Shown here: piece after piece, positions 1-64,000 of the stretch
Layout of the letters: each line of letters begins with the position of its first letter
How positions within the stretch are numbered: position 1 is the stretch's first letter
NCBI GenBank assembly: GCA_013288945.1
Contig: JABDAZ010000009.1
Coordinates: 1 to 64,000 of the forward strand
Length of the DNA: 64,000 bases
Direction: 5' to 3'
DNA from: Bacteroidota bacterium
GTDB taxonomy: Bacteria; Bacteroidota; Bacteroidia; Chitinophagales; Chitinophagaceae
The notes under the pieces: generated by a model
Database searches by the model: none
What the model was told of the DNA's origin: nothing
Seen by the model: the letters and a program-made list of their open reading frames with translations, nothing else
Translations under genes and position numbers: made by a program

Positions 1-188
1 GAAATTTGCAATCTTTATCCGTTATTAATCCATCTTAATTTATTTGGCAAAAGTTATCTTTCTCAAATAATTAATACAATTTATAGTTATTAGATTATTT
101 GCTTCCGCAATTTTTACTATTTTTCACAATGATGCAGCAAATAAATTGTTGCGTTCGTCTTTAATAAACTGAACCGTTAAAACAAACT

Positions 189-1091
189 ATGTTCGCCGTA
201 ACTATTTTAGGCAATAACTCAGCGCTTCCCGCATTTGATCGTCATCCAACTTCGCAGGTTGTAACTATTGATGAACATTTGCTGCTGGTTGATTGCGGCG
301 AAGGAACGCAAATGCAGATTGCGAAATACAAAATCAGGCGAAGCAAAATAAACCACATTTTTATTTCTCATTTACATGGCGATCATTATTTCGGGTTAAT
401 CGGATTAATAACAAGCATGGGTTTGCTTGGCCGCACGCAGGATTTAAATTTATATGCGCCCGCTTCATTAAAAGAAATTATAGATCTGCAATTGAAAGTT
501 GCAGATACAACATTGCCGTTTGCATTAAATTTTCATCCATTAAATGATGAAGGAATTGTTGTAAAAGAAAATAAATTTGAAGTGAGTTGTTTTCCGGTTT
601 ATCATAGGATTGAATGCTGGGGTTTTCGATTCAAACAAATAAAACCATTAAGAAAAATAAATCCTGAAAAAACAAGGGAACATGAAGTGCCATCTTCTTT
701 TTTTGAAAGATTAAAATGGGGCGAAGATTATATTAATAAAGATGGAAACATTATTAAGAACGAATTGGTAACAACGCAAGCGCCAAAAGGAAAATCGTAT
801 ACATATTCTGCAGATACAAAATATGATGAACGCATTATCGAAAAAGTAAGTGGCGCAGATTTATTATACCATGAAGCAACATATTTAAAAGATCTTCCTG
901 AGCGTGCGGAAAAACGTTTTCATTCCACATCTGTGCAAGCCGCAACTATTGCAAAAAAAGCAAAGGTTAATAAATTAATCCTCGGCCATTTCAGTTCCAA
1001 ATACGAAAGCCTGAAAGAATTTGAAGATGAAGCCCGCGAAGTTTTTCCCAATACAGAATTGGCGATTGAAGGAGTTTCTTATCGGGTTTAG
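189..1091 (+). CDS. rnz: Ribonuclease Z (tRNA 3' processing endonuclease)
   Basis: This is a zinc-dependent metallo-beta-lactamase-fold endonuclease that removes the 3' trailer from tRNA precursors in the cytoplasm. The signature HLHGDH lies at residues 61-66, and a C-terminal LGHFSSKY stretch supplies another metal ligand. The length of 300 aa matches the short bacterial form. The first Met is at the natural N-terminus, because beta-strand 1 (FAVTILGNNSALP) follows at once. The gene stands alone and converges on dapA. The tRNA-Asp of this window has no encoded CCA, which fits a need for RNase Z maturation (inference). Confidence 0.95.
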   Translation: MFAVTILGNNSALPAFDRHPTSQVVTIDEHLLLVDCGEGTQMQIAKYKIRRSKINHIFISHLHGDHYFGLIGLITSMGLLGRTQDLNLYAPASLKEIIDLQLKVADTTLPFALNFHPLNDEGIVVKENKFEVSCFPVYHRIECWGFRFKQIKPLRKINPEKTREHEVPSSFFERLKWGEDYINKDGNIIKNELVTTQAPKGKSYTYSADTKYDERIIEKVSGADLLYHEATYLKDLPERAEKRFHSTSVQAATIAKKAKVNKLILGHFSSKYESLKEFEDEAREVFPNTELAIEGVSYRV

Positions 1092-1153
1092 ATTTGGCTG
1101 TTAGCTATTAGCTTTTTGCTCCTTTGACAATTATTAATAAAAATTTTTTCTTT

Positions 1154-2032
1154 TTATTTAGCAAGATAGTTTTTTATTTTATCATGCAAATTTTTGCTTA
1201 ATGAAACTAATGGCAAGCGTAAATAATTTTCAATAATATTCATTTCACTCATTGCAGCTTTTACGCCGGCAGGATTATTTTCTGCAAACAATAAATCGTA
1301 TGCTTCCATTAATTGATCATTCAAAATTTTTGCGGCTTTAAAATTTCCCTGTAATGATAAACGGATCATTTCTGTAAATTTTTTTGGGAAACCATTTGCT
1401 GCAACACTTATTACGCCATCCATACCGCAGGCAATTTGCGGCATTGCGAGTGCATCATCTCCACTAACAATTAAAAAATTTTCCGGCCGATCTTTTAATA
1501 ACTGCATGCATTGTAGCATGTCGCCGCTTGCTTCTTTAATGCCGGCAATATTTTTTACATCGTTTGCAAGGCGTATTGTTGTGGATGCATTTAAATTTCT
1601 TCCCGTTCTTCCCGGAACATTATATAATATAATTGGTTTTGGCGAAGCTTCTGCCAAAGTTTTATAATGAAGAAATAAACCTTCTTGTGAAGGCTTGCTA
1701 TAATATGGGCTTGCGCTTAATACAGCAACAGCTTTATTAAGCGGAAACGTTTCTAAATCATTAATAATTTCTTTTGTATTATTTCCGCCAATGCCAACTA
1801 CAACGGGAACGCGGCCATTTACCTTTTCGTAAGTAAAATTTACGATATCGATTTTTTCTTTTCTTGATAAAGTTGGCGTTTCGCCTGTTGTTCCAAGTGT
1901 AACTATATATTCAACGCCGCCCGTTATTACAAAATCAATTACTTTTTCGAGCGCGTCATAATCTGTTTCAAAATCTGATTTAAAAGGTGTTATTAATGCA
2001 ACGCCTGTTCCTTTCAAAATTTCTCTCAACAT
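1154..2032 (-). CDS. dapA: 4-hydroxy-tetrahydrodipicolinate synthase
   Basis: The enzyme condenses pyruvate with aspartate semialdehyde in the first committed step of the diaminopimelate/lysine pathway. The TIM-barrel protein of 292 aa has all the landmarks: GTTGETPTL near residues 47-55 for substrate binding, Tyr137 in ILYNVPGRTG, and the Schiff-base lysine Lys166 in IAGIKEASGD. Its length is normal for the family. It lies 31 bp downstream of accA on the same strand and is probably cotranscribed with it. The pairing of cell-wall precursor and fatty-acid synthesis genes is plausible, but the functional link is only inferred. Confidence 0.95.
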   Translation of the reverse strand: MLREILKGTGVALITPFKSDFETDYDALEKVIDFVITGGVEYIVTLGTTGETPTLSRKEKIDIVNFTYEKVNGRVPVVVGIGGNNTKEIINDLETFPLNKAVAVLSASPYYSKPSQEGLFLHYKTLAEASPKPIILYNVPGRTGRNLNASTTIRLANDVKNIAGIKEASGDMLQCMQLLKDRPENFLIVSGDDALAMPQIACGMDGVISVAANGFPKKFTEMIRLSLQGNFKAAKILNDQLMEAYDLLFAENNPAGVKAAMSEMNIIENYLRLPLVSLSKNLHDKIKNYLAK

Positions 2033-2063
2033 TTCTATTCTATAATATTTAAAAAAAAAGATT

Positions 2064-3047
2064 TTAACTGTTTACTTCAACTTCATTCCAAAAACCCATC
2101 TTACCAAATTTTTCAATACGCTTTTCTATTCTATATTCTGGCGATTGTTGTTTTAATTCATTAATAGTTTCTATCAGCTTGGGTTTAAGCATGGCAGCAG
2201 CTTCTGCATAATCCCAATGTGCGCCGCCAAGTGGTTCGGGAACGATGCCATCTATTAATCCAAATTCAAGCATGTTATCAGAAGTTAATTTTAATTCTTC
2301 CGCTGCTTTTTCTTTTTGGTCCCAACTGCGCCATAAAATAGAACTACAATTTTCTGGAGATATAACGGTGTACCAAGAATTTTCAAGCATATAAACACGG
2401 TCGCCAACACCAATGCCCAAAGCCCCACCAGATGCGCCTTCGCCAATAACAACGCAAATAATAGGAACTTTTAAACGCATCATTTCATAAATATTTCTGG
2501 CAATGGCTTCACCTTGTCCGCGTTCTTCTGCTTCCATTCCGGGATAAGCGCCGGGCGTATCTATTAATGTAATAACGGTCTTATTGAATTTTTCCGCCAA
2601 GCGCATCAAGCGCAAAGCTTTTCTATAACCTTCTGGATTGGCCATACCAAAATTGCGCATCTGGCGCATTTTTGTATTCGTTCCTTTTTGCTGGCCGATA
2701 ATCATTACGGTTTGCCCGTCAAGTTGTGCAAAGCCACCAACCATTGCTTTATCGTCTTTCACATTTCTGTCGCCAAACAGCTCCACAAAATTGTCACACA
2801 TTTTATCAATGTATTTTAAAGTATAAGGACGATCCGGGTGACGGCTCAATTGTACTTTTTGCCAGCTTGTAAGGTGGCTTGTAATTTCCCTGCGTTTTTC
2901 AACCACTTGTTCTTCCAGTTTCCGCACGGAATCACTCAAATCAACTTTTGTTTTTTCTGCGGTTTGGCGCAGCTTATCAATTTCATCAAATAAGTCTTTG
3001 ATGGGTTTTTCAAAATCGAGAAACTGACGGTTTTTATCTAGAGGCAT
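2064..3047 (-). CDS. accA: Acetyl-CoA carboxylase carboxyltransferase subunit alpha
   Basis: This is the alpha subunit of the carboxyltransferase that moves carboxyl from carboxybiotin to acetyl-CoA to make malonyl-CoA for fatty acid synthesis. The 327 aa protein shows the family's N-terminal helical segment ([18 protein letters not shown]) and a crotonase-like core with [19 protein letters not shown] and [17 protein letters not shown], which form the oxyanion and CoA-binding parts. The length is typical. The gene is first in a minus-strand pair with dapA and is divergent from the tRNA-Asp gene. No accD partner is in the window. Confidence 0.96.
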
Positions 3048-3098
3048 AATTGATGTATAAAATGTAAAATTAAGGTAAGCATATTTTACTTAGAAAGT

Positions 3099-3132
3099 TT
3101 TGTTGGTAAAAATCAAAATTCTCTTATCTTTG
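3099..3132 (+). promoter_or_regulatory. Bacteroidota-type promoter of tRNA-Asp
   Basis: A perfect -7 element TATCTTTG (TAnnTTTG) lies at 3125-3132. A TTG-containing -33 element (TTTGTTG, 3099-3105) ends 19 bp upstream of it, which is the spacing known for the primary sigma factor of this phylum. The predicted start is about 40 nt before the mature tRNA. Confidence 0.75.
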
Positions 3133-3177
3133 CCATCCCAAAAAAAGAGATTAATAGTAGTCTTTAATAAATTTTTT

Positions 3178-3251
3178 GGATCGGTAGTTCAGTTGGTTAG
3201 AATGCTGCCCTGTCACGGCAGAGGTCGCGGGTTCGAGTCCCGTCCGGTCCG
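3178..3251 (+). tRNA. tRNA-Asp (anticodon GTC)
   Basis: The cloverleaf folds cleanly. The acceptor arm is GGATCGG paired with CCGGTCC, the anticodon stem is CTGCC/GGCAG around the loop CTGTCAC with GTC at 3212-3214, and the T arm contains GGTTCGAGTCC. The discriminator base is G, as expected for tRNA-Asp. CCA is not encoded (the sequence continues CATAAA), so it must be added after transcription. A promoter lies upstream and an intrinsic terminator downstream, giving a single-gene tRNA transcript. Confidence 0.97.
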
Positions 3252-3266
3252 CATAAAATTTTATAC

Positions 3267-3293
3267 AACCCGCTCTTGTAGCGGGTTTTTTTT
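3267..3293 (+). terminator. Intrinsic terminator of tRNA-Asp
   Basis: The stem AACCCGCT/AGCGGGTT with loop CTTGT is followed by a run of eight T residues, 16 bp after the tRNA. Confidence 0.9.
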
Positions 3294-3328
3294 ATTTAAA
3301 GATTTGTAAGAAGATTAATTTTAAAACA

Positions 3329-3366
3329 AAAAAATCATTGCGTTTTTAGTTCGCAATGATTTTTAA
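3329..3366. terminator. Bidirectional hairpin terminator
   Basis: A perfect 13-bp stem (AAAAATCATTGCG with CGCAATGATTTTT) and short AT loop has A-tract/T-tract on both sides. It lies just after the stop of the minus-strand gene at 3404 and can stop transcription from either side. Confidence 0.75.
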
Positions 3367-3403
3367 ATTTTGTTTGAAGCGGGATAAGATTAATATAAAC
3401 CTG

Positions 3404-3823
3404 TTACTTTTTGTTGTACACTAATTCTGATGACATCGTGTTATCAAAAACTTTTAGCACGGAGTAACTTATGTTTCCATAAATATCTCTTTGCTGTATC
3501 CTGTAATAATTCATTCCTTCGTCAAGGTGTTTATCATTAAATCTATAATCCGCATTATTTTCTTTTGTGTTATTTTTTATCTGGCCAATAACTTTCCAGA
3601 TTTTTAAATCACTGCTTTTTTGGACAATGAATTCTTTATTATTTTTTGGTTGGTCAACAGACCAGCAAAGGTTTATAATACTTTTACTTTGCTCTTCAAT
3701 ACTAAAACTTGTCCATCTCGGAGAAGTTTGTGCGTTTGTAATTTTGAAAGAAAAACTTAAGACAAGAGTAAGAACAAACAATTTCGCAATTGCTTTTTTT
3801 GACGGGTGTAATACTTGTTTCAT
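3404..3823 (-). CDS. Small secreted protein with a T9SS-type FN3-like domain
   Basis: The start is placed at the Met at 3823, because MKQVLHPSKKAIAKLF begins a classical signal peptide ending ...NAQT; a longer reading frame up to 3970 would bury it. The mature part of about 105 aa (residues SPRWTSFSIEEQ... to YYRIQQRDIYGNISYS) resembles the beta-sandwich module that usually precedes the C-terminal sorting domain of large Bacteroidota surface proteins: 'W..F...', 'EFIVQKSSDLKIWKVIGQI', 'NYYRIQQRD'. Here it stands alone without a sorting domain. It may be a remnant of a larger protein or a free-standing adhesin-like module. Function unknown. Confidence 0.7.
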   Translation of the reverse strand: MKQVLHPSKKAIAKLFVLTLVLSFSFKITNAQTSPRWTSFSIEEQSKSIINLCWSVDQPKNNKEFIVQKSSDLKIWKVIGQIKNNTKENNADYRFNDKHLDEGMNYYRIQQRDIYGNISYSVLKVFDNTMSSELVYNKK

Positions 3824-4082
3824 GGTACAAGGGTTTGTGTGATTAAATTTTAAGAACAGTTTAATTTCAATACAAATGCCATTATACCAACTATTTGATA
3901 AGTAATAATTTGTGATTTTATTAAAATGCTGATTATTCTTTTTTTGGGAACAGCTTCCCATATTATTCATTTTTCCATATTAATAACCAAGTTTTGTTAT
4001 TAATAAGTCAGTTTAAATTATTATTCGGAAGAAATGAATATTCAGCAATCATGAAGAACGATTATTAATAAATTTATTTTTA

Positions 4083-4111
4083 CAAAAAAAACAACCCGCC
4101 GTTACGCGGGT
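4083..4111 (-). terminator. Intrinsic terminator of the M13 peptidase gene
   Basis: On the minus strand, ACCCGC/GCGGGT with a six-base loop is followed by TTGTTTTTTTT. It lies 58 bp after the stop codon at 4169. Confidence 0.85.
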
Positions 4112-4168
4112 CAATTTTGTAAATTCTTGTTTTATCTCTTTTATTTATTAATCTTCATAAATCAAGGC

Positions 4169-6205
4169 TCACCAAATTTTTATTCGTTGATCTTCTGGCT
4201 TATAATTTTTATCGCCAGGCTGAACGTTGAATGCTTGATAGAAAGGAGCAAAGTTCATTAATGAACCATTTACACGCCACATCGCCGGCGAATGCGGATT
4301 GGTGTTTACATACATACGCAAAAATGCATCCCTTGTTTTTACGCGCCATATTCTTGCAATGGATAAAAAGAAACGCTGATCAGATGTGAAGCCATCAATT
4401 TTTGTTGTTGTATCTTTTCCTTCATCCGTCATTTTAAAAGCATCGTAAGCAAGAGCAACGCCGCCGTTGTCTGCAGTATTTTCGCCAACTGTTAAGCCAC
4501 CTTTAATATGCACAGTATCCAAAATTGTAAACGAACTGTATAAGTCAATTACCGCTTTTGTTTTTGCTCTAAATTTTTCATAATCTTCATTCGTCCACCA
4601 TTTTTTTACATTGCCATCTTTATCATATTGCGCGCCCTGATCATCAAACGCATGTGTGAGTTCATGGCCAATCACCATTCCGATTCCACCATAATTAATA
4701 GCATCATCAGCTGCAAAATCAAAATAAGGAAATTGTAAAATACCTGCAGGAAAAACAATTTCATTTGGTGATGAATTGTTATAAGCCGTAACTGTTGACG
4801 GCGTTGTGCTCCATTCTGTTTTATCAAGCGGCTTATTCAATTTTGCCAATAAATACTGATAATCATTTTGATTGAGCGAAAGTAAATTTTCAAAATATTT
4901 TGTTCTGTCAATTTGCACTTTATTATAATCGCGCCATTTATCAGGATAGCCGATTTTTTTATCAATCGCATATAATTTTTCTTTTGCTTTTTGCTTTGTG
5001 CTGTCGCTCATCCAGTCGAGATGGTTAATCCTGTTTTCAAAAGATTTTTGCAAATTGTTTACCAATGCAAGTACACGTTTTTTTGCATCTTCATTAAAAT
5101 ATCTTTTTACATATAATTGTCCCAAGGCTTCGCCTAAATGACTGTCAACATTTGCAGTCATAATTTGCTTGCGCGATTTTTGAACTGCTTGTCCTGATAA
5201 TACTTTAGTCAATTCAAATGAAGCATCAACAAAAGGTTTGCTCAGTGCGTCAGTATAGTTTTGCAACGTAGTGGCTTTTAAATAAATTTTCCAATCATTA
5301 ATAGAAACAGATTTTAGTAATGCATTTAATTTATCATAGTAAGCCGGTTGCGCTTCATTAACAGAATCAGTTTTTGCACCGAGATTTGCAAGCAATGTTT
5401 CCCAACCAATATTGGGTTGCGATTTATTAATAGAAGCAACAGCTACTTTATGATAGTTGGCATCAACATCACGCAGTTCAATATTTGTTTTGTGCGAAGC
5501 TGCTATTTGTTTTTCGATGGTGTAAGCAATGTCTGCATTTTTTGTTGCAGTAGTTGCATCACTTCCGGTTAATTGAAACAACGTACCAATATATTTTTTA
5601 TACGCTTGTTGAATATTAAGTGAAGATGAATCAGTTTTAAAATAATAATCACGCTCTGGCAAACCAATGCCCGATTGATAAAATTGCGCGATATTAATAT
5701 TGCCATTTTTATTATCAGGAGCAATACCAAAACTTATAACAGAACGGTTTCCTGCTTTCATTTCTATAGCAACAAATTGCATAAAAGCTGCCATATCATT
5801 AATAGCATCAATGCGCAAAAGTATTGGCTGAACCGGCTGAAACCCGCGCCGGTTAATAGTTTCAGTATCCATGCCAGATGCATAAAAATCACCCACTTTC
5901 TGATCAACGCTTCCTGGCGTATTGGTAATTTTTGAAACACTGTCCAATATATTTTGCAACAATTGTTTTTGCGGAATATTAAGGAACATGTAAGAACCAA
6001 CGCCAGTTTGATCATCAGCAATTTTTGCAGTATCGTACCAGCGGCCATTTACATAACGAAAAAAATTATCGCCGGGTTTTATAGAAGAATCAATGCCGCT
6101 TACATCAACAAAACTTTTTTTATAAGCTGGTTTATTGTTGCATGCGTACAAAAAAGTTAACATCAAACACAAATAAAAGAGTTTGTTCATAAACAGTAGT
6201 TTCAT
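4169..6205 (-). CDS. M13 family zinc metallopeptidase lipoprotein (PepO/neprilysin-like)
   Basis: This is an endopeptidase of the neprilysin family, probably anchored in the periplasm or outer membrane and cleaving peptides. The zinc site is HELTH at residues 514-518, with the third ligand in GENTADNGG (574 on). The substrate-binding NAYY-like motif appears as TVTAYNNSSPNEIVFPAGIL. The C-terminal half also has SPAMWRVNGSLMNFAPFYQAF, with the NG and F residues typical of the family. The N-terminus has a lipobox (LTFLYAC). The total of 678 aa is the usual M13 size. An internal Met at 6190 gives a neater signal peptide (MNKLFYLCLM) and would suit a TATCTTTA element at 6207-6214, so that start is possible. 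Confidence 0.93.
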   Translation of the reverse strand: MKLLFMNKLFYLCLMLTFLYACNNKPAYKKSFVDVSGIDSSIKPGDNFFRYVNGRWYDTAKIADDQTGVGSYMFLNIPQKQLLQNILDSVSKITNTPGSVDQKVGDFYASGMDTETINRRGFQPVQPILLRIDAINDMAAFMQFVAIEMKAGNRSVISFGIAPDNKNGNINIAQFYQSGIGLPERDYYFKTDSSSLNIQQAYKKYIGTLFQLTGSDATTATKNADIAYTIEKQIAASHKTNIELRDVDANYHKVAVASINKSQPNIGWETLLANLGAKTDSVNEAQPAYYDKLNALLKSVSINDWKIYLKATTLQNYTDALSKPFVDASFELTKVLSGQAVQKSRKQIMTANVDSHLGEALGQLYVKRYFNEDAKKRVLALVNNLQKSFENRINHLDWMSDSTKQKAKEKLYAIDKKIGYPDKWRDYNKVQIDRTKYFENLLSLNQNDYQYLLAKLNKPLDKTEWSTTPSTVTAYNNSSPNEIVFPAGILQFPYFDFAADDAINYGGIGMVIGHELTHAFDDQGAQYDKDGNVKKWWTNEDYEKFRAKTKAVIDLYSSFTILDTVHIKGGLTVGENTADNGGVALAYDAFKMTDEGKDTTTKIDGFTSDQRFFLSIARIWRVKTRDAFLRMYVNTNPHSPAMWRVNGSLMNFAPFYQAFNVQPGDKNYKPEDQRIKIW

Positions 6206-6314
6206 TTAAAGATAATAATCTTTTGATTTCAATTTTACTAGTTATGAAGTGTTCTCTATTTTCTCAATTAAGAATTTGTTTTTAAAATTGCCGGATAGAT
6301 TATTAATAAAACAA

Positions 6315-6338
6315 AAAGCGGCTATAAAATAGCCGCCT
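6315..6338 (-). terminator. Intrinsic terminator of the DUF4142 gene
   Basis: A GCGGCTA/TAGCCGC stem with a five-base loop is followed on the minus strand by TTTTTGTTTT. It lies 57 bp after the stop codon at 6395. Confidence 0.85.
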
Positions 6339-6394
6339 TTCTCTGCAAGTGAATTATTAATTATTATTTCAATTAAAATTCCAATTGCAATATC

Positions 6395-7000
6395 TTATTT
6401 TTTATTAGTGATAGTTTGTACTTCTGCAAGGTGTTTTTGCAATGTTGGCAACGTGCTTGTAGCAAAATCTTTCAGCGATGCATTTGTGCCGCTTGCTGCT
6501 TCCGTTTTAAATAAATCAATAGTTTTTTTATGATCATCAAGCATCATATCCATGTATGCTTTATCAAAATCAGCACCTGATTTTGCGCTTAATTTATCAA
6601 TCATTTTTTGATCATCATCCGCAACGCCTGCAGGCAAAGTTATATTAAGTGCAGTTGCTCTCTGTTTCAAATCATCATTTGCTTTTGTATGATCAGTCAC
6701 CATCATCATCGCAAAATCTTTTACGCGTTTTGATGTTGCTTTTTGTTCTGCAACTTTACCAACTGCCACTTCAGCCATGCCGCCTTTTGCAGCTTTCATT
6801 GCAAAATCGCTGCTTGTTTGGTCAACTGTTGATGTTGTAGAACTTGAAGTATCTTTAGTTGAAGACGACATTGCTGCAGTTGTGTCTGCGCTTGTTTTAT
6901 TCGTGCTGTCTGCCGATGTTGTTGATGAAGTTGAGTTGCCACAACCAACAATAAAAGACATACACGCAGCAACTGTTCCCGTTAAAATTAATTTTTTCAT
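6395..7000 (-). CDS. DUF4142 domain lipoprotein
   Basis: The 201 aa protein begins with a lipoprotein signal (lipobox FIVGC at about residue 20). A Ser/Thr-rich linker of about 40 residues follows, and then a helical DUF4142 domain of the ferritin-like kind: DFAMKAAKGGMAEVAVGK, VKDFAMMMVTDHTKANDDL, FDKAYMDMMLDDHKKTIDLF. The paired His and Asp/Glu positions (TDHTKAN, DDHKKTI) are characteristic of the family. Such proteins are common in the Bacteroidota periplasm, and their reaction is unknown. The gene has its own terminator and appears monocistronic. Confidence 0.9.
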   Translation of the reverse strand: MKKLILTGTVAACMSFIVGCGNSTSSTTSADSTNKTSADTTAAMSSSTKDTSSSTTSTVDQTSSDFAMKAAKGGMAEVAVGKVAEQKATSKRVKDFAMMMVTDHTKANDDLKQRATALNITLPAGVADDDQKMIDKLSAKSGADFDKAYMDMMLDDHKKTIDLFKTEAASGTNASLKDFATSTLPTLQKHLAEVQTITNKK

Positions 7001-7422
7001 GACGCTTTTTTTTAAGAGTTTTTAATAAGTTTTGTAACCCACTCTTTAAAAAAACATGCCATTAATAATTTGCAAAATATTATTTGATTAAAAGAAGTAA
7101 ATACACGCGCATTTATCCCTGAAACAGTTTTCGCCATCAATAATCGCTGTAAAATCCATAACCTGTGTGTGGAATATAATGCTCAATGCTGTCGGCAAAA
7201 TTCACTCATTAACAAGCCAAGCTGCATTAAAAATTCTAACAGTTTGTTTCATTAATGAATGATTTTTTGTCCAAGCTTCAATCCATTAATCATCTTCGGT
7301 GGCGTCGCACACTTATACGTTAGTTTATTAATGAGCAATAATCGCAATCAAAAATATTATATGATTGAACAAATGCAGATTTAATGTTTATAATTTTTTT
7401 GTGCAAGAATATCATCAAGGTT
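7001..7422. other. Intergenic region with one copy of the dispersed GCGTCGCAC repeat
   Basis: About 420 bp without a convincing gene. It holds the upstream region of the DUF4142 gene and a degenerate copy of the dispersed repeat at 7294-7320. Several ATTAAT palindromes are present. Short open stretches on the minus strand (about 20 codons) were looked at but are too short and lack good starts. Confidence 0.6.
7294..7320 (+). repeat. Dispersed repeat, copy A
   Basis: The core reads GGCGTCGCACACTTATAC (one change from the family core GCGTCGCACACTTGTAC), preceded by CTTCGGT where other copies have CTTCATT or CTTCAGT. The copy is shorter than the others. Confidence 0.7.
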
Positions 7423-7818
7423 TTATAACGATTTCACAGTTGAGTCGTTCAAACTGTATTCCATTTCACGATTATTTTTGTCTGCTATTTTATCGTTTTT
7501 AATAAAATATTTTTGATTTTCAAAAAATACATAAGCGCCTAAATAGCGGCCAGATCTGAATTTGAGCGTATCTGGAACTGAATTTAGTATTAATACATTT
7601 TTATTAATCCGCCATTTTCCATACGTATATTCAACCGGCAATTTTTGTATTTTTTTATATTGAAAAGAAGAATCGCTTTTTATATTAATGATAAATTTCA
7701 ATCCATTATGAGTTGCCTGGTATTCGCCACATTTAAATTTTGGCTGCTGCGGCAACTTTTTGAAACCCATCAATAAACCAATTATTACTACGAAAACGCT
7801 TGAAATTTTATAAGCCAT
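7423..7818 (-). CDS. Small membrane-anchored or secreted protein, unknown
   Basis: I do not recognise the family. The start at 7818 (MAYKISSVFVVIIGLLMGF) gives a hydrophobic N-terminus; an upstream Met at 7845 is also open. The rest, about 110 aa, looks like a small beta-rich domain: KFKCGEYQATHNGLKFIINIKSDSSF, YTYGKWRINKNVLILNSVPDTLKFRSG. This pattern of a lipocalin-like 'write-out' strand followed by 'GKWRI..N.L.L' is frequent in short Bacteroidota exported proteins of unknown role. Monocistronic. Confidence 0.6.
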   Translation of the reverse strand: MAYKISSVFVVIIGLLMGFKKLPQQPKFKCGEYQATHNGLKFIINIKSDSSFQYKKIQKLPVEYTYGKWRINKNVLILNSVPDTLKFRSGRYLGAYVFFENQKYFIKNDKIADKNNREMEYSLNDSTVKSL

Positions 7819-8410
7819 AATCTTTGCTTTATTAATAAAAAACAAACTGCTGCAATTTTAAATTTCTGTACTCAAATTTAATTATCAACCCAAAGTTGAT
7901 TTAAAACAAAATTTTAAAATTAAATTTTCTACGGATTATTATTCCATTTAAAAAAGATATATTTGGTTTATCACCTCCTCTCCGCAATGTTATTTCATGT
8001 GCTTTTACAAAGTTGTTTTATATACCATTTATATGTTGTTAGTAAGTAAAAATGCATGCCATACAATTTTTTTAAAATAATTTTTTAATTAAAAAATAGT
8101 AATGAAATAAAAATTTACACTCCGTTTATATACTTTGTTTATCTTTTTTTTCAGCAATAACAAAGCTGGCATCAGCAGGTTTTATATTTTACATTAATGA
8201 AGCGTTCAAACTTTTACAGGTTGGCGCCGTTTATTTTTGATCAGCAACTGCTTTAAATACATCATGAGAAAATCAATTATTAATAACCAAAACCAATTTA
8301 CATTAATGCAAAGCAACTAACACTACCACAATTTTATTATCCGTTTAATTAACAATCATTACTCCGTAATTTAATTTGCTAACTTAAAATTTTAACCCAA
8401 AACACCAATC
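7819..8410. other. Long intergenic region upstream of the protease
   Basis: About 590 bp, very AT-rich, without a recognisable gene. A perfect -7 motif TATATTTG lies at 7958-7965, but no clear -33 box precedes it. It could give the protease gene a leader of more than 400 nt. TATACTTTG near 8126 is a nearer but imperfect candidate. No hairpin or riboswitch was recognised. Confidence 0.4.
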
Positions 8411-11400
8411 ATGAATCCAAACAAAAAACTAATTGCTTTACTATTCATTACAATTATTTTATTTGCAGGCGAACGATCCATGGCGCAGGTAAGCCCTCGC
8501 ACCATGAAGGAGATTCAGTTATTATTACAGGAAAAAAGCAGCCGCACACCAACACAACGAAAAATAGATTCACGCCTATTACAAGCCGTGCGTGAAAGGC
8601 GCGGAGAACTAATGGTGAAAGGCGTTTCGCTTGATCGTGCAAATGTTCACGCCGATCTTACAGGCACTTTAAAAGTTGATATTAAAGCTGATATTACAGA
8701 AACGTTTTTATCAAAAATAAAATCGCTTGGCGGGCAAATTATTTATGCATCTGAACAATACCATACTGTTCGTGCTGCAGCAAATTTATCTGCGGTAGAA
8801 TCCATTGCAGCTTTACCGGAAGTAAAATTTATTGAACCTGCGGTAAGATCAATGGTTGTTGATCAGGGAAAAAATAATAAAAAATCAAACGTTCCATTTG
8901 CAGCACGCGTTGCAAATGTAAAAGCAAAATTGACTGCTTATATTAATAATCAAAGTACATTAATCGGCAAAACGAACTCACAGGGAGATACGGCACACCG
9001 TGCTGCTGATGTAAGAAAAACATACGGATACCTTGGACAAGGAATTAAAATTGGAGTATTATCCGATAGTTATAATGCATCAGGCGGCGCACCGGCAGAT
9101 ATTACCAGCGGCGATTTACCAGGCGCAGGAAACCCGGATGGATACACAACACCGGTAACTGTTGTGCAGGATTATTCTGGTGGTGAAGATGAAGGCCGTG
9201 CAATGTTGCAGGTTATTCATGATTTGGCACCGGCAGCAACTTTATATTTTGCAACAGCAGATGTAAGTGAAGCAGGATTTGCTACAAACATTCTTGCATT
9301 AAGAAATACCTATGGTTGCAATATTATTTTGGATGATGTTGGTTATTTTGATGAGCCCGCTTTTCAGGATGGCGTAACTGCGCAGGCTGTTAATACAGTA
9401 ACTGCATCAGGAGCATTATATTTTTCTGCAGCAGGCAATTCAGGGTCATTAACCAAAGGAACCTCTGGTGTTTTTGAAGGAGATTTTAATGATGCTGGTT
9501 CTGCAACATTTGCTGGCAGCACCAAAGCTGGCACTGTTCATAATTTCGGAACTGTTTCTGCGCCTGTTAATGGCGACATCATTAAAGCAGTTGGTGAAGT
9601 TTATAATTTGAACTGGAGCGATCCTTGGGGCGCATCATCAAATGACTACGATCTTTTCTTGGTTAGCGCTGCAGGAAAAGTAAAAAGTTCATCAACAAAT
9701 GTGCAGACAGGAACACAAAATCCTTACGAAGAAATTTCTGCAAAAACACTTGTAAGCGGCGATCGTTTGGTTGTATTTAAAGCAACCGGTGCAGCTGTAA
9801 GAGCAATACATTTAAATACAAACAGGGGAACATTAACTGTTGCAACAAACGGACAAACAACAGGGCACGCTTGTGCTGCTAATGCGTTTTGTATGGCTGC
9901 AGCGCCAGCTGCTGCTGCGTTTACAACAGGATATCCAACCGGCCCTTATCCTGGACCGTTTGTATCAACAAGTAAAGTAGAACCTTTTTCATCTGATGGC
10001 CCACGCAAAATTTTTTATAATGCAGATGGTTCTGCAATTACATCTGGTAATGTTTTGTTTGCAACAAGCGGCGGAACAACACGTTCAAAACCAGATTTAA
10101 CTGCAGCTGATGGGGTTTCTACAACATTAGGATCTTCTACAGGATTAAATCCTTTTTATGGAACATCTTGCGCAGCGCCGCATGCTGGTGCAATTGCTGC
10201 ATTAATATTATCTGCTAACCCGGCATTAACGCCAGCACAGGTAAGAACAATTCTTACATCAACTGCGTTGGATGTTGAAGGAACTGGTTATGATAACATC
10301 AGTGGTTACGGAATTATACAGGCGTTCCAGGCAGCAGGACAAGTTAATGTAACAGGTTGTGGCGTTCCAACAGGATTAACGCCTTCAGCAATTACAACTA
10401 CTTCTGCAGCCACAAGCTGGACTGCTGTTACAAATGCAACAAGCTATACATTACAATATAAAGCATCAACTGCTTCTGCATTTACAACAGTTACAGGATT
10501 AACAAAAGCAAGCGATACACTAACAGGGCTTGCAGCTTCAACCAAATATTATTTTGAAGTATTGGCGGTTTGTGCAAGCGGAAGCAGCGCATACAGTGCT
10601 TTGGATTCATTCACAACAGCAACCGTTGCAACTTGTGCAATACCAACAGGATTATCTGCTTCATCAATAACAACAAGCAGCGCAACAACAAGTTGGACTG
10701 CAGTTGCAAATGCTACAAGTTATACTTACAAATGGGGAACTTCAACTGCTGCATTAACAACAGTAACTGGATTAACAACGCCAACTTATGCATTAAGCAG
10801 TTTAACTGCAAGCACTAAATACTACTTTGAAGTGCAAACAGTTTGTGCAAGCGGAACAAGCGCTTTCAGTCTGCTTGATTCATTCACAACAACTGCAACA
10901 GCAACTTGCGCAATACCAACTGCATTAACCGTTTCATCAATAACTACAACCGGCGCAACAACAGGCTGGGCGGCTGTTTCAGGTGCAACAAGTTATACGT
11001 TGCAATACAAAGCTTCAACTGCAGCATCATACACTGCAATAACTGGTATCACTACAAATTCACGTGCATTAACCGGCCTTGCAGCAAGCACTAAATATTA
11101 CTTTGAAGTAGAAACAGTTTGCGCAAGCGGCACAAGTATTTTCAGTGCGCTTGATTCATTTACTACCGCTGCAAATTCAACAGTTGTTTACTGCGCATCT
11201 TCAGGCACTACAACTTATGAGTACATTAAAACAGTTGTTCTTGGAAGCATTAACCATACTGCAACAAACGATGGTGGTTATGGCAACTTTACAACTACAA
11301 GTACAAACCTTGTTGCCGGCACAAAATATACAGTAACATTAACGCCTGGTTTCGCGAGCACCAAATATGCTGAAACATGGACTGTGTATATTGATTATAA

Positions 11401-11950
11401 TATTGATGGCACATTGAACGGAACAGGTGAAACAGTGTTGTCATTAAAATCTACAAGAACAGGAACTGCAACAGGATCATTCACTGTGCCTGCTGGCGCT
11501 AAAAATGGTGCGACAAGAATTCGTATACAAATGAGTTACAGCACTGCAAGTACCAATCCTTGTGCAACAATTTCCTTTGGTGATGTGCAGGATTTTACTG
11601 CAAACATTACTGGAGGAACCGGTTCAGGAATTTCTTTTGAAAACAATGCTTTGTCTGCAGATAATTCAATAGAAACTGAAGTTGTAAACACATTAAGTGT
11701 TGTTCCAAATCCAATGTCGGGCACAAATGCAACGGCAATTTATAATCTTGCTAAAGAAGGAAATGTTAGCATCAGGATTATAGATTTAAATGGAAAAACT
11801 TTACATAACGCAGCACTTGGCGTGCAAACTTCAGGAACTCACAATTACTCTTTGAGTAACGTGAAAACCAAGTTGCGCCCGGGTTATTACGTTATCGTAA
11901 TGGAACAAAACAACCAGATTATTTCACGCAACCGTTTTATTGTTCAATAA
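8411..11950 (+). CDS. Secreted subtilase-like (S8/S53-like) protease with FN3 repeats, GEVED domain and T9SS sorting domain
   Basis: This 1179 aa exported protein starts with a signal peptide (cut near AQ26) and a propeptide-like region to about residue 200. The peptidase core has Asp219 in GIKIGVLSDS, Asn343 in AAGNSG and the nucleophile Ser586 in GTSCAAPHAG. The usual HGTH motif is replaced by DEGRAM with Glu261, as in the uncharacterised S53-like subtilases, so the catalytic base may be Glu rather than His (inference). Three FN3-like repeats cover about residues 650-922. A GEVED-type beta domain with IDYNIDG follows, and the last 80 residues (VVPNPMSGTNATAIYNL...GYYVIVMEQNN) are a type A T9SS sorting domain. 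The protein is probably secreted by T9SS or attached to the surface. Confidence 0.92.
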   Translation: MNPNKKLIALLFITIILFAGERSMAQVSPRTMKEIQLLLQEKSSRTPTQRKIDSRLLQAVRERRGELMVKGVSLDRANVHADLTGTLKVDIKADITETFLSKIKSLGGQIIYASEQYHTVRAAANLSAVESIAALPEVKFIEPAVRSMVVDQGKNNKKSNVPFAARVANVKAKLTAYINNQSTLIGKTNSQGDTAHRAADVRKTYGYLGQGIKIGVLSDSYNASGGAPADITSGDLPGAGNPDGYTTPVTVVQDYSGGEDEGRAMLQVIHDLAPAATLYFATADVSEAGFATNILALRNTYGCNIILDDVGYFDEPAFQDGVTAQAVNTVTASGALYFSAAGNSGSLTKGTSGVFEGDFNDAGSATFAGSTKAGTVHNFGTVSAPVNGDIIKAVGEVYNLNWSDPWGASSNDYDLFLVSAAGKVKSSSTNVQTGTQNPYEEISAKTLVSGDRLVVFKATGAAVRAIHLNTNRGTLTVATNGQTTGHACAANAFCMAAAPAAAAFTTGYPTGPYPGPFVSTSKVEPFSSDGPRKIFYNADGSAITSGNVLFATSGGTTRSKPDLTAADGVSTTLGSSTGLNPFYGTSCAAPHAGAIAALILSANPALTPAQVRTILTSTALDVEGTGYDNISGYGIIQAFQAAGQVNVTGCGVPTGLTPSAITTTSAATSWTAVTNATSYTLQYKASTASAFTTVTGLTKASDTLTGLAASTKYYFEVLAVCASGSSAYSALDSFTTATVATCAIPTGLSASSITTSSATTSWTAVANATSYTYKWGTSTAALTTVTGLTTPTYALSSLTASTKYYFEVQTVCASGTSAFSLLDSFTTTATATCAIPTALTVSSITTTGATTGWAAVSGATSYTLQYKASTAASYTAITGITTNSRALTGLAASTKYYFEVETVCASGTSIFSALDSFTTAANSTVVYCASSGTTTYEYIKTVVLGSINHTATNDGGYGNFTTTSTNLVAGTKYTVTLTPGFASTKYAETWTVYIDYNIDGTLNGTGETVLSLKSTRTGTATGSFTVPAGAKNGATRIRIQMSYSTASTNPCATISFGDVQDFTANITGGTGSGISFENNALSADNSIETEVVNTLSVVPNPMSGTNATAIYNLAKEGNVSIRIIDLNGKTLHNAALGVQTSGTHNYSLSNVKTKLRPGYYVIVMEQNNQIISRNRFIVQ
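10355..11172 (+). repeat. Three tandem FN3-coding repeats of about 275 bp
   Basis: Units start near 10356, 10633 and 10906, each with the plan Cys-x-x-Pro-Thr, a Ser/Thr-rich strand, STKYYFEV and TVCASGTS, then DSFTT. Units 2 and 3 are the most alike at DNA level (TGTGCAATACCAAC against TGCGCAATACCAAC), which suggests duplication within the gene. Confidence 0.8.
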
Positions 11951-11973
11951 AATAAAACAGTTTTATAAAATAA

Positions 11974-12003
11974 AAAACCGCCTTTTAACAGGCGGTTTTT
12001 TTA
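11974..12003 (+). terminator. Intrinsic terminator of the protease gene
   Basis: AAACCGCCT/AGGCGGTTT stem with a short AT loop followed by seven Ts, 24 bp after the stop. Confidence 0.9.
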
Positions 12004-12469
12004 TTAATACAGATGAACAACTTTATAAAATCTTTCAATTATTAATAATCAAAAAGAAGCAAACAAAAAGTAAAAAGTAAAAAGTAAAAAATCGCTGTTG
12101 TTGGTCAGGCGACCAATGGCAATGAGAAACATAAATTTTTTAATTAATCAAAATCCTATTAATACCCCAAGTCTGATAAATCCCAATTCAGACAATTGCT
12201 GAATAAAGTATTTATGTACAAGTGTGCGACGCAACTGATGATGATTAATGAACAAAATGATCGGACAAAAAAATTAATGTGAAAATTTGAAAGTGTGAAA
12301 TGTGAAAAATAATCTTTGCTGAAAAGTTTGGAATAATAAATGACAAGTTGGGCAAATAAAAAATTCATTAGCATACCAATAACAAAACAACATTTGCAAA
12401 TATTTTTCTGGAATGATTAATGATTTAATATCACGGCATAAATAAATTTATAAATCGTTTATCAATTTT
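12004..12469. other. Intergenic region with tandem AAAAGT words and one dispersed repeat
   Basis: About 465 bp. It contains a tract of four tandem GTAAAAA words at 12070-12090, copy B of the dispersed repeat near 12213-12240 (minus), and a low-complexity GTGAAA/TGTGAAA tract near 12280-12310. A minus-strand reading frame of 71 codons crosses the repeat and looks spurious. The upstream region of GH39 is included. Confidence 0.55.
12213..12240 (-). repeat. Dispersed repeat, copy B
   Basis: Read on the minus strand this gives CATCAGTTGCGTCGCACACT followed by TGTACATA. The family core is perfect here. Confidence 0.75.
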
Positions 12470-13909
12470 ATGGCTCAATTTAATTGTGATTTGAATGGCG
12501 CGCAAACTGCATTTCCGCATTATTGGGAACATACAATTGGCAGCGGCCATGCAACGCTTGCATTGCGCGCAGATTATCAAAAACAATTAACGCGTTGCCA
12601 TAATGAACTTGGTTTTATGCACGTTCGTTTCCATGGAATTTTATCTGATGATATGGGAACTTTGGTGGATGAAATGGATCAGGCCGTTTATTCTTTTTTT
12701 AATGCAGATCAGATTTGCGATTTTTTATTATCAATAGGAATGAACCCGTTTATAGAATTTTCATTCATGCCATTAATGTTATCATCGGGCGATACGATTG
12801 TTTTTCATTACAAAGGAAACATAACGCCACCGCGGGATTACGCGGCTTGGGAAACATTAATAAATAAATTGGTTGAGCATTGGAAAGAAAGATATGGCGT
12901 TGAAAAAATTCGCGAATGGTTTTTTGAAATATGGAATGAACCAAATCTTTCCGCATTTTGGACAGGCACGCAACAGGATTATTTTTCTTTATACCAACAC
13001 TCCGCACGCGCTATAAAAAATGTAGATGCACAATTAAAAGTCGGCGGGCCGGCAACTGCAGAAAATGCATGGATTAATGAGTTCATTTATTTTTGTAACC
13101 ATAATAATGTGCCTTATGATTTTATATCAACACATCATTATCCAACAGATGCATTTGGTAAACCAGGCGATGATACCATTGCGCAACTTGCAGCAAGCAA
13201 GCGAAGTGTTTTAAGAGATCAGGCTGCCGCAACAAGAGAAAAAGCCGGCGATAAACCTGTGTATTATACCGAATGGAGTACATCATCAAACCCGTTTGAT
13301 GAGTTGCATGATTTGCCTTATGCAGCCGCTTACATTACAAAAACAATTATGGAAGCGCGCGGGCTGGCGCAGGGTTACAGCTACTGGACGTTCTCAGATA
13401 TTTTTGAAGAAAATTATTTTTCGTCCATGCCTTTTCATGGTGGTTTTGGATTATTAACTATTTATGGAATTCCAAAACCATCTTACCGCGCTTATGAATT
13501 ATTACATCGCCTCGGCGAAAATATTTTTTCTGTTGAAGGAAACCATCCGACAGTTGATGCGTGGGTTATTAATAAAAAAGAAAAAAATACGTATCATATT
13601 TTATTAACCAATTCTGCATTGCCAACGCATGCAATTAAAAAAGAATTGATATCTGTTCAACTTAATAATATAAAAAGTGTTATAAATATTTTTGTAGAAA
13701 AAATTGATGACACACATGCAAACGCAACAGCCGCGTGGGTTGCAATGGGCAAACCACAAACATTAAAACCAGGTGAAGTACAACAATTAGAATCTGCATC
13801 AGCATTAATAAAAGAACAGATTTTATATACTTTTGAAAACGGAAATATTATATTACAAATTGAATTGCAGCCGCAGGCAACTGCGTTGGTAACTATAGAA
13901 ACAATATGA
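12470..13909 (+). CDS. Glycoside hydrolase family 39 (beta-xylosidase-like)
   Basis: This is a TIM-barrel retaining glycosidase of the beta-xylosidase/alpha-iduronidase family. The acid/base Glu157 sits in FEIWNEPN (residues 152-159) and the nucleophile Glu268 in YYTEWSTSSNP. Residues 1-60 (HYWEHTIGSGHATLALR, ELGFMHVRFHGILSDD) match the GH39 N-terminus. The C-terminal 120 residues form the expected beta-sandwich. There is no signal peptide, so the protein probably acts in the cytoplasm on imported oligosaccharides. Its last 4 bp overlap the start of the next hydrolase (ATGA), which implies translational coupling. The substrate cannot be read from the sequence; xylosides are only the family's commonest substrate. 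Confidence 0.9.
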   Translation: MAQFNCDLNGAQTAFPHYWEHTIGSGHATLALRADYQKQLTRCHNELGFMHVRFHGILSDDMGTLVDEMDQAVYSFFNADQICDFLLSIGMNPFIEFSFMPLMLSSGDTIVFHYKGNITPPRDYAAWETLINKLVEHWKERYGVEKIREWFFEIWNEPNLSAFWTGTQQDYFSLYQHSARAIKNVDAQLKVGGPATAENAWINEFIYFCNHNNVPYDFISTHHYPTDAFGKPGDDTIAQLAASKRSVLRDQAAATREKAGDKPVYYTEWSTSSNPFDELHDLPYAAAYITKTIMEARGLAQGYSYWTFSDIFEENYFSSMPFHGGFGLLTIYGIPKPSYRAYELLHRLGENIFSVEGNHPTVDAWVINKKEKNTYHILLTNSALPTHAIKKELISVQLNNIKSVINIFVEKIDDTHANATAAWVAMGKPQTLKPGEVQQLESASALIKEQILYTFENGNIILQIELQPQATALVTIETI

Positions 13910-15243
13910 GTGATAAAAAAAATACAATGCTTCCGATATTAAACCCGCAAGGCACGGATGAAGAAATGCTGAATAACCTGCAACGTGAAACGTTTGATTA
14001 TTTTTTGCACGAAGTAAATTCAGTTACGGGATTAATTGCAGATAAAACACAACCTGGTTTTCCATCGAGCATTGCTGTGGTTGGCATGAGCATCAGCGCA
14101 TATATTATTGGTGTTGAAAAAAAATTTCTATCCCGCGAAAATGCTGTTGAGCGCATTTTAAAAATCCTTCTTTTTTTTTACAACAGCAAGCAAGGCACTG
14201 AAAATGATGCAACAGGTTACCAGGGTTTTTATTATCATTTTCTTGATATGCAAACTGGTAAAAGAACCTGGGATTGCGAACTCTCAACTATTGATACCAC
14301 TTTTTTTATTGCAGGTGTGTTATCGGCCGCAACTTATTTTGATAGTGATAATAAAAATGAAATTGAATTAAGAAAATTAGCTGATGAATTATACCGCCGA
14401 ATCAATTGGCAATGGGCATTAAATAATGATATAACATTAGCGCATGGATGGCAACCGGAAAAAGGTTTTCTTCCATTTAGATGGGATGAAAATTATAGTG
14501 AAGCATTATTAATGTATGTGCTTGCACTTGGTTCGCCAACATTTCCGATTGCAGTTGATGGTTACAAAAAATGGACATCAACATTTAATTTGCAAAAAAT
14601 ATACGGCACAGAATATTTATATGCGGGGCCATTATTCATTCACCAGTTTTCGCACATGTGGATTGACTTTCGTGGAATTATGGATGCATTCAATACAAAA
14701 ATTGGATTTGATTATTTTGAAAACAGCAAACGCGCAACTTATATTCAACGGCAGTATGCTATTGAAAATCCCCAACAGTTTGAACATTATAATGAATTTG
14801 GCTGGGGCTTTACAGCGAGCGACGGGCCGGGAAATATTGTGCTTGATGTAGATGGAATAGAAAGAGTATTTAATGATTACATCGCGCGTGGCGTGCCTTT
14901 CGGGCCGGATGATGGAACAATTTCTCCTTGGGCAGTTGTTGCATCTTTACCATTTGCGCCGGAAATTGTTACCGATACAATACGCCACGCCATTGAAAAA
15001 TTAAATTTAAAAAAACACCGCTTGTATGGATTTGATGCGAGCTTTAATCCAACATTTCCCGAAAAAACAATCAATACAAATGGCTGGGTTTCTCCCTGGA
15101 AATTTGGATTGAACCAGGGACCGATTGTTATCATGATAGAAAACTACCAGACAGAATTACTTTGGACAATTATGAAAAAATGCCCTTACATTATTACTGG
15201 CCTTGTTGCTGCAGGTTTTTCCGGTGGGTGGCTGAATAAATAA
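13906..15243 (+). CDS. PF10091 glycoamylase-like hydrolase (GH144-like, possible beta-1,2-glucan enzyme)
   Basis: The 445 aa (alpha/alpha)6-barrel protein has the hallmarks of the glycoamylase domain family: ATGYQGFYYHFLDMQTGKRT, then ELSTIDTTFFIAGVL, DELYRRINWQWAL, YSEALLMYVLALGSP, and NEFGWGFTASDGP further on. Members in Chitinophaga are endo-beta-1,2-glucanases of GH144 (known for the family), so beta-glucan hydrolysis is likely but not certain. Like its partner it has no signal peptide. It starts inside the GH39 stop codon (4-bp overlap), so the two make a two-enzyme operon without a visible transporter or regulator. Confidence 0.85.
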   Translation: MSDKKNTMLPILNPQGTDEEMLNNLQRETFDYFLHEVNSVTGLIADKTQPGFPSSIAVVGMSISAYIIGVEKKFLSRENAVERILKILLFFYNSKQGTENDATGYQGFYYHFLDMQTGKRTWDCELSTIDTTFFIAGVLSAATYFDSDNKNEIELRKLADELYRRINWQWALNNDITLAHGWQPEKGFLPFRWDENYSEALLMYVLALGSPTFPIAVDGYKKWTSTFNLQKIYGTEYLYAGPLFIHQFSHMWIDFRGIMDAFNTKIGFDYFENSKRATYIQRQYAIENPQQFEHYNEFGWGFTASDGPGNIVLDVDGIERVFNDYIARGVPFGPDDGTISPWAVVASLPFAPEIVTDTIRHAIEKLNLKKHRLYGFDASFNPTFPEKTINTNGWVSPWKFGLNQGPIVIMIENYQTELLWTIMKKCPYIITGLVAAGFSGGWLNK

Positions 15244-15333
15244 AAAGGGTTATTAATAAAACAGCACGAAATACAATTTGTAAAATAAAATTAACCATAA
15301 AATTATTTTAGTTGGTTAAAAAAATAAATGTTG

Positions 15334-15507
15334 TTATAAAGCAAAACCGATTGTTCTTAAATACGCTTTTATAGATCCTATTTTATCGCTTCTTGTTTGC
15401 ATGTATGCAGTGAATAATGAGTTTGGGCTTATCTCCCATTTTTTCGACCAGTAGATTACATCGTTAGGGTTCCTGAAATTTATTACGGTTCTTTTTTCGT
15501 CTGTCAT
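15334..15507 (-). CDS. DUF3606 small protein
   Basis: A 57-residue reading frame starting MTDEKRTVINFRNPNDVIYW. It shows the DUF3606 pattern: an N-terminal 'N.....V.YWSKKWEISPNSL..A' helix-loop-helix, then a C-terminal segment ending KAYLRTIGFAL in place of the usual 'A.AVR..L'. These are tiny soluble proteins of unknown function that are widespread in Bacteroidota and Proteobacteria, where they are sometimes linked to stress. A 14-bp palindrome (TCGTATTAATACGA, 15565-15578) lies 58 bp upstream of the start and could be an operator. Confidence 0.8.
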   Translation of the reverse strand: MTDEKRTVINFRNPNDVIYWSKKWEISPNSLFTAYMQTRSDKIGSIKAYLRTIGFAL

Positions 15508-15886
15508 GGCAATTGTTTTAAAATAAAAATCAATACGTATGCCAGAGAAAAAATTTTTACCCGATCGTATTAATACGAATCGTTATTGTTTTTGTGCAGC
15601 AATTTTATCATCAAATGCTTTCAAATTTGATTCACTTTAAATTTTGTGCATTTTTCCTTTTATAAAAAGGGTAAATTTTACGCACTTGCAATGAGAAAAA
15701 ATTTTCCCGCCATTAATCTTTTTTTCATTTTACGCTGCTTAATTTTTATTCGTCTTAATGTTATTTGGAGAATTAATTAGCAATTTTTTATTATTATAGC
15801 AAAATATAAAAATCAATACATTAAAATATTAATGCGCCAATAGCGGCATGTGCTTTGACTTACAACTTTTGCAAAACGCTTATATC
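15508..15886. other. Divergent intergenic region with a 14-bp palindrome
   Basis: About 380 bp between divergent small genes. It holds the perfect palindrome TCGTATTAATACGA at 15565-15578 and a CCTTTTATAAAAAGG near-palindrome at about 15655-15670 that resembles the hairpin ahead of the efflux operon. No gene seen. Confidence 0.5.
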
Positions 15887-16135
15887 ATGACCAGCTTCGA
15901 GTTTGATAATCTTGATTGGGAAAATAAAATGAGATTAATTTGTTTTGAAGCTGTTGATCTTGATATAAGAGAAGAGAGTTGCCATTGGGTAAAACTGATG
16001 CAGCTAAATAATTTGTATATAGAAATTTATTTTCAACATACAGAATGTGCGATAACTTATATACGCAGTTTTACAAACACAAGCGAGCTTAATCATTATC
16101 TCGATAAAATTGATATTACAGAATTGGTTGCCTGA
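15887..16135 (+). CDS. Small protein of unknown function
   Basis: The start at 15887 (MTSFEFDNLDWENKM) is chosen over an in-frame Met at 15848, because the extra 13 residues look non-coding. The 82 aa product is soluble and rather acidic, with alternating strand-like segments (HWVKLMQLNNLYIEIYFQHTECAITYIRSF) and a final helix (ELNHYLDKIDITELV). No family recognised. It is followed after 24 bp by a small lipoprotein gene, possibly in one transcript ending at the terminator near 16400. Confidence 0.6.
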   Translation: MTSFEFDNLDWENKMRLICFEAVDLDIREESCHWVKLMQLNNLYIEIYFQHTECAITYIRSFTNTSELNHYLDKIDITELVA

Positions 16136-16159
16136 TTTATTAATAAAAAAATAAACACA

Positions 16160-16369
16160 ATGAGAACAACAGTAATTCTATCAACAATACTTACGCTTTT
16201 ATTTTTATCATGTTCAGACAATACTGGTAGAACGCAAAGTGATGATCCTGCAAAAACTACAATACCTGGAAATAGTGATGCAACAAATCCATCGCTTGCA
16301 GATACAGCATATTCTAAATTGAAAAAAGATTCGGTTAAAAAAAATGTTGATACTTTAAATCATAAATAA
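16160..16369 (+). CDS. Small lipoprotein, unknown
   Basis: A 69 aa protein with a clear lipoprotein signal: MRTTVILSTILTLLFLSC with the lipobox cysteine at residue 18. The rest is a short hydrophilic Ser/Thr/Asp/Lys-rich tail (DDPAKTTIPGNSDATNPS, KLKKDSVKKNVDTLNHK) without secondary-structure features. Such tails suggest a flexible envelope tether. A terminator follows. Function unknown. Confidence 0.7.
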   Translation: MRTTVILSTILTLLFLSCSDNTGRTQSDDPAKTTIPGNSDATNPSLADTAYSKLKKDSVKKNVDTLNHK

Positions 16370-16384
16370 ATTTTCCGTTTTTAT

Positions 16385-16420
16385 AAAAGGTGTATTTCCA
16401 AAAAAAGTACACCTTTTTTT
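16385..16420 (+). terminator. Intrinsic terminator
   Basis: An AAAGGTGTA/TACACCTTT stem with an A-rich loop is followed by TTTTTTT. It ends the small lipoprotein transcript. Confidence 0.85.
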
Positions 16421-16456
16421 ATTTTATTAATAAATCATTTTTGCAAGGCATAAAAA

Positions 16457-16483
16457 AAACCGGATTAATAAAAATCCGGTTAT
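16457..16483 (-). terminator. Intrinsic terminator
   Basis: An AACCGGAT/ATCCGGTT stem is followed on the minus strand by TTTTTTTATG. It lies just after the stop of the minus-strand gene at 16504, and an ATTAAT palindrome occupies its loop. Confidence 0.8.
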
Positions 16484-16503
16484 TAATAATTTTTAAATTG
16501 GAT

Positions 16504-16776
16504 TTATATATATCGCAATCCGCTATTTAAAATATTTCCGTTTCTCCAAACTGATTGATATTTTGTTCTTCCGCCAAACTCATCTTTGTCTTCATTTTCA
16601 TCACGGTAAGAAAAATCAGTTATTAAATCATTATTGATTTCTTCATTATCATCATCAATGCTATCATTATCAAAACGGTATTTTTTACTGTTTATTTTTT
16701 TTCTTTTTGGAAACAAAACAATGTCATTTTCTGTAAGCATTTTCATTGTGGAAGCTTTCGAATTTTTAGTACGCAT
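16504..16776 (-). CDS. Small charged protein, unknown
   Basis: A 90 aa soluble protein with a basic first third (KRKKINSKKYRF) and a very acidic middle (DNDSIDDDNEEINNDL, RDENEDKDEF), ending GLRYI. No family recognised. Composition suggests an unstructured protein or a nucleic-acid or ribosome-associated factor, but this is speculation. The gene has its own terminator and a reasonable ATG start. Confidence 0.55.
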   Translation of the reverse strand: MRTKNSKASTMKMLTENDIVLFPKRKKINSKKYRFDNDSIDDDNEEINNDLITDFSYRDENEDKDEFGGRTKYQSVWRNGNILNSGLRYI

Positions 16777-16967
16777 AAAATATTTTTAGGTGTTTATTAA
16801 TAACTTTGTTATCATCATTAATAGAAAATGTATGCCAGAAAAAATGCAGCACAAATCAAATAAAATATTTTGCTTACTGAGAAATTATAAACCCATCCGT
16901 GTGAAATATCCGGGACATGAATGTTAATAATAAAATAATTTTATCGCAATAAATTGAAACAACAGTT

Positions 16968-17354
16968 TTGATTTTAGGTAAACGTATAAATTTTACCGGC
17001 AAAGAAAAGCCGCGCCAGTTGTCATTTTCAGCGCTTCGCGGTAAATTTGGATTAATAAAAAACGTGAACATGGCCGTAGTTTCAGCATCTGCTACAATTG
17101 GCGGTTTTATTTATACTTTTCCATTGCCGCGCTTTATGCGTTTGCAAAAATTAATTGATATCCAAAATATATTATTGCCCATTGCAGAATTTCTTACCAA
17201 AGAATTTCCGGGAAAAGAAGAAATTTATATAACGTGGAATAATGAAAAAGAAAATGGGAAAATTAAAGATCCAATCGCGTTCTATTCGCCTACAATTCCT
17301 GCAAAAGAAATTATGGATTTGTTTGAACAATTTAAAGCAGACATTGCTATTTAA
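16968..17354 (+). CDS. Conserved-looking hypothetical protein with probable TTG start
   Basis: The reading frame has no ATG before Met35 (NMAVVSASATIGGF). The first in-frame start-like codon is TTG at 16968 (then ILGKRINFTGKEKPRQLSF). Codon use and residue pattern look coding from the TTG onward, so a non-ATG start is preferred. The 128 aa product contains PLPRFMRLQKLIDIQNILLPIAEFLTKEF and GKIKDPIAFYSPTIPAKEIMDLFEQF, which look like a small alpha/beta soluble domain. Function unknown. It converges on the barrel gene with only 3 bp between stops. Confidence 0.55.
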   Translation: MILGKRINFTGKEKPRQLSFSALRGKFGLIKNVNMAVVSASATIGGFIYTFPLPRFMRLQKLIDIQNILLPIAEFLTKEFPGKEEIYITWNNEKENGKIKDPIAFYSPTIPAKEIMDLFEQFKADIAI

Positions 17355-17357
17355 TAT

Positions 17358-18521
17358 TTAGAAAAATTCTCCCAGCGTTAAATACCAGTTGAAAGAATCT
17401 TTGCCCACCGCAAAATCAAGCGCAACATTTACATTGGATTTCTTATTGAACTTAATACGCAAACCTGTGCCCACTGCAGGCAATAAATTTTGAAACCGGT
17501 TGGTAGTTGGTTCTGTATAAGTTTGCAGATTTGAAAAAAGAACGCCACCCAAAAAACCATTTGCCGTAATATCGAAACGATACTCTGCTTCTGTATACAA
17601 CATTTGTTTTCCGCGATATCTCCAGCGCGCATAACCTCTGCCAATTTTTTCACTTACATCGCCTGCGGTTGTTGGCAAATCGAGATATGGCACGTTGCCG
17701 TAAGTGCCCCAATAAACGCCCCAAAATGCGAGTACAGAATGCCAGTGATCGCTTAATGAAAGATATTTTCTGTTATCAAAATAAATAGAAGTCCATCCGT
17801 AGGTGCTGCCTAATATAGTTGGGTAAACGCGAAATGAAAGTGATGAATACATCCCATCAATCGGGTTGTTGGAGTTGGCGCGGCTGTCGTATAAAAAATT
17901 CGGGCCTATGCCGTTTGATGTTACCGTGCTTCCTGTACCATATCCGTATTTTGAAAAATCACTTGGCGGCGTTAATGGCTGGCTTTGCCTGATGTCATAA
18001 AAAAAATCGAGGCTTGTGCCAAGGCCGATATAAAAGTTTTTTCGCACCTGCCTGTTTGCATTTAAGTAAGCGCGTATTTGTTGGTTTGAAATCGTATTTT
18101 CATTATCATCAGATGTGTTTGCACCAAGCCCGTAAGTATCTACGTCATTATGTATAATGCGCAGGTCGCCATTAAAATTCCATTTGTTGCTTTTTGTATA
18201 AATATTTGGTTTAATAATAAAACCCCACCGCGTATTTAAATTAGTATATGGAATAAAATAAACGCTGGAAAGATTGGTACTTTTTAAATCGCCCAAACGA
18301 AAAGTGGCATTGAAAGAAGATACAATAAACCTGTTTCCATTATTGGTTGCGCCAGATAATGGAAGAAAAGAAAAATAAACTTTTTTTTCTTTCGGAATTT
18401 TTGACTTTTTAAAATGAATGTACTTTGAAAAAATATCGATGAGGTCTTTTTGCCGCACTTTTGCCGTATCGGGATTTTGTATTTGCCCGAAAACGCAAAC
18501 AGGCGCAAGCAATATAAGCAT
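17358..18521 (-). CDS. Omp85/BamA-type outer membrane beta-barrel protein
   Basis: The 387 aa exported protein looks like the 16-strand barrel of the bacterial surface antigen (D15) family without POTRA domains. Aromatic strands alternate with turns; the RGYARWRYRGKQML segment is the 'VRGF/Y' lid-loop region, followed by TEAEYRFDI and a final amphipathic strand ending in Phe-Phe. The annotated ATG gives a very short signal peptide (MLILLAPVCVFGQ). The in-frame sequence upstream (SILIKSTITKLITVGA) continues a plausible signal peptide, so a non-ATG start further upstream is likely. The substrate or secreted partner is unknown. Confidence 0.75.
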   Translation of the reverse strand: MLILLAPVCVFGQIQNPDTAKVRQKDLIDIFSKYIHFKKSKIPKEKKVYFSFLPLSGATNNGNRFIVSSFNATFRLGDLKSTNLSSVYFIPYTNLNTRWGFIIKPNIYTKSNKWNFNGDLRIIHNDVDTYGLGANTSDDNENTISNQQIRAYLNANRQVRKNFYIGLGTSLDFFYDIRQSQPLTPPSDFSKYGYGTGSTVTSNGIGPNFLYDSRANSNNPIDGMYSSLSFRVYPTILGSTYGWTSIYFDNRKYLSLSDHWHSVLAFWGVYWGTYGNVPYLDLPTTAGDVSEKIGRGYARWRYRGKQMLYTEAEYRFDITANGFLGGVLFSNLQTYTEPTTNRFQNLLPAVGTGLRIKFNKKSNVNVALDFAVGKDSFNWYLTLGEFF

Positions 18522-18920
18522 TGCACCAACGGTAATTAGCTTTGTTATGGTTGATTTTATTAAGATAGACAGGTTATATCGATTTTTAAATTTTTAGTAC
18601 GGGTTGAATTGATTTATGGTTGTGTAGATATTAATGAGATATTCATGCCAAGTTGTAGAAAATAAGAATTGGCTATTAATAGAAATTTTTATTAACCGAC
18701 AAATAATCATTTTTTACCGGATATAAAAAATTGACTTTTACTAAAGCGGAAGTGTATATTTAATTATTTACTTTTACGCCGCTATCCTTACAAACTCCCT
18801 GATCTTTTTGAACCCTTCTTTTATTGTCTTTATAAAAAGGGTTTACTATTTGCAATATCAAAATTTATTAAAAAAAAGTAACGCATGGTTTCAACCAAAA
18901 TGCATTTGTTTATTATAAGA
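18522..18920. other. Divergent control region of barrel gene and efflux operon
   Basis: About 400 bp. Besides the probable extra N-terminal codons of the barrel gene, it contains an imperfect inverted repeat at 18811-18846 (AACCCTT ... AAGGGTT with T/A-rich inner stem) directly upstream of the TolC gene, a candidate regulatory site or leader hairpin. A TATAAAAAGGG string like it occurs near 15660. Confidence 0.45.
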
Positions 18921-20258
18921 ATGAAAAGTTTATTATTTATTATAGGTTTATTAATAGCATCAACAAACAGCTTTGCACAAAATAAAAACACAAACGATAC
19001 AAGCCAGTTTTTAACGCTTAAGCAATGTATTGATTATGCACTGGCACACCAGCCGCAATTGAACCAGGCAAACATTAATGTGTCTATTGCCAAATTAACC
19101 AACGCCATTAATACCGCTGGCTGGTACCCGCAGGTTGGTATTAATGGAACATTTACCCATTATTTACAGTTGCCCACATCTTTTATAACCGACAGTGCAA
19201 CGCCCGGCGCGCCGCTTAGAGAAAGAACAGGGATTTCAAATACGGCCATTCCGCAATTATCTGTAACGCAGGCAATTTTTAGCCCGAGCCTTTTATATGC
19301 AAGTAAAACTGCACCTTATTATTTAAGGCAGGCGCAGCAAATTACTGACAGCACAAAAATTTATGTGGTTGCATCTGTAAGCAAAGCGTTTTATAACTTG
19401 TTGCTTACGCTGGAGCAGATTAATGTCTTGAAAGAAGATACGGTGCGCCTGGCGCAAAATGTTACAGATTCATATCATCAATATGTTGGTGGCATTGTTG
19501 ATGAAACAGATTATGAACAGGCAACCATCACGCTTAATAATTCCAAAGCATCATTGAGGCAACAAATGGAAAATGTAATTCCTGAATATGCTTCGTTGAA
19601 ACAGTTAATGGGTTATCCGCCGCAAAAACAATTCAATGTAAATTTTGATACGCTCGAAATGAAAAATGATATTGCTTTTGATACCACGCAACAATTGCAA
19701 TATGAAAAGCGGATTGAATTTAAACAACTTCAAACTACAAAGAGTTTGCAGCATTTGGTTACTGATTATTATCAACATGCATGGTTGCCAACTGCAAGCG
19801 CATTTTATACTTATAATTATGAGTTTGAAAATAATTCTTATGCAAATTTATATGGAAATGCATATCCGAATTCATTGGTTGGTGTTTCATTAAGCCTTCC
19901 TGTTTTTACTGGTTTTGCGCGCGTGCATAATGTCCAAAAATCAAAGTTGCAGGAACGTGTACTCGATTGGAGCGAAGTTGATTTGAAATCCGAGATTTAT
20001 TCTGAATATACTTCTGCAATGGCAAGTTACAGAGGCAATTTATACAACCTCGAAGTGTTGCAGCACAATGTGGAAATGGCAAAGCGTGTTTATTTTGTTG
20101 TGCAGCTGCAATATAAACAAGGCATTGTTGCGTACCTGAATGTTATTACTGCAGAATCAAATTTAATAACATCAGAAACAAGTTATATTAATGCATTGTA
20201 CCAGGTTTTATCAAGCAAAATAGATTTGGAAAAAGCATTGGGAATTATTTCATACTAG
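18921..20258 (+). CDS. TolC-family outer membrane efflux protein
   Basis: This is the outer membrane channel of the RND pump encoded downstream. The signal peptide MKSLLFIIGLLIASTNSFAQ supports the start at 18921; Met codons 12 and 7 residues upstream would give an odd n-region. The mature protein has two homologous TolC repeats: LTLKQCIDYALAHQPQLNQANINV and later YANLYGNAYPNSLVGVSLSLPVFTG, with long coiled helices between them. The final ALGIISY is typical. About 445 aa is the normal length. A 25-bp gap separates it from the membrane fusion gene. Confidence 0.93.
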   Translation: MKSLLFIIGLLIASTNSFAQNKNTNDTSQFLTLKQCIDYALAHQPQLNQANINVSIAKLTNAINTAGWYPQVGINGTFTHYLQLPTSFITDSATPGAPLRERTGISNTAIPQLSVTQAIFSPSLLYASKTAPYYLRQAQQITDSTKIYVVASVSKAFYNLLLTLEQINVLKEDTVRLAQNVTDSYHQYVGGIVDETDYEQATITLNNSKASLRQQMENVIPEYASLKQLMGYPPQKQFNVNFDTLEMKNDIAFDTTQQLQYEKRIEFKQLQTTKSLQHLVTDYYQHAWLPTASAFYTYNYEFENNSYANLYGNAYPNSLVGVSLSLPVFTGFARVHNVQKSKLQERVLDWSEVDLKSEIYSEYTSAMASYRGNLYNLEVLQHNVEMAKRVYFVVQLQYKQGIVAYLNVITAESNLITSETSYINALYQVLSSKIDLEKALGIISY

Positions 20259-20283
20259 TCAGTCAAAATATAATAAGCCATCT

Positions 20284-21615
20284 ATGTACAGAGTTTTATT
20301 GAGTGTTTTTTTAATAAGCTGTTGCGCAATTTTTTCATGCAAACAAAAAACTGCGCCGCCGGTTCCTCCAACGCCTGTTAATGTAATTAAGGTAACAAAA
20401 AGGCCGGTTTTATATTACGATAAATATCCGTCAACAACGCAGGCGCTGAGCCAGGTAGTATTAACGCCGCAGGTGCAGGGATATATAACCGGTATTTTTT
20501 TTACAGAAGGATCGCATGTAAAAAAGGGGCAAAAATTATATGAGATTGATAAAAGATTATACCAGGCTGCTGTTGATGCTGCCGAAGCAAATGTAAAAGT
20601 TGCAGAAGGAAACCAGGTGCAAGCGCAGCAGGATGCAGATCGATATGTGTATTTAAATAATTACCATGCGGTTGCAAAACAGTTATATGATCATGCAGTG
20701 ATTACGTTAGACAATTCAAAAAGCCAGGTAAAAGCTGCGCAGGAAGCGGTGAAAACGGCAAAGACCAATCTCGCGTATTCCACTATCTATGCGCCTTTCG
20801 ATGGAACCATTGGTTTTAGCCAGGTAAAACTTGGAAATTTAGTAGTTGTCGGGCAAACTGTTTTAAATACAATTTCCACCAACGATCCAATGGCTGTTGA
20901 TTTTTTAGTGAATGAAAAACAGTTGGGTGATTTTGAAAAAATTCAAAAAGGAAAACAAAGGCCGGTTGATTCTTTATTTACATTATTACTTCCTAATAAT
21001 ACTTTATACGCACACACCGGAAAAATTTCAATAATAGATCGCGCGGTTGATCCGCAAACAGGGTCCATCGTTGTCCGTCTCGTTTTTCCAAATCCTGAAA
21101 ATGATTTGAAAGTTGGAATGAGTTGCATTGTGCGCGTGCACAACCAGGATGCTTCACCACAATTAGTAATACCTGGAAAAGCTGTTGTAGAACAGATGGG
21201 AGAATATTTTGTGTACGTGGCAATAGATACCATTGTTAATGAAAAAGCAGATGCAAGCATGAGCAAAAGCGGCGATGCAAATTCATCATCAGCCAAGTCT
21301 GGCAAAAGCAGTTCGGATACCAGCAAAAAAAATGAAACCGATACTGCCAACAGAAAACCAAAGTTGCGCGCCATACAAAGAAAAATAAAATTAGGTCAAA
21401 CGATTGACGCGAACGTTGTTGTGCTGTCTGGTATTAATGAAGGTGAAAATGTTATTGTTGATGGCCTTCAGGCAATTCATGATGGTTCTGCAATTTCTAT
21501 TGGTGGAAAAAATGCCAATGACAAAGAAAAAAATGCCACCACAGATTCTACAGGAAAAAAAGAAAATGCCGACTCAACAGGTGGCAAAAATGGAAGCGGC
21601 AAAGGCACAAATTAA
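20284..21615 (+). CDS. RND efflux membrane fusion (periplasmic adaptor) lipoprotein
   Basis: This adaptor links the inner membrane pump to TolC. It has a lipobox (AIFSC, residue 19). The domains run in order: biotinyl-lipoyl half (GYITGIFFTEGSHVKKGQKLYEID), an alpha-hairpin (AAVDAAEANVKVAEGN...), the second lipoyl half (STIYAPFDGTIGFSQVKLGNLV), and beta-barrel (LKVGMSCIVRVHNQ). An unusual Ser/Lys/Asp-rich insertion follows near residues 325-358, then the membrane-proximal domain (IKLGQTIDANVVVLSGINEGENVIVDGLQAIHDGS). A Lys/Gly/Ser/Asn-rich tail of 35 residues ends the protein. The insertion and tail are low-complexity additions absent from E. coli AcrA. Confidence 0.93.
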   Translation: MYRVLLSVFLISCCAIFSCKQKTAPPVPPTPVNVIKVTKRPVLYYDKYPSTTQALSQVVLTPQVQGYITGIFFTEGSHVKKGQKLYEIDKRLYQAAVDAAEANVKVAEGNQVQAQQDADRYVYLNNYHAVAKQLYDHAVITLDNSKSQVKAAQEAVKTAKTNLAYSTIYAPFDGTIGFSQVKLGNLVVVGQTVLNTISTNDPMAVDFLVNEKQLGDFEKIQKGKQRPVDSLFTLLLPNNTLYAHTGKISIIDRAVDPQTGSIVVRLVFPNPENDLKVGMSCIVRVHNQDASPQLVIPGKAVVEQMGEYFVYVAIDTIVNEKADASMSKSGDANSSSAKSGKSSSDTSKKNETDTANRKPKLRAIQRKIKLGQTIDANVVVLSGINEGENVIVDGLQAIHDGSAISIGGKNANDKEKNATTDSTGKKENADSTGGKNGSGKGTN

Positions 21616-21663
21616 AAAAGCAGAAAAATAATTTCGTTACCAAAGGATTAAGGCAAAGGCAAC

Positions 21664-24600
21664 ATGATTGCAAATACTTTTATAAAACGACCTGTTACAG
21701 CAATAGTGGTATCAATCGTATTGGTGCTTACCGGAGGCGTATCTATTTTAAGCCTGCCGATCGATCAATATCCTGATATCACACCACCGGTTGTGCAGGT
21801 AAGCGGCCAGTTTATTGGTGCCGATGCACAAACGGTTGAGCAAACTGTTGCCACGCCAATTGAGCAACAGGTAAATGGTACGCCCGGCATGGAATACATG
21901 CAAAGCAATAGCAGCAACAATGGCTCCATGCAAATTAATGTTACTTATAATGTAGGTACAGATATAGATATTGCAACGCTGGATGTACAAAACCGCGTAA
22001 GCATTGCAACACCATTGGTTCCAACTGCAGCAACGCGATTGGGACTGACAGTGCGTGCTGTAAATCCGAGCATGTTGATGATGGTGGCAATCTATTCGCC
22101 GAAAAATTCTCACGATATTACTTTTCTTGACAACTATACCAACATTTATATTCAGGATGCATTATTAAGGGTTGCCGGCGTTGGCGCTATTAATAGTTTT
22201 GCCGATAATTTTAGTATGCGGGTTTGGATGAACCCTGATAAAATGGCTGTTTATAAAATAAGCCCGCAAGATGTTATTAATGCACTCAATTCGCAGAATG
22301 TGCAGGTTGCCGCCGGTTCGGCGGGCGTGCCGCCGCAGGCGAGCGCACAAACATTTGAATTGGGTATTTTAGTAAATGGCCGTTTAAGCAAAGTATCTGA
22401 ATTTGAAAATATCATTGTAAAAGCGCTTCCTGCCACCGCAGATTCAACCGGGCAATTGGTTTATTTAAAAGATGTGGCAAGAGTTGAATTGGGCAAATTC
22501 AGTTTTTCCAGTAATTCATTTGTAGATGGGCGGCGTGCATCTTATCTCCGCATTTACCAGGCACCGGGAAGCAACGCATTAAAGACAGCGCAAGGAGTAT
22601 ATGATCAGTTAGCGCAACTCAAAAAATTCTTTCCTTCTGATTTAGAATATACAGTTCCATTCGAATCAGTAACCGTGGTAAAAGTATCCATGAGTGATGT
22701 AGTGGTAACGCTTCTATTAACACTCGGATTGGTGGCGCTTGTTGTGTTTTTATTTTTACAAAATTTCAGATCAACATTAATACCTGTATTGGCTATTCCT
22801 GTTTCTATTTTTGGAACGTTCATCTTTTTTATACCACTTGGTTTTACTATTAATACGCTTACCATGTTTGGTTTTGTGTTGGCAATTGGTATTGTGGTGG
22901 ATGATGCGATAATTGTTGTTGAAGCCGTGCAACATTATATGGATGAAAAAGGCATGAGCCCGAAAGAAGCAACTTACGAAGCGATGAAAGATATTTCTGC
23001 GCCCGTTGTTGCGATTGCATTAATACTTGCTGCAGTGTTTGTTCCCGTTGGTTTCATTCCCGGAATTGTTGGGCGCTTGTATCAGCAGTTTGCAATTACT
23101 ATTGCTATTTCTGTAATAATATCCGCGTTCATCGCGCTTTCTCTTACGCCGGCGCTTTGCACATTGCTTTTAAAACCGACAGATAAAAACAAACAAAAAA
23201 GCTGGAGTACAAAATTATTCGACAAGTTTAATGCATGGTTTGATCGCATTACAGAACATTATGTGAAAGGCGTAGAAAAAAGTATTAAGGCCACAAAATA
23301 TATGATTGGCTTGCTTGTAATAATATGCATCGCCGCCATCTTTTTATTTATGGAAAAATCTTCCGGGTTTATTCCTTCTGAGGATGATGGCAGTTTGTAT
23401 GTTACTTATCAATTACCATCAGCTTCTTCCACTATTAGATCGGTAGAAGTAATGAGCCAGTTAATGAAAGTGATTGGTAAAACTCCTGGTGTTGGCCACT
23501 ATGCTGCATTATCTGGTTTGAATGTTATTAATAACGCTTCCAATTCCAATTGCGGAACTATTTATTTACAATTGAGCCCTTGGGAAGACAGGAAAGAAAA
23601 AAGCGAAAAAGTTCCGGGAATTGTTGATGAATTGAGAAAACGAATTGCAGATGCCGGTATTAATGATGCAAATGTAGAAGTGGTTCAACCATCACCATTA
23701 CCAGGCGTTGGCGCAACTGTTGGTTTTAGTTTTCAGATAGAACAGCGCAGTACCAATGATGATTTGAAAGCATTCGAAAAAGTAGTGTCAAATTTTGTTG
23801 CCGCAGCAAATAGAAACCCGGCTATTAATGGCGCGTATAGTTTTTATAATTCACATACGCCGGGTTATAATGTAACTGTTGATCGAGATAAATGCGAAAA
23901 ATTAGGTGCTGATATCGGCGATGTGTTTACAACCATACAGGCATTTATGGGAAGCACGTACGTTAATGATTTTACTGTTTATAACAGAACATTTCACGTA
24001 GTTGTGCAAGCCGATACATCGTTCCGTAACCTTGTTAGCGACATGGACAAATATTATGTGCGCAACACAGCAGGAAAAATGTTGCCGTTAGGAACATTAA
24101 TAACTTATAAGCCAACTGAAACTGCGCCATTAATATCTCACTTCAATATTTTTCGCTCCGCAGAAATTGATGGTGTTTCCGGCACAGGTTATAGTACTAC
24201 TCAAACTATTGAAGCTTTAGAGGATGTTGCCGCAAAAGTTTTACCGCAAGGTTATGCATACGAATTTTCCGGATTAAGCCATGAAGAAATAAGCGCTGGT
24301 TCAAGCACGATTTATATATTTATATTCTCCATCACTTTCGTGTTTTTATTCTTATCCGCTTTGTATGAAAGTTGGTCGGTACCGTTTTCAGTTTTGCTTG
24401 GTGTGCCAATCGGTGTGTTTGGCGCCATCTTCACTTTATGGTTGGTACCAAGCCTTACAAACAATGTGTATGCGCAAATTGGTATGATTACATTAATAGG
24501 ATTGGCTGCAAAAAATGCCATACTGATTGTGGAGTTTGCCAAAGTACGTGTAGACAGAGGCGAGGATTTATTACAATCTACTTTAGAAGCAACACGTTTG

Positions 24601-24969
24601 CGTTTGCGCCCGATAGTAATGACATCCATGGCATTTATCTTGGGCGTTTTACCGTTGGTTTTTGCAAGTGGTGCAGGTGCAGTATCAAGAAGAACAATTG
24701 GCTTTACCGTGCTTGGTGGAATGACCGCTGCATCTACGATTGCGATATTTGTTGTGCCGGTATTGTATGTTGCTATCACTCGCCTTTCTTACGGAAAAGA
24801 AAAATTGGAATGGCTTAAAACACACCACGATTTCTTAATAGAAAAAGAAAAGAAAGTAGAACAACAAAATATAGATCCGGAATTGGAATTCGATATAAAG
24901 ATGTCGCGTGATCTTGCAAAAGGGAATGATAAACCGCAACCAGAAAGTGAAAAACCGCAACAAGGATGA
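21664..24969 (+). CDS. RND efflux permease, first of tandem pair (HAE1 type)
   Basis: This is a proton-driven inner membrane transporter of hydrophobic compounds. The 1101 aa protein has the 12-TM RND plan with two large periplasmic loops. It begins MIANTFIKRPVTAIVVSI and has LPIDQYPDITPPVVQV. The TM4 proton relay is GIVVDDAIIVVEAVQ (two Asp near residue 415), and GLAAKNAILIVEFAK with the relay Lys is in TM10. A charged cytoplasmic tail (EKEKKVEQQNIDPELEFDI) ends it. It overlaps the next permease gene by 4 bp (ATGA). Substrates cannot be read from the sequence. Confidence 0.95.
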   Translation: MIANTFIKRPVTAIVVSIVLVLTGGVSILSLPIDQYPDITPPVVQVSGQFIGADAQTVEQTVATPIEQQVNGTPGMEYMQSNSSNNGSMQINVTYNVGTDIDIATLDVQNRVSIATPLVPTAATRLGLTVRAVNPSMLMMVAIYSPKNSHDITFLDNYTNIYIQDALLRVAGVGAINSFADNFSMRVWMNPDKMAVYKISPQDVINALNSQNVQVAAGSAGVPPQASAQTFELGILVNGRLSKVSEFENIIVKALPATADSTGQLVYLKDVARVELGKFSFSSNSFVDGRRASYLRIYQAPGSNALKTAQGVYDQLAQLKKFFPSDLEYTVPFESVTVVKVSMSDVVVTLLLTLGLVALVVFLFLQNFRSTLIPVLAIPVSIFGTFIFFIPLGFTINTLTMFGFVLAIGIVVDDAIIVVEAVQHYMDEKGMSPKEATYEAMKDISAPVVAIALILAAVFVPVGFIPGIVGRLYQQFAITIAISVIISAFIALSLTPALCTLLLKPTDKNKQKSWSTKLFDKFNAWFDRITEHYVKGVEKSIKATKYMIGLLVIICIAAIFLFMEKSSGFIPSEDDGSLYVTYQLPSASSTIRSVEVMSQLMKVIGKTPGVGHYAALSGLNVINNASNSNCGTIYLQLSPWEDRKEKSEKVPGIVDELRKRIADAGINDANVEVVQPSPLPGVGATVGFSFQIEQRSTNDDLKAFEKVVSNFVAAANRNPAINGAYSFYNSHTPGYNVTVDRDKCEKLGADIGDVFTTIQAFMGSTYVNDFTVYNRTFHVVVQADTSFRNLVSDMDKYYVRNTAGKMLPLGTLITYKPTETAPLISHFNIFRSAEIDGVSGTGYSTTQTIEALEDVAAKVLPQGYAYEFSGLSHEEISAGSSTIYIFIFSITFVFLFLSALYESWSVPFSVLLGVPIGVFGAIFTLWLVPSLTNNVYAQIGMITLIGLAAKNAILIVEFAKVRVDRGEDLLQSTLEATRLRLRPIVMTSMAFILGVLPLVFASGAGAVSRRTIGFTVLGGMTAASTIAIFVVPVLYVAITRLSYGKEKLEWLKTHHDFLIEKEKKVEQQNIDPELEFDIKMSRDLAKGNDKPQPESEKPQQG

Positions 24970-27900
24970 TTGCAAATACATTTATAAAAAGGCCTGTTAC
25001 TGCAATTGTAATATCCATCGTGCTTACCATTGCAGGGTTGATTTGCGTCTTTAATCTTCCGTTGGATCAATTCCCGAAAATTGCGCCGCCGGGTGTTTCT
25101 GTTTCTACAAGTTATACCGGCGCAGATGCGCAAACTGTTGAGCAAACTGTTACTGTTCCTATTGAAGAACAGATTAATGGTGTTTCGGGAATGATGTATA
25201 TGCAAAGTACCAACACACAAACTGGTACTGCAGGCATTAATGTTACTTTCGACATTGGAACAAACATTAATATAGCAACACTCAATGTTCAAAACAGGGT
25301 AAGCCTTGCAGCACCGGTTTTGCCTTCTGTGGTAAGCCAGTTGGGCGTTACCGTGCGCGCGCGCAACCCGGATCAGTTAATGAACATTGCCATTTTTTCT
25401 CCCAATGGAACGCATTCAATTTCTTTCTTAGATAATTATTCAAACACGTATATTTTAAATGCGCTGCTGCGTGTTCCCGGTGTGGGCGATGTGCAATCGA
25501 GAGGTAACCCTTTTAGTATGCGCATCTGGATGGATCCTAAAAAGATGGCGTCATATAGTTTGATGCCTTCTGATGTTATAAGTGCTTTGCAAAAACAAAA
25601 TGTTTATATAGCCGGTGGCGCAGTTGGCGCTCCGCCACAGATGTCTTCGCAAACAAATGAATATACAATTACAGTAAACAGTTTATTGGATAAGCCAGAA
25701 GAATATGAAAAAGTAATTGTAAAAAATAATCCTGCAACAGGAGAATTGGTTTATGTAAAAGACATAGCACGCGTAGAGCTTGGCAAATTTTCTTATTCGA
25801 ATTCCGGCTATGCAGATGGCAAAGTTGCAACAACTATTTTAGTATACCAGTTGCCAACAAGCAATGCATTGCAAACAGCAAAAAATGTATACGCAGCATT
25901 GGCTGATTTGAAAAAAACTTTTCCGCCAGATGTAGATTATTCTATTCCATTTGAGAACGTAACCATCATCAGCGTATCAATTGATGAAGTGGTAAAAACA
26001 TTATTCGAAGCACTCGGTTTGGTTGCCGTTGTTGTGTTTTTATTTTTGCAAAACTGGCGTTCTACTATCATTCCGCTTATTGCTATTCCTGTTTCTATTT
26101 TAAGCACATTTATATTTTTTATTCCTTTAGGATTTACTATTAATACGCTTACACTTTTTGGTTTTGTACTTGCCATTGGTATTGTGGTAGATGATGCCAT
26201 TATTGTGGTAGAAGCAGTACAGCATTTTATTGACAACGAACATATGTCGCCTAAAGAAGCAACATACAATGCGATGAAAGAAATTTCCGCACCAGTTGTT
26301 GCTATTGCATTAATACTTGCATCTGTATTTGTGCCTGTTGGTTTTATACCCGGCATTGCGGGAAGGCTTTATCAGCAGTTTGCCATTACCATTGCAATAT
26401 CAGTTGTTCTCTCTGCATTTATTGCGTTATCACTTACGCCAGCGTTGTGTACGTTATTGCTTCGCCCGACAAACCACGATGCAAAAAAAACAAGCCTTAT
26501 CGAAAGATTCTTTATTGCTTTTAATAAATGGTTCGAAAAAATTACAGCCAAATATGCAAATGCAGTAAAATTTTGCATTGAAAAATCTGCATGGGTTGTT
26601 GCAGTTTTGGTAATCATTTGCGCCGCTGCAATTTTTCTTTTCAAAAATAAACCAACCGGTTTTATTCCGTCAGAAGATGGCGGCCGCGTATTAATGGGCA
26701 TACAATTACCAGAAGGCACAGCCACAACACAAACAGATTCTTTGCTGCGAAAAATAATGGAAATAGTTGCCACAACTCCGGGCGTACTTCATTACAATGC
26801 AATCTCCGGATTGAATGTATTAAGCGGCGGCGCCACATCCAATGGCGGAAGTATTTTTTGTATGCTTAAACCATGGAGCGAACGCAATACGCCCGAGTTG
26901 CAAATTCCCGGGATTATGGCCGTTATAAAAAAACGCATTTCCCAGGCAGGCGTTAAAAGCGCAAACGTAACTGTTAATGCATCTCCTGCTATAAGAGGTC
27001 TGGGAACAGCCGCAGGTTTCAGTATCCAGATACAACAAGGCAGCACAACGGATGATGTTCACCAGTTTGAAGCGGTGATGAATAAATATGTAGCAGCTTT
27101 AAAAAAACAACCTGCAACTTCAACAGCTTACAGCAATTTTACCGCGCACACTCCTGCATTTGATCTTACTGTTGACAGAGAAAAATGCCAGATGATGGGC
27201 GTTAATATTTCTTATGTCTTTAATACTTTACAAGCTTTTATGGGCAGCAGGCTTGTAGGTAATTTTACAAAATACAATACTACTTTCCGTGTAATTGTTC
27301 AGGCAGATACTGCGTCGCGCGCAATCATTTCAGACCTCCAAAAATATTATGTTCGTGATACCGCAGGAAAAATGGTTCCATTAAGTACAATGGTGCGTTA
27401 CAAACCCATTTCAACCGCGCCATTAATAACGCATTTTAATATTTTTCGCTCTGCCGAAGTGGATGGTTCCACTCCCGATGGTTACAGCACCGGCGAAGGA
27501 ATAGAAACATTAAAAGATGTTGCAGCCAAAGTATTGCCGCAAGGTTATACATATGAATTTTCTGGATTAAGTTACCAGGAAATAAAAGCCGGCTCGATGG
27601 CGATTTATATTTTCATGTTCTCGATCGTTTTTGTATTCCTGTTTTTGGCTGCATTATATGAAAGCTGGTCGGTGCCATTATCGGTTATGCTTGCCGTTCC
27701 GATAAGTGCATTCGGCGCTGTGTTTGCGCTTACAACTACGCCGGCTTTATCCAATAATATTTATGCGCAAATCGGGTTAATCACATTAATAGGTTTATCT
27801 GCAAAAAACGCCATATTAATAGTTGAGTTTGCCAAGGTGCGTGTAGATCGCGGTGAAGATTTAATTAAATCTACCATTGAAGCTGCGAGCTTGCGTCTGC

Positions 27901-28253
27901 GCCCGATTATCATGACTTCGCTAGCATTTGTGCTCGGCGTGTTGCCATTGGTATTGGCGTCTGGCGCCGGCGCGCAATCACGAAAAACAATTGGCGTAAC
28001 AGTTCAGGGCGGCATGATTGCTTCATCTTGTATTTCAATATTTATTGTTCCTGTGCTCTTTGTTCTTTTTACAAAATTGAGTTATGGAAAAAAGAAATTA
28101 AAATGGCTTGCTGATAACCGCGAATTATTATTAGAAAAAGAAAAGAAAGTAGAAGAACAAAATATAGATCCTGAATTGGAATTTGAAATCAATATGGAAC
28201 GCGATAATAACAATGCAAATGTTGATGCTAAAAAAAATAATCCTGCTGCATAA
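24966..28253 (+). CDS. RND efflux permease, second of tandem pair
   Basis: A 1095 aa paralogue of the preceding permease with the same N-terminus (MIANTFIKRPVTAIVISI), the same relay motifs (GIVVDDAIIVVEAVQH, GLSAKNAILIVEFAK) and the same tail motif (EKEKKVEEQNIDPELEFEI). The 4-bp overlap implies coupled translation at about equal amounts. Together with the single adaptor and single TolC this recalls the MdtABC arrangement, in which two different permeases form one heterotrimer. That both copies keep the full proton relay is seen directly; heteromer formation is an inference. No regulator gene lies next to the operon. Confidence 0.95.
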   Translation: MIANTFIKRPVTAIVISIVLTIAGLICVFNLPLDQFPKIAPPGVSVSTSYTGADAQTVEQTVTVPIEEQINGVSGMMYMQSTNTQTGTAGINVTFDIGTNINIATLNVQNRVSLAAPVLPSVVSQLGVTVRARNPDQLMNIAIFSPNGTHSISFLDNYSNTYILNALLRVPGVGDVQSRGNPFSMRIWMDPKKMASYSLMPSDVISALQKQNVYIAGGAVGAPPQMSSQTNEYTITVNSLLDKPEEYEKVIVKNNPATGELVYVKDIARVELGKFSYSNSGYADGKVATTILVYQLPTSNALQTAKNVYAALADLKKTFPPDVDYSIPFENVTIISVSIDEVVKTLFEALGLVAVVVFLFLQNWRSTIIPLIAIPVSILSTFIFFIPLGFTINTLTLFGFVLAIGIVVDDAIIVVEAVQHFIDNEHMSPKEATYNAMKEISAPVVAIALILASVFVPVGFIPGIAGRLYQQFAITIAISVVLSAFIALSLTPALCTLLLRPTNHDAKKTSLIERFFIAFNKWFEKITAKYANAVKFCIEKSAWVVAVLVIICAAAIFLFKNKPTGFIPSEDGGRVLMGIQLPEGTATTQTDSLLRKIMEIVATTPGVLHYNAISGLNVLSGGATSNGGSIFCMLKPWSERNTPELQIPGIMAVIKKRISQAGVKSANVTVNASPAIRGLGTAAGFSIQIQQGSTTDDVHQFEAVMNKYVAALKKQPATSTAYSNFTAHTPAFDLTVDREKCQMMGVNISYVFNTLQAFMGSRLVGNFTKYNTTFRVIVQADTASRAIISDLQKYYVRDTAGKMVPLSTMVRYKPISTAPLITHFNIFRSAEVDGSTPDGYSTGEGIETLKDVAAKVLPQGYTYEFSGLSYQEIKAGSMAIYIFMFSIVFVFLFLAALYESWSVPLSVMLAVPISAFGAVFALTTTPALSNNIYAQIGLITLIGLSAKNAILIVEFAKVRVDRGEDLIKSTIEAASLRLRPIIMTSLAFVLGVLPLVLASGAGAQSRKTIGVTVQGGMIASSCISIFIVPVLFVLFTKLSYGKKKLKWLADNRELLLEKEKKVEEQNIDPELEFEINMERDNNNANVDAKKNNPAA

Positions 28254-28678
28254 TTGTATTCGTATTAATGCTCACAAACAATAAATATTTTACTTAGCGC
28301 GGGTAAAATAATTGAATTCGTTCCCTTTGTTGTGAAAAAAATTCTACGGAAATAATGCATTTTTATTTTAAATATCTAAGTAGAAAATTATTTTTTTTCT
28401 TATTAATAATTCAATGTGATTTTATATATTTAATTATTATCCTTCCCTCGGTAAACGTGTTTATTACAGGGTAATCTTCAACTTTTTTTACAAAATATTT
28501 ATTCCGCACTTTAGTTTTAATTCAGGAACCCTTACTTTTGTTGTACCCGCCTTTTATAAAACAAACTCACTTTTAATTCTGGTATTTATTTTGAAAACAT
28601 TCTTTTAGAAAGTTTTGATAAAAGCTTTTTAAAATTTTTCAGAAACCAATTTTATAAACACATCCTCAAACCACAATC
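28254..28678. other. Intergenic region with candidate promoter
   Basis: About 425 bp with no gene seen. The motif TACTTTTG at 28533-28540 fits TAnnTTTG, with an imperfect -33 box (TTTAG) about 20 bp earlier. It would give the following lipoprotein gene a leader of about 130 nt. No terminator hairpin was seen right after the efflux operon. Confidence 0.45.
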
Positions 28679-29155
28679 ATGAAAAAAGTTCTACCTTTTT
28701 TACTCATGCTTGCAGCATGTACTAAAGAGTCAAGCGTTCAAAATCAAACAACCACACTTTCTAATCCTTCAACTGCGCTTTCCAATGCAACATTAACGGC
28801 ATACGGCACGCTCGATTTGCAAACCGACAATGCGAATATTGCTTCACTTGGTGTAATTAATTATCGTTCATCTTACGAACTGTGCGGCACTTCTGGAAAT
28901 GATTTATTATGGCCAGTTGTTTTACCACTTGCAGATTCAGCAACTTTTGCTCCTTCAATTTTAACTGATGGTGATAGTTTATCTGCAGAAGTTGATATTG
29001 ATACAACGTTCAAAAAAAATTACACAATCACACTTGTTGTTAAAGAAAATAATGTTGTAGTTAAAAATCCAACCGTTTTAAACCAACATTTTTTAGATAC
29101 AAAATTCGCTTTTCACAATGGAAGCAGGTACGATTTCACTGCAACTGTTCAATAA
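28679..29155 (+). CDS. Lipoprotein of unknown function
   Basis: A 158 aa exported lipoprotein with a very short signal (MKKVLPFLLMLAAC, lipobox Cys14). After a Thr/Ser-rich linker comes one beta-sandwich-like domain of about 110 residues: AYGTLDLQTDNANIASLGVINYRSSYELCGTSGNDLLWPVVLPL, then SLSAEVDIDTTFKKNYTITLVVKENNVVV and a final RYDFTATVQ strand. It is not recognised as a named family. The lone cysteine in ELCGTSG would be free. It is followed by a large perfect hairpin, so it is probably a single-gene transcript. Confidence 0.7.
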   Translation: MKKVLPFLLMLAACTKESSVQNQTTTLSNPSTALSNATLTAYGTLDLQTDNANIASLGVINYRSSYELCGTSGNDLLWPVVLPLADSATFAPSILTDGDSLSAEVDIDTTFKKNYTITLVVKENNVVVKNPTVLNQHFLDTKFAFHNGSRYDFTATVQ

Positions 29156-29458
29156 TAAAATTTTATAAAAATGCCTTTAATAAAAAACAAATTTTGAATA
29201 ATGCAAGCTGCGCATTTGTTGCAAAGCTTGCATTATTCAAAAACATTTGCAATCTTTACTAGCCATCCCGATTATAAGTACCCAATCTCCTCGTGTAAAC
29301 TTTTAGTGTCAATTAAGATTTCATTTCAGCAACTATTAATTTCTTTTCAAGATATTTCTTCTCCATTGTCCTGCAAAAAATTCTCTTCCGATTTTACTGT
29401 GAAGCCGCGTTCAGCACAGCTATAAGCACTTTTTTTTAAACCTCAAAAACGCAAAAAA
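29156..29458. other. Intergenic region with a perfect 18-bp inverted repeat
   Basis: About 300 bp. Apart from the hairpin at 29192-29242 nothing convincing is seen. A 74-codon frame starting inside the hairpin arm (29201) has poor composition and was rejected as a gene. Confidence 0.5.
29192..29242. terminator. Large perfect hairpin after the lipoprotein gene
   Basis: Two perfectly complementary 18-base arms (left TTTTGAATAATGCAAGCT) surround a 15-base loop. The arms end in T4/A4, so it may act as a bidirectional terminator or 3' stabiliser of the lipoprotein mRNA. Confidence 0.6.
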
Positions 29459-29647
29459 ATGAAAACGTTACTCATGTTATTAATCCTCGCACTTATTGCC
29501 GTTGCAGGCAAATTAAGTTTCGCATTTTTTCTTTCTGATCGTTATCTTCTCTCTGGTTTATGCACTGCAATCTGTTTGTTTGGTATTTCTTTTGTTATTA
29601 TATCATTGAAACCAGCAGACGCAGAAGATGTAAAAATCAAGGAATAA
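29459..29647 (+). CDS. Small two-helix membrane protein
   Basis: A 62 aa hydrophobic protein: MKTLLMLLILALIAVAGKL forms the first helix, and LLSGLCTAICLFGISFVIISL near residues 30-50 the second. A short charged tail (KPADAEDVKIKE) follows. The topology suggests a hairpin in the inner membrane with both ends on the same side. No family recognised. It is followed closely by two 30-residue single-helix reading frames on the same strand, and all three end at one terminator, so they look like one unit. Confidence 0.6.
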   Translation: MKTLLMLLILALIAVAGKLSFAFFLSDRYLLSGLCTAICLFGISFVIISLKPADAEDVKIKE

Positions 29648-29685
29648 AAGAAAAAATTTAATCACAAAAGAAAAAATTAAAAAAC

Positions 29686-29778
29686 ATGGGACAGCATATT
29701 TTAGTTTGCTTATTATTTATTGCAGCATTAATAGCATACACAAACCTTATTCAGAAAAGTGAAAATGAAACTGCATAG
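29686..29778 (+). CDS. Micro-ORF: 30 aa single-helix membrane peptide
   Basis: The peptide begins MGQHILVCLLFIAALIAYT, one membrane-spanning helix, followed by a polar tail NLIQKSENETA. It lies 38 bp after the two-helix protein and overlaps the next micro-ORF by 14 bp in another frame. The hydrophobic segment bounded by polar ends is what a real small membrane protein looks like, but at 30 residues chance cannot be excluded. Confidence 0.45.
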   Translation: MGQHILVCLLFIAALIAYTNLIQKSENETA

Positions 29779-29857
29779 AAAATATAATTTTATTTTGCTT
29801 GCCATCATTTCATTATACTGGATAATATGGTTTTTCTCTGTAAGAACAGGTTATTAA
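29765..29857 (+). CDS. Micro-ORF: 30 aa basic single-helix membrane peptide
   Basis: The peptide has a basic N-terminus (MKLHRKYN), a single hydrophobic helix rich in Ile and Trp (FILLAIISLYWIIWFFS) and the basic end VRTGY, suggesting N-in insertion. Its ATG lies inside the preceding micro-ORF, and its stop codon lies inside the stem of the terminator at 29840-29871. Role unknown. Confidence 0.45.
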   Translation: MKLHRKYNFILLAIISLYWIIWFFSVRTGY

Positions 29858-29878
29858 AAACCTGTTTTTACTTTTTTT
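29840..29878 (+). terminator. Intrinsic terminator of the small-membrane-protein cluster
   Basis: A 13-bp stem (GTAAGAACAGGTT with AACCTGTTTTTAC, one G-T pair) is followed by TTTTTTT. The stem overlaps the last codons and stop of the micro-ORF at 29765. Confidence 0.85.
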
Positions 29879-29962
29879 ATTAATGATATCAATCTTATAT
29901 TTTATAACGCCGCATAATTTTTATTTATCTTTATTTTGAACGCGAAAAAGTTTTTATAGCGA

Positions 29963-30904
29963 ATGATAAAATATGCAGTGCAGGATTTTTACAATCTTAT
30001 TAATAAAAAAATTTTAGTTTTTCTTCTCTCCATCAGTTGCGCAAATTTTGCAAATGCTTTTCAAAATATTAATGCAGATAAACCAACTTCCACAAAAGAA
30101 GATGCTGTTTTATTTATTAATAAAATAAAAGAATTGCAACCTAATAGCAACTGGCCCGATATTAACCCGCACCTTTTTTTAGAAAATATAAAAGACAATA
30201 TTAATAACCCGCTCAATTTATACGAAGGACTCAATACAAATTTTTGTGGCTATGCCGCGCTCTCCTATTTGGTGCTTCATGATGATCCGCTTGGTTATGC
30301 AAAGTGCATGATTGAATTGTACAATAATGGCAAATCAAAATTTGGAAAATCTACTTTGCATCCCTCATTAAATATTCATAAAATAGCCGGTGGGCTTAGG
30401 TTTAAGGGCGTTATGGATATTCGCCCGGCAGATCAATTATGGTTTCTTTGTTTGGCTGATCATTTTAAAGGTTATCTCAATTCTTTCAATCATAATTATC
30501 AATTGGGTGATGAAGATACTTTTTGGGCTGCCGTTAATTATGAAAAATTCAACAGGATGATTCGTGATTTATTGCATTATAAAGTTGTTGCAAGAGGCTC
30601 GGATTTATTGCGTCCGTGGATACATGATACCTATAAATATCTCAGCAAAACCATGCAAAACGGCGTAACGATTATGTATGTAAACAATACCATTTTACAT
30701 AAAAAAAATTACAACCTGGTGCGCGCTGGTGTGCCAACGCATTTTATTGTTTTACTCAACATCAGTAAAGCTGAAAATGGTTTGATTAATATTGTTTACT
30801 GGGATTATGGTTTCAGAACGCTTCGCCAGTTAACGCCTGCTTTCTTGCGAAAAATAACTTTTGGTATTTCTCATTGCACAAAAAAAATTAATAATGAGGA
30901 ATAA
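29963..30904 (+). CDS. Secreted protein with papain-like Cys/His/Asp pattern (candidate cysteine peptidase)
   Basis: A 313 aa protein with an N-terminal hydrophobic segment (KKILVFLLSISCANFANAF, cleavage near residue 32), so it is exported. Three motifs in the expected order suggest a papain-fold catalytic triad: Cys95 in TNFCGYAALSYLV at a helix start, His260 in RAGVPTHFIVLLNIS at a strand, and Asp281 in IVYWDYGFRTL after a strand. I do not recognise a named family and the assignment rests on this pattern alone. It could be a peptidase, an amidase or a transglutaminase-like enzyme. The following lipoprotein gene overlaps it by 11 bp, which implies translational coupling and a joint function. 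Confidence 0.65.
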   Translation: MIKYAVQDFYNLINKKILVFLLSISCANFANAFQNINADKPTSTKEDAVLFINKIKELQPNSNWPDINPHLFLENIKDNINNPLNLYEGLNTNFCGYAALSYLVLHDDPLGYAKCMIELYNNGKSKFGKSTLHPSLNIHKIAGGLRFKGVMDIRPADQLWFLCLADHFKGYLNSFNHNYQLGDEDTFWAAVNYEKFNRMIRDLLHYKVVARGSDLLRPWIHDTYKYLSKTMQNGVTIMYVNNTILHKKNYNLVRAGVPTHFIVLLNISKAENGLINIVYWDYGFRTLRQLTPAFLRKITFGISHCTKKINNEE

Positions 30905-31493
30905 AATAAAAATCGTTTTATTAATAAACGCCGTGCTGTTGCTGGCTTCCTGCGCATCAACCAATATTAAAAAATATTATGCCGATAATAAACTGGCGCT
31001 TGATAACATCAGCCAAACCTATCGCGAGCAGAATGCAAAAGGATCTTTTTCCATTTTATTCACTGACAAATCTTTCAAACATGTTTCTATAGAAATAGCG
31101 ACAGACACGATAAAATATATTTATGAATTTGAACTGAATGAAAAAAGATTAGGCGATACATTAATAAAATATCATTTGCCCGTAAATGAAACGGAAGGAT
31201 TAATAACCGCAATGAAAGCAATAAAATGCTCGTGGATAAGCAACCTGGATTATTATGAAGATGAAAAAAAAGGTTCTCTTGTTTTTATGTCGATACGTTC
31301 AAAATCTTTTAATATTCCTTTGGTTGATAAAAAATATTACATCCTTACTTACTACGCCCAGCCTCAGTATTATGATAGCGAAGGCCGTTTGCTCGATCGC
31401 AAAAAAAGGCGCCGGCTCCGGAGAATTAATAAAGATATTTTTTACAGGATAAACGATAAAGTTTGTTATACGGTTTCCAATTTATTCCGGTAA
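30894..31493 (+). CDS. Lipoprotein coupled to the candidate cysteine peptidase
   Basis: The start at 30894 (MRNKIKIVLLINAVLLLASC) gives a textbook lipoprotein signal with lipobox Cys20; an in-frame Met at 30861 would add 11 residues ahead of it. The 199 aa protein continues with a mixed alpha/beta domain (GSFSILFTDKSFKHVSIEIATDTIKYIYEF, KKYYILTYYAQPQYYDSEGRL), a very basic patch DRKKRRRLRRINK and an end in Phe-Arg. No family recognised. Overlap with the upstream gene and export of both products suggest that they act together in the envelope, for example as enzyme and anchor, substrate or inhibitor (inference). Confidence 0.65.
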   Translation: MRNKIKIVLLINAVLLLASCASTNIKKYYADNKLALDNISQTYREQNAKGSFSILFTDKSFKHVSIEIATDTIKYIYEFELNEKRLGDTLIKYHLPVNETEGLITAMKAIKCSWISNLDYYEDEKKGSLVFMSIRSKSFNIPLVDKKYYILTYYAQPQYYDSEGRLLDRKKRRRLRRINKDIFYRINDKVCYTVSNLFR

Positions 31494-31535
31494 AATTTTT
31501 ATACTTCCCATATCTTTAATACAAATCATAACTAT

Positions 31536-33161
31536 ATGAACAGGAGAAATTTTTTGCGCAACAGTTCGTTTGCAGGCATTACTTTATCTGCAACAGGAAT
31601 ACATGCACTTGCAAATAATGCTATTAATAAAAACGAAAACACCTCAACAAAAAATAATTTTAAAGATGATTTTATATTGAATGAAATCACAATTACAGAG
31701 CTGCAGCAAAAAATGCAAAGTGGTGAAATGACATCATTAAACATCACTAATTTATATTTAAAAAGAATAAATGAAATTGATAAAAGCGGCCCGAACCTGA
31801 ATGCAATCATCGAGCTAAACCCAGACGCAGCAAGCATTGCCGCCGCATTGGATAAAGAAAGAAAAGCCGGAAACATCCGCGGCCCATTACATGGCATTCC
31901 AATTTTAGTAAAAGACAATATTAATACCGGCGATAAAATGATGACAACGGCTGGCGCATTGGCACTCGAAGGAAACATTGCAATACAAGATGCATTTATT
32001 ATAAAACGTTTGCGCGAAGCCGGTGCAGTTTTATTAGGTAAAACAAATTTAAGTGAGTGGGCAAATTTCAGATCATCCAGATCAACAAGTGGATGGAGCA
32101 GCCGCGGCGGCCAAACAAAATGCCCATATATTTTAGATCGCAATCCTTCCGGATCAAGCGCTGGCTCAGGTTCCGCAACTGCAGCAAATTTGTGTACAAT
32201 AGCAATAGGAACAGAGACAGACGGTTCAATTGTTTCTCCATCTGCTGTAAATGGTTTGGTTGGCATAAAGCCTACAGTCGGCCTCTGGAGCCGATCCGGC
32301 ATCATTCCGATTTCTGCAACACAAGATACCGCAGGCCCAATGGCACGCACCGTTAGAGATGCAGCGATATTGCTCGGCGCATTAACCGGCATTGATAGTA
32401 ATGATAAAATTACCAGTGAAAGCAATGGAAAATCTTTTACTGACTACACAAAATTTTTAGATGCAAACAGTTTGAAAGGCAAACGAATTGGTGTTGAAAA
32501 ATCGCACCTGAATGGTTATAAAGAAATTGTTGCTTTATTAAAAAAAGCCATTGAAACAATAACTGCACTTGGCGCAACTATTGTTGAAGTTGATATCATG
32601 AAACCGATAAATGAAGTAAGCACTGCAGAATTTAAAGTGCTGTCATTTGAATTTAAAGACGGCGTTAATAAATATCTCGCAACATCAAACACAAAAATAA
32701 AAACGCTTGATGATGTAATTGCATTCAATAACAATAACGAAGCGAAAGCAATGCCTTACTTCAGACAGGAAACATTATATGCGTGCACAGAACGCGGAAG
32801 CCTCACAGATAAAATATATACAGATGCATTAGCGAAAACATTATCATCACGCAAAATTATCGCAGACATCATGAGCGAAAATAAACTCGATGCATTATCA
32901 GGCGTTACAAATGGGCCGGCATGTTGCATCGATTTAGTAAACGGAGATTATGATACAAGCTTCTCAATGTCAACGCCAGCCGCTATTTCAGGGTTTCCGC
33001 ACATTACCGTGCCAATGGGTTTTTTACATGCTTTGCCAATGGGCATTTCATTTTTTGGCACCGCATATATGGAACCACAAATCATAAGCTTCGCATATGC
33101 ATATGAGCAAGCATCTAAAAACCGCACGCCGCCAGCGTTTCAGCAGAATTTATTATCATAA
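31536..33161 (+). CDS. Amidase signature family enzyme, Tat-exported
   Basis: A 541 aa hydrolase of carboxamides with the Ser-cisSer-Lys triad of the amidase signature family: Lys126 in GIPILVKDNI, cis-Ser207 in NPSGSSAGSG and the nucleophile Ser231 in GTETDGSIVSPS. The spacing of 24 residues between the two serines equals that in FAAH. The N-terminus MNRRNFLRNSSFAGITL is a twin-arginine signal, so the folded enzyme is exported to the periplasm. Its substrate (peptide amide, acylated amine or similar) is not evident. A near-consensus TATCTTTA element lies about 20 bp upstream. The next gene module (HigBA) is separate. Confidence 0.92.
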   Translation: MNRRNFLRNSSFAGITLSATGIHALANNAINKNENTSTKNNFKDDFILNEITITELQQKMQSGEMTSLNITNLYLKRINEIDKSGPNLNAIIELNPDAASIAAALDKERKAGNIRGPLHGIPILVKDNINTGDKMMTTAGALALEGNIAIQDAFIIKRLREAGAVLLGKTNLSEWANFRSSRSTSGWSSRGGQTKCPYILDRNPSGSSAGSGSATAANLCTIAIGTETDGSIVSPSAVNGLVGIKPTVGLWSRSGIIPISATQDTAGPMARTVRDAAILLGALTGIDSNDKITSESNGKSFTDYTKFLDANSLKGKRIGVEKSHLNGYKEIVALLKKAIETITALGATIVEVDIMKPINEVSTAEFKVLSFEFKDGVNKYLATSNTKIKTLDDVIAFNNNNEAKAMPYFRQETLYACTERGSLTDKIYTDALAKTLSSRKIIADIMSENKLDALSGVTNGPACCIDLVNGDYDTSFSMSTPAAISGFPHITVPMGFLHALPMGISFFGTAYMEPQIISFAYAYEQASKNRTPPAFQQNLLS

Positions 33162-33178
33162 CATTTAAATATTGTTTA

Positions 33179-33271
33179 CCAGGCGAGAGAATTACTATTA
33201 AACATTTGTTGCGTCGCACACTTGTACTTGTAGTTCTTTATTCGGCGAATTAAAAAATGTGAAGTGAAATG
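33179..33271 (+). repeat. Dispersed repeat, copy C
   Basis: The copy opens CCAGGCGA, has the perfect core GCGTCGCACACTTGTAC at 33211-33227, and ends with TTCGGCGAATTAAAAAATGT, which matches the right end of copy F. It fills most of the gap between the amidase gene and the HigBA operator. Confidence 0.8.
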
Positions 33272-33310
33272 CTTCAATAATTTTATAATCATTATTCTAA
33301 AAAAATCAGA

Positions 33311-33351
33311 GATATTTAAAGTTTTCAAATTGAAAACTTTAAATATCTTTG
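33311..33351 (+). promoter_or_regulatory. higBA operator and promoter (perfect 18-bp inverted repeat)
   Basis: The arms GATATTTAAAGTTTTCAA (33311-33328) and its exact complement (33330-33347) are separated by one base. The right arm runs into a perfect -7 box TATCTTTG (33344-33351), so a repressor bound here would cover the promoter. The predicted start is only a few bases before the higB ATG at 33359. Confidence 0.8.
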
Positions 33352-33358
33352 TACTGTT

Positions 33359-33685
33359 ATGAATATTATAGCTAAAGGAACTATACTTTATTACATTAAT
33401 AAATATCCCAAAGCAAAAACATCATTACTTACATGGTATTATGAATTTTCAAAAGTTAGTTTTAATAATTTTAATGAACTAAAGCAGGTTTACGGAAATG
33501 CCAGCATAGTTGCCGATAACAGGGTTATCTTCAATATAAAAGGAAATGATTTCAGATTGATTGCATCCGTAAATTTCCGTCAGTTGGCGGCTTATATTAT
33601 ATGGTTTGGAACACACGCGGAGTATGATAAAATAGATAGCGCGAAAATCAAATTCGACGCGAAAATATTGGACTTTAAAAAATAA
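33359..33685 (+). CDS. higB: HigB-family toxin (RelE-like mRNA interferase)
   Basis: The 108 aa protein matches the HigB toxin family: it begins MNIIAKGTILYYINKYPKAK, then LLTWYYEFSKVSFNNFNEL, and has the conserved NRVIFNIKGNDFRLIASVNF and IIWFGTHAEYDKID. Family members cleave mRNA on the ribosome when freed from antitoxin. It is the first gene of the pair, with the antitoxin 4 bp downstream, the reversed order typical of higBA. The start is fixed by the family N-terminus, so there is almost no room for a 5' leader after the promoter. The complete length suggests a functional toxin. Confidence 0.92.
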   Translation: MNIIAKGTILYYINKYPKAKTSLLTWYYEFSKVSFNNFNELKQVYGNASIVADNRVIFNIKGNDFRLIASVNFRQLAAYIIWFGTHAEYDKIDSAKIKFDAKILDFKK

Positions 33686-33689
33686 TTGT

Positions 33690-34046
33690 ATGAAATGGAA
33701 AGTGATAAAAACTAAAACTGAATATAAAAAAGCGATCAAACGCACCATGGAAATTTTTCAGGCTGCATCCAAAACTCGTGAAGCTGATGAACTGGATTTA
33801 TTGCTTGTATTAATAAAAGATTATGAAGATAAAAATATCGTTTTACCAGAAATAAATCCTATTGATGCCATCAAATTAAAAATGGAAGAACGCGGAATAA
33901 AAGCCCGTGACCTGGAACCATTAATAGGCACAAAAGGCCATGTCTCTTCAATACTTTCAGGCCGCAGGGAACTCACTTTAAAAATGGCGCAAAAACTAAA
34001 AAATTATTTTCAATTACCTGCAGATGTATTCATCCATCACACATAA
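33690..34046 (+). CDS. higA: HigA-family antitoxin with HTH domain
   Basis: A 118 aa partner of HigB. The N-terminal half (YKKAIKRTMEIFQAASKTREADELDLLLVLIKDYEDK) is the helical toxin-binding part. The C-terminal half is an XRE-type helix-turn-helix (IKLKMEERGIKARDLEPLIGTKGHVSSILSGRRELTLKMAQKL). It should neutralise the toxin and repress the operon through the inverted repeat at 33311-33347. Length and motifs are intact, so the module appears active. Confidence 0.92.
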   Translation: MKWKVIKTKTEYKKAIKRTMEIFQAASKTREADELDLLLVLIKDYEDKNIVLPEINPIDAIKLKMEERGIKARDLEPLIGTKGHVSSILSGRRELTLKMAQKLKNYFQLPADVFIHHT

Positions 34047-34088
34047 ATAAATTCATTTTATATTTTTCATCATTAATAAAAAAACAAA

Positions 34089-34316
34089 ATGGCTACAACA
34101 AAAATTACAGTTAATAATAATGGTTCACTAAAAGTAGATGGAGATTTTGAAGTGCTTGACAGAAACGGAAATGTATATAATTTACAAGGCCGTGAAGTTG
34201 TTTCTTTCTGCCGCTGCGGGTTGTCTAAAAACAAACCTTTTTGTGATGGTTCACACAACGGCCATTTTGAACATGAAGCAATTGCATTCGATCTTCCTCC
34301 GAAAAAAACTGTTTAG
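34089..34316 (+). CDS. CDGSH iron-sulfur domain protein
   Basis: A 75 aa small protein with the mitoNEET-type 2Fe-2S signature CRCGLSKNKPFCDGSH: ligands Cys41, Cys43, Cys52 and His56. The preceding strands (SLKVDGDFEVLDRNGNVYNL) are typical of bacterial CDGSH proteins. It lacks any export signal and likely acts in cytoplasmic redox or Fe-S handling. It sits 42 bp after higA but has its own terminator, and a functional tie to the toxin module is not implied. Confidence 0.93.
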   Translation: MATTKITVNNNGSLKVDGDFEVLDRNGNVYNLQGREVVSFCRCGLSKNKPFCDGSHNGHFEHEAIAFDLPPKKTV

Positions 34317-34340
34317 TATAATGTGATTAATAATTTGTTC

Positions 34341-34377
34341 AAAGAGAACCGCTGAGAAATTCTCAGCGGCTCTTTTA
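34341..34377 (+). terminator. Intrinsic terminator after the CDGSH gene
   Basis: A CCGCTGA/TCAGCGG stem, extended by AAGAG/CTCTT, is followed by TTTTAT. The stem sequence resembles the structured repeat at 55820. Confidence 0.75.
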
Positions 34378-34404
34378 TAAAGTTCGAAGGCAAACATTAA
34401 TAAA

Positions 34405-34992
34405 TTATTCGGCGCTTTTTTCAACCAATCTTTTTTCAATTCTCGTATCAGGTATCAGCCACATCGCAGCAACAACACCATACAAAGCCAAACCAATCCA
34501 CGGGCTTACAAATGCCAAAGCGATAGCAATACTATAAATCACTACAGAAATTTTTCCTTTCACATCTTTACCAATCGCAATGCCAAGTGTTGAATTTTCT
34601 CCATGCAATTTTATTAATACGCGCAACAAAATATAATACGCCATGCCATTCATTAATAAAATAAAACCATACAGCACAACAGGCCATAATGCAAAATGAT
34701 TTTCGCCCATCCAGCCGGATGCAAATGGTACTAGCGACAACCAAAACAGCAAATGTATATTTGCCCACAACACAGCGCCATTCACATGTTCAGCCGCCTG
34801 AAACATGTGGTGATGATTGTTCCAGTAAATACCAATGTAAATAAAACTCAACACATAACTTATAAAAACGGGCAGCAACGATTGCAGTTCCGCAAGCTCG
34901 TGCCCGTGCGGAACTTTAATTTCCAACACCATAATGGTAATAATAATTGCAATCACGCCATCGCTGAAAGCTTCCAACCGTCCCGTTCTCAT
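34405..34992 (-). CDS. TMEM175-family (DUF1211) putative potassium channel
   Basis: A 195 aa integral membrane protein whose first helix carries the family signature FSDGVIAIIITIMVLEIKVP, the FSDG motif that forms the selectivity pore of bacterial TMEM175 channels. Later segments (YIGIYWNNHHHMFQAAEHVNGAVLWANIHLLFWLSLVPF) also match the family, giving six helices in total. Known bacterial homologues form tetrameric K+ leak channels. The length is typical. It is convergent with the CDGSH gene and divergent from a structured intergenic region. Confidence 0.9.
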   Translation of the reverse strand: MRTGRLEAFSDGVIAIIITIMVLEIKVPHGHELAELQSLLPVFISYVLSFIYIGIYWNNHHHMFQAAEHVNGAVLWANIHLLFWLSLVPFASGWMGENHFALWPVVLYGFILLMNGMAYYILLRVLIKLHGENSTLGIAIGKDVKGKISVVIYSIAIALAFVSPWIGLALYGVVAAMWLIPDTRIEKRLVEKSAE

Positions 34993-35074
34993 AGCAAAGG
35001 TTTTAGTTGCGCCAAAACTAAAAAAATAAAAACTATTAATAAAAATTCATCTTCATCGTATTAATAAAACATTT

Positions 35075-35178
35075 TGATATTGGGAATTTGGATATTGTGA
35101 TATTGGATATTAATGTCCTTTTCTGCAAACTAATTTGTTATCCAAATATCTCAATATCCAATATCTAAATATCCAATC
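35075..35178. repeat. Inverted tract of GATATTGGATATT words
   Basis: The left side repeats (T)GGATATT(GT) several times, and the right side repeats its complement (ATCCAAATATC, CAATATCCAATATC). The whole folds into a long imperfect hairpin around an unpaired centre. Confidence 0.65.
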
Positions 35179-35278
35179 ATAAAACTTTAAAGTTTAATTA
35201 ATGTCTTAATAATTCTTAATTAAAAATTATTAATTAATAATTACTCATCATCATCGGCCTCGAAACAAAAGCGTTAAG

Positions 35279-35441
35279 AAAATTTTGAATAAATCCGTTA
35301 AGAATCCGGCGTTGTTTGAGCCATTGGAGATTTACATTAACAACATCTTGCGGCGAGTTTCGCCGGGTTTGGGATTTATTCAAAATTTTTAGTTTTTGTT
35401 TCGCAGCCTTGACTTTTTTTGTTTCTTTTTTGCGTCAAGGC
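35279..35441. repeat. Nested stem-loop element
   Basis: An 18-bp perfect inverted repeat (AAAATTTTGAATAAATCC at 35279-35296 with its complement at 35372-35389) encloses a small CGGCGA/TCGCCG hairpin (35351-35365). A second hairpin GCCTTGAC/GTCAAGGC at 35406-35441 follows. It could be a non-coding RNA, a REP-like element or the relic of a mobile element. Confidence 0.55.
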
Positions 35442-35508
35442 AAAAAAGAAAACACCATGCAACAATTTATTTTAACTTCGGTACACTAATAAATTTCAAA
35501 ATATACAT

Positions 35509-36294
35509 ATGAAAAATTTCATTTCAATTCTCACATTATTAATAACAATCCATTTTTCGCAAGCACAAAATTTCAGCGCATATCAAAAACAATTTTTTAT
35601 AAGATCGAATGATACTTTGCGTTACAGAATTTTATACCCGGAAAATTATAAAAAAGAAAAAGCATATCCATTAATCGTTTTTTTACATGGCTCTGGCGAA
35701 AGAGGAAATGATAATGAAGCACAGCTTTCGCATGGCGGAGATTTATTTTTAAAAGACTCATTGCGTAAACAATTTCCTGCCATTGTAATTTTTCCGCAAA
35801 GCCCTGCAGACAGCACCTGGAACAGGTTTGTAGTTGAAGAACGAGATACAACCGAAGCATTCAACCGCTCATTAAACATACTTGATCTTACAACGCCGGA
35901 ACGATTGGTAAAGTTATTAATGGACAGTCTCGCCGAAAATAAAATCGCAGATAAAAGAAGAATTTATCTCGGTGGACTTTCGCTCGGCGGTTTTGGAACG
36001 TATGATTTGGCCATTCATTATCCTGATTATTTTGCAGCAATATTTCCTATTTGCGGGCAAGCGAATGTAAAATTGTATACGCAAAAAGCAGCTAAAATTC
36101 CTGTATGGATTTCTCACGGTGCATTAGATAATGTAGTTGATCCGCAACCCGACAGAAATTTGTTTAAAGCTTTACAAAACATGAACGCAAAAAACGCGAA
36201 GTATACTGAATATCCAAACGCAAATCATAACAGTTGGGACAATGCTTTTGCAGAACCCAATTTGTTGCCATGGTTGTTTTCTTTTAAAAAATAA
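35509..36294 (+). CDS. Secreted alpha/beta hydrolase (esterase/CE1-like)
   Basis: A 261 aa exported serine hydrolase. The signal peptide MKNFISILTLLITIHFSQAQ precedes a compact alpha/beta-hydrolase fold with the oxyanion region IVFLHGSGERGND, the nucleophile elbow GLSLGGFGTYDLA, the acid in HGALDNVVDP and the catalytic His in NANHNSWDNAF. This arrangement matches poorly characterised esterases near the feruloyl/acetylxylan esterase and polyhydroxybutyrate depolymerase-like groups. A sugar-ester substrate would fit the many glycosidases nearby, but this is inferred. Confidence 0.85.
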   Translation: MKNFISILTLLITIHFSQAQNFSAYQKQFFIRSNDTLRYRILYPENYKKEKAYPLIVFLHGSGERGNDNEAQLSHGGDLFLKDSLRKQFPAIVIFPQSPADSTWNRFVVEERDTTEAFNRSLNILDLTTPERLVKLLMDSLAENKIADKRRIYLGGLSLGGFGTYDLAIHYPDYFAAIFPICGQANVKLYTQKAAKIPVWISHGALDNVVDPQPDRNLFKALQNMNAKNAKYTEYPNANHNSWDNAFAEPNLLPWLFSFKK

Positions 36295-36297
36295 TAT

Positions 36298-36504
36298 ATG
36301 GAGCTAAATGAAAAATTGATTAACCGCGTTCGCGAAATAATTGCAGCAAAAACAAATAATATAGAAGAGAAAAAAATGTTCAGTGGAATGACGTTTATGG
36401 TTAATGGAAAAATGTGCGTAAGCGTTGTAAGCAAACAAAGAATAATGGTGCGGCTTTCACCAGATTTGGTGAATGGTGAATGGAGAATGGTGAAATTGAA
36501 ATAA
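36298..36504 (+). pseudogene. Truncated TfoX N-terminal domain-like gene
   Basis: The first 55 residues match the TfoX/Sxy N-terminal domain well (ELNEKLINRVREIIAAK, EEKKMFSGMTFMVNGKMCVSVV, RIMVRLSPD). Family members usually run to about 100 residues with a further strand-helix part. Here the frame ends after VNGEWRMVKLK, and the codons for that tail are the beginning of a TGGTGAA word-repeat tract. The C-terminal half therefore seems to have been lost and replaced by repeat-derived sequence. It starts 3 bp after the esterase stop. The product may be non-functional or a shortened variant. Confidence 0.6.
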
Positions 36505-36562
36505 TATTTAAAATTGACATTCACGATTCACCATTCACGATTTAACCATTCACTATTCATTA
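36467..36562. repeat. Inverted word-repeat tract (TGGTGAA / TTCACCA)
   Basis: The left half has four near-tandem (A)TGGTGAA words, and the right half has their complements (ATTCACGATTCACCATTCACG, interrupted). The tract spans the 3' end of the truncated TfoX-like frame and the following gap. Confidence 0.7.
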
Positions 36563-36593
36563 AAGAATACATTACATACAAAACAGCATCGTC

Positions 36594-37733
36594 ATGAAAA
36601 ATCCATTATTTTTTGGTTTTTTAATCATAAGCTTTTTTATATTAAGCAGTTTTATAAAAGTTTTTTTTGCAAGGTTAGAAGAACATAAAACATTGCCAAT
36701 AGGCTCGCCGGCACCGGATTTCAGCCTTCCCGGCGTTGATGGAAAAACATATACGCTTGAATCTTTTAGCCAAGCAAAAGTGTTGGTTATTATTTTTACA
36801 TGCAATCATTGCCCCACCGCACAATCGTATGAAGATCGCATGATAAAACTTACTTCTGATTATGCAAATAAAGATGTAGCTGTGGTTGCCATTATGCCTA
36901 ACGATCCGCTTGCATTGCGTTTGGATGAATTGGATTTTTCTGATCTCGGCGATTCATTTGATGATATGAAAACGCGCGCGAAAGACAAGCAATTTAATTT
37001 TCCCTATTTGTATGATGGCGAAACAGAAACTGCTTCAAAAGCTTACGGGCCAATTGCCACGCCACATGTTTTTATTTTCGACAAAGCCCGCAAACTCAGG
37101 TACACCGGGCGTTTCGACGATACAGAAAGCCATGATAAAACACCGCACATTAATGATACACGAAATGCCATCGAAGATTTATTAAGCAACAAAGAAGTTG
37201 AAGTGCCCACTACAAAAGTTTTTGGTTGCTCTGTTAAGTGGGCAGAAAAAAGAAATCTCGTTCAGGAATCATTGGACAAATGGGCAAAGGAACCCGTGCA
37301 TGTTGATACGATTAATGAAGCCGGCATTAAAGAACTTGTAAAAAACAAATCAGATAAATTGCGTTTGATTAATGTGTGGGCAACATGGTGCGGCCCGTGC
37401 ACCGGCGAGTTTCCGGAGTTTGTAAATATGTACCGCATGTACAACGACAGGGATTTTGAATTTGTAAGCATTAGTGCAGATGAACCTGATAAAAAAGATC
37501 GGGTATTAAAATTTTTGCAGAAGCAACATGCATCCAATCAAAATTATGCATTTGGCGAAGGCGATAAATATAAAATGATAGAAGCCATAGACCCCGCGTG
37601 GCAAGGCGCTTTGCCATACACATTATTAATAGAACCCGGCGGCAAAATCGTGTACTCAAAACAAGGCCCAATAGATCCCGCAGAATTAAAAAAGATAATT
37701 GTAAGCAATCACATGATAGGAAGGTATCCGTAA
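36594..37733 (+). CDS. Peroxiredoxin-thioredoxin two-domain fusion protein
   Basis: A 379 aa membrane-anchored or exported protein (hydrophobic N-terminus FGFLIISFFILSSFIKVFF). Domain 1, about residues 35-185, is a redoxin of the AhpC/TSA type (GSPAPDFSLPGVDGKTYTL) with the reactive FTCNHCPTAQ motif (Cys70, Cys73) and a cis-Pro region PIATPHVFIFD. Domain 2, about residues 235-375, is thioredoxin-like with the active site WATWCGPC (Cys266, Cys269) and cis-Pro near LPYTLLIEPGG. The fusion could couple peroxide or disulfide exchange to an internal reductant in the periplasm (inference). Confidence 0.9.
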   Translation: MKNPLFFGFLIISFFILSSFIKVFFARLEEHKTLPIGSPAPDFSLPGVDGKTYTLESFSQAKVLVIIFTCNHCPTAQSYEDRMIKLTSDYANKDVAVVAIMPNDPLALRLDELDFSDLGDSFDDMKTRAKDKQFNFPYLYDGETETASKAYGPIATPHVFIFDKARKLRYTGRFDDTESHDKTPHINDTRNAIEDLLSNKEVEVPTTKVFGCSVKWAEKRNLVQESLDKWAKEPVHVDTINEAGIKELVKNKSDKLRLINVWATWCGPCTGEFPEFVNMYRMYNDRDFEFVSISADEPDKKDRVLKFLQKQHASNQNYAFGEGDKYKMIEAIDPAWQGALPYTLLIEPGGKIVYSKQGPIDPAELKKIIVSNHMIGRYP

Positions 37734-37756
37734 ATTATTAATACAAATATTATTGT

Positions 37757-37812
37757 CCAGGCGATTGAATATCTATTAAGCTTCAGTGGCGTCGCACACT
37801 TGTGCAGTATAT
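37757..37812 (+). repeat. Dispersed repeat, copy D
   Basis: CCAGGCGATTGAATATC, then TATTAAGCTTCAGTG, then the core GCGTCGCACACTTGTGC (one change). It lies right after the thioredoxin-fusion gene and forms an inverted pair with copy E around the metallophosphoesterase gene. Confidence 0.8.
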
Positions 37813-37846
37813 TTTTATGGCAGCGATAAATTATAATATTATTCCA

Positions 37847-38806
37847 TCAGCTAATTTTCAAATGATGATCACTAATTTTCGTGGGAAATTTTGCGGCTAT
37901 TGAATCTGGTGCGTTTTTATATTTTGTGTTTTTGCCTTCAATCGATAATGTACCTTTTGGATCTAAATTTATAAATGCATATAGCGGTTCTTCAAAATAA
38001 AAAGGCTGGCCATCGGCATATACATATGTTGAGCTGTTAATAATAAAATAATGAACACCATTGCGCTCTCCATATCTGTCGTCATGATCGTGGCCCATAA
38101 ATACAGCAGCTACTTTTCCACTTCCGTTTTTTGTTGCATTAAAATTTGCGTCGTCAAAAATTTGCAGTATCTCATCAGCGTTACCGATTTCATTATAAAA
38201 GTCAGTAATAAAAACTGGTTGGTGCATAAAAACAATGACAGGATATTTTGCACTTTCTAAGTCTTGCTTAAGCCATTCCAATTGTTCTTTGTCACTAAAA
38301 TTTCTTTTTGGCGAAGGTGCCGGGCCAAAGTTATCCGTATTATAATCAACCAGGTTTCCATCATCTTGCTTCAAAAAATTTCTATCAATTATTACAAAAT
38401 GAAAACCGTTTTGATCAAAAGAATAATAGCGTTTTTCCATGCCCCACAGTTTCATAATTGTTTCTTTATTGCAGACATCCATATCATGATTGCCAAGCAC
38501 ATGGTATTTCGGGCCATTAAAACGGTTCCATTCTTTCATAATATTTTCTGAACCTTTTGGCCTGCAGAAGTCGCCGCATTGTATTATAAAATCAGGAGAT
38601 GTTTTCACCACTTCATCCATAAAAATTTTCATGCGCATGTCTTCACTTTGTCCGAATTGCAGATGATGCAAGTCTGTTATAAAACCAATGCGCAATGGTT
38701 TTTTGATATAATAATGAGATGATGGAATGGCAAAAATTTTATCAGCAAAAAAACTTGTTCCGATTGTTAAGCCAATCATTTTTATAAATTGCCTTCTGTG
38801 TTTCAT
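37847..38806 (-). CDS. Calcineurin-like metallophosphoesterase, exported
   Basis: A two-metal phosphoesterase with all family motifs: GFITDLHH (D-x-H), IIQCGDF (GD-type), VLGNHDMD (GNHD), IVFMHQPV and FMGHDHDD. The start at 38806 gives the Tat-like leader MKHRRQFIKMIGLTIGTSFF; a Met 14 codons upstream would put it inside the protein. The size of about 319 aa and the Trp/Tyr-rich C-terminal beta part fit the acid phosphatase/3',5'-cAMP phosphodiesterase-like group. The substrate is unknown. The gene is the only one between inverted copies D and E of the dispersed repeat. Confidence 0.9.
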   Translation of the reverse strand: MKHRRQFIKMIGLTIGTSFFADKIFAIPSSHYYIKKPLRIGFITDLHHLQFGQSEDMRMKIFMDEVVKTSPDFIIQCGDFCRPKGSENIMKEWNRFNGPKYHVLGNHDMDVCNKETIMKLWGMEKRYYSFDQNGFHFVIIDRNFLKQDDGNLVDYNTDNFGPAPSPKRNFSDKEQLEWLKQDLESAKYPVIVFMHQPVFITDFYNEIGNADEILQIFDDANFNATKNGSGKVAAVFMGHDHDDRYGERNGVHYFIINSSTYVYADGQPFYFEEPLYAFINLDPKGTLSIEGKNTKYKNAPDSIAAKFPTKISDHHLKIS

Positions 38807-38907
38807 GATATTATTTTGATGCATTGTTAATGATATAAAGTTAGCCATCCAAACCTGTTCCTATCAGCTCACTATATTGTCAAATCATTTTGTTCCATAA
38901 AGCGATG

Positions 38908-38958
38908 CCGTACAAGTGTGCGACGCCAATGAAGTTTAATTGAAAAATTACTGCCGGG
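38908..38958 (-). repeat. Dispersed repeat, copy E
   Basis: Read on the minus strand: CCCGGCAGTAATTTTTCAAT, then TAAACTTCATTG, then the perfect core GCGTCGCACACTTGTAC. The left part matches copy F (CCCGGCAGTTGATTATC). Confidence 0.8.
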
Positions 38959-39009
38959 TTCATAATTTCTTATCTGCAATTAATAGCGCGAAAGTTTTAT
39001 TTTTGATAC

Positions 39010-40185
39010 ATGCAAAACAATAATTTGAAATCTCAATTTTTATTAAACCCGGATATAACGTATTTAAATTTTGGATCTTTTGGCGCTTGCCCGAAACCAA
39101 TCTTTGAAGATTATCAAAAGTGGCAATTGGAGCTGGAGACAGAGCCAGTGCGGTTTATAACGGTTAATGGATTAAAGTATTTAAAACAATCGCGTGAAGC
39201 GCTTGCGCAATATATTAATTGCAATGCGGATGATTTGGTATTTACAACAAACCCATCTTACGCTATAAATATTATTGCAAAAAGTTTTAAGCTGAATGCT
39301 GGAGATGAAATATTAAGTACGAATTTGGAATACGGCGCACTCGACCGCACATGGAATTATTATTGCCAAAAAGCCGGTGCAAAATATGTGCGGCAACCAA
39401 TAACATTGCCGCTTGTTTCCAAAGAAAAAATGATTGAAGATTTTTTTAAAGGATTAACAGAAAAAACACGAGCAATATTTATCGGACAAATAACAAGTGC
39501 AACGGCATTAATATTTCCGGTGAAAGAAATTTGTGCAATTGCAAAAGAAAAAGGCTTGCTTACTATTGTTGATGGCGCGCATGTTCCGGGGCATATTCAT
39601 TTGGATCTGGCAACTATTCAAGCTGATGTTTATACAGGCGCTTGTCATAAATGGATGTGCACGCCGAAAGGTTGTTCCTTTCTTTATGTAAAAAAAGAAT
39701 TTCAAAATTTATTTGACCCGTTAGTAATAAGTTGGGGTTACGAAAGTGCAAGCCCTTCCAACTCACAATTTTTAGACTATCACCAAATGCAGGGCACGCG
39801 CGACTTTTCAGCGTTTCTAACGATTCCGAAAACAATTGAATTTTTAAAAGAAAATAACTGGACTGAAGTTGCTGCGGCTTGCAGAAAAATTGCGCACTCA
39901 AATTATTTGCGTTTTTGCAAACTATTAAATGCAGAACCATTATGCCCGATTAAAGATGAATTTTTAGGGCAAATGTGCAGCACGCCGATTAAAACTGCTC
40001 AACCAGAAAAATTGCACCAGCATCTTTTTGATACATACAAAATTGAAATTCCCGTGATGAAACAAAATGATTTTGTTTGCATCCGTTATTCTATTAATGC
40101 CTTTAATAATCAAAAAGATTTAGACACTTTGCATAATGCGCTTGAAGAAATAATTAAAGACACCGATTTGATAGACGTAAAATAA
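39010..40185 (+). CDS. Class V aminotransferase (isopenicillin-N epimerase-like)
   Basis: A 391 aa PLP enzyme of the class V fold. It begins with the family opening FLLNPDITYLNFGSFGACPKPI. It has the cofactor Asp188 and His191 in IVDGAHVPGH, and the Schiff-base Lys214 in TGACHKWMCTPKGCSF. The wording is closest to proteins called isopenicillin-N epimerase/CefD-like, many of which act on amino acids outside antibiotic pathways. A cysteine desulfurase role is less likely because the long C-terminal Cys loop is absent. A small unknown gene follows 13 bp downstream and is likely cotranscribed. Confidence 0.88.
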   Translation: MQNNNLKSQFLLNPDITYLNFGSFGACPKPIFEDYQKWQLELETEPVRFITVNGLKYLKQSREALAQYINCNADDLVFTTNPSYAINIIAKSFKLNAGDEILSTNLEYGALDRTWNYYCQKAGAKYVRQPITLPLVSKEKMIEDFFKGLTEKTRAIFIGQITSATALIFPVKEICAIAKEKGLLTIVDGAHVPGHIHLDLATIQADVYTGACHKWMCTPKGCSFLYVKKEFQNLFDPLVISWGYESASPSNSQFLDYHQMQGTRDFSAFLTIPKTIEFLKENNWTEVAAACRKIAHSNYLRFCKLLNAEPLCPIKDEFLGQMCSTPIKTAQPEKLHQHLFDTYKIEIPVMKQNDFVCIRYSINAFNNQKDLDTLHNALEEIIKDTDLIDVK

Positions 40186-40198
40186 TTAAAACAAAACA

Positions 40199-40759
40199 AT
40201 GGCACTTGAAGAAATCAAAAAAACAATACAAGGTGAATGGATAAGTATTGCAACAGAACTTCGCCCGAGCATTGCAACGGGAAGTATAAAACCATTTTAT
40301 CTTACACGCAATTTTAAATATTTTGAAGGCGATAAATTTGAACTCGATATCATTAATTCTGCAGATGCAAATGGAAAAATTCAGCTCGCAAAAATTTCAA
40401 TAAAAGGAAATATTATTTGGGATGGCGAACACCCAATTGCACCTGGCGCGCAAAAAGTACATTTTATTGCGGATGAATTATATGAAGTAACTCCATTAAT
40501 ACAAGGTTTTGCAGATGCGATGAACCAGCTTGCCAGCGCGGGTTTCAGCAAATGGAAGGTGAATGGAACACAAAGTATTTTTCAAAAAGCATTTGCACCA
40601 TTTGGCTTAAAAGAAGGACAAATTTTTGGTGAATACGATTTAATTTATGTTATTAATGATATGATGTTTTGGGGTTCGCGCCATGTTGATGGAAGAGGAT
40701 TTGATACACCAGAAAACAGGCCAACGAATTTGCAGATATCTTTGATGAGGAAGAAATAA
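40199..40759 (+). CDS. Hypothetical protein linked to the aminotransferase
   Basis: A 186 aa soluble protein without export signal. It begins ALEEIKKTIQGEWISIATELRPS and then shows alternating strands (FYLTRNFKYFEGDKFELDII, GKIQLAKISIKGNIIWDGEH) and a C-terminal EGQIFGEYDLIYVINDMMFWGSRHVDGRGFD. This resembles a calycin-type beta-barrel. I do not recognise the family with confidence. The close spacing to the aminotransferase gene and the shared terminator suggest a common role. Confidence 0.65.
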   Translation: MALEEIKKTIQGEWISIATELRPSIATGSIKPFYLTRNFKYFEGDKFELDIINSADANGKIQLAKISIKGNIIWDGEHPIAPGAQKVHFIADELYEVTPLIQGFADAMNQLASAGFSKWKVNGTQSIFQKAFAPFGLKEGQIFGEYDLIYVINDMMFWGSRHVDGRGFDTPENRPTNLQISLMRKK

Positions 40760-40778
40760 ATTTTTTAATTATAAAAAG

Positions 40779-40812
40779 TAAAAGCAGGAAGACACACTTT
40801 TCCTGCTTCTAT
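40779..40812. terminator. Bidirectional terminator between convergent genes
   Basis: An AAGCAGGAA/TTCCTGCTT stem has flanking GTAAAA/TTTTTAC tracts. It serves the gene ending at 40759 and the GH9 gene ending at 40834. Confidence 0.8.
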
Positions 40813-40833
40813 TTTTACGACATAATTTTTCAA

Positions 40834-42612
40834 TCATTCATCTTCTTCCGCCATTGCAACAACTGCCTGTAAAAACCACGCTGCGTGCGGAATCCATTGT
40901 TCTGTCCAACGCCATTCATTTCCTTTCGCTTCTGTTTTAAAATCAATTCCACTTCCATCTGCATTACCATCTTTGCCAGTAATTCCATTTGATATTCCAC
41001 CACGTTCTGAACCATGGCCATACATCGAATGCATGTAAGGCACATTCTTTTTTCCAAAGCCATACATAAAACAAATGGAATAAGGATTGCAACCCAATAC
41101 CCACGAGAGTTGTTGTGATGCAAATTGCATTAATGAATCTCTCACGCTTTTATTGACAGGTTTTTTATATAAAAGTTTACCGCCAACAATTGCTGCAGTC
41201 GCTAATGAACCAAGCCGCGCATCTTCACCTTGCCACCACCAACCAGTTTCATTTTCATGCGGAATAAAAAAACCTTCCTTCACTTTATTGTGAATTAAAA
41301 AAGATTGTCGTGCATATCCAAAAGGATTAACAACATCATTTGTAATATTTAAATTATAATCCAAGGCTTTTTTAATAACAGCTAATGTTGCTTCACGCAA
41401 ATTTGTATCTGTTTCTTTTTTTAAATAACGCGCAAGTGCAATAACCGGCAAACCCGCGTCTGCCGCATGCCAGAAAGGGCGCGTTGAATCATTCGCTAAA
41501 AAATATCCAGATGGCGTCATTCTTTTTGCAAAATTATCGGCGCGTTTTCTTGCTTCATTTTTATATAAAATATTATCAGTTGCCATCCACAATTCTGTTG
41601 CGGCCATTAATGCACAGTAGTCATCAATAATATTTTCTTTTCCATCATCATCATATTTTGTGTTATTAATAAGCAAGTGCGCAAACGCACGTTCAGCTGC
41701 ATTCAAATATTCTGCAGAAGTAAAATCGCCATTCTTTTTCCATCTTGAAATTCGCGCAAGCGCTGCGATTGCCATTCCGCCACCTTCACGAAAAGCGCAC
41801 TGGTATTCATTTGTAGTTACACTGTTTGCACGCAAACCAACAACGCGGCGTGCATTTGGATCTTTATTAAAATAGCTGAACACCGTCATGTAAAAATAAT
41901 TTTCATCCGACAACGAACGCATTATATAATCCGCGCCCCACAATGCTTCGCTCGCCATAGAATCTTTTACACCAAGTTGTGTAAGCAAATTCGGAACGCT
42001 TTCTTCCGCATTAATCAACGACCATGTAACTAATGGAATTTGTTGCGGCGACATAAAATTTGCATATGCAAGATGCGAAAAATATTTACTGATATCACCG
42101 GAAGCATCGCACCAGCCGCCGCGCAAATCAACTGTTTTTGTGTTGCCGAAAAGCAGAAGGTGTTTGTCTACAGCCAGCTCCTGTGGCGTGTTTGCGCGTT
42201 GCTTGTTGTAATAATGAATAATAGATGGTATCGTTAATTTCGCCAGCGCATTTTCATCAATTATAAATTCATCAGAAATAATTTGTTCGCCGTTTATTAA
42301 TAAACTTAATTTATAATTTCCCAGGTTTTTTAAAGAAGAAAAATTTGCCTGGTAAAAAAATTTGTCAGCAACCCATTCATCAATTTTCATTGATGCACTT
42401 AAAAAACCTGAAAAAACAATTTCATTTTTTGCATTAATAATATGGAAAGAAATTTTTTCATCCATTTTATTATCCAAACGAACAACTGCAATTTTTGCTG
42501 CGTTCGCATCAAACCCAACCTGGTTAATATAAATTATCGGAGAAGAAAATGATGAAACAGGAATGAAGAAAAAAACAATCAACACAATAATGAAACAAAC
42601 TTTCATATACAT
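40834..42612 (-). CDS. Glycoside hydrolase family 9 (endoglucanase-type) with N-terminal Ig-like domain
   Basis: A 592 aa exported beta-glucan hydrolase (signal MYMKVCFIIVLIVFFFIPVSSFS). Residues 25-120 form the CelD-type Ig-like domain (SPIIYINQVGFDANAAKIAVV). The rest is the (alpha/alpha)6 barrel: GGWCDASGD at 165-173 holds the catalytic base pair Asp169/Asp173, with Cys where most members have Tyr. The late NEWRWTEQWIPHAAWFLQA holds the proton donor Glu571 (or Glu566). The GYARQSFLIHN and YMHSMYGHGSERGG regions match the family. No sorting domain is present. Substrates may be cellulose or mixed-linkage glucans. Confidence 0.9.
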   Translation of the reverse strand: MYMKVCFIIVLIVFFFIPVSSFSSPIIYINQVGFDANAAKIAVVRLDNKMDEKISFHIINAKNEIVFSGFLSASMKIDEWVADKFFYQANFSSLKNLGNYKLSLLINGEQIISDEFIIDENALAKLTIPSIIHYYNKQRANTPQELAVDKHLLLFGNTKTVDLRGGWCDASGDISKYFSHLAYANFMSPQQIPLVTWSLINAEESVPNLLTQLGVKDSMASEALWGADYIMRSLSDENYFYMTVFSYFNKDPNARRVVGLRANSVTTNEYQCAFREGGGMAIAALARISRWKKNGDFTSAEYLNAAERAFAHLLINNTKYDDDGKENIIDDYCALMAATELWMATDNILYKNEARKRADNFAKRMTPSGYFLANDSTRPFWHAADAGLPVIALARYLKKETDTNLREATLAVIKKALDYNLNITNDVVNPFGYARQSFLIHNKVKEGFFIPHENETGWWWQGEDARLGSLATAAIVGGKLLYKKPVNKSVRDSLMQFASQQLSWVLGCNPYSICFMYGFGKKNVPYMHSMYGHGSERGGISNGITGKDGNADGSGIDFKTEAKGNEWRWTEQWIPHAAWFLQAVVAMAEEDE

Positions 42613-42636
42613 TTTTAAAGGATGATTTATTAATAA

Positions 42637-43179
42637 TTACAAACATGCATCGCGCAGCATTTTCATATATTCAATACCTTTTTCGCGCGCAAAATTTATA
42701 TTTCTCTCAGGAATTTTTTCCGGGTCTTTATAATGCTCGAGTGCTTGTTCAATACGTTCTTCACGCAGCAAATGCAACATTGGATAAGGTGCTCTGTTGG
42801 TATAATTTGCTGCATCATTAGCGGGCGAATTTGCAAATTTATATTCCGGGTGAAAACTGGCAACCTGGTAAACGCCTTCATACTTTTGTTTCTTCAATAA
42901 TTTTTCTGCCAGCGAAACAAGATCCAAATAATCATTAAATTTTTTAAACCCATTTGGAAAAATTATAAATGCAGTTTCAATTTTTTCATCTTCATCAAGC
43001 CGCACACATTCATTAATAAAAGTGTACAAACACTCATCGGTTTTAATGCTGTTTTCTATTTTATAAAAAACAGTATTTGCTTTTATTTCACGCGCGGCAA
43101 ACGGGCAAAAGTTGCAGCCAACTACAACATCTGTAATCCATTTTTTTGTTTGATTAATAATATTTTCTTCTGTAGTCAA
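42637..43179 (-). CDS. DUF1415 family protein
   Basis: A 180 aa soluble protein with the family's conserved VVGCNFCPFA motif near residues 20-29 (two cysteines) and the later VYQVASFHPEYKFANSP and YTNRAPYPMLHLLREERIEQAL. The family is found in Proteobacteria and Bacteroidota, and its reaction is not known; conserved Cys and His suggest a metal or redox function. It lies 24 bp upstream of GH9 on the same strand and may share its transcript. Confidence 0.88.
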   Translation of the reverse strand: MTTEENIINQTKKWITDVVVGCNFCPFAAREIKANTVFYKIENSIKTDECLYTFINECVRLDEDEKIETAFIIFPNGFKKFNDYLDLVSLAEKLLKKQKYEGVYQVASFHPEYKFANSPANDAANYTNRAPYPMLHLLREERIEQALEHYKDPEKIPERNINFAREKGIEYMKMLRDACL

Positions 43180-43302
43180 ATGATTTTTGTTAACACGCGA
43201 TTAGCAATAATAAGCAACTCATTAATAAACTAAGGAACCTTTTTTGAATCTATTATTACAACAAAGCAAAACAAAAAAATTATACAACTTAAAATTATTA
43301 CA

Positions 43303-43416
43303 ATGAAAAAGAAGTATTTATTAATCGCACTTATCGTTTCTGTTTTTGCAATTTCATTAAGCGGTTGTTATGTTGAGCGGCCTTATCACCACCATCATTA
43401 TTACCACGGTTATTAA
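43303..43416 (+). CDS. Histidine-rich micro-lipoprotein (37 aa)
   Basis: The frame starts MKKKYLLIALIVSVFAISLS and reaches the lipobox Cys22 (SLSGC). The mature peptide is only 16 residues: CYVERPYHHHHYYHGY, with five His and five Tyr. The classic lipoprotein leader, compact ATG context and a strong terminator 7 bp downstream argue for a real gene. The tail suggests metal (Cu, Zn or Ni) binding at the membrane surface, which is inference. It is too short for normal gene callers. Confidence 0.65.
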   Translation: MKKKYLLIALIVSVFAISLSGCYVERPYHHHHYYHGY

Positions 43417-43422
43417 TAAAAT

Positions 43423-43458
43423 AAAAAAGCCATCACAAATTTGTATGATGGCTTTTTA
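43423..43458. terminator. Bidirectional terminator
   Basis: AAAAAGCCATCA/TGATGGCTTTTT stem with a ten-base loop. It lies between the micro-lipoprotein stop (43416) and the SRPBCC stop (43460), so it is shared by convergent genes. Confidence 0.88.
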
Positions 43459-43459
43459 T

Positions 43460-43900
43460 TTATTTTTCCATTACTTCTTTTATCTTTTTTAAAAATTCAT
43501 CCATGCCGCCAGATGAATGATTGTAACCTTCTTCACTGCCAAAACCTTTTTGCGTCCACGTAAAATTTGTTGTATTATTTCCCGTATCAATCAATGTATA
43601 AGTAACCAGCGAATAATTTTCCGGTTTATCTTCAAGCCCCGAAAACCCGCTCCAGTAGGTGTAACTAAGCAATTCATTCAAAATATTTTCACGCACAATT
43701 CCTTTATCGCGGTATTTAAATTCTTTGTTATCGCCATATTCTCCCTGGAAAATGATATCGCTTCCAACCTTCCAGTCGGTAATCGTTTCGGTGCCAAATA
43801 AATATTCTTTAATGATTTTAGGGTTCGTTAATCCTTCCCAAACTTTTGCCGGAGAAACATTAATGTCAATCGATTTTGAAACAACTAAATCGTGGCGCAT
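43460..43900 (-). CDS. SRPBCC (AHSA1-like) START-domain protein
   Basis: A 146 aa helix-grip protein of the activator of Hsp90 homologue group: SKSIDINVSPAKVWEGLTNPKIIKEYLFGTETITDWKVGSDIIFQGEYG at the start, SYTYWSGFSGLEDKPENYSLVTYTL in the middle, and a C-terminal helix (GGMDEFLKKIKEVM). These proteins bind small hydrophobic ligands in the cytoplasm; the ligand is unknown. A near-consensus TATCTTTA element lies 22 bp upstream of the start. Confidence 0.88.
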   Translation of the reverse strand: MRHDLVVSKSIDINVSPAKVWEGLTNPKIIKEYLFGTETITDWKVGSDIIFQGEYGDNKEFKYRDKGIVRENILNELLSYTYWSGFSGLEDKPENYSLVTYTLIDTGNNTTNFTWTQKGFGSEEGYNHSSGGMDEFLKKIKEVMEK

Positions 43901-44405
43901 AAAAATATTTTTAGTTTTTATTTAAAGATACAACACCATAATATTTTAATCATTTAAAAAATTATTAACCCGGCAGTTGATTATCTATTAAGCTTCATTG
44001 GCGTCGCACTCTTGTACTTTTATTTCTATATTCGGCGAAATAAAAATGTAAAATGTAGCATGTAGAAGTGATTCGATATTTTTTACAACTTGATTTATTA
44101 TTAATACAATTACTACAAGTGAACAACGATTAAACACAAAGTTTAACAAAGAATATCTTCAAATTATTTCAGCTAAACAAATTTCAAAATTTATAAACAT
44201 AACTTTTGATTCATTAATAATTTCAAATCTCTCTATTGATAATTTTTCACATTTCCACATTTTCATATTTCCACATTCGGAAAATTTGCATTCAAAACAC
44301 ATTACCACCGTATTTTTCTCTTCAAAATTATTTATTAACGTTTTCCGGTTTGCCCACTAAAAAAATGCGAACTTCACCACAAACAAAAACAAGTAAGAAA
44401 AATTT
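43901..44405. other. Intergenic region with dispersed repeat copy F
   Basis: About 505 bp. Copy F of the repeat fills 43969-44062. A TTTCCACA/TTTCACA word-repeat tract lies at 44245-44280. A 74-codon plus-strand frame (44236-44460) covers this low-complexity tract and is not believed to be a gene. Confidence 0.55.
43969..44062 (+). repeat. Dispersed repeat, copy F (longest)
   Basis: CCCGGCAGTTGATTATC, TATTAAGCTTCATTG, the core GCGTCGCACTCTTGTAC (one change), then TATTCGGCGAAATAAAAATG. It shares its left end with copy E and its right end with copy C, and so defines the full-length element of about 95 bp. Confidence 0.8.
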
Positions 44406-44861
44406 ATGGCTAAATCGCAAGAAACTTTTGGCAAAAAAGACAAACAAAAACAAAAATTAAAAAACCGCCAGGCGAAAGAAGAAAAAATGCAGGAGCGCAA
44501 AGCGAATGCAAAAAAAGGTAAATCGCTCGACGAAATGATGGCATACATTGATGAGAATGGAAACATTTCATCCGTGCCGCCAGACCCGCGTAAAATGAAA
44601 ACTTTTAAGCAGGAAGATATGCAAATTAGCATTCCTAAATACGTGCCGGGCGAGCAGGGTGAAACGGTTAGAAAAGGCATTGTAACTTTTTTTAATGATG
44701 CAAAAGGCTTTGGTTTTATTAAAGATTTGCAAACGCAGGAAAGTGTTTTTATACACGTGAACCAATTGCAGGAAGCTATTAAAGAAAATGACAAAGTAAG
44801 TTTTGAAGTAGAAATGGGCGCAAAAGGCCCGAGCGCTATTAATGTGAAAAAAGGTGTGTAG
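44406..44861 (+). CDS. Cold shock domain protein with basic N-terminal extension
   Basis: A 151 aa protein. The last 65 residues are a cold shock domain with RNP1 KGFGFI (100-105) and RNP2 VFIHV (114-118), so it binds single-stranded RNA/DNA. The first 40 residues are a Lys/Gln/Arg/Glu-rich coiled segment (KKDKQKQKLKNRQAKEEKMQERKANAKKGK broken over two helices), followed by a linker with SVPPDPRKM. Such extended Csp proteins are common in Bacteroidota and may act as RNA chaperones on ribosomes. Monocistronic. Confidence 0.9.
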   Translation: MAKSQETFGKKDKQKQKLKNRQAKEEKMQERKANAKKGKSLDEMMAYIDENGNISSVPPDPRKMKTFKQEDMQISIPKYVPGEQGETVRKGIVTFFNDAKGFGFIKDLQTQESVFIHVNQLQEAIKENDKVSFEVEMGAKGPSAINVKKGV

Positions 44862-45187
44862 CATGCAAGCGATTAATGCGTTTGAATTTAAAATGACAAA
44901 ATAATTTTTATAAAATATTAACAAAAGTAAATCCGCCAAAACTATTGCTGGTATTGATGTTCGCATAAAATCCACCGGTAATAAAAATGCGTATATAACA
45001 ATGGATTTATTTAGGATATTGGATTTTAAAAAGGGGCTGGATTTTTATCCTGGCCCCTTATTTTTTTTAAAGCATTTTGTGGTTGATATTTTTCTTCATT
45101 CAATTGCGAAAAATAATTTTGTAATCAACAACTATCTTTAATTTGTTATCGTTATTAATAATAAAATCTATTCTTAAAAATTATTTT
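44862..45187. other. Intergenic region with terminator
   Basis: About 325 bp. It holds the terminator at 45031-45068 and a TATCTTTA element near 45134-45141, a likely promoter for the next gene. Nothing else recognised. Confidence 0.5.
45031..45068 (+). terminator. Intrinsic terminator
   Basis: AAGGGGC...GGAT pairs with ATCC...GCCCCTT with one bulge, followed by TTATTTTTTTT. It is 170 bp after the cold shock gene, which leaves a long 3' untranslated region. Confidence 0.8.
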
Positions 45188-45826
45188 ATGCGTTATATTT
45201 TGTTTCTCTTTTTTATAAGCATCAATATTATTTCTTTTGCGCAAATTCCTGATTATACAGATATGCGCAGTAACAGGGAAAGTTTCAACCGCATGTCGAA
45301 TAAAATTATAAGAAATGATTTAACTGCTTTTACAATTGGCGGAATTGCAGAGAGCGTTAATAAACCAGTGCTTCAAAAATTTCCGGTATCAAAATATGGT
45401 GATGATTTTATTACTTATGATAGCAATAATTTTCAGGTGACTATTAAAACGAAAACATTTTTTGTTGCTAAACATAAATTAATGTACGATGGCGATGGAA
45501 AATATTTGGTGAAGATTGATAACAAACCTTATTATGGAAATTATACAAAAGTGCCGCAGTCGGGCATTTCATTAATCGTGCTTGCAGGAAAAGATACGGT
45601 TGCAATTCCGCCAAGTGCTTATGCTGATTTGTATAATCCGCATTTTACTTACAGAACAAATTCCGGTGAATTACAATCGCAGGATGCTGTTTTTATATCT
45701 GCAGATAAACACCGCATTTATGTTTATATGCTTAACAAAGATGATCATGGAAGCTATGAAGTGACCTGGATTTTTCAGGATAATAAATATTTAAGGCGCG
45801 TGTTGGATTATGGGTTTACTCCTTAA
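45188..45826 (+). CDS. Secreted protein of unknown function
   Basis: The start at 45188 gives the signal peptide MRYILFLFFISINIISFAQ; an upstream Met at 45143 is in frame but adds 15 unlikely residues. The mature protein of about 190 aa is beta-rich, without cysteines: DDFITYDSNNFQVTIKTKTFFVAKHKLMYDG, KYLVKIDNKPYYGNYTKVPQSGISLIVLAGKDTVAIP, HRIYVYMLNKDDHGSYEVTWIFQDNKYLRRVLDYGF. The NPHFTYRT...DKHRIYVYMLNKD..GSYEVTWI pattern looks conserved, but I cannot name the family. It probably folds in the periplasm. Confidence 0.7.
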   Translation: MRYILFLFFISINIISFAQIPDYTDMRSNRESFNRMSNKIIRNDLTAFTIGGIAESVNKPVLQKFPVSKYGDDFITYDSNNFQVTIKTKTFFVAKHKLMYDGDGKYLVKIDNKPYYGNYTKVPQSGISLIVLAGKDTVAIPPSAYADLYNPHFTYRTNSGELQSQDAVFISADKHRIYVYMLNKDDHGSYEVTWIFQDNKYLRRVLDYGFTP

Positions 45827-45940
45827 AATAGTTGACAGATGACAGTTGACGGATGACAGATTTTTTTGGTGGATGATTGATGGCTGATGGGTGAGTGAAA
45901 AAGTGTTGATAATATTGTTTTAAAAAAAATTTATTAATAA

Positions 45941-45975
45941 AAAAAAGTGGTACAAATATTTTGCACCACTTTTTT
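45941..45975 (-). terminator. Intrinsic terminator of the RRM gene
   Basis: An AAAAAAGTGGT/ACCACTTTTTT stem with an AT-rich loop. On the minus strand it follows the RRM stop codon (46003) and ends in a T run. Confidence 0.85.
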
Positions 45976-46002
45976 ATTAATCTTTATCAGAAATTATTTT
46001 TA

Positions 46003-46395
46003 TTAATATCTTCTTGGCGGGCGATTGTCGCGGTTGTCGCCGCCACGATTATCGCGGTTATCTCTTCCGCCGCCGCCGCTTCCGCCGCGGTATCCGCCAC
46101 CACCGCCACTTCCACCACGATAGCCGCCACCGCCGCTTCCGCCACCACCACGTTGTTGTTCTTCAGCTTGTTTAACGGCCATTTTTTTGCCTTTTATACT
46201 TGCGCCGTCAAGTGTTTCAATTGCAATTTTTGCATCTGCATCTTCCTGCATATCTACAAAACCAAAGCCTCTGCTTTTGCCGGTTTCCCTGTCCATTACT
46301 ACTTTGGCAGAAATTACTTCACCGTATAATTCAAACATTTCTTTCAAGTCAACATCATCAAAATCGTAAGGGACGCCAGCAACAAAAAGTTTCAT
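46003..46395 (-). CDS. RNA recognition motif protein with Gly/Arg-rich tail
   Basis: The start at 46395 (MKLFVAGVPYDFDDVDLKEM) is the natural RRM opening; a longer frame adds 21 non-family residues. Residues 1-80 are one RRM with RNP2 LFVAGV and RNP1 SRGFGFVDM. The remaining 50 residues are repeats of GGGGYRGGSGG type followed by DNRDNRGG units, an RGG-like tail that in eukaryotes and cyanobacterial Rbp proteins aids RNA binding or condensation. It is probably an RNA chaperone, cold- or stress-regulated. The DNA of the tail is itself a GCC/GGC-rich repeat and much more GC-rich than its surroundings. Confidence 0.92.
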   Translation of the reverse strand: MKLFVAGVPYDFDDVDLKEMFELYGEVISAKVVMDRETGKSRGFGFVDMQEDADAKIAIETLDGASIKGKKMAVKQAEEQQRGGGGSGGGGYRGGSGGGGGYRGGSGGGGRDNRDNRGGDNRDNRPPRRY

Positions 46396-46598
46396 TTTAA
46401 AAAATTTATAGAAAGTAAAAGTACAAATACAAAAGCAATCCACTGCTAATATCCGCATTTATTTAATGCCTTCGCAAAAAATAAAAAGTTCTTGTTAATA
46501 CGCGCTTTGCAACGCAGTATTTTTACGGTGGTTAAAATATTATCAGCCATCATCCGTCTGCATTATTGTACACTAATTTTTCATTTAAAAAACAAACC

Positions 46599-46997
46599 AT
46601 GTACTACAATCAGTCGGGTGCCGCAAAAGGCAATCATCACGGAGACAGGCGCCAGCACCTGTTTAACCGAACAATGAAAAGAGCTGCTGTTAATGTTTAT
46701 AAAACAGACAACAGTTTTGAAATGCTGGTATTTGCGCCGGGCCGCATCAGGGAACATTTTCATTTAGGAGTGAAAGGAACCCAGCTCACTATTTCTTATC
46801 TGCCGCCAGATAATTTTCCGCGCCCGGAGTGGGTTTTGCGCGAATATAGCCGCGGAGGTTTTGAAAGGGTCTTTGAAATGGATGAATCTGTTGATACCGC
46901 AAACATTACAGCAAAGTATGTTGATGGCGTATTGCAGGTAAGCCTTCCATTAATACCGGGAAAGCAAAGCGAAAAACGCGAGATAGCGGTGAATTAA
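46599..46997 (+). CDS. Hsp20/alpha-crystallin small heat shock protein
   Basis: A 132 aa small chaperone (start at MYYNQSG, 46599; an upstream Met at 46566 is possible). After a His/Gln/Arg-rich head of about 30 residues the alpha-crystallin domain follows: VNVYKTDNSFEMLVFAPGR, VKGTQLTISYLPP, FERVFEMDESVDTANITAKYVDGVLQVSLPLIPG and an end EKREIAVN. Such proteins hold unfolding proteins under heat stress. It is divergently placed from the RRM gene. It has its own terminator. Confidence 0.9.
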   Translation: MYYNQSGAAKGNHHGDRRQHLFNRTMKRAAVNVYKTDNSFEMLVFAPGRIREHFHLGVKGTQLTISYLPPDNFPRPEWVLREYSRGGFERVFEMDESVDTANITAKYVDGVLQVSLPLIPGKQSEKREIAVN

Positions 46998-47021
46998 GTA
47001 AAAAGTAAAAAACCAAAAGTA

Positions 47022-47054
47022 AAAAAGGTGGCGATGTTAGTCGTCACCTTTTTT
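47022..47054 (+). terminator. Intrinsic terminator of the hsp20 gene
   Basis: AAAAGGTGGCGA/TCGTCACCTTTT (one G-T pair) followed by TTTG. It follows a short GTAAAAA word tract. Confidence 0.85.
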
Positions 47055-47174
47055 GTTATTTCGGAATTTTATTAATTAAGAATTAGTAATTAATAATGTT
47101 TTAATCTTCATGCTGCTCTTCATATCTAATATCTGTTTCCTATCTTCTATTTCCTGTCTTCTATCTCCTATCCC

Positions 47175-47648
47175 TCATTTCTTGCTCTTAACTTTTTTTA
47201 CTTTTTCTTTTTTACTTTTTAATTTCTCAGCCTTCGCATGCAGCTTGGCATTATAGCGAATCACATCCCAATATTCTCTTCCATAATCTACAAAAATTTC
47301 TTCGCCGGCTTGTATATCATATTTTGCATCTACAAACACACGCAGGTTTTCAATTTCATACTCTGCATTGTTGCGGACGCCTTTTATACGTTGCAAACCT
47401 TTTGCATCATTTGCATAACGCGCAATTGATTTTTTATAATAATGTGCATCAATTACGTGCGAGCGTTTTACATAAAAAATATATCCGTTGCTTCCTTCTT
47501 CATGTTCTACTTCTTTCCAGGTTGTAATTTTTCCCCAATATTCAACTATACGTGTTCCTTTTGCAATAAATTTTGTGGTAAATAATCCTTTACCTGCGCC
47601 AGGCATTGTTGATGTTTTTACACGCAATTGTTTTTCCAGCAGAGACAT
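47175..47648 (-). CDS. SET domain protein (putative lysine methyltransferase)
   Basis: A 157 aa protein made almost entirely of a SET domain: the opening GAGKGLFTTKFIAKGTRIVEYWG, a central HVIDAHYYKKSIARYANDAK (the place of the NHS cofactor motif), and the C-terminal GEEIFVDYGREYWDV (the GE..VDYG motif). The catalytic Tyr in VDYG is present. A Lys-rich tail (AKAEKLKSKKEKVKKVKSKK) is likely for nucleic-acid or ribosome contact. SET proteins are typically eukaryotic; short bacterial versions methylate unknown proteins. Neighbours are chaperone and RNA-binding genes. Confidence 0.88.
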   Translation of the reverse strand: MSLLEKQLRVKTSTMPGAGKGLFTTKFIAKGTRIVEYWGKITTWKEVEHEEGSNGYIFYVKRSHVIDAHYYKKSIARYANDAKGLQRIKGVRNNAEYEIENLRVFVDAKYDIQAGEEIFVDYGREYWDVIRYNAKLHAKAEKLKSKKEKVKKVKSKK

Positions 47649-48031
47649 GCAATTTATTTTTTATTAATAAAAGTTTGTGAAGATAGTATACAGCTTTCAA
47701 TCAAAATTATTTTTTAAATACTTTGATAAACAAAGAAATTTTAAGCTGTATTAATAAAAAAATAAGAAGTGATTATTAAAAATAAAAAATAAAACGCGGA
47801 GAGATAAAAATAAAAAACCCCTAAACTTGTCAGGGGTTTTTCAGAGAACTTGAATGTAAGGTCTTTCTTTGGACGGAAATTAACTCAAGTTGGTTTTTTG
47901 GATATTGGTTGATTCTTTCATTGATATTGGATAGGTCAAAAGTATATGAAAGCCTATGTACGTGCAAGAGTGGTAACACTTAATTTTTGATCGTAAGTTT
48001 ACGATTATCATTTACTAACATTACGAGCAAG
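47649..48031. other. Intergenic region with terminator and a possible small structured RNA
   Basis: About 380 bp between minus-strand genes. It contains the terminator-like hairpin at 47813-47841, an AACTTGA ... TCAAGTT inverted pair (47848-47854 and 47884-47890) and the palindrome ATCGTAAGTTTACGAT (47990-48005). No reading frame looks coding. Confidence 0.45.
47813..47841. terminator. Hairpin terminator
   Basis: An AAAAACCCCT/AGGGGTTTTT stem with loop AAACTTGTC. Its A/T tracts on both sides allow termination on either strand. It may close the cbpA-cbpM transcript about 200 bp past the stop. Confidence 0.75.
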
Positions 48032-48331
48032 TTACTCGCCTGTTTCGTATGCGCTCAATTTGTTTTTAAGAGAAATAATTTCTCGCTGCATGTTATTAAT
48101 GCGTTGCAGCAAATGCGTTATCGTTTCAATGCCTTCTAAATTAATATCGAGCTCATAATATAAACGCACTATTTTTTCCAATTGATTTAATTGTTGCGTG
48201 CGTATAAATTTCGCATCTTCTGTAACGGTCATTTCTATCAGGCCCGTTTCCTGCAAAGATTTTATAAATGAAATTTCAATATGATGGCTTGCACAAAATT
48301 CATCAGCCGATATTAATATTTCCGTTTGCAT
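48032..48331 (-). CDS. cbpM: Chaperone modulator CbpM
   Basis: A 99 aa MerR-like helical protein that binds and restrains the DnaJ homologue CbpA. It matches the family in order: LISADEFCASHHIEISFIKSLQETGLIEM, then the LNQLEKIVRLYYELDINLEGIETITHLLQRI segment, and a coiled-coil end (REIISLKNKLSAYE). It lies 17 bp downstream of cbpA, the conserved gene order. Confidence 0.88.
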   Translation of the reverse strand: MQTEILISADEFCASHHIEISFIKSLQETGLIEMTVTEDAKFIRTQQLNQLEKIVRLYYELDINLEGIETITHLLQRINNMQREIISLKNKLSAYETGE

Positions 48332-48348
48332 AGCTGTAAATTTTTTAA

Positions 48349-49224
48349 TTATAATCTTGATAATTCAGTAAACAATTCTCTTTCTTTATCAGTAAGATTT
48401 ACAGGAATTTTTATAGAATAGGTTATAAATAAATCACCAAACTGCCCTTCTTTTTTATATAAAGGAAAGCCTTTGCCGGTTAATTTTACCTTGGTTCCGT
48501 TTTGTGTTTCTGGTTTTACTTTTAATTTAATTTTTCCGCCCAATGTATCGATTGTTATATCGCCACCAAGTACTGCCGTATACAAATTCAAATCAACATT
48601 TAATTGCAAATCATTTCCTGATCTTTTAAAAGCCGTATCGTTTGCAATGGAAAATGTAATAAACAAATCGCCCGCAGGGCCACCATTAACGCCACTTCCA
48701 CCATGGCCGGTTAACTTTATAACCTGTCCATTTTCTATACCTGCAGGAATGGTTATGCGAATATTTTTTCCATTAACAGCAAGCGTTTGTTTATGCGTTG
48801 TATATGCATCTGTAAGGCTTAACTGAAATTCTGCGTTAAAATCCTGCCCGCGAAATTTTGTTTGCCTTGAATTGCCACCGCGAGAACCGCCGAATAATGA
48901 TTCAAAAAAATCAGAGAAATCTCCGTCGCCTGAATCATAAGAAAATTGTTGATCAGCAGAATTTCTTCTTGATTGATTTGCCTGTGCAAACTGATCTGCA
49001 TGTTGCCAGTCTTTTCCATGCTGATCATATTTTTTTCTTTTTTCAGGATCGCTTAAAACTTCATTGGCTTCATTAATCTGCTGAAATTTTTTGTTTGCGC
49101 CTTTATCATTCGGGTTCAAATCCGGATGGCTTGTTCTTGCTAATTTCCTGTAAGCTTTTTTAATATCGTCTTGTGTTGCATTTTTATCAACACCTAATAT
49201 TTTATAATAATCAACAAAGTCCAT
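48349..49224 (-). CDS. cbpA: DnaJ-class co-chaperone CbpA
   Basis: A 291 aa J-protein without zinc fingers. Residues 1-70 are the J domain with HPD at 33-35 ([10 protein letters not shown]). A Gln/Asn/Ser-rich and Gly-Asp-rich linker holds [15 protein letters not shown]. Two C-terminal beta domains follow ([35 protein letters not shown] and [35 protein letters not shown]), as in curved-DNA-binding protein A. It should stimulate DnaK. Together with cbpM it forms a two-gene operon. Confidence 0.94.
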
Positions 49225-49313
49225 GTAAAAAATTTTCTGTTATTAATGCAATGCGAAGATCGGTAAATAACCAGAAAGAAAATAAAATTAACGGGAGAGA
49301 AATGATGTGATTT

Positions 49314-49964
49314 TTATTTTGTTGAAACAATTTTTCCTGATGAATCCACAACAGCAGTTATCTCTTTTAAAATTGTTTTTCCCAAACTGTCTTTAATCCT
49401 GTATTTGCATACAACCTGCATCTGGCTTATGCTTTCGGGCTGATAAACTGTTTCTTCGTTTTTAAAACTTTCAGGGAAATGATTGTTTGTTTGTATAAAC
49501 TTTTTTAAAGGCGCGCATGATTTATCAACTGTGTCAATAAAACGCAAAGTCCATTCCTGCTGAAACCTTCCAAGCCTTTTGCCTGTTGCCATTATTGCAT
49601 CATCGGGCGATGCAGATTTAATGGGTTTTGCAGAATCATAATTATAAATGTAAACCATATTAATATTGCTGAAACCATTAAGGTTATACTTCTTATTAAA
49701 GTATTCATCCGTTCCTGATTTTTCAGGATTGGTTACAGATATTAATATGCCGCTGTCTTTATAAACAACTTCTTTCACTTCGTATAAAGAATCGGTTTTT
49801 ATTATTGCTTGGAGGGAATCAATATTAGCAGGCTTAAAATTTTTAAGTTCGCTTTCTTTTAATGTTTTATCAGCCAGGTAAATTTTCAATTTTATTAATG
49901 CTGCAAAAACTATAATGGCACAAATTATTATCAGGAAAATTTTAGTACCATTTTTCATTAGCAA
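49314..49964 (-). CDS. Membrane-anchored protein of unknown function
   Basis: A 216 aa protein with one N-terminal transmembrane helix (IFLIIICAIIVFAALIKLKIYLA) after a short basic start, so the bulk faces the periplasm. The rest is mixed alpha/beta: LQAIIKTDSLYEVKEVVYKDSGILISVTN, WTLRFIDTVDKSCAPLKKFIQTN, SISQMQVVCKYRIKDSLGKTILKEITAVVDSSGKIV. Two cysteines near residues 153 and 186 could pair. No known family recognised. An in-frame Met two codons later (49958) may be the real start. Confidence 0.6.
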   Translation of the reverse strand: MLMKNGTKIFLIIICAIIVFAALIKLKIYLADKTLKESELKNFKPANIDSLQAIIKTDSLYEVKEVVYKDSGILISVTNPEKSGTDEYFNKKYNLNGFSNINMVYIYNYDSAKPIKSASPDDAIMATGKRLGRFQQEWTLRFIDTVDKSCAPLKKFIQTNNHFPESFKNEETVYQPESISQMQVVCKYRIKDSLGKTILKEITAVVDSSGKIVSTK

Positions 49965-50138
49965 TTAAATTTTTTACAAACTACAATTTTTTTAAATCTT
50001 TTTGAAATAATAAGAATTGTAATTTTTCAACAAGCGCAAATTATTAATAATGATGATTATTAATAAATAAATTCGCGCAACTTTTTATAAATTTTTAAGA
50101 TTTATAAAAGAGATTAATGAACCTTAAAAAATCGAAAC

Positions 50139-50495
50139 TTAAATTGCTTTGTGCTGGATGTGCATGTTTTTTATCAATCCATTTTCTATTGAATACACAT
50201 GCTGAATAATTTCATCGCTTATCACATTTTCATGCAAATCACGAATTACCTGGCGCACATCTGCAACAACATTTCCATTAGCATCTGCAGCAATTTGCAC
50301 AGGTTCCACATCAGGATCAATCATTCCCCATTGCCGTGTCCAGTACGATCTTATTTCATCGTGGCCATTAACAAAACCACCATCTTGACCGTTCGGCCAT
50401 TTTACATCAGGATGCATTGTTGCTAATGCATTATCAATGTTGCGCGTGTTAAAAGCGTAATATGCTTTTTTCAAAAGCACAGTATTCTTGTCCAT
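50139..50495 (-). CDS. NTF2/SnoaL-like protein
   Basis: A 118 aa cone-shaped alpha+beta protein of the SnoaL-like group: LLKKAYYAFNTRNIDNALATMHPDVKWPN, GHDEIRSYWTRQW, then strands NVVADVRQVIRDLHENVISDEIIQHVYSIENGLIKNMHI. These proteins bind or isomerise small hydrophobic molecules. The substrate cannot be inferred. The gene stands alone with moderate intergenic gaps. Confidence 0.85.
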   Translation of the reverse strand: MDKNTVLLKKAYYAFNTRNIDNALATMHPDVKWPNGQDGGFVNGHDEIRSYWTRQWGMIDPDVEPVQIAADANGNVVADVRQVIRDLHENVISDEIIQHVYSIENGLIKNMHIQHKAI

Positions 50496-50591
50496 AAAAG
50501 TTTTGATTTTTTATTTTAGAAATATCAGGAATTGTATGAGAAATTTTTGCCCCAATAATAACCAATGCGTACAAAATTCAACATCAGTTTA

Positions 50592-51041
50592 TTAATCTGT
50601 TTCGGTTTCGCCGGTATAATCTTCTTCATCAACTTCTTCAGATTCTGGCAAATCCAAATCTTCACCAAAACGATCTGATTTTAAGTTGCCTTCGTTCAAA
50701 GCCACGCCCTCATTGTCTTTGCTGTCTAAAGCCATTGCTTGAATATCGCTTTCTTCTTCGTCGTTTAATGTTTGTGTTGCACTTTTGCGAAGCAGTGTAC
50801 GTTCTTCTGCAGTTACGTTTGATTCATCATCTTCCATATCATCAAAAAGCCCATTGCCTTCTTCGCCGTCAGAAGAAATAGTATCATCTGCAAACTCTTT
50901 AAACTTGGGAACTTTTACAAATTCCTGTCCTGGAATATCCTCTACATCTGGCAAATCAATTATTGTTTCTTCCTGTTGCAAATGTTTTTTATCGTTTTCT
51001 GAATCCTGTAAATCAAGATTTCTTGCTGAGTTATTTTCCAT
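50592..51041 (-). CDS. Very acidic protein of unknown function
   Basis: A 149 aa soluble protein with an extreme excess of Asp and Glu (for example DGEEGNGLFDDMEDDESN and LPESEEVDEEDYTGETETD) and almost no aromatic residues. Short motifs such as IIDLPDVEDIPGQEFVKVPKFKEFADDTISS may be a recognition segment. It is probably intrinsically disordered. Similar small acidic proteins are encoded in related genomes, to my knowledge without function. It is divergent from the ferritin-like pair. Confidence 0.65.
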   Translation of the reverse strand: MENNSARNLDLQDSENDKKHLQQEETIIDLPDVEDIPGQEFVKVPKFKEFADDTISSDGEEGNGLFDDMEDDESNVTAEERTLLRKSATQTLNDEEESDIQAMALDSKDNEGVALNEGNLKSDRFGEDLDLPESEEVDEEDYTGETETD

Positions 51042-51366
51042 ACTGATTTTTCAATACCTATAAAAAATCCATGCCAGATATTTATTCGTGTATTTCTTTT
51101 CTATTAATAATTTTCAATTTTTTTCTTCATTAATAATTCAAAAAAAATTTTTGATTCATTATTAATAAATGGTTTTCTATAAAGTGGCTCCAGCGCTGCA
51201 TTTTCAACCACTAACACTTTTTTTATATTTTTTTTAAGATTTTAAATCTATAATGAATTACATCCCGTAATTAAATTAATCCTTTTTATTTCCAGCCGCA
51301 TTCGTTTAATCCGAACCCCTCTTTATTAATGTCTTTCATTTTTTTAACTATTAAATCAAATTTAGT
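51042..51366. other. Divergent intergenic region
   Basis: About 325 bp, very AT-rich, between the acidic protein and the ferritin-like pair. It carries five ATTAAT palindromes (51101, 51129, 51158, 51271, 51323 approximately). No gene or clear promoter motif seen. Confidence 0.5.
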
Positions 51367-52065
51367 ATGGCAAAGATTAACGATTCGCTGATCGAAAATC
51401 TTGACAAGTTGCCCCAGTCAAGAAGAAATTTTTTCAGGTATGCGGGGGGCGCAGGATTAATAGCAACAGTTGCTGCAGCCTGTCATAAAGAAAACCCGGG
51501 CCCGGGCCACCATCCCGGCAAAACGGTAGACCTTGGTAGCGGTGATGTTGGTATTTTAAACTATGCGTATGCGCTGGAACAATTGGAAGCTGCGTTTTAT
51601 ACACGTGTTCTTGCAACTCCTTATTATCACATTTCATCATCAGAGTATTCATTATTAAGCGATGTGCGCGACCATGAAATTGCGCATCGTGAATTTTTTA
51701 AAACAGCTTTGGGAAGCAGCGCAATCCAGGCATTAACACCTGATTTCAGCAGTATTAATTTTTCGAGCCGCGATAGTGTACTTGGTGCTGCCAAAGCATT
51801 TGAAGATCTTGGCGTATCTGCATATAATGGCGCTGGGCAATTAATTGTAAGCCCGGATTATTTAACGCTTGCAGGAAAAATTGTTTCTGTAGAAGCACGC
51901 CACGCAGCATATATACGAGAATTGATTAGTATAAACAGTTTTGCTGATAATACCGTGCTTGATGCAAACGGACTTGATACAAGCCGCACGCCTGCACAGG
52001 TTTTAAGTATGGCATCTGTTTACATTGTTCAAACTATCGACGCGAGTCATTTACCAACAGCTTAA
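51367..52065 (+). CDS. Ferritin-like domain protein, Tat-exported
   Basis: A 232 aa protein of the ferritin-like (PF13668-type) group. The leader SRRNFFRYAGGAGLIATVAAAC combines a twin-arginine-like motif with a possible lipobox Cys. The four-helix body has the family's Glu and His ligands: ILNYAYALEQLEAAFYTRVL, DVRDHEIAHREFFKTALG, AAKAFEDLGVSAYNGAG and VSVEARHAAYIRELI. Such domains bind two metal ions. The reaction is not known; stress-related or desiccation-related roles have been proposed for relatives. A paralogue follows after 12 bp. Confidence 0.88.
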   Translation: MAKINDSLIENLDKLPQSRRNFFRYAGGAGLIATVAAACHKENPGPGHHPGKTVDLGSGDVGILNYAYALEQLEAAFYTRVLATPYYHISSSEYSLLSDVRDHEIAHREFFKTALGSSAIQALTPDFSSINFSSRDSVLGAAKAFEDLGVSAYNGAGQLIVSPDYLTLAGKIVSVEARHAAYIRELISINSFADNTVLDANGLDTSRTPAQVLSMASVYIVQTIDASHLPTA

Positions 52066-52077
52066 AAAATTATAACT

Positions 52078-52932
52078 ATGAATTTTCTAAACATTTTACA
52101 AGAAATAGAAAAGGCTGATCCGGAAGTTTTTGAAAAACTGGATACACGCCGCAGCGCATTAAAAAGTTTTACAAACGTATCGGGCAAAATTGCATTGGCA
52201 TCATTGCCATTTGCATTGGGAAGCATGTTTAAAAAAGCTTATGCAGGTGGCCCGTCAGGCACTACAGTTTTAGATGTATTTAATTTTGCACTAACACTGG
52301 AATACCTTGAAGCTGCATTTTATAAAAACGGAATTGCTGCAGGCGCAATGCTTATTCCAAATGCAAACGATCGCGCAGCGATTAACATTATTGGTACACA
52401 CGAAGCAGAGCACGTTGCATATTTGAAAGCTGCGATAACCGCTGCTGGCGGCACTCCTGTAGCTTCACCAACATTTGATTTTACTGCTGGTGGTGGAAAA
52501 GGCAATGGCCCGTTCCAGGATATTTTTACAAATTATGAAACATTTTTAGCAGTAGCACAGGCATTTGAAGATACCGGTGTTCGTGCTTATAAAGGCCAGG
52601 CGCCAAATCTTGTACAAGGCGGCGCTTATCTTACAGCAGCTTTAAATATTCATTCTGTTGAAGCTCGCCATGCTTCTAAAGTACGCCAGATGCGTAAAGC
52701 AAATGGTTTTTCTTCAACAGTAAAACCGTGGATTACTTTGGCTGATACCGGAGGCATTGGTGCTGCTGTGCAAGCAAACTATGCTGGTGAAGACAACACC
52801 GTGCAAGCCAACATTCAAATCGTAAACATTAATGGTTTTAAAATTTCTGCAGATGCCGCATCTGAAGCATTTGATGAACCATTAACAATGGCGCAGGTTG
52901 TAGCATTGGTAACTCCATTTTTCGCTGCATAA
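52078..52932 (+). CDS. Ferritin-like domain protein, paralogue of the preceding gene
   Basis: A 284 aa ferritin-like protein with the same ligand pattern: VFNFALTLEYLEAAFYKNG, IIGTHEAEHVAYLKAAI, VAQAFEDTGVRAYKGQ and HSVEARHASKVRQMR. An additional C-terminal region follows (KPWITLADTGGIGAAVQANYAGEDN, ending in the helix TMAQVVALVTPFF). The N-terminus has a hydrophobic stretch (IALASLPFALGSMFKKAYAGG) after RRSALKS, again suggesting export. It is 12 bp downstream of its partner and shares the terminator at 52968, so the two are probably made together and may form a hetero-oligomer (inference). Confidence 0.88.
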   Translation: MNFLNILQEIEKADPEVFEKLDTRRSALKSFTNVSGKIALASLPFALGSMFKKAYAGGPSGTTVLDVFNFALTLEYLEAAFYKNGIAAGAMLIPNANDRAAINIIGTHEAEHVAYLKAAITAAGGTPVASPTFDFTAGGGKGNGPFQDIFTNYETFLAVAQAFEDTGVRAYKGQAPNLVQGGAYLTAALNIHSVEARHASKVRQMRKANGFSSTVKPWITLADTGGIGAAVQANYAGEDNTVQANIQIVNINGFKISADAASEAFDEPLTMAQVVALVTPFFAA

Positions 52933-52967
52933 TATCTGAAATATTTTTTTTGATTTTTTATTATTTT

Positions 52968-52996
52968 TAAAAGGCTGCACTTGCAGCCTTTTTTTA
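52968..52996 (+). terminator. Intrinsic terminator of the ferritin-like pair
   Basis: AAAAGGCTGCA/TGCAGCCTTTT stem with a tiny CT loop, followed by TTTATTTT. Confidence 0.9.
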
Positions 52997-53120
52997 TTTT
53001 ATAAAGATGAAATAAAAAAAATGAGAAGCGCTGTTACTTATTAATAGTTATTTGAAAAAATATATTAGCTTACAAAACGCTTATTGATTTTTTATTAATC
53101 ATCTTTATTAAAGTAGCTCA

Positions 53121-55811
53121 ATGAAAAAAGTATATTCATTATTAGTATTATTATTTGCCTTTAATGTTTTTGTTTCTGCACAAGTTGCCGTGCAAAATTT
53201 ATCAACAGAAAATCTTATTAACCCGATTGGCATAGATGCAAAACAACCAAGGTTTAGCTGGCAGTTGGTAAGTGATAAAAAAAATATTTTGCAAACTGCC
53301 TATGAAATAAAAGTTTCTTCAAACGCGGGCGCAAAGGGCGATGCATGGAACAGCGGAAAAATAAATTCAGACCAGTCTTTACAAATTTATTACAACGGTT
53401 CGCCATTGGTTTCGGGAAAAAAATATTTCTGGCAAGTGCGTGTTACAGATAACAATGGAAAAACTTCATCATGGAGCGCGCCCGCTTTTTTTGAAACGGG
53501 TTTATTAAATACAAGCGACTGGAAAGCAAAATGGATTCAACCAGGTTATAAAGAAGATACGGCATACCAACCAAGCCCTTTGTTCAGAAAAGAATTTATT
53601 AATAATAAAAAAATAAAATCTGCAACAGCATATATAACTGCACATGGTTTATATGAAGCTCATATTAATGGCAAGCGCATTGGCAATGCATACTTAACGC
53701 CGGGCTGGACGAGCTATAATAAACGCCTTGCATATCAAACGTATGACGTTACCAATCTTTTAAAAGATGGAAAAAATGCAATCGCCGTAATGCTTGGCAG
53801 CGGCTGGTACCGCGGGCATTTGGCGTGGGAAGATCATAAAAATATTTATGGAAAAGATATCAGCTTATTAATGCAACTAACAATTACGTATAATGATGGA
53901 ACAACAGAAAATATTGTTACTGATGAAAGTTGGAAATCATCAACCGGCGAAATTAAAAGTGCAGAAATTTATGATGGCGAAAATATTGATGCGCGTAATA
54001 GCAAGGCTGGCTGGGAACTTGCGGGTTATAATGATGCAAACTGGAACGATGTAAAAATCGGATCATTCACAAACGAAAATTTATTTGCTTCTAATAATGA
54101 ACCAATAACAAAGCATGAAATTTTTAAACCATTAAAAATTTTTACAACACCAAATGGAGAACATGTAATTGATTTTGGCCAAAATTTAGTTGGCTGGGTT
54201 ATATTAAAAGCAAAAGGAAAAGCAGGCGATAAAATAACCATTTCGCATGCAGAAGTTTTAGATAAAAACGGAAATTTTTATATTGAAAATTTGCGCCTCG
54301 CGCGATCTCAGGATTCGTATATTTTAAAAGGCGGCGATGAAGAAACGTTTGAACCGCATTTTACTTTTCATGGTTTTCGTTATATAAAAATTGAAGGATA
54401 TACTGGTGAAATAACTGCAGATAATTTTACTGCTGTTACTTTATATTCTGACATGAAAAAAACAGGAACGTTCACAACATCTAATGAGCTTATTAATAAA
54501 CTGCAACATAATATCCAGTGGGGGCAACGTGGAAATTTTTTAGATGTACCGACAGATTGCCCGCAACGCGATGAGCGACTTGGCTGGACCGGAGATGCAC
54601 AGGTTTTTTCGCGCACTGCATCTTTTAATATGGATGTAAATAATTTTTTTGCAAAATGGTTAAGAGATGTGGAAGCAGATCAAAATGAAAATGGAAGTGT
54701 GCCGCACGTTATTCCGAATGTGCTTAATAAATCAGATGCCGGATCAACAGGCTGGGCGGACGTTTCAACGGTTATTCCATGGAATATGTATCTGGCTTAC
54801 GGCGATAAAAAAATATTGGCGCAACAATACCCGAGCATGAAATCGTGGGTTGGATACATGCAAAACCAAAGTAAAAATGATTTGTGGAACAGCGGTTCCC
54901 ATTTTGGTGACTGGTTATATTATATTGAAGGCGGCTCTACTGATAATTATTTAATTGCCCAATGTTTTTATGCATACTCAACGCAACTGGTTATTAATGC
55001 CGCAAAAGTTTTAGGAAAAACTGAAGACGTAACGTTTTATACAAATCTTTTACAAAAAGTAAAAACTGCTTTTATAAAAGAATACTCAACGCCAAACGGC
55101 AGGCTAACTTCCAACACACAAACTGCTTATGTGCTTGCATTAAACTTTGATATGTTTCCTGAAAATTTGCGCATGCAGGCTGCAGAAAGGCTTACAGAAA
55201 ATATAAAAAACTTTGATGATCATCTTACAACAGGCTTTCTCGGCACGCCATATTTGTGTGAAGTATTAAGCCGCTTTGGCTATACAGATGTTGCATATAA
55301 ATTGTTATTACAGGATACATATCCATCATGGTTATATCCTGTAAAAATGGGCGCAACAACAATTTGGGAAAGATGGGATGGCATAAAACCCGACAGCAGT
55401 TTTGAAGATAAAGGAATGAATTCTTTTAACCATTATGCATATGGCGCAATTGGTGACTGGATGTACAGAACCGCCGCCGGCATTGATACGTATGAAGATG
55501 AGCCTGGTTACAAACACATAAAAGTGATGCCGCATTTGGGTGGAAATTTTACATACATGAATGCAGATTTACAAACGCATTATGGCAATCTTTCTTCGCA
55601 CTGGAAAGTTGAAAATGGCAAAACAATTTTTGATATTGAAATTCCTGCAAACACGAAAGCAGATATTTTTATACCTGCAACAAACGCAGATGCTATAACA
55701 TATCTCAATGGAAAATTAACTGCATCAAAAGATATTAATGTTGTTGGAGTGGAAGATAAATATGTGCATATAAAAACAGGTTCTGGTAAATATTCGTTTA
55801 TTGTAAATTAA
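53121..55811 (+). CDS. Alpha-L-rhamnosidase, glycoside hydrolase family 78
   Basis: An 896 aa exported enzyme (signal MKKVYSLLVLLFAFNVFVSAQ) that releases terminal L-rhamnose from plant glycosides or polysaccharides. Domains in order: an FN3-like N-terminal domain (VQNLSTENLINPIGIDAKQPRFSWQL), two beta-sandwich domains (YITAHGLYEAHINGKRIGNAYLTPGWTSYNKR; HVIDFGQNLVGWVILK), the (alpha/alpha)6 barrel with the hallmark DVPTDCPQRDERLGWTGD from about residue 475, TTIWERWDGIKPD near 750, and a C-terminal beta domain. No sorting domain is present. It stands alone without SusCD genes nearby. Confidence 0.95.
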   Translation: MKKVYSLLVLLFAFNVFVSAQVAVQNLSTENLINPIGIDAKQPRFSWQLVSDKKNILQTAYEIKVSSNAGAKGDAWNSGKINSDQSLQIYYNGSPLVSGKKYFWQVRVTDNNGKTSSWSAPAFFETGLLNTSDWKAKWIQPGYKEDTAYQPSPLFRKEFINNKKIKSATAYITAHGLYEAHINGKRIGNAYLTPGWTSYNKRLAYQTYDVTNLLKDGKNAIAVMLGSGWYRGHLAWEDHKNIYGKDISLLMQLTITYNDGTTENIVTDESWKSSTGEIKSAEIYDGENIDARNSKAGWELAGYNDANWNDVKIGSFTNENLFASNNEPITKHEIFKPLKIFTTPNGEHVIDFGQNLVGWVILKAKGKAGDKITISHAEVLDKNGNFYIENLRLARSQDSYILKGGDEETFEPHFTFHGFRYIKIEGYTGEITADNFTAVTLYSDMKKTGTFTTSNELINKLQHNIQWGQRGNFLDVPTDCPQRDERLGWTGDAQVFSRTASFNMDVNNFFAKWLRDVEADQNENGSVPHVIPNVLNKSDAGSTGWADVSTVIPWNMYLAYGDKKILAQQYPSMKSWVGYMQNQSKNDLWNSGSHFGDWLYYIEGGSTDNYLIAQCFYAYSTQLVINAAKVLGKTEDVTFYTNLLQKVKTAFIKEYSTPNGRLTSNTQTAYVLALNFDMFPENLRMQAAERLTENIKNFDDHLTTGFLGTPYLCEVLSRFGYTDVAYKLLLQDTYPSWLYPVKMGATTIWERWDGIKPDSSFEDKGMNSFNHYAYGAIGDWMYRTAAGIDTYEDEPGYKHIKVMPHLGGNFTYMNADLQTHYGNLSSHWKVENGKTIFDIEIPANTKADIFIPATNADAITYLNGKLTASKDINVVGVEDKYVHIKTGSGKYSFIVN

Positions 55812-55819
55812 TTTTATTG

Positions 55820-55883
55820 GCCACAAAGCTGCATAGAAATAATCTCAGAGAACCGCTGAGAAAATTTAATGCTGCTCTGTGGC
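55820..55883. repeat. Imperfect hairpin after the GH78 gene
   Basis: Outer arms GCCACAAAGCTGCAT and ATGCTGCTCTGTGGC pair at 12 of 15 positions. An inner CTCAGAGAACCGCTGAG segment resembles the terminator at 34341. It could end the GH78 transcript but lacks a T run. Confidence 0.5.
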
Positions 55884-55997
55884 TTAATAATTTTGAGAAT
55901 AAATTTTTGTTGAACTATTAATGTTTGTTCTACGCCGAATATTAATGATAATAAAAATTATCACGCAATAATTTTTAATCAAAATGTAATTGATACC

Positions 55998-56900
55998 TTA
56001 AGAAAACGGTGGCTTATTTTCTCCAATCCAATTATTTTCAAACTCTGGTTTCCAACTGTGTTTCCAGCGGCGGTGGCTCCAGAGCCACATCTCAGGATTT
56101 TTGCGAATTACATTTTCCATATAATTTGCGTAGCGCAAAGTAAGTTCGCCTTCTTTTAAAACACTTGCATCTTCACACGCGAGCTCAATGCTGGCTTTAT
56201 AATATCCGCGTTTGGGTTTTGTTATTGATGTAAAAAAAACCGGTAAAGCTCCTGTTCTTGCGCCTTTTTCAGGGCCGGAAACAAATGGCGTCGGGCGGTT
56301 TAAAAAATTGGTCCAGTAAGCATTGTGCATACTGCCGGGACTTTGATCTGCAACGAGCCCAAGAAGATATTGTGTGTTTGCAAACGTTGGCATTTCCGTG
56401 CGCATATTGGTTGCTGAAATAAAAATATTTCCATTGCGCGTGCGCAACTTATACATTAACCGTTCAAAATTTTTATTTGATATCGGCATGTACACAACCA
56501 ATATTTGAAAATTGGTAAATTGAGTAAGCACATGCTGCCCCCACTCCCAATTAAATGTATGGCCAAGGTGCATCTGGCAACTTTTTCCTGATTTATAAAC
56601 TGGCTCAAGTACATCCCAATTTGCCGTTACACGTTTTTGTAAAAATTTGTTTGAAGCGCTTACTAATTTTATGGTTTCAATAAAAGAATCGATGAGATTA
56701 TGATAAAACTTTTTTGCAATTAATATAAGTTCTTCATTTGTTTTTTCAGGAAAAGCCTTTTGCAAATTATCCATCACAACAGTTTTTCTATAACCAAGCA
56801 GGCGATAAAAGATGATATAAAAACCATCTGAGATGATATACAAAATGCGCATCGGCAGCAACGAAACCAAATAAAAAAAACCGTAAATTAAATAATACAT
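55998..56900 (-). CDS. LpxL/HtrB-family lipid A-type acyltransferase
   Basis: A 300 aa inner membrane-associated acyltransferase. The N-terminal hydrophobic anchor (LIYGFFYLVSLLPMRILYIISDGFYIIFYRLLGYRKTVVMDNL) and the HTFNWE motif (His114-x4-Glu119) mark the LpxL/LpxM family. Typical later parts are VADQSPGSMHNAYWTNFLNRPTPFVSGPEKGAR and EMWLWSHRRWKH. It adds secondary acyl chains to lipid A or to related aminolipids. The C-terminal WSHRRWKH is intact. It is last in a minus-strand run after the ClC gene, with a 52-bp gap. Confidence 0.92.
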   Translation of the reverse strand: MYYLIYGFFYLVSLLPMRILYIISDGFYIIFYRLLGYRKTVVMDNLQKAFPEKTNEELILIAKKFYHNLIDSFIETIKLVSASNKFLQKRVTANWDVLEPVYKSGKSCQMHLGHTFNWEWGQHVLTQFTNFQILVVYMPISNKNFERLMYKLRTRNGNIFISATNMRTEMPTFANTQYLLGLVADQSPGSMHNAYWTNFLNRPTPFVSGPEKGARTGALPVFFTSITKPKRGYYKASIELACEDASVLKEGELTLRYANYMENVIRKNPEMWLWSHRRWKHSWKPEFENNWIGENKPPFS

Positions 56901-56952
56901 AAAGTGTGATAAAAGACTAAGCTAAGCCATCTGAATTTAATCTTATCAAATA

Positions 56953-58341
56953 TTAATTAATAACATTAACAGCTTCTGGTTGCGCAATGATTTGCTGATC
57001 TTCTTTTTCAAGCTGGCGCATGTATTGAAATTTTAAATGATCATAAAAAGAATGTTTGTCAATCACAATTGCAGCTAGGCTTGCGATTAATCCCGCGAGC
57101 ATTAAATAAAAAATCATGTTGTGCCTGTCGGTCATTTCTAAAACCAATATCGCAGAAGTAAAAGGCGTGCGCGTTACGCCAGTTAAAAATCCAACCATGC
57201 CTGATAGAATTAATAAATTTGTATTTGAATCAGACAAGTGCATTAACCCTGACAAAAAAGATCCAACGCTTGCGCCAGCGCTTAATGCCGGCGCAAATAT
57301 GCCGCCTGATGAACCTGTTGAAAATGAAAATACCGGACCGGCAATTCTTAATACAGGAATATACCAAGGCAAATATTTATGTTGCGTAAATAATGTTGTG
57401 GTCATAATTTCTTTGCCCGATCCAAAAACTCTTTCATCAATAAAGTATGCGCAGGTTACAATTATTAATGCGCATATAACTATGTAAGAAATATGCTGCC
57501 ATGAAAATTTAAATTTTGATTTCCACCTCATTAATATCAAAATTAATTTTGACATTGCGCTGCCGCCCAAACCTGTTATTAATGCAATTAAAATAACGCC
57601 TGAAAACATATACGGCGAAACATTATTTACATTCGGATAACCAAGATATAAATACGGGCCCATTAATGCCTGCGCAGTTAAACCAGCAATGATAACGGAA
57701 GTAAAAATGGCGGTTTTAAAATAACTGATATGTGTTTTGGTAAGCTCTTCAACAGCAAAAACAATTCCGCCCAAAGGTGTGTTAAACGCAGCAGCAAGGC
57801 CGGCTGCAGCGCCTGTCATTATCATATTTTTTTTAGAAATTTTTGGCCACCATTCCGGCAACCATTGATTTATTTTTCTAAAAACAGATCCCGCAATTTG
57901 TATGGTTGGCCCTTCTCTTCCGATAACGCCGCCGCCAATTACCATTATTAAACTTGATAAAACTTTTATAAAAATTATGCGCAGGCTTAATAGTTTATTT
58001 ACTTTTTCATTGTAGTGCGGCGTTGCTAATTCTAACGACACCATTACCTGTGGTATTCCGCTGCCGCGGGAAAATGGCGCATACCTTTTTACAAGCCATC
58101 TTGCAATTAAAAAACAAACCGGTGTTATAATAAACAATGCATAAAAAAAATGATGCACGATGTAGGAAGTTGTATGTTCTGCCATTGCAAAAAGCCTTGC
58201 ATACAAAACGGCGAGCAACCCGGTTATTAATGATGCGATCCAATATGGAATGGCTTGTAATAAATTTAATTTCAGTTTTTCATTCCTGATATTATCAAAT
58301 GATTTTTTTAACTCGTTGCGAACTTTATTAATAAAAGCCAT
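56953..58341 (-). CDS. ClC-family chloride channel/antiporter
   Basis: A 462 aa membrane transporter with all ClC selectivity motifs: GSGIPQV (residues 93-99), GREGPTIQIAG (141-151) with the gating Glu143, and GSSGGIFAPAL further on. FAVEEL at 195-200 supplies the inner proton Glu198/199, so the protein is expected to be a 2Cl-/H+ antiporter rather than a pure channel. A short soluble tail lacks CBS domains. It sits between the acyltransferase and desaturase genes; a shared transcript is possible. Confidence 0.94.
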   Translation of the reverse strand: MAFINKVRNELKKSFDNIRNEKLKLNLLQAIPYWIASLITGLLAVLYARLFAMAEHTTSYIVHHFFYALFIITPVCFLIARWLVKRYAPFSRGSGIPQVMVSLELATPHYNEKVNKLLSLRIIFIKVLSSLIMVIGGGVIGREGPTIQIAGSVFRKINQWLPEWWPKISKKNMIMTGAAAGLAAAFNTPLGGIVFAVEELTKTHISYFKTAIFTSVIIAGLTAQALMGPYLYLGYPNVNNVSPYMFSGVILIALITGLGGSAMSKLILILMRWKSKFKFSWQHISYIVICALIIVTCAYFIDERVFGSGKEIMTTTLFTQHKYLPWYIPVLRIAGPVFSFSTGSSGGIFAPALSAGASVGSFLSGLMHLSDSNTNLLILSGMVGFLTGVTRTPFTSAILVLEMTDRHNMIFYLMLAGLIASLAAIVIDKHSFYDHLKFQYMRQLEKEDQQIIAQPEAVNVIN

Positions 58342-58484
58342 TGTAAAATTTTTATTACAAAAAGATCATCGCACAATTCAGGTTGGCAAAGAAGTAAATA
58401 GAAATAAAAAAGGCGCTGTGAAATGAAATGCAAATATAGTTTGTAAACGCCAGAGGAAGATTAGAAAAATATCAAAACAAAAAT

Positions 58485-58521
58485 GCCATCATTTTTATTT
58501 ATTAATAATAAAAATGATGGC
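58485..58521 (-). terminator. Strong hairpin terminator of the desaturase gene
   Basis: Perfect 15-bp arms (GCCATCATTTTTATT and its complement) around a seven-base TATTAAT loop, followed on the minus strand by ATTTTTGTTTTG. Confidence 0.85.
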
Positions 58522-58542
58522 GCGTATTAATGAGATTTAAAA

Positions 58543-59550
58543 TCAATTTTGTTGAACCAAATCTTTATCAGGAACTGATTGATCTGTCAATGCAACTTTG
58601 CCTCTTTCTTTTCTTATTACACGTGAGTACAAAGAAATTTCTTTATCAAATAAAAATCGAAAAAATAATTTCGTCCAAGATGTGTGGTAATACAATGTGT
58701 TATAAAAACCAGGCGCAGTGTTGCGAATTTTTGGCAATTTATTCCATGGAATAGAAGGGAAATCATGATGCTCATTATGATAGCCAACATTAAACGCAAC
58801 GCTGTTCAACACGCCATAATAACTGTATGTTTCCTGTTCTTCGTGCGTTAAATAATGTTCCTGTATCCATCTTGCACCAAGCGGGTGCAAGCCAACAGAA
58901 AAGAAAAAACTTAGTAATAAATACATAATTGCCTTCGGTCCAAATGCGGCCCATATGCCTGCAATAAAAGCAATTTCCAATAAAAAATTTAATGCAATCC
59001 ATTTATCAAATGGTTTTATTTCGCGCAAACGTTGTATGCGAAATACCTGGAAAAATGGATAAAATAATAACCAGATTATTTTACCAATAAAATAATTATT
59101 AATCAATTTTGCTTCCCAACGATTTGGCAAATCTGCATCCAGTTCATGCACGCCCTGGAATGAATGATGTTTGATATGATAACGTTCAAAAGAAACCGAA
59201 CTTGGAAAAAGTTGTGGAAGGTTTGCCAATATTCCTGCAAGCCTGTTTGCGGGCCGGCTTCTGAATAATAGCTGGTGCGCACATTCATGTATCATCACAA
59301 ACAATGCATGATCCGCAAATGCGCCAAGTAAATATGCAGCAGGAATGATTATCCACCAAGATTGTGCGTGAACAAGCCATGCAGCAACAACCTGAAAAGT
59401 TACCAATCCTATAATTGCAAAAATTGTATACGGATTTTTTCCAATCAGCGTTCGCATTTCCGGGTGCTCTTTAAGGATTTGTTTTGTCCTTATGCGATGT
59501 GGTTCCCTTTCTTCAGAATAAACAAAATCGGTTCTTTTCATCATGATCAA
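58543..59550 (-). CDS. Sphingolipid delta-4 desaturase-like fatty acid desaturase (DEGS1-like)
   Basis: A 335 aa di-iron membrane desaturase with three His boxes identical in pattern to eukaryotic dihydroceramide delta-4 desaturases: HECAH (88-92), HIKHH (125-129) and HNEHH (258-262). The match extends beyond the boxes: the N-terminal segment DFVYSEEREPHRIRTKQIL parallels the Lipid_DES N-terminal domain, ETYSYYGVLNSVAFNVGYH precedes the third box, and DFPSIPWNKLP follows it. Hydrophobic helices flank the boxes as expected. It may introduce the 4,5-double bond of a ceramide. Bacteroidota make sphingolipids, so a sphingoid substrate is plausible, but no sphingolipid genes are in the window. The start may instead be Met4 at 59541. 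Confidence 0.9.
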   Translation of the reverse strand: MIMMKRTDFVYSEEREPHRIRTKQILKEHPEMRTLIGKNPYTIFAIIGLVTFQVVAAWLVHAQSWWIIIPAAYLLGAFADHALFVMIHECAHQLLFRSRPANRLAGILANLPQLFPSSVSFERYHIKHHSFQGVHELDADLPNRWEAKLINNYFIGKIIWLLFYPFFQVFRIQRLREIKPFDKWIALNFLLEIAFIAGIWAAFGPKAIMYLLLSFFFSVGLHPLGARWIQEHYLTHEEQETYSYYGVLNSVAFNVGYHNEHHDFPSIPWNKLPKIRNTAPGFYNTLYYHTSWTKLFFRFLFDKEISLYSRVIRKERGKVALTDQSVPDKDLVQQN

Positions 59551-59759
59551 AATGGAGTTTTTTCGAGGCGTTCAAGATACAACTAAAATTTAAAAAATAG
59601 TTTTTGTGTATAAAAACCTGCCGCAATCTGAAAACATTTTTTCATAACTATTAATAAAGAATTTAGTTGCAATTATGCAATTGTATTTTATAATAACCGC
59701 GCGGTTTAATGTTTATTTAACTTTATTAATAACGAAAACGAATAAGATGATTAATAAAA

Positions 59760-59790
59760 AAAGCCATCCCGTTATTAATGGAATGGCTTT
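59760..59790 (-). terminator. Intrinsic terminator of the FAH-family gene
   Basis: An AAAGCCAT/ATGGCTTT stem with a TATTAAT-containing loop is followed on the minus strand by TTTTTTATT, 20 bp after the stop at 59810. Confidence 0.85.
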
Positions 59791-59809
59791 AAATATTTAT
59801 TAATAAATT

Positions 59810-60421
59810 TTATTTTATTTCCAGGGAGAAAGATGTTTCATCTTCAACAAAAGCTTCCAGCTCGTCGCCAACAACGCATTCGCCAACACCTGCAGGCGTG
59901 CCTGTAAAAACCAAGTCACCAATATTTACAGAAAAATAATTAGAGATGTATGCAAGAATTTTATCGAAACTATTAATCATTAATCCCGAATTTCCCTGCT
60001 GCACAATTTCTTTATTTTTATACAAACAGAAATTGATGTCTTTCTTATTTTTAATATTTGCAAGCGGAATCCATTTGCCGATGGCTGCAGAATTATCCCA
60101 GGCTTTGGCCTTTTCCCAAGGCAAACCTTTTTCCTTTAATTCATTTTGAATATCGCGCGCAGTAAAATCTATGCCGGCAGTTACTGCATCATAATATTTA
60201 TTTGCAAAGCGCTCCTGGATGTATTTGCCATTTTTTGAAATACGAAAAACAAGTTCACATTCGTAATGCAGCTCATTGGTAAACTCAGGGTAATAAAATG
60301 GAGTGTGAGCCTGTAATAATGCGCTCTTGGGCTTCATAAAAATGATAGGCTCATCGGGTATTTCATTATTAAGTTCTTTGGCGTGTGCAACATAGTTACG
60401 GCCAACGCAGAATATTTTCAT
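59810..60421 (-). CDS. Fumarylacetoacetate hydrolase-family protein
   Basis: A 203 aa cytoplasmic enzyme of the FAH superfamily (FAHD1-like). It begins KIFCVGRNYVAHAKELNNEIPDEPIIFMKP. It has the metal-binding LHYECELVFRI motif (Glu pair) and TAGIDFTARDIQNELKEKGLPWEKAK, and ends with GDLVFTGTPAGVG. Relatives hydrolyse acylpyruvates or decarboxylate oxaloacetate. The length is that of the short form. It is the last of a minus-strand run with prs, rplY and pth but separated by 150 bp and may have its own promoter. Confidence 0.93.
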   Translation of the reverse strand: MKIFCVGRNYVAHAKELNNEIPDEPIIFMKPKSALLQAHTPFYYPEFTNELHYECELVFRISKNGKYIQERFANKYYDAVTAGIDFTARDIQNELKEKGLPWEKAKAWDNSAAIGKWIPLANIKNKKDINFCLYKNKEIVQQGNSGLMINSFDKILAYISNYFSVNIGDLVFTGTPAGVGECVVGDELEAFVEDETSFSLEIK

Positions 60422-60574
60422 ATTCGAAATATAGGTTTAAAATAGAAAAATTTTCATTAAACATTTTACCAGGAAAAAGGCATGGAAATTACAAAGGATA
60501 ATTAGAAATTAAAACATTATAATTATAATACCTGAAAACAGTAATCTGCGAAAATAAAGATTCCGCATTACAAA

Positions 60575-61153
60575 TTAAAGACTTATCTCTGATTTATTGT
60601 ACTGGCTCATGGTTCTTTCTATTCCGGTGGTAATAAAGCTTTCAATTACCTCAACCGACTTTTCGATTTTCAATCTCACCAAAGGCAATTCTTCCGGAAA
60701 CCATTTGCCCAAAACAAAATCCACTTGCATTCCTTTCGCGAAATTGTTGCCAATGCCGAACCGCAATTTAGGATACGCGTTCGTACCCAAAATTTCCTGG
60801 ATACTTTTTAAACCATTGTGCCCCGCATCGCTTCCGGAACCGCGCAACCTGAGTTTGCTTAAAGGCAAAGCCAAATCATCAACCACTACTAGTATATTTT
60901 CTATAGAAATTTTTTCTTTATCCATCCAGTATTTAACTGCTTTGCCGCTTTCATTCATATAAGTTGTGGGCTTTATGCAAACGATAATGTTGCCTTTATA
61001 TTTCAAACCGGCAACAAAAGCATGCCGTTCTAATTTAAAACTTCCCGCAAGTTTAAAAGCAAGATAATCTGCAACATCAAACCCAATATTGTGGCGCGTT
61101 GCGGCATATTCCGTTCCTATATTTCCCAAGCCAGCAATTAAAAATTTTGCCAT
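60575..61153 (-). CDS. pth: Peptidyl-tRNA hydrolase
   Basis: A 192 aa enzyme that cleaves peptidyl-tRNA released by stalled ribosomes. The family landmarks are FLIAGLGNIGTEYAATRHNIGF (with the catalytic His20-region), IVCIKPTTYMNESGKAV (substrate-binding Asn), VVVDDLALPLSKLRLR and GSDAGHNGLKSI. The length is normal. It follows rplY, the order commonly conserved with prs. Confidence 0.95.
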   Translation of the reverse strand: MAKFLIAGLGNIGTEYAATRHNIGFDVADYLAFKLAGSFKLERHAFVAGLKYKGNIIVCIKPTTYMNESGKAVKYWMDKEKISIENILVVVDDLALPLSKLRLRGSGSDAGHNGLKSIQEILGTNAYPKLRFGIGNNFAKGMQVDFVLGKWFPEELPLVRLKIEKSVEVIESFITTGIERTMSQYNKSEISL

Positions 61154-61236
61154 AAAAATTGCAAAATAAAATATCTGAAAAATACATTAAAAAAACGATA
61201 TCGGTTAATGATTGAAAAATCAAAGAGCAATAAAAA

Positions 61237-61262
61237 AAACCTGGTATAAAACCAGGTTTTTA
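61237..61262 (-). terminator. Intrinsic terminator of the rplY gene
   Basis: AAAACCTGGT/ACCAGGTTTT stem with ATAAA loop followed on the minus strand by TTTTATTG. It lies 20 bp past the stop at 61281, so pth is probably transcribed separately or by read-through. Confidence 0.88.
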
Positions 61263-61280
61263 TTTGTAAAAGAAAATGAA

Positions 61281-61928
61281 TTATTTTTTTGCAGCGGCTG
61301 GTTTGGCAGCAGCGGCAGCAGCCGGTTTTGCGGCAGCAGCAGCGGCTGGTTTTGCAGCACCCGGAGCTGATTCTTCCTGTTTCAACTCACGCGTTAATAC
61401 AATTGATGCAATTGGAATTCTTGGTGAATTCAACACTTCATAATTTTCCAGTTTCACATCTTCCACACGCACGTTGCCATTTAATTCCAAATCAGTTAAG
61501 TCAACCTTTATATTTTCCTGCAAATATTTAGGATAGGTTTTAACTTTTAATGATTTTATTTTCATTATTAATTTACCACCTGCTTTTACGCCCGCTGGTG
61601 AACCTGTGAATTTGATAGGAATAGTAGCGATAACTTTTTTATCTTCTACCAGTTCCATAAAATCTACATGGATTAATTGGTCGGTAACTTTATCGAACTG
61701 CAAATCTTTCAAAATACATTTGTAAGAATTGCCGTCTAACTGAACATCTGCTAATTGAAATTCCGCTGTATAAACAAGGGTTTTGAAAGCAGTAGCCGGA
61801 GCTGAAAAACTCAGCTCTTTAGCACCCCCGTAAATTACACCGGGTACATTTCCCTCAGAGCGGAGTTGGCGGGTGGCTTGTTTGCCATGTCCGGTCCTGA
61901 GTTGTCCTGCGATTGTAATTGTTTTCAT
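61281..61928 (-). CDS. rplY: 50S ribosomal protein L25/general stress protein Ctc
   Basis: A 215 aa 5S rRNA-binding protein of the long (Ctc) type. The N-terminal L25 beta-barrel (AGQLRTGHGKQATRQLRSEGNVPGVIYGG) is followed by a TL5-like C-terminal domain (VDFMELVEDKKVIATIPIKFTGSPAGVKAGGKL). An Ala/Lys/Pro-rich tail (repeats of KPAAAAAA type, about 30 residues) ends it. Such tails are usual in Bacteroidota, but the underlying DNA is a near-perfect GCA/GCC repeat. The gene lies 27 bp downstream of prs. Confidence 0.94.
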   Translation of the reverse strand: MKTITIAGQLRTGHGKQATRQLRSEGNVPGVIYGGAKELSFSAPATAFKTLVYTAEFQLADVQLDGNSYKCILKDLQFDKVTDQLIHVDFMELVEDKKVIATIPIKFTGSPAGVKAGGKLIMKIKSLKVKTYPKYLQENIKVDLTDLELNGNVRVEDVKLENYEVLNSPRIPIASIVLTRELKQEESAPGAAKPAAAAAAKPAAAAAAKPAAAKK

Positions 61929-61955
61929 TTTATGTTTGATTTATTAATGACGCTT

Positions 61956-62907
61956 TTATTTATTTCTTAATTGCGAATGGATGAATAAACTTGTTATACT
62001 TTTATTTTCATGCGCATTTCGTATGGCAACTGCAAACAATTCTGCAACGCTTAATACTTTTATTTTATCACTTTGTTTTTGTAACGGAATGGTATCGCAA
62101 ACAATCAATTCTTCCAGCACACTGTTTTCAATATTTGCATAAGCGTTGCCGCTTAATACAGGATGCGTACATAATGCGCGCACACTTCTTGCACCTTTTT
62201 CTTTTAATAAACCTGCGGCTTTTGCAAGTGTTCCGCCGGTATCACAAATATCATCTATAAGAACTATATCCCTGTCCGTTACGTCACCAATTACAACCAT
62301 ACTTGCAATTTCATTTGCTCGCTTGCGGTGCTTATCACAAATCACCATATCGGTGTTGAAAAAAGCAGCCATTTCGCGTATACGGTTGGCGCTTCCCACA
62401 TCGGGGGCGGCAAAGGTAAGGTTTTCTAATTTAAGTTGTTCTATATAAGGGATAAAAATAGCAGAGCTGTCGAGATGGTCAACGGGAATATCAAAATAAC
62501 CCTGTATTTGCGGTGCATGCAAATCCATTGTAATAATTCTGTCGGCGCCGGCAGCTACCAACATATTTGCCACAAGCTTTGAGCCGATGGCAACGCGTGG
62601 TTTGTCTTTCCTGTCTTGTCTTGCATAACCATAATAAGGAATTACCGCTACCACTTTGTAGGCAGAAGCGCGGCGCGCCGCATCAATCATTAATAAAAGT
62701 TCCAGCAAATTTTCTGCAGGAGAGCACGTGCTTTGAACTAAAAAAAACCATATCTCCGCGGATACTTTCCTGGAAAACAGGTTGTATTTCTCCATCACTA
62801 AAATGCTGAATAGTTATTTTTCCGGGTGTGTTGCCAAATTGCCGGGTTATTTTCTCAGACAAATATTGAGAGCCTGTTCCTGAAAAAATTTTTGCTTTTC
62901 GCTCCAT
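61956..62907 (-). CDS. prs: Ribose-phosphate pyrophosphokinase, reading frame broken at a T8 run
   Basis: This enzyme makes PRPP from ribose-5-phosphate and ATP. Two frames together encode a complete protein. From 62907 the first gives MERKAKIFSGTGSQYLSEKI up to ESIRGDMVF. The second continues from VQSTCSPAENLLELLLMIDAARRASA through PYYGYARQDRKDKPR, MDLHAPQIQGYFD and the PRPP loop VLIDDICDTGGT to 61956. They meet at a run of eight T (coding strand; plus-strand 62740-62747). Removing one T yields the normal ...VFLVQSTC and a 316 aa product, exactly the family length. Because prs is essential in most bacteria, a sequencing indel or slippage decoding is likelier than a dead gene. The apparent ATG at 62798 is not a true start. 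Confidence 0.9.
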
Positions 62908-63029
62908 AACATCGGGGAATATAAGTAGCGAAGATATAAACGAAAAATAATAGAAAGACAGTTATTAATAAAATTATTAACTGCTTATGTTAATAAAAAA
63001 TGTATGAAATATTATAACGCAAAAAAGCA

Positions 63030-63239
63030 TTAATGGCCAACCGATGCAAATTCTTTTTTGCCAGAAGTTGCAGGCGGTGCTTTAACTTCTGTTTTGGTAA
63101 CAGCAGCAGATTTTGTATTAATAGCATAAAAAATAGAAGAGCAAACGAAAATGGAAAAGAAGAGCGCCACTATATACATGCCAACGCAAAAAAGAAAAGA
63201 TTGCCAGCCGCCGATAGCTGAAAAAGTTTTTGGTTTCAT
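63030..63239 (-). CDS. Small membrane protein, unknown
   Basis: A 69 aa protein with a single long transmembrane helix (FLFCVGMYIVALFFSIFVCSSIFYAI, broken at residues 16-41) preceded by KPKTFSAIGGWQ. An Ala/Lys/Pro-rich extramembrane tail (KTEVKAPPATSGKKEFASVGH) follows. Tails of this kind are usual for small Bacteroidota inner membrane proteins. No family recognised. It is divergent from radC and upstream of prs, so could be the first gene of the prs transcript, though a 120-bp gap lies between. Confidence 0.65.
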   Translation of the reverse strand: MKPKTFSAIGGWQSFLFCVGMYIVALFFSIFVCSSIFYAINTKSAAVTKTEVKAPPATSGKKEFASVGH

Positions 63240-63358
63240 AGATTTGGATTTAGTTAGGGTATGGATTCAATTGATATGCGTATTTTTATAACGCAGAGCC
63301 AGTTTAAATATTATTCTTTTTACTGATTCTGAGTAAAACTAAACCTTATCCATAAGCA

Positions 63359-64000
63359 ATGCAAGCGCACAAACACTCAATTAAAGATTGGGCGATAGAC
63401 GATCGCCCGCGTGAAAAATTACTTAGTAAAAGCCCCGAAGCCTTAAGCGATTCTGAACTGCTCGCCATCCTCATTAATAACGGAACGAAAGATAAAACAG
63501 CCGTTGATCTTGCCAAAGAAGTACTTCACCTTGGCAAAAATAACCTTAGCGAATTGGGAAAATTATCTGTAAAAGAATTAATGAAAATAAAAGGCATCGG
63601 CGAAGCAAAAGCAATAACGATTACTGCCGCGCTCGAACTTGGCCGTAGAAGGCAAGCTGCAAATGCGCTGGAAAAAACAGTAATAAAAGAGAGCGGCGAA
63701 ATTGCAAATTACCTGAAAGCATTATTGAAAGATCATAACCATGAAGTGTTTGCCGTTGTTTTTTTAAACCGCGCAAATAAAATAAATCATTTTGAAATTA
63801 TAAGCCGCGGCGGCATTACAGGAACCGTTGCAGATCCGCGAACTATTTTAAAAAAAGCGTTGGAAGAAAATGCAGTCAGCATTATACTTTGCCACAATCA
63901 TCCATCTGGAAGTTTGAAACCAAGCCGTGCCGATGAAGAATTAACGAAGAAAATAAAAGAAGCCGCAAAATATTTCGACATCAAAGTCCTCGATCATATT
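63359..64000 (+). CDS. radC: DNA repair protein RadC (JAB domain), cut by the window end
   Basis: The first 214 residues of a RadC/UPF0758-type protein. The N-terminal helix-hairpin-helix region (IKDWAIDDRPREKLLSKSPEALSDSELLAILI, then LMKIKGIGEAKAITITAALELGRRR) is followed by the JAB/MPN metalloprotease-like domain with the metal-binding HNHPSGSLKPS motif and VFLNRANKINHFEIISRGG. The reading frame is open to the last base, so about 15-20 residues are outside the window. The protein's role in DNA repair is debated. Confidence 0.93.
   Translation, partial: MQAHKHSIKDWAIDDRPREKLLSKSPEALSDSELLAILINNGTKDKTAVDLAKEVLHLGKNNLSELGKLSVKELMKIKGIGEAKAITITAALELGRRRQAANALEKTVIKESGEIANYLKALLKDHNHEVFAVVFLNRANKINHFEIISRGGITGTVADPRTILKKALEENAVSIILCHNHPSGSLKPSRADEELTKKIKEAAKYFDIKVLDHI

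Follow-up and report, generated by a model that had tools for sequence, protein, structure and literature searches.

A Bacteroidota gene of the sphingolipid delta-4 desaturase (DES/DEGS) family and its genomic association with ceramide synthesis

Introduction

The DES/DEGS family is the source of the typical double bond of animal and plant ceramides. Cytochrome b5 is the electron donor of the eukaryotic enzyme, and the animal paralogue DEGS2 can make 4-hydroxy bases. According to the accessible part of PMC12724326, bacterial sphingolipids are limited to simple forms, largely for want of glycosyltransferases and desaturases, and a ceramide d18:1/24:1 has been reported from Sphingobacterium detergens. 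Reports of a bacterial DES were not found in the available parts of the literature searched, which covered few subscription papers or preprints.

In this study, a stretch of 64,000 nucleotides (the window) from a Bacteroidota bacterium of the family Chitinophagaceae was analysed. Judged by sequence, one of its genes is securely an intact member of the sphingolipid delta-4 desaturase (DES/DEGS) family. It belongs to a bacterial branch of this family, common in Bacteroidota, that has genomic ties to ceramide synthesis and whose function is predicted. We consider it probable that the protein is a membrane di-iron desaturase that makes the C4-C5 double bond in the long-chain base of a ceramide-type N-acylated lipid, with dihydroceramide as the ancestral and likeliest substrate. 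The dihydroceramide reading is based on family membership, intact motifs, co-occurrence with serine palmitoyltransferase (SPT) and one ceramide/inositol cluster.

The desaturase gene and its surroundings

The features of the locus are as follows.

58543 to 59544, minus strand: DES-type desaturase gene, an open frame with PF08557 (48.7 bits) and PF00487 (100.9 bits)
59428 to 59538, minus strand: N-terminal Lipid_DES domain PF08557, residues 5-41, 48.7 bits against a cut-off of 23 (52.7 bits in the genome search)
59275 to 59289, minus strand: His box 1, HECAH, residues 88-92, both His invariant in alignment A1
59164 to 59178, minus strand: His box 2, HIKHH, residues 125-129, all three His invariant in alignment A1
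58765 to 58779, minus strand: His box 3, HNEHH, residues 258-262, within NVGYHNEHHDFP, invariant in alignment A1
58485 to 58521, minus strand: hairpin with a 15-pair stem and a T-rich tail, directly 3' of the stop, putative terminator
56953 to 58341, minus strand: neighbouring gene for a ClC-type channel/transporter (PF00654), in the same order in G401, with no shown functional link
55998 to 56900, minus strand: neighbouring gene for a lipid A acyltransferase family protein (PF03279), likewise in the same order in G401 and with no shown functional link

A single open frame on the minus strand covers positions 58543-59550 and encodes 333 residues from the ATG at 59544, or 335 if the TTG at 59550 is used. 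The ATG, which fits the N-termini of relatives, is favoured as the predicted start, and the TTG is a mechanical one. The sequence-only reading had described three His boxes, a Lipid_DES-like N-terminus and a block comprising ETYSYYGVLN and NVGYHNEHHDFP; the boxes were found at residues 88, 125 and 258, the N-terminal domain scored over its cut-off, and both parts of the block are present in the translation. The Pfam scan placed the FA_desaturase domain PF00487 at residues 65-283. Of 58 bacterial relatives, the window protein counted, 57 keep all three His boxes. The hairpin and T-rich tail suggest that the gene probably has its own terminator and thus its own transcript end, with one terminator-type site observed against 1.1 expected in shuffles.

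The acyltransferase, ClC, DES, Pth, L25-type and PRPP-synthetase-type genes are collinear in the window and in G401, a genome of the same genus. When the genes surrounding the window DES and 80 named DES loci were clustered, no recurrent neighbour emerged, the commonest being present at 15 of the 81. No sphingolipid cluster was seen beside DES at loci L145, L147-L152, L154, L155 and L157-L159, at L156 (G253) or in the 3.1-kb views of G447 and G436. Elsewhere in the window, at 51367-52932 on the plus strand, there are two successive genes whose proteins we take, by eye, to be ferritin-like.

A structure model of the desaturase, built from a 31-row alignment, reached a middling mean pLDDT of 69.1 and a pTM of 0.66. 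Its one Foldseek match below E 0.001 was a chain of the chloroplast FtsHi motor complex (8xks_K, 8xqw_M), and AlkB (8f6t) was matched at E 0.17 with a probability of 1.00, so that the model gives weak support only. A DES relative was not found among solved structures, where seven profile matches near E 0.8 are chance. As a separate observation, the chloroplast FtsHi motor complexes may hold a desaturase-like subunit.

Co-occurrence with SPT

In a sample of 147 genomes of the window's family, 33 carried PF08557 over cut-off. SPT was called from a match over the NF047600 cut-off or at E 1e-160, a rule that a very divergent SPT would escape; 32 genomes had a match over the NF047600 cut-off. SPT was present in 21/33 DES carriers versus 11/114 non-carriers, that is, 21 genomes had both genes, 12 DES only, 11 SPT only and 103 neither (Fisher p 1.1e-9, odds ratio 16). 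Counted by genus, the corresponding numbers were 17, 7, 8 and 60 (p 1.2e-7). A pair test corrected for relatedness was run on a tree built from a core gene in 100 genomes out of the 147. These 100 included all 33 DES carriers, 31 of the 32 SPT carriers (G359, with a cut core gene, was dropped) and 57 of the 103 genomes with neither gene, selected by hand. Ten independent pairs differed in DES, and in these SPT was on average concordant in 7.2 and opposite in 0.1 (median p 0.016, range 0.008-0.125). In the phylum-wide sample, 73 genomes belong to the window's class; 10 have DES, 10 have SPT and 6 have both. A strong ceramide-synthase-like GNAT accompanied SPT in 31 of the 32 SPT genomes of the family at 437 bits or more, and the remaining match is cut.

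Outside the window's class SPT was taken from adjacency instead of the cut-off. An SPT-type gene lies about 135 bases or less from a ceramide-synthase-like gene in 20/20 DES carriers there, and the ceramide-synthase-like gene is also present in all 23 DES-less relatives tested. Since the pair is thus core in these lineages, it is uninformative on DES and shows substrate availability only.

The association has exceptions, as SPT is absent over cut-off in 12/33 DES carriers of the family sample. Some of these are well assembled, with 6 contigs for G150, 20 for G342 and 40 each for G373 and G304, and DES without SPT is found elsewhere in the class in G249 (one contig) and G146 (10 contigs). Among 14 named isolate genomes with DES, SPT was found in 8 and not in 6, namely Puia dinghuensis, Sediminibacterium goheungense, S. 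roseum, S. soli, Deminuibacter soli and Flavitalea sp. BT771; Deminuibacter soli is probably G342 and so may count in both samples. The control genome of Bacteroides ihuae has SPT and no PF08557 match. As we take this organism to be an anaerobe, SPT without DES would fit an oxygen-dependent enzyme. Two further observations concern ceramide-synthase-like genes. G150 has one of middle score (298.9 bits) with no AOS gene beside it, and G294:C1:3667668-3668779, in a DES carrier, gave a two-piece match adjoining an SPT-type gene.

Ceramide synthesis clusters

Of the 21 genomes of the family sample that have both genes, just one has them no more than 20 kb apart. In G344 (locus L146), DES is part of a cluster on one strand that runs from SPT to a PAP2 protein. 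The order is SPT, GNAT, epimerase-type reductase, inositol-phosphate synthase (PF07994), PgpA, a small membrane protein, an outer-membrane-type protein, an unknown protein, a CDP-alcohol phosphatidyltransferase with DUF4833, a fatty acid hydroxylase (PF04116), DES and the PAP2 protein. For the GNAT and the reductase, the labels bCerS and CerR are presumably the appropriate ones. The G344 DES scored 46.5 bits with PF08557 and is 57.7% identical to the window protein. The best NCBIfam match of the PAP2 protein was phosphoinositol dihydroceramide synthase at 297.8 bits, below the cut-off of 480. The position of DES between the hydroxylase and the headgroup enzyme is the place expected of a long-chain-base desaturase, in this single case.

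Clusters of the G344 type that lack DES were found in G253, G099 and G091, and in G390 the GNAT and the reductase are missing as well. Shorter SPT-GNAT-reductase sets are present in G401, G033 and G296, so that DES falls within one (G344) of the eight SPT clusters viewed. As a side observation, the CDP-alcohol phosphatidyltransferase of G344 is fused to DUF4833 (L146:15861-17198), and in G091 the two are apparently separate neighbouring genes.

In the proposed pathway, dihydroceramide would be made by the bacterial route, in which SPT is followed by a GNAT-type N-acyltransferase and then by an epimerase-type reductase. DES would add the C4-C5 double bond to give a sphingosine-type ceramide, and in genomes like G344 this product would receive an inositol-phosphate headgroup. 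In the most economical account, lineages that lost SPT would keep DES because it could also use sulfonolipids, or ceramides of other origin. The enzyme's activity, the position of the double bond, its electron donor and its oxygen requirement are predictions from the family, and its substrate and the step order are likewise predicted.

The window's own genome and a possible sulfonolipid substrate

The window assembly is 72.86% complete. No SPT was found in it over cut-off, and the best match to the SPT model was a glycine C-acetyltransferase-type protein. The assembly also has no match to the ceramide-synthase-like GNAT, its weaker paralogue included. This weaker paralogue (about 140-210 bits) gave a match at E 1e-25 in 143/147 genomes of the family and could itself be a sulfonolipid N-acyltransferase. 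With the assembly this incomplete, and a near-universal gene also missing from it, the missing SPT says little. Among genomes of the same genus, G401 has DES and SPT, the latter adjoining ceramide-synthase-like and reductase-like genes, and G322 has DES only. The sequence-only reading had held that a genome lacking SPT would speak against it. SPT is literally absent from the window assembly, but the assembly is 73% complete and the same-genus G401 has the gene; in the window's own organism the SPT step is putative.

The single AOS-family enzyme of the window genome left unassigned (L153:8840-10099, G000:C14) scored 610.7 bits against 7u7h and 588.1 bits against PDB entry 28eh, 'Cysteate-C-fatty acyltransferase', compared with 233.7 bits for SPT. 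To judge from these matches it is a cysteate fatty-acyltransferase, the entry enzyme of sulfonolipids, and a sulfonolipid substrate is therefore open to the window DES. A close homologue is encoded in 143/147 family genomes, and sulfonolipid synthesis thus looks like a core trait of the family. Sulfonolipids are described as ceramide analogues in the accessible part of PMC9304779. According to the portion of PMC3463246 available, the capnine base of Algoriphagus RIF-1 has an additional hydroxyl at position 5, which indicates that capnine bases are modified near C4-C5. Also in the window genome, an aspartate-aminotransferase-type gene at L006 (G000:C47) appears as two overlapping frames, from an assembly error or a real frameshift.

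It is possible, though on present evidence unlikely, that in carriers without SPT, the window organism included, DES introduces a double bond or a hydroxyl into the capnine base of sulfonolipids, which are N-acylated sulfur analogues of ceramide phosphate. A sulfonolipid substrate is favoured by the encoded acyltransferase, by the modified base of RIF-1 and by well assembled genomes and isolates, Puia dinghuensis and Sediminibacterium goheungense among the latter, that retain DES but have no SPT; the acyltransferase homologue is present in 33/33 DES carriers. However, 110/114 genomes without DES have it as well, so that it is no predictor of DES, in contrast to SPT. Additionally, in the tree described below the DES proteins do not sort by the presence of SPT in their genomes but are intermingled, and within the window clade no alignment column separates the two groups (top MI 0.53, against a mean shuffled maximum of 0.55). 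The interleaved tree and the lack of a separating column give no sign of a switched substrate. The suggestion in the sequence-only reading that the gene gives sphingosine-type lipids thus holds in part. Relatives link the gene to ceramide synthesis, but the window assembly shows no SPT and encodes a cysteate fatty-acyltransferase, the latter leaving a sulfonolipid substrate possible.

Hydroxylation at C4 is a less probable alternative, in which the enzyme would make 4-hydroxy (phyto-type) bases or be bifunctional. A hydroxylase of this kind would share the family and the di-iron boxes, and the motifs do not distinguish desaturation from hydroxylation. It is counted as quite improbable here, as a provisional DEGS1 sequence groups with a bacterial clade other than the window's. 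Desaturation of dihydroceramide at C4-C5 is retained as the preferred reading.

Relation to ordinary acyl-lipid desaturases

The window's genome has one PF08557 match. None was found in 14 control genomes, though 5 of the 14 have FA_desaturase proteins, and it follows that the match is not due to chance. In the Pfam scan, PF08557 and PF00487 were both present in five bacterial relatives, and PF08557 was absent from five other FA_desaturase proteins. The three boxes of rice DES1, 49 residues as printed in the accessible part of PMC6923433, were used as a yardstick. The window protein is identical at 31/49 positions and seven bacterial relatives at 25-36/49, against only 14-21/49 for 15 other FA_desaturase proteins from five genomes. 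The tree was built from 58 bacterial DES rows, other desaturases and human DEGS1, which was the only eukaryotic row and whose sequence is provisional. Bacterial DES and the provisional DEGS1 were split from the other desaturases with an SH-aLRT of 97 when 13 outgroup rows were used, and with support of 87/76 when there were 11.

It is very unlikely, then, that the protein is an ordinary acyl-lipid desaturase that carries DES-like motifs by chance. PF00487 is common to ordinary desaturases and the NCBIfam matches are weak, with no model over cut-off and DesA as the best at 32.1 bits versus a cut-off of 500, but the presence of PF08557, the box identities and both trees stand against such an assignment. 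The sequence-only reading, which had placed the gene with DES/DEGS and had proposed a phylogeny with DEGS1 and bacterial desaturases as the check, agrees with these results, as the window protein does not fall among the ordinary acyl-lipid desaturases.

Distribution and origin

PF08557 was carried by 30/296 genomes sampled across the phylum. In a contig scan, the best 80 relatives among the matches listed were all Bacteroidota, with 70-84% identity, and were mostly Chitinophagaceae-type and Mucilaginibacter records. In the SPT-bearing genome G423, one region matched PF08557 below threshold at 22.6 bits, with two TAA (G423:C20:298220-298291). A tblastn search of this region with the window protein gave no match, and for this reason no pseudogene was called and G423 was counted as a non-carrier.

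The bacterial DES rows form a window clade of 25, a clade of 13 that contains G344, another of 12, and two further clades of four rows each outside the window's class. The provisional human DEGS1 row joins one of the latter (G191, G089, G262 and G187) with support of 100/99 and is 48% identical to the G191 DES. A topology with all bacterial DES rows in one clade is not rejected (p-AU 0.093), and any ancient exchange between bacteria and eukaryotes may therefore have run in either direction. No support was found for a recent eukaryotic origin of the window clade, with human DEGS1 as the one eukaryotic row in the tree. Viral contigs were considered as a source, given algal-virus DES, and no relative was found in them.

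Recent acquisition from a eukaryote, or eukaryotic contamination of the contig, has the strong likeness to eukaryotic DES motifs in its favour and is most improbable given the bacterial neighbourhood collinear with the same-genus G401, the Bacteroidota loci that make up the best 80 relatives listed and the several deep bacterial clades in the DES tree. The transfer from a eukaryote that the sequence-only reading had allowed lacks support, the gene being placed in a deep bacterial family with several clades. We would also propose, tentatively and as something rather unlikely, that one bacterial DES family acts on both ceramides and sulfonolipids, giving 4,5-unsaturated or hydroxylated capnine bases, and with them sulfonolipids of a sphingosine-like class, in carriers without SPT, and that the G191/G089/G262/G187 clade is the source of the eukaryotic dihydroceramide desaturase or draws on a common gene pool with it.

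Significance

The tendency of DES to accompany ceramide-making genes suggests that the carriers may make sphingosine-like lipids. DES is common in Bacteroidota, follows SPT and is found in at least one ceramide/inositol cluster, which argues against the statement, in the accessible part of PMC12724326, that desaturases are wanting. If the enzymes are active, they would provide bacterial sources of sphingosine-type bases and call for caution in lipidomics where d18:1-type bases are read as eukaryotic. They would also constitute an enzyme family useful for structure work, in which no solved relative was found, and new evidence on the origin of the eukaryotic enzyme. The named cultured carriers make the substrate question directly testable; those with SPT include Chitinophaga rupis DSM 21039, C. 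japonensis DSM 13484, Ferruginibacter paludis and Mucilaginibacter corticis, and those without include Sediminibacterium goheungense DSM 28323, Puia dinghuensis and Deminuibacter soli.

Comparison with known systems

Bacterial acyl-lipid desaturases, which have PF00487 only, share the membrane di-iron superfamily with the window protein. They differ in that the five scanned are without PF08557 and in that they lie outside the DES clade in the trees. The sulfonolipid (capnine) pathway resembles the proposed one in that the window genome has the gene for its first step and its products are ceramide analogues; it differs in that no desaturase of the pathway was found in the available parts of the literature searched and in that its acyltransferase is not predictive of DES. 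The bacterial ceramide/inositol-phosphoceramide cluster, with SPT, GNAT, reductase and NF052609, is similar in that the 57.7%-identical relative lies inside one in G344, whereas the window DES stands apart and its 73% complete assembly gave no SPT or ceramide-synthase match.

With the DES/DEGS family the window protein shares PF08557 and PF00487 over cut-off and three His boxes with the HNEHHDF block. Unlike the eukaryotic members, the window gene is bacterial and intron-free, with a function predicted from the sequence, and the bacterial members usually stand alone. Within the family, the window clade has HPLGARWIQEHYLT where another bacterial clade and the provisional human DEGS1 row have HPLSGHFISEHYVF-like residues.
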